Below, piece after piece: positions 1 through 24,055 of a stretch of DNA of 24,055 bases. Under the pieces are notes generated by a model, which was not told the origin of the DNA, did no database searches, and saw nothing but the letters and a program-made list of their open reading frames with translations. A program made the position numbers and the translations under genes. The DNA comes from a virus, in the IMG/VR virus record IMGVR_UViG_3300009073_000034, positions 1 to 24,055 of that record, one strand, 5' to 3'. Numbering within the stretch: position 1 is the first letter of the stretch; each line of letters starts with the position of its first letter.

Positions 1-111
1 CGAGTAGCAGACGAAGGCGACTCCGACGATGATAATAAAAAACTAGTGGAAGTTAAATTCATCGAACCAGGAATGTTAAAAGATATAAATAATCCAGACG
101 AGGATCTGTAA
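1..111 (+). CDS. C-terminal end of an upstream gene, possibly small terminase
   Basis: Frame 1 is open from the left edge to a TAA at 109-111, giving 36 residues that end in an acidic tail (NPDEDL). The start lies outside the window. Its place just before the large terminase gene, three bases away, is where a small terminase subunit normally sits, but the visible residues carry no diagnostic motif. The identity is therefore an inference from position only; the frame itself is convincing because codon use matches the next gene and it ends right at that gene's ribosome site. Confidence 0.5.
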   Translation, partial: RVADEGDSDDDNKKLVEVKFIEPGMLKDINNPDEDL

Positions 112-114
112 ATT

Positions 115-1332
115 TTGGGGCTCACTTTACCATCATACGCGAAAGAGTTTTTCGAGCCCGCTCGATTTAAAGTTATGTACGGAGGTCGTGGCTCTGCAAA
201 ATCCTACACTGTCGCGCGGATACTTTTAACACTCGGACTCAGAGAAAAAAGATTTATACTTTGTTCGCGAGAATACCAGAACTCAATCTCCGACTCAGTA
301 CACAAACTTTTAAAAGAACAAATCGAAGTCTTAGGATACGAAGACGAATACACAGTTACAAAAAATGAAATACGCGCGACAAACGGAACAACTTTTATTT
401 TTAAAGGTCTGCATGGATCTGTCGACTCTATAAAATCAATTCCAGGACTCACAGACTTGTGGCTAGAAGAAGCGCATACAGTTTCCGCTCGATCATGGGA
501 GGTCTTAGAACCTACTATAAGAGAAGACAATTCGGAAATTTGGGTGACTTATAATCCAGAAAGCGAAGACGATCCGACTCATGTTAAATTCACAGGCGAA
601 CATCCGCCCGAGAATGCTATAATTAAATTTGTAAATCACTCAGATAATCCTTGGTTTTCTGGCGTGCTAAAAGAACAAATGGAACACATGAAGCGAACAA
701 ACTACGAACTCTATCTCCACGTCTGGGAAGGCCAAGTAAAAACAAGTTCGCAAGCTAAAGTCTTTCATGGAAAATATAGAATAGATAACTTTGAAATAAA
801 TCCAAATTGGCATGGCCCGTACTTAGGCGCAGACTGGGGTTTTTCGCAAGATCCCACCGCTATAACAAAATGTTACATCGATAGAGTGCAGGCTAATAAT
901 CCGATGTCTGGTCGAAATAGATTACTAATTTCGCACGAAGCAGGCGGCGTCGGAATTGAAATAATTGACACACCAGCACTTTTTGACAAAATACCTGAGT
1001 CTAGATCCACATTAATAAGAGCCGATAACTGTAGACCTGAAACTATAAGTCACGTCGCAAGCGCAGGATTTTTAATTCGTGCAGCTGCTAAATGGTCTGG
1101 GTCTGTCGAAGACGGAATAGCGTGGCTAAAGTCTTTCGATGAAATAGTTATACATGAGAGATGCGTCAAGACTGCCGAAGAATTTCGAAAGTACTCTTAT
1201 AAAGTTGATAGATTGACGGGTGACATTACAGTAAAAATAGTAGACGATTTTAACCATTACATAGACTCTATAAGATACGCACTTGAACCGATGATAGTTC
1301 GTAAAAAACAAGGCATCTTAGGAGTAGTCTAA
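115..1332 (+). CDS. terL: Terminase large subunit (PBSX/Terminase_3 family)
   Basis: This is the ATPase-nuclease motor that pumps DNA into the prohead and cuts it. Walker A is GGRGSAKS at residues 23-30, Walker B with catalytic glutamate is LWLEE at 115-119, and the coupling motif TYNP follows. The C-terminal RNase H-like nuclease shows acidic residues D240 (GADWGF), D304 (RADNCR) and D384 (NHYIDSIRYA), the pattern of Terminase_3C proteins. The 405 aa length is normal for the family. The start is TTG at 115, with GAGGA about 10 bases upstream; the first internal Met lies only two residues before Walker A, so a later start would remove the motif region. It heads the packaging and head gene block and precedes the portal by 28 bases. 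Confidence 0.95.
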   Translation: MGLTLPSYAKEFFEPARFKVMYGGRGSAKSYTVARILLTLGLREKRFILCSREYQNSISDSVHKLLKEQIEVLGYEDEYTVTKNEIRATNGTTFIFKGLHGSVDSIKSIPGLTDLWLEEAHTVSARSWEVLEPTIREDNSEIWVTYNPESEDDPTHVKFTGEHPPENAIIKFVNHSDNPWFSGVLKEQMEHMKRTNYELYLHVWEGQVKTSSQAKVFHGKYRIDNFEINPNWHGPYLGADWGFSQDPTAITKCYIDRVQANNPMSGRNRLLISHEAGGVGIEIIDTPALFDKIPESRSTLIRADNCRPETISHVASAGFLIRAAAKWSGSVEDGIAWLKSFDEIVIHERCVKTAEEFRKYSYKVDRLTGDITVKIVDDFNHYIDSIRYALEPMIVRKKQGILGVV

Positions 1333-1360
1333 ATAAATAAAGTAAAAAGGAATTTACAGC

Positions 1361-2773
1361 ATGACTAATAAAAAGAAAAATAAAAATAGCTCAACTAAAA
1401 AGAAAGAAGCTCCACGAGTTAATGATCTAGAGGCTGGAGTCTTCGGAGGAAATCCGTTTGCGACTGGGACACAAATCTCGCAAACAGATACGATCGAGCA
1501 GGAAATTCGCGGAAATTTAATTACTAATCAGAGACATTTACTTTCTCAAGTCTATGTGGAAATTGGTTTAGTAAAAACGATGGTCGATGTTCCAGTAGAA
1601 GACGCACTCCGCGGACACATAACTATAAATACTTCCGAACTCGACTCAGACGATATAAAAAAACTACATACAAAAATGCGTCGCGAGAAAGACATTCACG
1701 TCTTAGGTCAAGCTATTAAATGGATGCGACTCTACGGCGGTGGTGGAATTATCATCATTAACGAAGACAAACCAGAGGACGAACTCGACATTAAAAAAAT
1801 AAAAATAGATGAAAAAATAACTTTTAAATCTGTCGATCTATGGGAGTTATATGGAAACACTGAGAACTATACTGACATAACAGAAAAACTAGAACATCTA
1901 TCCGATATAAAAGAAGTCAACTATCGCTATTATCAGAACGAAGTGCATCCGACTCGCGTGATGAAACTCCGCGGAATACAACCACCAGCGCATTTAAAGG
2001 GGCGTGTTCATGGGTTCGGACTTTCAATTTTAGAGTCAGTAATTCGCTCAGTAAATCAATATTTAAAAGCGACGAACGTGGCTTTCGAAGTACTCGACGA
2101 ATTTAAAATAGACGTTTTTAAAATCGCAGGCTTGACTGAAACATTAATGACTTCTGGCGGAGATGCAAAAATTCACAAACGCATCTCTTTAGCAAACAGA
2201 GAAAAATCCTACTTGAACGCGATCACTATGGATGGTGATGATGATTATATCCAAAAACAATTACAGTTTACAGGACTCGCAGAAGCTATGGAAGGTATTC
2301 GTATGCAAGTCGCATCTGACTTGAGAATGCCACTCACGAAACTTTTTGGAGTTTCAAGCGCAGGATTTAACTCAGGCGAGGACGACATCGAGAACTATAA
2401 CGCTATGATAGAGTCGAGCATTAGATCCAAAATTGAGTTCGAACTTTTAAAGATGGTCGAAATAAGATGTCAGCAACTTTTTGGAATTGTTCCAGAAGAC
2501 TTAGAAGTAGAGTTCGAGCCGCTTCGTGTAATGTCTTCGGAGCAAGAGGAAAATGTAAAAACACAAAAATTTAATAGAGCATTACAGGCGAGAACTGTCG
2601 GAGAAATTTCGGCGACAGATTTTAAAGAGGCGATGAATATTGATAATCTAATCGGAGTTCAACTAGATGTTACAGACGAACTTTTTGAAACAAGCGAAGA
2701 CGCTATCACAGGTGACGAAGTTGCGCCGATCGGATCAAGTGAGAATGCGCCCGAAGCAAAGGAGTCTAAATAA
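1361..2773 (+). CDS. Portal protein (Phage_portal_3 / DUF1073 type)
   Basis: Dodecameric portal ring at the capsid vertex, docking the terminase and later the connector. The N-terminal region has the family pattern of a Lys-rich leader, a GNPFATGT stretch, then a helix with VDVPVEDALRG. The glycine-rich MRLYGGGGIIII segment and the VSSAGFNSGEDDIENYNAMIE motif, near residues 326-346, are typical of this portal group and fix the identity. The acidic C-terminal tail is common for portals. A ribosome site AAAAGG precedes ATG 1361. Its position directly after the large terminase and before the F-like head protein is the standard phage order. Length (470 aa) is usual. Confidence 0.93.
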   Translation: MTNKKKNKNSSTKKKEAPRVNDLEAGVFGGNPFATGTQISQTDTIEQEIRGNLITNQRHLLSQVYVEIGLVKTMVDVPVEDALRGHITINTSELDSDDIKKLHTKMRREKDIHVLGQAIKWMRLYGGGGIIIINEDKPEDELDIKKIKIDEKITFKSVDLWELYGNTENYTDITEKLEHLSDIKEVNYRYYQNEVHPTRVMKLRGIQPPAHLKGRVHGFGLSILESVIRSVNQYLKATNVAFEVLDEFKIDVFKIAGLTETLMTSGGDAKIHKRISLANREKSYLNAITMDGDDDYIQKQLQFTGLAEAMEGIRMQVASDLRMPLTKLFGVSSAGFNSGEDDIENYNAMIESSIRSKIEFELLKMVEIRCQQLFGIVPEDLEVEFEPLRVMSSEQEENVKTQKFNRALQARTVGEISATDFKEAMNIDNLIGVQLDVTDELFETSEDAITGDEVAPIGSSENAPEAKESK

Positions 2774-3150
2774 TGAAATTGACTTGGCATCCAGGTGTGC
2801 ACCTAAAAGACATCGAGAAAGATATAATTGAAATGGCGATGAAATACTTTCAAGGAAATAAAATCAAAGCAGCTGAAAGTTTAGGCATTTCGGAGAGAAC
2901 TATTTATAATAAACTAAAGGAGTACGAAGTTGAGTTACAAGGAAAAACAGAAGGAGCTCAGAGAATTGAGAAAAACGGGTCGAGCGAAGAAGCGACCGAT
3001 CCCGGGACAGAGTCTAAATCCGATGATGAACTTTCCGCGAAACGCACTCTGCCCCTGCGGAAGCCAGAAGAAGTTCAAAAATTGCCATTTAAAACAACAG
3101 TCGCAAACTTTGCCAAAAGAGCAGTTGGTAAAAGTGAGACAGGTAATTAG
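2773..3150 (+). CDS. Small protein with Fis-type helix-turn-helix
   Basis: The first half is a clear Fis/HTH_8 fold: an acidic amphipathic helix (KDIEKDIIEMAMKYF) followed by GNKIKAAESLGISERTIYNKLKEY at residues 28-51, the DNA-binding region seen at the end of NtrC-type activators and in small phage proteins. The start ATG 2773 overlaps the portal stop (TAATG) and has AAAGGAG 8 bases upstream, so it is translated with the portal gene. From about residue 53 the frame overlaps a SEC-C gene in another frame, and the second half has a low-complexity, poorly constrained look. It may be a small regulator or a packaging accessory protein; the function is not known from the sequence. Confidence 0.7.
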   Translation: MKLTWHPGVHLKDIEKDIIEMAMKYFQGNKIKAAESLGISERTIYNKLKEYEVELQGKTEGAQRIEKNGSSEEATDPGTESKSDDELSAKRTLPLRKPEEVQKLPFKTTVANFAKRAVGKSETGN

Positions 3151-3193
3151 AGATTATGTCGAAGCGAAAAAAGAAGAAGCAGCGAATACTTAA
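2930..3193 (+). CDS. SEC-C zinc-motif protein, nested in another frame
   Basis: An 87 aa, strongly basic protein with a textbook SEC-C motif, LCPCGSQKKFKNCH, at residues 40-53; the Cys-x-Cys and Cys-His pairs bind one zinc ion in SecA and many small proteins. The frame is +1 relative to the HTH gene and overlaps it by 221 bases. TTG at 2930 is supported by an ideal AAAGGAG at 2916-2922, seven bases upstream, inside the end of the HTH domain. The far end overlaps the start of the next head gene by 38 bases. The motif is too exact to be chance, so this frame is coding. The role in the phage is unknown; SEC-C proteins often act as small protein- or nucleic acid-binding adaptors. Confidence 0.75.
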   Translation: MSYKEKQKELRELRKTGRAKKRPIPGQSLNPMMNFPRNALCPCGSQKKFKNCHLKQQSQTLPKEQLVKVRQVIRDYVEAKKEEAANT

Positions 3194-4154
3194 GGCTATT
3201 CCAGACGATACTATTTTAGAGGACGAAATTCGCGCGGAGATTGAAAAAATATTCCGCGAAGAGATTTTTAAGCCGCTCGCAAAGCTTCTCTCTATAAAAG
3301 AGAAAGAAGTAATCGTAAAAAATGCTGAGTCTAAGACTCCGAATTTGGAGAAAGCTATAAAGTCGGGCAAAGTTTCGTTTGATCGCGGAAGACTCAGCGG
3401 AGAATTTAATTCTAAAATTTCGAGAGAACTTCGATCACTCGGCGCGGTGTTTGATAGTAAAACAAAAAGCTATAAGATTTTAAAATCAAAGCTTCCGAAA
3501 GACATAGTCACAGCTGTTTCGGTGTCTCGTGACAGATTAACTAAGACTTTAGGCAAGCTAAATAGAGCTATTTTAGGATTGAGTTCGGCAAAAATTGCAG
3601 AGAAGTTGGACATCGACTCATTAATAGATAAAAATATATTTAACTTGGATAAAAAAATAGGCGAAACTTTAAAGGATATTTCGGTGCAGCCTAAATTAAC
3701 TAAGACTGAGCGCGCTGGCTATGTAAAGGATTACAAAGAAAACATGAAAAAAAATATTGTTTCATTCTCAGATAATGAAGTTAAAAACCTACGCAAGTTG
3801 GTCGAGACTTCTTATAAAAGTGGAACACGCAGACCTGAGCTTGCAAAAAAAATCCAAGAGCGTTACGGCGTGTCAAAAACTAAAGCTAAATTTTTAGCGA
3901 GACAGGAAACAAGTCTACTCGCTGCAAAATTTAAAGAGGTTCGTTATAAAGAGGCTGGAGTTACTGAGTACATTTGGAAAACTGTAGCAGGATCTCCAGG
4001 ACATCCAGTTCGAAAAGATCACAAGGATTTAAATAATAAAACATTTAAATGGAGCGAGCCGCCTATATCTAATAAAAGAACTGGCGCACGAAATCATCCA
4101 GGCGAAGACTTCGGTTGTCGCTGTGTCGCGCGCCCCGTTATGAGAGGTTTATAA
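3156..4154 (+). CDS. Head morphogenesis protein (SPP1 gp7 / Mu F-like)
   Basis: Minor capsid protein expected to bind the portal and enter the procapsid. The N-terminal half is Lys-rich and helical, and the C-terminal third holds the Phage_Mu_F domain: KFLARQETSLLAAKF, then IWKTVAGSPGHPVRKDH, and the terminal signature NHPGEDFGCRCVARP with Cys 321 and Cys 323. The overall length (332 aa) fits. ATG 3156 lies inside the end of the SEC-C gene, so translation is probably coupled. Portal, F-like protein and protease in this order is the usual head arrangement. The N-terminal region does not resemble anything I recognise beyond a coiled, basic segment. Confidence 0.88.
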   Translation: MSKRKKKKQRILKAIPDDTILEDEIRAEIEKIFREEIFKPLAKLLSIKEKEVIVKNAESKTPNLEKAIKSGKVSFDRGRLSGEFNSKISRELRSLGAVFDSKTKSYKILKSKLPKDIVTAVSVSRDRLTKTLGKLNRAILGLSSAKIAEKLDIDSLIDKNIFNLDKKIGETLKDISVQPKLTKTERAGYVKDYKENMKKNIVSFSDNEVKNLRKLVETSYKSGTRRPELAKKIQERYGVSKTKAKFLARQETSLLAAKFKEVRYKEAGVTEYIWKTVAGSPGHPVRKDHKDLNNKTFKWSEPPISNKRTGARNHPGEDFGCRCVARPVMRGL

Positions 4155-4155
4155 A

Positions 4156-5289
4156 TTGAAAGACAAAAAAGGAAAAGTTTATTATGGTTTGCATTTTACT
4201 CCAGGAGTAGCAGAGTATGCTGGCGAAGGCGGAGTTAAAGCAAACAGAATTTATATAAATAATAATACAGCTAAAGAGATGGACAAGACTTTCGCAGGAT
4301 GTCCAGTGTTCGTCGATCATAAAGACGATATAACGGCAAACGATTTTTCAAACGCAGACGGATATGTAGTCGAAAGCTTTTTTAATAAATCAGACGGATG
4401 TCACTGGGCGAAGTTTGTAGTTACGAGCGAAGCGGGAGAAGAAGCTATAAAAGTAAATGGCTGGAAACTTTCAAACGCATACTATCAAACAGGATCGCGA
4501 GCGGGAGATGTTTGGCATGGAGTTCAATACGACGCAGAAGTTGTCTCAGCTGACTACGAACATTTAGCTATCGTAAGTAATCCAAGATATAAAGAGTCCG
4601 TAATATTAACGCCCGAAGAATTTAAGGCGTACAACCTCGAGAATGATAATAAATTATTAAAACTCGCTAATTCTAGTGAGAAAAAAATTAACAAAAAACC
4701 CAAGGAGAAAAAAGGTATGTTAAACTTTTTTAAAAGAGAACGTGTCGAAAATTCCGACTCACTAGAAAATACAATAGTAGTATTACCAAAAAGTGAAATG
4801 GAAATTTCAATCGCGCAACTAGTAAAAAACGCAGACGAAGTAGAGTTAAATAAAGACAAAGCAAAAATCGCCAATGGCGAGTCGCTTGTAACTGTTGATG
4901 GTAAAGAATTAACCGTTAATGAGTTAAAAGAGTCTTATAAAAATTTAATGGAAGACAAAAAAGATAACGAAGAAGACGAAGACAAAAAAGAGAACGACGA
5001 AGAAGACAAAAAAGAAGACAAAAAAGATAACGAAGAAGACGAAGACAAAAAAGAGAACGAAGAAGACGAAGACAAAAAAGAGAATGAAGACGAAGACAAG
5101 GAAGAGAACGAAGACGACGAAGAAAAACACATGGAGAACGAAGACGAAGACAAAAAAGAGTCTAAGAAAAACAGTTTTAACCATGATAAGCTTTTAGGCG
5201 CGGACAAAGTTTCAAACGAACAAAATCAAACAATCGTTTTAACTTCGGATAAAGTTGCTTTAGGTAAAGCAAGATACGGAAGCAACTAA
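4156..5289 (+). CDS. DUF2213 prohead protease fused to acidic scaffold
   Basis: Residues 1-160 form a DUF2213 domain, a relative of HK97-type prohead proteases. By comparison with that fold, H55 (VFVDHKD) and S106 (WKLSNAYY) are the likely catalytic pair, and EHLAIVSNPRY (135-145) is the conserved strand near the active site. After a Lys-rich linker comes a scaffold-like part: residues 188-265 helical, about 267-335 almost only Asp, Glu, Lys and Asn, then a 40-residue tail. The start is TTG 4156, with GAGAGG at 4142-4147, eight bases upstream. Protease plus scaffold in one chain, directly before the capsid genes, is like lambda C/Nu3. The catalytic assignment is inferred, not demonstrated. 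Confidence 0.85.
   Translation: MKDKKGKVYYGLHFTPGVAEYAGEGGVKANRIYINNNTAKEMDKTFAGCPVFVDHKDDITANDFSNADGYVVESFFNKSDGCHWAKFVVTSEAGEEAIKVNGWKLSNAYYQTGSRAGDVWHGVQYDAEVVSADYEHLAIVSNPRYKESVILTPEEFKAYNLENDNKLLKLANSSEKKINKKPKEKKGMLNFFKRERVENSDSLENTIVVLPKSEMEISIAQLVKNADEVELNKDKAKIANGESLVTVDGKELTVNELKESYKNLMEDKKDNEEDEDKKENDEEDKKEDKKDNEEDEDKKENEEDEDKKENEDEDKEENEDDEEKHMENEDEDKKESKKNSFNHDKLLGADKVSNEQNQTIVLTSDKVALGKARYGSN
4717..5289 (+). CDS. Probable internal-start scaffolding protein
   Basis: Inside the protease gene, in the same frame, ATG 4717 is preceded by a perfect AAGGAG at 4702-4707 with nine bases of spacing, as good as any ribosome site in the window. It falls exactly at the boundary between the DUF2213 domain and the scaffold part. 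Translation from here gives 190 aa beginning MLNFFKRERVENSD, without the protease. Lambda Nu3 within C, and similar genes in other phages, make the scaffold in this way, in excess over the protease fusion. The product is highly acidic and would be cleared by the protease. It is inferred from the ribosome site and domain boundary. Confidence 0.6.
   Translation: MLNFFKRERVENSDSLENTIVVLPKSEMEISIAQLVKNADEVELNKDKAKIANGESLVTVDGKELTVNELKESYKNLMEDKKDNEEDEDKKENDEEDKKEDKKDNEEDEDKKENEEDEDKKENEDEDKEENEDDEEKHMENEDEDKKESKKNSFNHDKLLGADKVSNEQNQTIVLTSDKVALGKARYGSN
4956..5163 (+). repeat. Acidic low-complexity repeat in scaffold
   Basis: The DNA is made of irregular copies of GAAGACGAAGACAAAAAAGAGAA-like units, coding for repeated EEDEDKKEN blocks. 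There are about six to seven degenerate copies, strongly purine-biased on the + strand. It is in frame, so copy-number change would lengthen or shorten the scaffold linker without frameshift. Confidence 0.8.
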
Positions 5290-5328
5290 TTAATATTAAT
5301 TAATAACATTAAATAAGGAGTAACAAGG

Positions 5329-5805
5329 ATGTTAAGTACAAATCAAACCGCGCAAAGCGTAATAAAAGGAATGTTAGACCTAAGATTTAACACTGAAACA
5401 GTGGCCGTTATGGTCGATGAGTCAGAAGTAGCAGAAATGGCTCATGGCCAATTTGTAAAATTAGTAGACGGCGAAAGTTTTATTCCGAAAGTAGTAGCAT
5501 GTAGTGCTGACTCAGACGAAGCTTTCGGAGTAGTCAACTTCTCTCGAAAAGAAGCAAGCTTTAGCGCAGGCGAAGCTATGGAAATCTCTCGTGACAGTAA
5601 CGTAATGTATCTAGAAGCAAGCGGAGCTATCGCTCGTGGCGCAGAAGTTATTATGGATCTAAGCGAAGCTGGAAAAGTTTTAACAGCTGACGGCGCAGGC
5701 GCGGGAAAAGCTATCGTAGGTTATGCGTACGACAAAGCACTTGCTGACGGCGACTTGATTAGAGTAGTTTTAAAAACACCGAGCTTCAAAGTAACAGAAG
5801 CATAA
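5329..5805 (+). CDS. Probable capsid cement / decoration protein
   Basis: A 158 aa beta-rich protein between the protease-scaffold and the major capsid gene, the usual place for head decoration or cement proteins. The pattern GQFVKLVDGES...ADSDEAFGVV...YLEASGAIARGAEVIMD...GKAIVGYAYDKALADGDLIRVVLK resembles the beta-barrel cement proteins of several siphoviruses and myoviruses, which bind three-fold or quasi-three-fold sites on the capsid. Acidic, no Cys except one, no membrane segment. Start ATG 5329 has AAGGAG at 5315-5320, eight bases upstream, a strong site fitting high expression. The family name is not certain; the role rests on fold pattern and position. Confidence 0.7.
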   Translation: MLSTNQTAQSVIKGMLDLRFNTETVAVMVDESEVAEMAHGQFVKLVDGESFIPKVVACSADSDEAFGVVNFSRKEASFSAGEAMEISRDSNVMYLEASGAIARGAEVIMDLSEAGKVLTADGAGAGKAIVGYAYDKALADGDLIRVVLKTPSFKVTEA

Positions 5806-5831
5806 TTCGAGATTAGAGAGGAAATATTATA

Positions 5832-6857
5832 ATGTTAAAAACAAAAATTAAAAATTCAGAAGGCGAGACAATTGTTCTAAATAAAATGGAGCAGAACATC
5901 GCAGAATATAACCAAAAAATAGCAAACAAGCTCGGTTACAAAGTAGACATCACTACTTTGACCGCTGTGATGAAACGCGTAGTAACACAGAAGTTTTTCG
6001 AAATTTCTCCAGCTGATTATATGCCTATCGTTGTCGGTGAAGGAGCTTGGTCGACTGAGTTAACTTCTTATAGAAGTTTCGATTTAGCAGACGATTTCGA
6101 AACTGGTGTAATTAATACTGGTTCGGATAACGCAAGACTTGCGACAGCGGATGCTGCGCTCGACTCTGTGAGTGTAAAAACTGTTAACTGGGCGAAAAAA
6201 ATCGGCTGGACTTTACCAGATTTACAACATGCGTCTAAAGCTGGAAGCTGGGATCTAATTACTAAAAAAGAAGAAGCGAGAAAAAGAAACTGGGATCTAG
6301 GTATCCAAAAAATCGCATTCTTAGGAATTAAAGGTAACAGTGCAGTTCGTGGTTTATTAAATCAAGTTGGCATCACTGAGAACACTACGACTATTACTAA
6401 ACCAATTAGTCAAATGAGTCCTGCGGAATTAAAAACTTTCGTGGCTAAGTTGATCGCTGATTACAGAGTTAACACAAAGCGTACAGCATGGCCTGATGTT
6501 TTAACAGTTCCAGAAACGGATTATCTTGGAATGGCTTCGCAAGCGAGCGCAGACTTCCCGATGAAAAATGTTTTACAACTTTTAGAAGAAGCTTTTCAAA
6601 CAATTACTAAGAAGAAGACTTTTAAAATTATGCCATTATCTTATGGTGACGCAGACTATAACGACATCGGAAAACAGGTATATGCTTTGTATTCTCTTTC
6701 GGACAGTTCATTAAGAATGGATATTCCAGTTGATTACACAAATACTATGTCTAACTCTATTGACGGATTTAGTTTCCAAAACGTAGGTTACGGACAATTC
6801 ACTGGAGCACTTGCTTACAGACCAGATGAGTTAATGTATTTTACACATGAGCTATAA
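5832..6857 (+). CDS. Major capsid protein (DUF2184, HK97 fold)
   Basis: The shell protein of the head. The sequence follows the DUF2184 pattern: an N-terminal arm of about 50 residues, then YMPIVVGEGAWSTELTSYRSFD, the E-loop-like region, NWAKKIGWTLPDLQHA, and the C-terminal FQNVGYGQFTGALAYRPDELMYF. 341 aa is a normal length. No separate delta domain is visible, consistent with the scaffold being encoded in the preceding protease gene. The ribosome site is AGAGAGG at 5815-5821. A stem-loop follows the gene by about 20 bases, which would protect or end a highly expressed head transcript. Confidence 0.9.
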   Translation: MLKTKIKNSEGETIVLNKMEQNIAEYNQKIANKLGYKVDITTLTAVMKRVVTQKFFEISPADYMPIVVGEGAWSTELTSYRSFDLADDFETGVINTGSDNARLATADAALDSVSVKTVNWAKKIGWTLPDLQHASKAGSWDLITKKEEARKRNWDLGIQKIAFLGIKGNSAVRGLLNQVGITENTTTITKPISQMSPAELKTFVAKLIADYRVNTKRTAWPDVLTVPETDYLGMASQASADFPMKNVLQLLEEAFQTITKKKTFKIMPLSYGDADYNDIGKQVYALYSLSDSSLRMDIPVDYTNTMSNSIDGFSFQNVGYGQFTGALAYRPDELMYFTHEL

Positions 6858-6879
6858 AATAAAATAAAGTAAATCATTT

Positions 6880-6902
6880 AGGGGCTGCTTCGTGCAGCCT
6901 CT
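6880..6902 (+). terminator. Stem-loop terminator after the capsid gene
   Basis: AGGGGCTGC and GCAGCCTCT form a 9-bp GC-rich stem with one G-U pair around a TTCGT loop, followed by TATTAGTA rather than a pure T run. It is the only obvious GC-rich hairpin in a non-coding gap here. It may be a partial terminator or an mRNA-stabilising structure that lets capsid mRNA exceed connector mRNA, since no promoter is evident before the next gene. Confidence 0.65.
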
Positions 6903-6928
6903 TATTAGTACCGAGGGGAAATATCAAA

Positions 6929-7360
6929 ATGCTAGTTAACATAACACTAGAAGACTTTAAATTGTATTTTAATAGAGACTTTCCCTTCGGTAGTAATATT
7001 GAGGAAAATGTTTTAGACTCCGATGTAATTCGCGCGATCGGAGAAGCAGCTGCATTAATAAACCAAAGACTTTTTTTGTCTCAAGGGGAATATACTGTGG
7101 GCTTGCAAAATCTCACTGCGCATATTTTAATTGTTAATTTAAAAAATTCGTCTGGCGGATTGTGTTCAACTTTCCAATGGCCAGCAAACTCCAGAAGCGT
7201 CGGAGGAGTTTCCGAGTCAGTGACAATTCCTGACTCAGTAATGAAGTCACCTTTTTTAGCTTCGCTTCTTTCAACAGGATACGGCGCAAAATATTTAGCA
7301 CAAATTTGGAGTTTGACACGCGGATCTGTTTTTTCTGTGAGTGGAGCGACAACGGCATGA
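6929..7360 (+). CDS. Head-tail connector adaptor (DUF4054)
   Basis: First connector ring protein under the portal. A helical N-terminal half (DFKLYFNRDFPF, then VLDSDVIRAIGEAAALINQRLF) with a central LTAHILIVNL helix and the late SPFLASLLSTGYGAKYLAQIW segment is the pattern of DUF4054 adaptors, in which S/T-x-YG-x-x-Y/F is near the end. 143 aa is the expected size. It is the first gene after the capsid terminator, and its TGA stop overlaps the next ATG, so the connector proteins are translated together. Confidence 0.78.
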   Translation: MLVNITLEDFKLYFNRDFPFGSNIEENVLDSDVIRAIGEAAALINQRLFLSQGEYTVGLQNLTAHILIVNLKNSSGGLCSTFQWPANSRSVGGVSESVTIPDSVMKSPFLASLLSTGYGAKYLAQIWSLTRGSVFSVSGATTA

Positions 7361-7815
7361 GTCGAAACGTCAAACACGACACAAAAATTCTCGACACTCT
7401 CGAGAAGATTATGCGCCGAAATAAAGCCACTGTTAAAATTGGCATTATAGGTGACGGAGTTGCGCGCGAAGACGGAGACATTTCGAACGCAGAAGTCGGA
7501 GCTATTCACGAATTTGGACAGGGCGATTTGCCTGTTCGGTCTTTTTTACGAATGCCATTAAATGAAAAACTAGGAGAAGCAGTTGAGAAAGACGGAATAT
7601 CCCCCGAAACTATGCGAGAGGCTGTCAAATCCAGGGGCCTTAAAAAAATGCTTAAGAGAATTGGACTTCTCGCTGAGACAATTATCGGAGACGCTTTCGA
7701 CACTGGAGGATTTGGTGAATGGGAAAAATCCGACTTCTCAAGAAAAAAGAACGAAGCAACTTTGGTAGAGGAACAAGAATTACGAAATTCTATAAGCAGT
7801 GAGGTGATTACATGA
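7357..7815 (+). CDS. Tail completion / virion morphogenesis protein (gpG-like)
   Basis: A 152 aa protein whose core KIGIIGDGVARED...NAEVGAIHEFGQGDLPVRSFLRMPL matches the pattern of Mu gpG/HK97 gp10-type tail completion proteins, in which a conserved hEFG is followed by a P-x-R-(S/P)-F-hR turn. I prefer ATG 7357, which overlaps the upstream stop as ATGA, over a possible start at 7306 that would lie inside the adaptor gene and add 17 unconserved residues. Its role would be to bridge connector and tail. The C-terminal part is helical and charged. Confidence 0.75.
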   Translation: MSRNVKHDTKILDTLEKIMRRNKATVKIGIIGDGVAREDGDISNAEVGAIHEFGQGDLPVRSFLRMPLNEKLGEAVEKDGISPETMREAVKSRGLKKMLKRIGLLAETIIGDAFDTGGFGEWEKSDFSRKKNEATLVEEQELRNSISSEVIT

Positions 7816-8207
7816 AGAACGGAAAAAATAAAAAACTAAATTCTTCTTCTAATTCACTTCCGAATGTTTCGGGAGCACTTCGCGGCTGGCAGCAAACAGT
7901 CTCGATTTTTAAAATCACCGAGGAGATTGTCGACTTCAGAGTTGTCGAAACTGAAACACAAATAGACTTTAAAGGTGTAATACAGCCGATGTCTGCGCAG
8001 GAATTATTTTTCAAACCAGAAGGACAACGCGACTGGATGTGGCAGACTCTACATACTGAAACTGATTTAGAATTAATTGTCGATGAGAAAGTTAAATATA
8101 AAGGAATTACTTATAGAGTTAAAAGTAAATTTCCTTTCGACAGTTACGGATATTATAAATACGATTTAATAGAAGACGATAACGTAGAACGTGGAGAGAA
8201 CTCATAA
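7812..8207 (+). CDS. Putative head-tail joining (stopper-like) protein
   Basis: 131 aa, starting at ATG 7812 overlapping the previous stop (ATGA), with GAGGTG before it. A Ser/Asn-rich leader of about 20 residues is followed by a beta-rich domain: FKGVIQPMSAQELFFKPEGQRDW, then DLELIVDEKVKYKGITYRVKSKFPFDSYGYYKYDLIED. The element 'base value, then re-expressed strand ending in a YGYY-type segment' is seen in small neck proteins of many phages. Size and position between tail-completion and terminator-like genes suggest a connector stopper. No named family is certain. Confidence 0.55.
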   Translation: MKNGKNKKLNSSSNSLPNVSGALRGWQQTVSIFKITEEIVDFRVVETETQIDFKGVIQPMSAQELFFKPEGQRDWMWQTLHTETDLELIVDEKVKYKGITYRVKSKFPFDSYGYYKYDLIEDDNVERGENS

Positions 8208-8914
8208 TGTTAGAATTAAAGTCAAACTCTCGTTACATAGTTCGCGGGGGAGAATTAAATTTCCAAGCTATCGGCGGAGTCGAGCCTTATACTTTCTCTA
8301 TGCTCGAAGACACGACAGATAATGGATCTATAGACAGTGACGGGGTTTATACAGCTGGTACTGCGTTTGGTCGAGACACTATAGTAGTCACAGACGGAAA
8401 CTCAGATACAGCGCAACTAGAAGTTGTCGTGATGAACCATTTTGAACTAGTTGCAGCTATTATAAATAAAGAGATGAACTTAGGTCCAGATCAAGTCTAC
8501 ATATATAATCAGAAGTTTATAATTCCTAAAGATGAAAAAATATACATCTCTATAGGGATTTTAAATACTAAGCCTTTTAGTAATATAAATAGACACAACA
8601 ACGGCGAGTCGGAGCAGAGTGCGACTTTCATCACTGCTTTGGATATAAACATACTGAGCACTTCTCCAGAAATATTATCTCGAAAAGAGGAAGTAATTTT
8701 GGCTCTCAATAGCGATTATTCTAAAAGAATGCAAACTTTAAATAGCTTTCATATATCACCTTTGTCCAGTCAATTTACAAATGTTTCGTCTGTCGAGGGT
8801 CCGAGTATCCCCTTTAGATTTAACATTAACGTAAATATGACCTATGCTATAAGTAGGAAAACAAATGTGGATTGCTATGAGGAATTTTTAGGGGATTTTA
8901 CAATTATAACATAA
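8207..8914 (+). CDS. Ig-like domain fused to neck/tail terminator-like protein
   Basis: Residues 1-76 form a bacterial Ig-like module (GGELNFQAIGGVEPYTF, SIDSDGVYTAGTA, DTIVVTD). Residues 77-235 look like the LIC_12616-type neck terminator: a helical MNHFELVAAIINKEM start, PKDEKIYISIGIL, and a closing FRFNINVNMTYAISRKTNVDCYEEF with TIIT. In such phages the terminator ring caps the finished tail. The start TAATG overlaps the upstream stop, so the Ig module is the true N-terminus. The same module ends the gpJ-like baseplate gene about 8.5 kb away, suggesting a surface decoration added to two virion parts. Confidence 0.65.
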   Translation: MLELKSNSRYIVRGGELNFQAIGGVEPYTFSMLEDTTDNGSIDSDGVYTAGTAFGRDTIVVTDGNSDTAQLEVVVMNHFELVAAIINKEMNLGPDQVYIYNQKFIIPKDEKIYISIGILNTKPFSNINRHNNGESEQSATFITALDINILSTSPEILSRKEEVILALNSDYSKRMQTLNSFHISPLSSQFTNVSSVEGPSIPFRFNINVNMTYAISRKTNVDCYEEFLGDFTIIT

Positions 8915-8940
8915 CTAAATAATGAATAGGAGAAGTCTAA

Positions 8941-10059
8941 ATGGATTTAGATATTAATAACATAATAAATATTTCGGTATCACAGACGCCAGTCGGGGTA
9001 AGTGCATATAATACATCAAATTTAGCTATCATTACGGATGATACTGCTGGCGCAGAGTTCGGGACAGATGGTTACAAAATTTATTTCAGTGCGTCGCAAG
9101 TTGCAGAGGATTTCGGAACAGACACAGACACATATAAAATGTCTGCGGCTATTTTTCAGCAACCACAAAATATTTTAACTGGAGGCGGATACTTAGTAGT
9201 AATTCCAACTTTAGCAAGCGAAACGCTAGGAGAGGCGATTGAAAGAACTGACGGATTAGTTCAATACTTTGGAGTTATTTCAAATCTCGACGTGAGTGAC
9301 GTGGATTTAGCGGCGGCCGCGGCGGTTGTTCAATCTCGCGACAAAATTCTCGGAGTTGTTTCGATTGACTCAGCGGATTTAGACACTAGTGGATCATTCG
9401 ATAATGTCAGACTCGCTTCGCAAGACCAAACAAGATGTTTATTTCATACAGATTTAGACGAAGGCTTATTATTTTTAGCTGGTTATTTTGGTCGTGGACT
9501 TTCTGTTAACTTTAACGGATCAGCTACGACTCAGACGATGGATTTAAAACCACTAGTAGGCGTTTTACCAGGCGACTATTCGAGCGCAGACATTATAAAA
9601 GCGAAAGAAGCTGGCGCAGACATCTATGTAACTTATGGCGGAGTGCCGAGAACGAAGACTTCTGGAGAGAACAAATTTTTCGATAGAGTTTATAACAGAC
9701 TATGGATGGTCGGAGCTCTAAAAGTAGCTGGTTTTAACACTTTAGCAACTGCTTCCACAAAAATAGCTCAGACAGAAGACGGAGTCGACGCTTTAAAAGC
9801 AGCTTATATAAGAGTCTTAGAACTTGGAGTTACAAACGGATTTATAGCTCCAAGTGCTATTCAGGCGTCGACAACTTTCGGAGATCCCGAAGACTTTTAC
9901 GCAAACATAGAACAACGCGGATATTATGTATATTCTCAACCAGTTTCGAAGCAACTTGCAAGCGAGAGAGCCGATAGGAAAGCTCCGCTTATACAAATAG
10001 CAGTTCAAGAGGCAGGCGCGATACATACTTCGTCTTTAATTATTAACATTAACAGGTAG
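8941..10059 (+). CDS. Contractile tail sheath (DUF3383)
   Basis: The sheath subunit that contracts on infection; it establishes that this is a myovirus-type tail. The N-terminal strand (NIINISVSQTPVGVSAYNTSNLAII), central TGGGYLVVIP and late FYANIEQRGYYVYSQPVSKQLASERADRKAPLIQIAVQEAGAIHTSSLIININR follow the DUF3383 pattern; the closing AGAIH and I-N-I-N-R are characteristic. 372 aa is compact, with no large surface insertion, like the simplified sheaths of small myoviruses. The ribosome site GGAGAAG lies just upstream of ATG 8941. The tube gene follows at once. Confidence 0.9.
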   Translation: MDLDINNIINISVSQTPVGVSAYNTSNLAIITDDTAGAEFGTDGYKIYFSASQVAEDFGTDTDTYKMSAAIFQQPQNILTGGGYLVVIPTLASETLGEAIERTDGLVQYFGVISNLDVSDVDLAAAAAVVQSRDKILGVVSIDSADLDTSGSFDNVRLASQDQTRCLFHTDLDEGLLFLAGYFGRGLSVNFNGSATTQTMDLKPLVGVLPGDYSSADIIKAKEAGADIYVTYGGVPRTKTSGENKFFDRVYNRLWMVGALKVAGFNTLATASTKIAQTEDGVDALKAAYIRVLELGVTNGFIAPSAIQASTTFGDPEDFYANIEQRGYYVYSQPVSKQLASERADRKAPLIQIAVQEAGAIHTSSLIININR

Positions 10060-10067
10060 GTTTAAAA

Positions 10068-10523
10068 ATGAATGTAGTAGCTATGTCGGGAAGCGACACA
10101 ATAGATATAAACGGAAGAGTACTAGTGGATTTAGCGGACGGAGATTTCGTCGGCTTAACATATCCGAACGACATCGCAGAATTAAAAACTGGAAAAAATA
10201 ATAATTCTATTTATAGTTTTAATTCTACGGGCAGACAAACGGAGTTAACTATCAGGTTAATTCGTGGATCATCGGACGACAAATACATGAACGGACTTTT
10301 ACAAACTCAACAAGCGGATTTTGCGCGAACGATTTTATTAACGGCAGTAATGTCTAAAAAAATCGGTGACGGAAAAGGAAACGTAATCAGCGACACATAC
10401 ATAATGTCAGGTGGTATTTTTTCAAAGCAAGTTGAAACAAAATCGAATGCAGAAGGTGATACGGAACAATCAGTTTCAGTTTATACTATGATGTATTCGA
10501 ATAGCCCAAGAGCGATAGGATAA
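10068..10523 (+). CDS. Tail tube protein (DUF3277-like)
   Basis: The inner tube through which DNA passes. 151 aa, beta-rich, placed directly after the sheath, as in nearly all contractile systems. Recognisable elements are the early SGSDTIDINGRVLVDLADGDFVGL, the mid ELTIRLIRGSSDD followed by a helix (KYMNGLLQTQQADFA), and a C-terminal strand pair ending in a short tail. The pattern of strand, helix after RL-x-RGS and strand fits DUF3277-like tubes. Confidence comes from both position and fold pattern; the exact family name is less certain. Confidence 0.82.
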   Translation: MNVVAMSGSDTIDINGRVLVDLADGDFVGLTYPNDIAELKTGKNNNSIYSFNSTGRQTELTIRLIRGSSDDKYMNGLLQTQQADFARTILLTAVMSKKIGDGKGNVISDTYIMSGGIFSKQVETKSNAEGDTEQSVSVYTMMYSNSPRAIG

Positions 10524-10527
10524 TAAA

Positions 10528-10911
10528 ATGAAATTACCAAGTGGCGCAGAGCTGGAGATAACATTATCACCTTTTAAAATTTCAAAAAAGTTATATCAAA
10601 CTATTTTGAAAGCGATGAAAGGTTTAGAGATAGATCCAGGAATGGAAGTCGACGTGAGTTTTATTAAGGATATGATGTGCGAACTTCTTTCAAACGAAGA
10701 AGTGGAATTGGCTCTCGATGAGTGCATGAAGCGCGTAAAATATAACGGACATAGAATTAGCGAAGACACTTTCGAGGATGAGAAAGCGCGACAGGATTAT
10801 ATTTTAGTTTGTAAGGAGGTGGCACTGCGAAACGTGCTCCCTTTTATGAAAAACCTCTTTGCAGTGTTAGGAACAGCGCAAGAGGAAATAAATACACTTA
10901 TCCAAGAGTAG
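10528..10911 (+). CDS. Tail assembly chaperone, short form
   Basis: A 127 aa helical protein between the tube and the tape measure genes, the invariant place for the G-type chaperone that coats the tape measure during tail assembly. N-terminal MKLPSGAELEITLSPFKISKKLYQTI is a typical chaperone start, followed by helices without membrane or catalytic motifs. It ends at TAG 10909 in frame 1, but frame 0 stays open well past this stop and contains protein-like sequence, so most ribosomes would make this form and a minority a longer one by -1 shift near 10845. Confidence 0.8.
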   Translation: MKLPSGAELEITLSPFKISKKLYQTILKAMKGLEIDPGMEVDVSFIKDMMCELLSNEEVELALDECMKRVKYNGHRISEDTFEDEKARQDYILVCKEVALRNVLPFMKNLFAVLGTAQEEINTLIQE

Positions 10912-11093
10912 ATTTTTCGAAAGGCGACGATGAGTTATTAATTTTTTTAAAACTAGTTAAAGCAGGATACGGAACGCTAAAAGAAGTTCAAAATTTTAAT
11001 GCGCGCGAAGTTATGCAAGCTTTAGCATACGATAATTTTTTAGTGGATTATGAGAACACTTTTCAGAGGTTGAACACAAATGAAAGTAGCTGA
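10528..11093 (+). CDS. Tail assembly chaperone, -1 frameshift long form
   Basis: Join 10528-10845 with 10845-11093 to read 188 aa. A heptamer C CCT TTT at 10839-10845 sits in phase, and the -1 frame continues YEKPLC... then GDDELLIFLKLVKAGYGTLKEVQNF and AREVMQALAYDNFLVDYENTF before TGA 11091. That region has no other gene and no start codon of its own in frame 0 (the frame is closed upstream at 10812-10814), yet it clearly looks like coding helical protein. Lambda G/GT and many other phages use this same arrangement. The far end overlaps the tape measure start by 14 bases. Confidence 0.75.
10839..10885 (+). promoter_or_regulatory. -1 frameshift signal: slippery heptamer and stem-loop
   Basis: C CCT TTT (10839-10845) fits X XXY YYZ in the zero frame (codons CCT, TTT). 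Eight bases later CCTCTT (10854-10859) pairs with AAGAGG (10880-10885); after a bulged T, GC 10861-10862 pairs with GC 10878-10879, closing a 15-base loop. Such spacing is usual for stimulatory structures. An AAGGAGGT at 10813-10820 lies upstream and, as in dnaX, could assist, though its spacing is longer than in dnaX. Confidence 0.7.
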
Positions 11094-12240
11094 ACTATTT
11101 GTAAAATTAGGATTAACGGGCGACAAAAAAGTTTCGTCTGGTTTGTCGAATGTAAATAAAGGAATGAGTTCGGCTGTCGCAAAAGGGCAGCTGATGGCGC
11201 AAGCTATTACAGAAGCAGGAAAAGCATTTTTAAAATTCTCACAAATGGGCTTCGAAGCAGGAACCGAAATAACGGTTTTTTCTGAGCGAACAGGATTATC
11301 CACAAAAAAATTACAACAGTTTCAATACGCGGGCGAACAAATGGGTTTGTCTGCTAAAGGTTTGACTTCTAACTTATTAAGTTTGCATCAAAAAATGTCA
11401 GACATAACTGCGCTCGGAGAAGTAAAAACAGAAGGCTTCGCGTACATGAGCCAATTTGTAGACTTCGATGAGTCTAAAGCTCAGAGTGATGTTTTTTATT
11501 TAGTACAAAAAGCGCAGGAGTTTGCGCAAACAGCACTCGCAAAAGGAAAGTCTCGCGGCTTTGTAACTAGTATTTTAGGAAATGCAGGTTTTTCCGAAGA
11601 CATGTTCGCTCCGCTATTGTCAGGAGTTTTTAACGAGAAGAATTTTAGGAATGCGCCGATCATAGGAAAAGGCGAAGCTAAAAGATTACATCAAACTGGC
11701 GTAGCTTTCTCGAATTTAGGTAAAAAAATAAATCGCGCGATGATTGGACTCACTGGCAAACATGCTGGAAAAATTATTAAGTTTGTAAATCAATTAATTC
11801 CACCGATAACAGATTTAATAGGGGCATTATTAACTTTCGCAGACAAAGCCAAAGTTTTTGAAATTATAGCTTTGTCTATGAAAGGTATAGAACAAATTAT
11901 AAATGGATTTTTGATCGCACTTGAAAAATTTGGTTTGGTTGAAATTTCTAAAGACGCAGAGAAAAAAATAAATGGCGGGTCGAAAGAAAGTAGTATATTT
12001 GGAGGCTTCGGTAAATTTTTAAAAGATAATTTCCGAGCAGCAAAGTTGGATGTCGACACGCTTCGAAAAAAACAGGAAAATAAATACGGATTTAAATCTG
12101 TAGCTCCGACTATAACTGTAAATAATAATCAGAACATAGTCGCGAGCGATCCGTCTGCGGTAAGCAGCGCAGTAAATCGCGGAACTTCCAAAGCAGTGAC
12201 AGACTCTTTTAACCAAGTAAATAAAAACAGGATTGATTAA
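11080..12240 (+). CDS. Short tape measure protein
   Basis: Sets the tail length. The N-terminal strand-turn (KVAELFVKLGLTGDKKVSSGLSNVNKGM) and the following long helices with FSERTGLSTKKLQQFQYAGEQMGLSA are typical of tape measure proteins, and a hydrophobic stretch near residues 235-275 (LIPPITDLIGALLTF, FEIIALSMKGIEQIINGFLIALEKFGLV) is the expected membrane-inserting region. The C-terminal VAPTITVNNNQNIVASDPSAVSSAVNRG is a common ending. At about 1.5 Angstrom per residue, 386 aa would give a tail near 58 nm, short for a contractile phage. ATG 11080 lies within the chaperone long frame. Confidence 0.85.
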   Translation: MKVAELFVKLGLTGDKKVSSGLSNVNKGMSSAVAKGQLMAQAITEAGKAFLKFSQMGFEAGTEITVFSERTGLSTKKLQQFQYAGEQMGLSAKGLTSNLLSLHQKMSDITALGEVKTEGFAYMSQFVDFDESKAQSDVFYLVQKAQEFAQTALAKGKSRGFVTSILGNAGFSEDMFAPLLSGVFNEKNFRNAPIIGKGEAKRLHQTGVAFSNLGKKINRAMIGLTGKHAGKIIKFVNQLIPPITDLIGALLTFADKAKVFEIIALSMKGIEQIINGFLIALEKFGLVEISKDAEKKINGGSKESSIFGGFGKFLKDNFRAAKLDVDTLRKKQENKYGFKSVAPTITVNNNQNIVASDPSAVSSAVNRGTSKAVTDSFNQVNKNRID

Positions 12241-13106
12241 TGGCTATTGATTTAAAACGACTTGCAAATTTTACTACTTCTTCGACAGCCCTTGCTGGCT
12301 TAGTTTTGGTGACTCCGAGAACAAACATCGGATACCAAGCTACGAGTCAGACAACGGCAAATAATACGCGACAAAATATTTCACCGCGAAAGTTTTTGTT
12401 CGACTTCGAAGCAGAGAACACCGCAGAACTACAAAGTAATATTACAGATCACTATGTAGAGGATAACAGTACTATAAGCGATCATATTTCACTCGCTCCT
12501 GAAAAAATAACAGTTCAAGGCTTTGTCGGAGAGTTGAACGACATAGCTCCTTTGGAATTAGAAGACGAACAAAATATAGCACTGCAAAAACTTTTATTAC
12601 TAGGACAATTTACTCCAGATTTAACAGCGGCGGCTTTAATAAACTACAACGCGACTGCGCAAGCATTTCAAGCTGTACAGTCTGCAACTTCTCAAGGTAT
12701 TCAGGCTCTCGCGAGTCTAAAAGGCGATGACATTAATGTAATCGGAAACGATGGAGTTGTTTCGAATGTTGGAAGCTCAGTGCAAACAAGACAGCAAAAT
12801 GCATTTCAGGAATTTTACGGATATTGGAAAAACAGAACTTTGTTTTCCGTACAAACTCCTTGGGCGATTTTTCAGAACATGGCCATCGAGTCCATGAAGT
12901 CGATACAAAGCGCAGACAGTCAGGAAGTTTCCCAGTTTGAAATTACCTTTAAAATTATGCGTTTCGCTGGAGTTGAACTGGTGCAAAATGATTTAGAGCG
13001 ACAGGCTATAGACAAACAAGCGCGAGCATCGGCGCAGTTCTCAGAGACAACGGATTTTGGTCGTGTAACGCCCGAGCCGTCTATCTCATTACTTTCGGTG
13101 GTGTAA
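12240..13106 (+). CDS. Dit-like distal tail / baseplate ring protein
   Basis: 288 aa, starting TAATG over the tape measure stop. The stretch NITDHYVEDNSTISDHISLAPEKITVQGFVGEL is the hallmark of Dit-like N-terminal domains (an 'xH-x-V-x-x-x-S-x-x-DH-x-x-x-xP' pattern followed by a strand ending in G). A long helical Ala/Gln-rich middle is followed by FYGYWKNRTLFSVQTPWAIFQNMAIESMKSIQSA, which closes the split barrel. In simple contractile tails this ring joins tube and hub. Position between tape measure and hub agrees. Confidence 0.75.
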   Translation: MAIDLKRLANFTTSSTALAGLVLVTPRTNIGYQATSQTTANNTRQNISPRKFLFDFEAENTAELQSNITDHYVEDNSTISDHISLAPEKITVQGFVGELNDIAPLELEDEQNIALQKLLLLGQFTPDLTAAALINYNATAQAFQAVQSATSQGIQALASLKGDDINVIGNDGVVSNVGSSVQTRQQNAFQEFYGYWKNRTLFSVQTPWAIFQNMAIESMKSIQSADSQEVSQFEITFKIMRFAGVELVQNDLERQAIDKQARASAQFSETTDFGRVTPEPSISLLSVV

Positions 13107-13108
13107 AA

Positions 13109-13456
13109 ATGTTACGACTTAATGAAATTACAGACGAAGCAAAACAAAAAAGAACTGTAATTCTTCCGAGCGGAGAAACTTTTATTTTACAAATTGATTA
13201 TCTACCTCAACAGTACGGATGGATTATCAGAGAATTAATTTACGAAGAAGTTACTATTCGAAACTTGAGAATAGTTAACTCTTTAAATTTACTACATCAA
13301 TTCAGAAATTTATTACCTTTCGGAATTGCCTGTATTTCAGACGATGACATCGAGCCGTATCACGCGGAAAACTTTCTTTTAGAAGCTTCGAAGCTGTATG
13401 TTTTAACAGAAGAAGAAGTGGAGCAGTACGGGAGCTTTTTACGCGGTGAAATTTAA
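13109..13456 (+). CDS. Baseplate plug (Pam3 gp18-like)
   Basis: A small 115 aa beta-rich protein, with ILPSGETFILQIDYLPQQYGWIIRELIYEEVTI...NLLHQFRNLLPFGIACISDDDIEPYHAENF. The pattern matches small plug proteins that close the hub chamber in the Pam3 baseplate and in many related myoviruses; sequence, size and the place between Dit-like and hub genes agree. Its stop overlaps the next GTG start by 11 bases. There are no catalytic residues. Confidence 0.6.
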   Translation: MLRLNEITDEAKQKRTVILPSGETFILQIDYLPQQYGWIIRELIYEEVTIRNLRIVNSLNLLHQFRNLLPFGIACISDDDIEPYHAENFLLEASKLYVLTEEEVEQYGSFLRGEI

Positions 13457-14315
13457 TAAGACATACACTCTCACTATAACTCAATCGGGCGAGCCTGACA
13501 TAGTTATCAGTTATCCACTGACAATAGATTTTAATATTCAGCGATCACTGAAAGGCTCGGCAGGAGCGGCGCAGTTTCGGGTAATGAATTTAAAACCTGA
13601 CACGCGCGACAGACTGAGGCAAGACAAAACCGAATTTACGTTTGACCGAGTGGCAACGCTAAAAGCTGGCTACGGCGACAATTTAAAGACAGTTGCAGTG
13701 GGGCAGATAAGAGAAGCGAACTCAGTACGAAACGGGACAGACTATGTTACTACTATAGACACTGTCGATGGTGGTTTTGGTTTTTCAAACGGGCGCATCG
13801 ACGTGACATACTCGAAGAACACAGAAAAAAATGAAATAATTGACGGACTAATAAAAAGTCTTTCAAAGCAAGGCATCGAAAAAGGAGTAGTCTCTACTTT
13901 CGAAGGACAAATCTCGCGCGCGCAAGTGCTCAGCGGAAGTCCGACAGACATTTTAAAAGACATCGCGATCCAAGAGGGTGCGAATTTTTACATAGATAAT
14001 AACAGAGTGTTTTTTTTAAAGTCAGACGAAGTTATAGGAACACAGAACACAGTAATAGAATTTAAAAGTAGCACTGGACTTTTAGGAACTCCCCGTAGAG
14101 AAGGACAATATATTAGAATAGATGTTTTATTTGAAAACTCAGTACATGTCGGACAAGTTATTTCGTTACAGTCGACAACTACCCCGCTTTTTAATGGTCA
14201 GTACAGAGTCCACGAAGTCTATCACAGTGGAACTATCTCGGGATCAGAAAGCAGCAAAGTAATAACCACAGTAGGAATGCTAAAAGGTACATTTAAAAAC
14301 ATAGGAGGGAATTAA
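13446..14315 (+). CDS. Baseplate hub protein (gp27/gpD-like)
   Basis: 289 aa hub protein that carries the spike. It has repeated beta-barrel elements: SYPLTIDFNIQRSLKGSAGAAQFRVMNL, ATLKAGYGDNLKTVAVGQIREANSVR, a helix pair with VLSGSPTDILKDIAIQEGANFYIDNNRVFFL and a closing FNGQYRVHEVYHSGTISG. These are the tube-like and wedge-like repeats of gp27-type hubs. The start is GTG 13446, inside the end of the plug gene, so translation is coupled. The next gene begins two bases after the stop, with AGGAGG before it. Confidence 0.75.
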   Translation: MKFNKTYTLTITQSGEPDIVISYPLTIDFNIQRSLKGSAGAAQFRVMNLKPDTRDRLRQDKTEFTFDRVATLKAGYGDNLKTVAVGQIREANSVRNGTDYVTTIDTVDGGFGFSNGRIDVTYSKNTEKNEIIDGLIKSLSKQGIEKGVVSTFEGQISRAQVLSGSPTDILKDIAIQEGANFYIDNNRVFFLKSDEVIGTQNTVIEFKSSTGLLGTPRREGQYIRIDVLFENSVHVGQVISLQSTTTPLFNGQYRVHEVYHSGTISGSESSKVITTVGMLKGTFKNIGGN

Positions 14316-14317
14316 TT

Positions 14318-15013
14318 ATGTCTATTAACGAAAAAATAACAGTCGCCGATTTAGTTGATGCGTCTAAAAGAGACATTAACATGAATTTAAATTCCCATGC
14401 GATAGCTATAGTTGAGTCTTTTAATGCGCAGGAGCAAACTATAACAGCAAAAATCGCTTATAAAAAAACTTATTTAGAAGACGGAAAGCGCGTTTTAATT
14501 GATTATCCGCTTCTAGTAGACTGTCCAGCTGTAGTACTAAGCGGCGGCGCATTCAGTGTAAAAATGCCAATTAAAAAAGGAGATGAGTGCATCATTTTAT
14601 TTAACGATAGAGCGATAGACACTTGGTTTACTAGTGGTCAAGTAACTAATTTACCTTCTTCCAGACTGCATTCACTCGCAGACGGAATAGCACTCGTTGG
14701 TTTGCGCAGTCTAAATAGAAGCTTAGATGGATATTCGAGCGACAAAATGATAGTCGGAGATGATAGTAGCAAGTTAACTTTAGGCTCAGAAGCAACTTTA
14801 GAGAATGGAAACGCTAAAGTCAGTGTAAAAAATAAAATAGCTATTGAGAATAGTGCTGAGGATCTAAAATCATTATTAACAGATTTAATTACGCAGGTTC
14901 AAGCGATAACAGTTCCGTATGTAGACAACGGAACTCCAAAAGTTTCGGGGCCGCCAATTAATTTATCCGCGATAGCTGCTATAGCTTCGCGCGTGGGGAG
15001 TTTATTAGAATGA
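14318..15013 (+). CDS. Baseplate central spike (Gp138-type)
   Basis: 231 aa. The N-terminal OB-fold pattern (LNSHAIAIVESFNAQEQTITAKIAYKKTY, YPLLVDCPAVVLSGGAFSVKMPIKKGDECIILFNDRAIDTWFTSG) is that of Gp138-type and gpV-like spikes; RLHSLADGIALVGLRSL is a conserved link. A short triple-strand repeat region (KLTLGSEATLENGNAKVSVKNK) would form a small beta-helix, and the C-terminal helix follows. No HxH iron-binding tip is evident at the very end. ATG 14318 has AGGAGG upstream. Confidence 0.82.
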   Translation: MSINEKITVADLVDASKRDINMNLNSHAIAIVESFNAQEQTITAKIAYKKTYLEDGKRVLIDYPLLVDCPAVVLSGGAFSVKMPIKKGDECIILFNDRAIDTWFTSGQVTNLPSSRLHSLADGIALVGLRSLNRSLDGYSSDKMIVGDDSSKLTLGSEATLENGNAKVSVKNKIAIENSAEDLKSLLTDLITQVQAITVPYVDNGTPKVSGPPINLSAIAAIASRVGSLLE

Positions 15014-15369
15014 AAGTTCGATCGATTGATATAAATAGAGACTGGCTTTTCGGAAAAGGGCGAAACAACTATGTTACCGAAGACAACGCTATAGCGCAAT
15101 CCATAGCGACAAGACTTAGGTCTTTTTTAGGTGATTGTTTTTTCGCGCAGACTGAGGGCATAGACTGGTTTAATTTACTCGGAGCTAAAGATCAAACAGC
15201 TTTAGGTCTTGCTGTTTCGACTACTATTTTAAATACGGATGGAGTAACTGGACTCAGTAATTTCAATTTTGACTTGGATAGTATAACCAGAGAGTTTAGA
15301 ATTACATACGGAGTTAACACAATATACGGCGACTTAGAGAGCCAAATAAACATAGATTTAGAGGTTTAG
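15010..15369 (+). CDS. Baseplate wedge protein (gp25/gpW-like)
   Basis: 119 aa protein of the gp25-like size and position. It starts MKVRSIDINRDWLFGKG, has AIAQSIATRLRSFLGDCFFAQTEGIDWFNLLG, in which an R-x-x-L/F-G-x-x-F...G-I-D-W motif marks the family in simple myoviruses, and ends with strands VTGLSNFNFDLDSITREFRITYGV. It is expected to sit at the wedge-hub joint and start sheath assembly. It overlaps the spike stop by four bases (ATGA). Confidence 0.75.
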   Translation: MKVRSIDINRDWLFGKGRNNYVTEDNAIAQSIATRLRSFLGDCFFAQTEGIDWFNLLGAKDQTALGLAVSTTILNTDGVTGLSNFNFDLDSITREFRITYGVNTIYGDLESQINIDLEV

Positions 15370-15371
15370 AG

Positions 15372-22660: not shown

Positions 22661-24055
22661 GTGGGGCGTTATACAAATACAGTCGGAGATGGCGGCGCGT
22701 CTGGCGGCGGCGGCGAGAATACAGAAGCAGCCGAAGCAGCGAGAGATGCAGCGGAAATAAGTGCGACAGAAGCAGACGCAAGTGCGACAGACGCAGAAGC
22801 GAGTGCCGCAGAAGCAGAAGCAAGTGAAAGCGTAGTCGATACTGCAAAAACAGATACTATTACAGCGAAAGACGCAGCTATAGTAGCGAAAGACGCAGCT
22901 ATAGTAGCGAAAGACGAAGCAGTAATAGCGAAAGACGCAGCTATAGTAGCGGAGTCTAATTCAGATAGCAGTGCAGTTGCGAGTGCAGCGAGTGCAGCTG
23001 CTTCGCTTGCGAGTGCTGGAGTAGCTGCTACAGAAGCAAGTAACGCAGCGACAGAAGCAGCAAACGCAGCGCAAAGTGCGACAGACGCAGCAAACAACGC
23101 CGCGAATATTGGAACTTTAGATGATTTAGGAGATGTCGATTTAAATACAGTAGCCCCTATAGTCGACGACATTTTAAAATTTGACGGGACAAATTTTGTT
23201 CCAGCTGTCGCAGCTTCGGGCGGCGGAAGCGGAGCAGATCCTACTGTCGAGAATATTTTTACAGCTAATCAACAGTTTGATAAGGATATTTTATACGGAT
23301 TTGAAGCATTTAATACGGAAACAGGTACAGATCAAATACTGACACTTGATGATAGTAATATAACCTATTGGTTTGGAAATACTAATTCTAGTTTTACAGG
23401 AACACCATCAACTAGACATCCTAGTACTGCTACAGAAGTCTATGAACATACAATTGTAAATCTTAGAGCAGGAAAAACTCTGACACTTAGACATCAAACG
23501 GGGCCGTTTAGCGAAAGATTTTTTAGATTTGACGATGCGCAAGATTTAGTTTTAAAAGCACAGCAAAGTGCCACGTTTTTATTAAAGCAAGGTGCGTGGT
23601 CTTTAAAATCTTTAGGCGCAAAGCCAGCACTCAGTCAGGAAAGTGATTTAGATTTTACAGGTGAAGTAGACTTTCAAGGTCCAACTAGTTTCAGCGGATC
23701 AACAGATGCTATTTTTAACGAAGGTTTAGTAGTTGCGAAAAACTTCTCTATGAATGATGCGACAAGTGGAGCAGGACTGACTACTACAGGAACCGACATA
23801 GAGCTTCCTATAAATACTTCTAATTCGTATGCGTCTTGGACTGGCGACGCAGACACGACTGTAAAATCTCTGACTTTCATTCAATCATTTAGACCCGACG
23901 CGGCAACTACTCCGACATTTATTTATTTTTCAAACATGAGTTCTAATAACATTACTTTCAAACATGATGATCCATTAGAGACTGACTCTGCAAAAAGAGT
24001 TTTAATTGTCGGAGAAGCTGACTACACAGTAAAACCGAATGAAATGGTTATTATA
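22661..24055 (+). CDS. Tail fibre protein 2 (runs off the right edge)
   Basis: Open for 465 codons to the right edge with no stop, so only the N-terminal part is seen. The start is GTG 22661 with AGGGGG upstream. After MGRYTNTVGDGGASGGGG comes an Ala/Glu/Asp/Ser-rich coiled region (residues about 20-150) typical of trimeric fibre stalks, with four copies of a seven-residue unit AKDAAIV. Then NIGTLDDLGDVDLNTVAPIVDDILKFDGTNFVPA, a linker module common to many phage fibres, and beta-rich shaft sequence. It is probably a side fibre. The tip, which would determine host range, lies outside the window. Confidence 0.8.
   Translation, partial: MGRYTNTVGDGGASGGGGENTEAAEAARDAAEISATEADASATDAEASAAEAEASESVVDTAKTDTITAKDAAIVAKDAAIVAKDEAVIAKDAAIVAESNSDSSAVASAASAAASLASAGVAATEASNAATEAANAAQSATDAANNAANIGTLDDLGDVDLNTVAPIVDDILKFDGTNFVPAVAASGGGSGADPTVENIFTANQQFDKDILYGFEAFNTETGTDQILTLDDSNITYWFGNTNSSFTGTPSTRHPSTATEVYEHTIVNLRAGKTLTLRHQTGPFSERFFRFDDAQDLVLKAQQSATFLLKQGAWSLKSLGAKPALSQESDLDFTGEVDFQGPTSFSGSTDAIFNEGLVVAKNFSMNDATSGAGLTTTGTDIELPINTSNSYASWTGDADTTVKSLTFIQSFRPDAATTPTFIYFSNMSSNNITFKHDDPLETDSAKRVLIVGEADYTVKPNEMVII
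22865..22948 (+). repeat. Four tandem 21-bp repeats in fibre stalk
   Basis: Four direct copies of a 21-bp unit starting GCGAAAGACG, the third diverged at its end. Each codes for seven residues (AKDAAIV), in frame with the stalk heptad. Expansion or loss would change stalk length without frameshift. Confidence 0.85.

Follow-up and report, generated by a model that had tools for sequence, protein, structure and literature searches.

A candidate programmed -1 frameshift in the tail assembly chaperone gene of a contractile-tailed phage

Arrangement of the locus and its two reading frames

The window, that is, the whole stretch of DNA that was analyzed, is itself a virus record of 24,055 bases. 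The neighborhood of the locus is made up of genes of a contractile-tailed phage, which encode a terminase (Terminase_3) and major capsid, sheath, tube, tape measure, and baseplate proteins. Genes for a Dit-like protein, a gp41-like baseplate hub, and a baseplate wedge follow downstream of the tape measure gene. A chaperone candidate is situated between the tube and tape measure genes (order: sheath, tube, chaperone candidate, tape measure) and thus occupies the position of a tail chaperone gene. The features of the region are listed below.

8941 to 10059: tail sheath gene (DUF3383)
10068 to 10523: gene for a tube-like structural protein (phrog_280; E value, 1e-7)
10528 to 10911, + strand: frame-0 open reading frame (ORF) for the putative short (G-like) form of the tail assembly chaperone (127 amino acids [aa], 14.5 kDa), based on the ORF, relatives, an AF2 model, and a BFVD match
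10813 to 10820, + strand: AAGGAGGT, a Shine-Dalgarno (SD)-like element 18 nucleotides (nt) before the heptamer, with a candidate role
10839 to 10845, + strand: slippery heptamer C CCT TTT, in phase with the ORF at 10528 to 10911, with the frame-0 codons CCT (Pro105) and TTT (Phe106)
10845 to 11093, + strand: putative -1 frame extension (T-like domain) of 82 codons plus stop, based on the open frame, phrog_16793, and relatives
10846 to 10911, + strand: dual-coded overlap from the slip site to the frame-0 stop, with raised synonymous conservation
10854 to 10885, + strand: hairpin 8 nt past the heptamer, comprising CCTCTT (10854 to 10859) and AAGAGG (10880 to 10885), two further G-C pairs, and an inner stem
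11080 to 12240: tape measure gene (phrog_12506; E value, 1e-9)

An earlier note, made from the letters of the window, had described an in-phase C CCT TTT, an upstream AAGGAGGT, and a -1 frame that remains open to 11093 without a start codon. All of these could be located at the positions that it gave. An open -1 frame extends from 10815 to 11093 and ends in a stop codon at 11091 to 11093; between its opening and a point at least 90 nt beyond the heptamer start, it contains no ATG, GTG, or TTG. CCCTTTT occurs once on the + strand of the window. In-phase XXXYYYZ heptamers of any kind were counted 85 times in the 6771 codons of this AT-rich sequence, and the probability of encountering one by chance within the 32-codon overlap is about 0.33. 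Therefore, the heptamer alone proves little, and the comparative evidence decides. A search of Rfam with positions 10700 to 11100 gave no match.

A fusion of the two frames is predicted to comprise 188 aa and 21.7 kDa (106 plus 82 residues), compared to the 127 aa and 14.5 kDa of the short form. The -1 domain of the window was matched by phrog_16793 (E value, 3e-12), a family with no assigned function that also matched all 13 relatives scanned. The domain is encoded by 13 viral loci and by Bdellovibrio phage phi1422, always in the -1 frame relative to the upstream ORF. The earlier note had expected a helical protein; helices were indeed modeled, but two strands come before them, and the model is of modest confidence (pLDDT, 72). 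With this low-confidence model, neither a significant fold match nor a viral fold match was obtained.

The frame-0 protein shares 36 to 51% identity with its relatives. It showed no chaperone match of its own in Pfam, PHROG, or NCBIfam, and one of 13 frame-0 sequences of relatives reached phrog_3840 (E value, 0.034). The AF2 model of the protein had a pLDDT of 90.6. Fold searches of the PDB with this model returned nothing significant. Among the predicted viral structures of BFVD, the best match was H9C0N1, followed by A0A8S5N6K5, which is named "Tail assembly chaperone protein" (E value, 1.4e-7; TM score, 0.73); weaker structural matches included a protein of Iodobacter phage phiPLPE and a tape measure chaperone of a Citrobacter phage. 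The frame-0 product is similar to known tail assembly chaperones in its predicted structure.

Other ORFs of the window also drew our attention. A Fis-family helix-turn-helix ORF (2773 to 3193; PF02954; E value, 5e-15) is located between portal-region and minor head genes. An ORF at 2930 to 3193, which has a CPCGSQKKFKNC motif like a SEC-C zinc motif, overlaps it in a different frame; the arrangement may represent a further frame change or two overlapping genes. At 20955 to 21506, a 183-aa membrane ORF matching Pfam ETR1_N (the N-terminal sensor domain of ethylene receptors; E value, 7e-16) stands alone directly after an amidase endolysin. Its CGIGH motif resembles the Cys/His copper-site spacing of ETR1. 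A weak relative was seen only in Maribacter phages (39% over 87 aa), and no relatives of this ORF were found in viral contigs. Two genes further on, a 108-aa ORF (21940 to 22266) resembles the start of a response-regulator receiver (PF00072; E value, 0.006, below the curated cutoff).

Slip-site bases and synonymous conservation among relatives

To collect relatives without selecting them for the site under test, an alignment of the C-terminal -1 domain alone, with the slip site excluded, was searched against viral contigs. This search yielded 69 viral loci. NCCTTTY was present at the same codon in 66 of the 66 loci that could be anchored on the frame-0 Pro-Phe pair; beyond these, two loci (L070 and L071) carry CCCTTTT in the -1 phase, and L072 is incomplete. 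An earlier set of 13 loci had been obtained with patterns that include PFYEKPLC and, therefore, was kept out of the heptamer evidence. When the frame-0 protein served as the query against viral contigs, only the near-identical L002 was returned, a truncated contig that ends before the slip site, and a genome scan returned only one relative, in a metagenome bin labeled Bacteroidetes (L091; G CCT TTT). After the window and phi1422 were added and sequences that were more than 85% identical were removed, 60 nonredundant sequences remained.

All 60 sequences carry NCCTTTY at the same codon (25 CCCTTTT, 18 CCCTTTC, 14 GCCTTTT, 2 TCCTTTT, and 1 ACCTTTC). The proline codon is CCT in every case, compared to a background of 26% (P of about 2e-35 if the sequences are independent). 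C stands at base 1 of the heptamer in 43 of the 60; given how the preceding amino acids, which vary widely, are encoded, 13.6 would be expected (P of about 1.5e-18, again under independence). About 30% of the sequences (17 of 60; 14 G, 2 T, and 1 A) have another base at this position and keep both frames, which indicates that C at base 1 is preferred but not essential. One codon further on, T TTT TTG is seen in five of these 17 sequences and in seven sequences altogether, and a perfect XXXYYYZ site (CCCTTTY or TTTTTTG) is found in 48 of the 60. The rest of the relatives without C at base 1 would need slippage of a single tRNA or mismatched slippage in the P site. The earlier note had regarded relatives that lack the heptamer while keeping both frames as a refutation of the frameshift. 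Such relatives do exist; however, CCTTTY or T TTT TTG stands at the same codon in them, and these imperfect sites therefore appear to be variants of the slip site and do not seem to refute the frameshift. In most relatives, the frame-0 stop lies 60 to 69 nt past the heptamer.

The note had also proposed conservation of synonymous sites in relatives as a check, and this analysis came out in its favor. Pairwise synonymous identity relative to the codon-usage expectation was close to 1 (0.8 to 1.4) from codon -40 to codon -2 in the 60 sequences. At codon -1, which ends in base 1 of the heptamer, it leaped to 2.7, and at the proline codon it reached 3.8, so that the excess begins abruptly at the heptamer. 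Within the overlap, values of 1.7 to 4.9 were obtained at codons +2, +4, +5, +6, and +8. The flat upstream baseline served as an internal control, and shared ancestry thus does not explain the signal. If ribosomes shift at this point, no -1 frame codon that includes base 1 or base 4 of the heptamer is decoded, and the conservation of these bases is therefore best explained by tRNA re-pairing.

Hairpin and Shine-Dalgarno-like element

The stem that the earlier note had drawn beyond an 8-nt spacer is found in the window sequence, with a minimum free energy of -12.3 kcal/mol and a z score of -2.29 (5 of 200 shuffled sequences folded as well). In phage phi1422, a stem of 11 bp occupies the same register (z score, -2.7). 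The further claim that the hairpin specifies the site did not hold, since conservation of the hairpin does not extend to the family as a whole. RNAalifold returned no pairs and no family consensus structure for 23 relatives, and the stem of the window paired in just 53% of the cells when relatives were compared. The mean fold z score of the 60 relatives was slightly lower than that of upstream controls (-0.92 versus -0.53). The conserved stem-loop a few nucleotides downstream that belongs to dnaX-type sites is thus lacking here. The hairpin may be a lineage-limited stimulator that helps in some lineages.

GGAGG was found in 18 of the 60 relatives compared to 6.5 expected, a nearly 3-fold excess, and always at position -24 (-24 to -20). 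Among Glu-Val pairs at the SD-like position, GAG was used before GTN in 34 of 46 cases, compared to 59 of 245 elsewhere (P = 2e-10). All 18 GGAGG sequences of the nonredundant set belong to the 41 sites of the CCC class, and none belong to the 19 others; L091, which has G CCT TTT and lies outside this set, also carries GGAGGT. On a weakly supported tree, a single well-supported independent pair bears on whether GGAGG or T at base 7 tracks base 1, and such associations may reflect function or shared ancestry. Stimulation of -1 shifting by SD sequences has been reported for a range of 8 to 11 nt upstream (PMC6321510), which is also the spacing of dnaX-type sites. At about 18 nt, AAGGAGGT lies too far upstream for this stimulatory range.

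Interpretation and comparison with known systems

Judging from the sequences compared here, the locus very probably constitutes a G/GT-type tail assembly chaperone gene with a programmed -1 frameshift at C CCT TTT. This central proposal of the earlier note is strongly supported by the -1 domain, the slip sites (n = 60), the gene position, and the predicted fold. Most ribosomes would read the ORF at 10528 to 10911 to its stop and release the 127-aa short form. Some would slip one base back, with tRNA-Pro and tRNA-Phe on CCT TTT re-pairing with CCC TTT, and would then read TAT GAA AAA CCT CTT TGC and onward in the -1 frame to 11093. The long form (residues 1 to 106 plus 82 new residues, 188 aa) would be a low-abundance product in the manner of lambda gpGT. 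By analogy, coating of the tape measure protein would fall to the short form, and recruitment of tail tube subunits during assembly would fall to the extension. The site, the two frames, and selection on both frames and on the slip bases are established by sequence and comparison; slippage in the host, its efficiency, and the chaperone function are inferred.

We weighed this reading against explanations that do without ribosomal slippage. If the -1 ORF were a separate gene with its own internal start, AAGGAGGT, which is strongly SD-like and lies at the opening of this ORF, could act as a ribosome-binding site, and gp58 of phi1422 has indeed been annotated as a separate coding sequence (CDS) with a TTG start. 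However, the -1 frame of the window has no start codon from its opening to position +90 of the heptamer, 31 of the 60 relatives likewise lack a start codon, and an SD-preceded start is present in only 5 of the 60. The conserved -1 residues YEKPLC begin right at the slip site. An internal start would also leave selection at base 1 of the heptamer and at the wobble position of the proline codon unexplained, and we regard it as very improbable. Transcriptional slippage by RNA polymerase would fit the runs of six T found in some relatives, but the run in the window has only four T, and the long homopolymers that are normally needed are missing in most relatives. Furthermore, selection on bases 1 and 4 in the XXXYYYZ codon phase is a signature of tRNA re-pairing, and we regard slippage of the polymerase as exceedingly improbable. 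The contig is metagenomic, and two ORFs could in principle represent one gene broken by a sequencing error or by decay, with no -1 product made. Such an origin is next to inconceivable, since roughly 60 divergent contigs as well as isolated phages share this arrangement and these bases, and constraint acts on both frames.

A different question is which tRNAs re-pair. Base 4 is T in 60 of 60 sequences, while base 1 is not C in 17 that keep CCTTTT and both frames, and base 7 is T in 16 of these 17 (P = 0.006, uncorrected for shared ancestry). Accordingly, the shift could essentially be slippage of the single tRNA-Phe on T TTY, with P-site re-pairing merely helpful. C at base 1 is, however, three times more frequent than expected, and tandem slippage with a first-base mismatch has viral precedents, such as the arterivirus site G UUA AAC. 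We consider this single-tRNA reading unlikely. A more elaborate version, in which C CCT TTY, G CCT TTT, and T TTT TTG are graded Phe slip sites with single-tRNA slippage on T TTY as the core and in which the CCC class is aided by GGAGG about 19 nt away, appears to us distinctly doubtful. Tandem -1 slippage of tRNA-Pro and tRNA-Phe is the best-supported reading. Within it, the invariance of base 4 together with the tolerance of base 1 suggests that re-pairing of Phe on T TTY is the indispensable step.

This kind of recoding is well known in phages, and the site has not been annotated before in this phage group. The analysis adds an unannotated recoding event to what is known of small contractile-tailed phages, a widespread group with sequenced isolates whose records divide the chaperone gene into two. 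With its approximately 60 naturally occurring versions, the slip site could serve for measuring which tRNA re-pairing and which stimulator set the ratio of short to long form.

A functional model is provided by the tail assembly chaperones gpG and gpGT of phage lambda, whose -1 frameshift was reportedly described by Xu, Hendrix and Duda in 2004. As in lambda, the gene studied here lies just upstream of the tape measure gene and combines a short frame-0 product with a -1 long form. The two differ in the heptamer (C CCT TTT here, G GGA AAG in lambda) and in the tail, which is contractile here (DUF3383 sheath). Sequence similarity to lambda gpG/gpGT was not found. In lambda, the partner of the short form is the tape measure protein and that of the extension is the tube protein, and neither form is present in the mature virion; the frameshift is conserved in a wide range of long-tailed phages, with low sequence similarity (PMC5009743). 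The G/T chaperones of E. coli phage 9g share with the window a motif that starts with CCCUUUU in a tail chaperone gene. However, 9g is a siphovirus, its motif is CCCUUUUUUU, and the reported shift is -2 (PMC4276943).

In distant dwarf phiPLPE-like and DUF3383-sheath myophages, the slot between tube and tape measure likewise contains a small ORF pair, of which the second ORF is in the -1 frame, and the overlap includes XXXYYYZ sites. These sites are GGGAAATTTTTTG in Hafnia phage yong1 and in Elizabethkingia phage EKP1, TTTTTTC in Salmonella phage BP63, and AAATTTT in an Acinetobacter phage. Myophages of this kind differ from the window in the heptamer (GGGAAAT, AAATTTT, TTTTTTG, and TTTTTTC), and no significant sequence match was obtained between the -1 domains of those four phages and that of the window. 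Vibrio phage 1.052.A (L017) carries CCCTTTTTTG, and its -1 domain lies in a stretch without an annotated gene. We regard the loci of these four myophages (L087, L088, L089, and L090) and L017 as candidates for unannotated -1 frameshifts between tube and tape measure genes. For Bdellovibrio phage phi1422 (L016, 2675 to 3252; NC_019525.1), the locus was deposited as two CDSs, with the TTG start of gp58 inside the conserved domain and no frameshift annotated; the main text of the phiPLPE-group paper that covers this phage mentions neither a frameshift nor a chaperone (PMC3391216). Nevertheless, gp57/gp58 of this isolate match the window in gene order, in the heptamer CCCTTTT, in both frames (43% identity), and in the register of the downstream hairpin.
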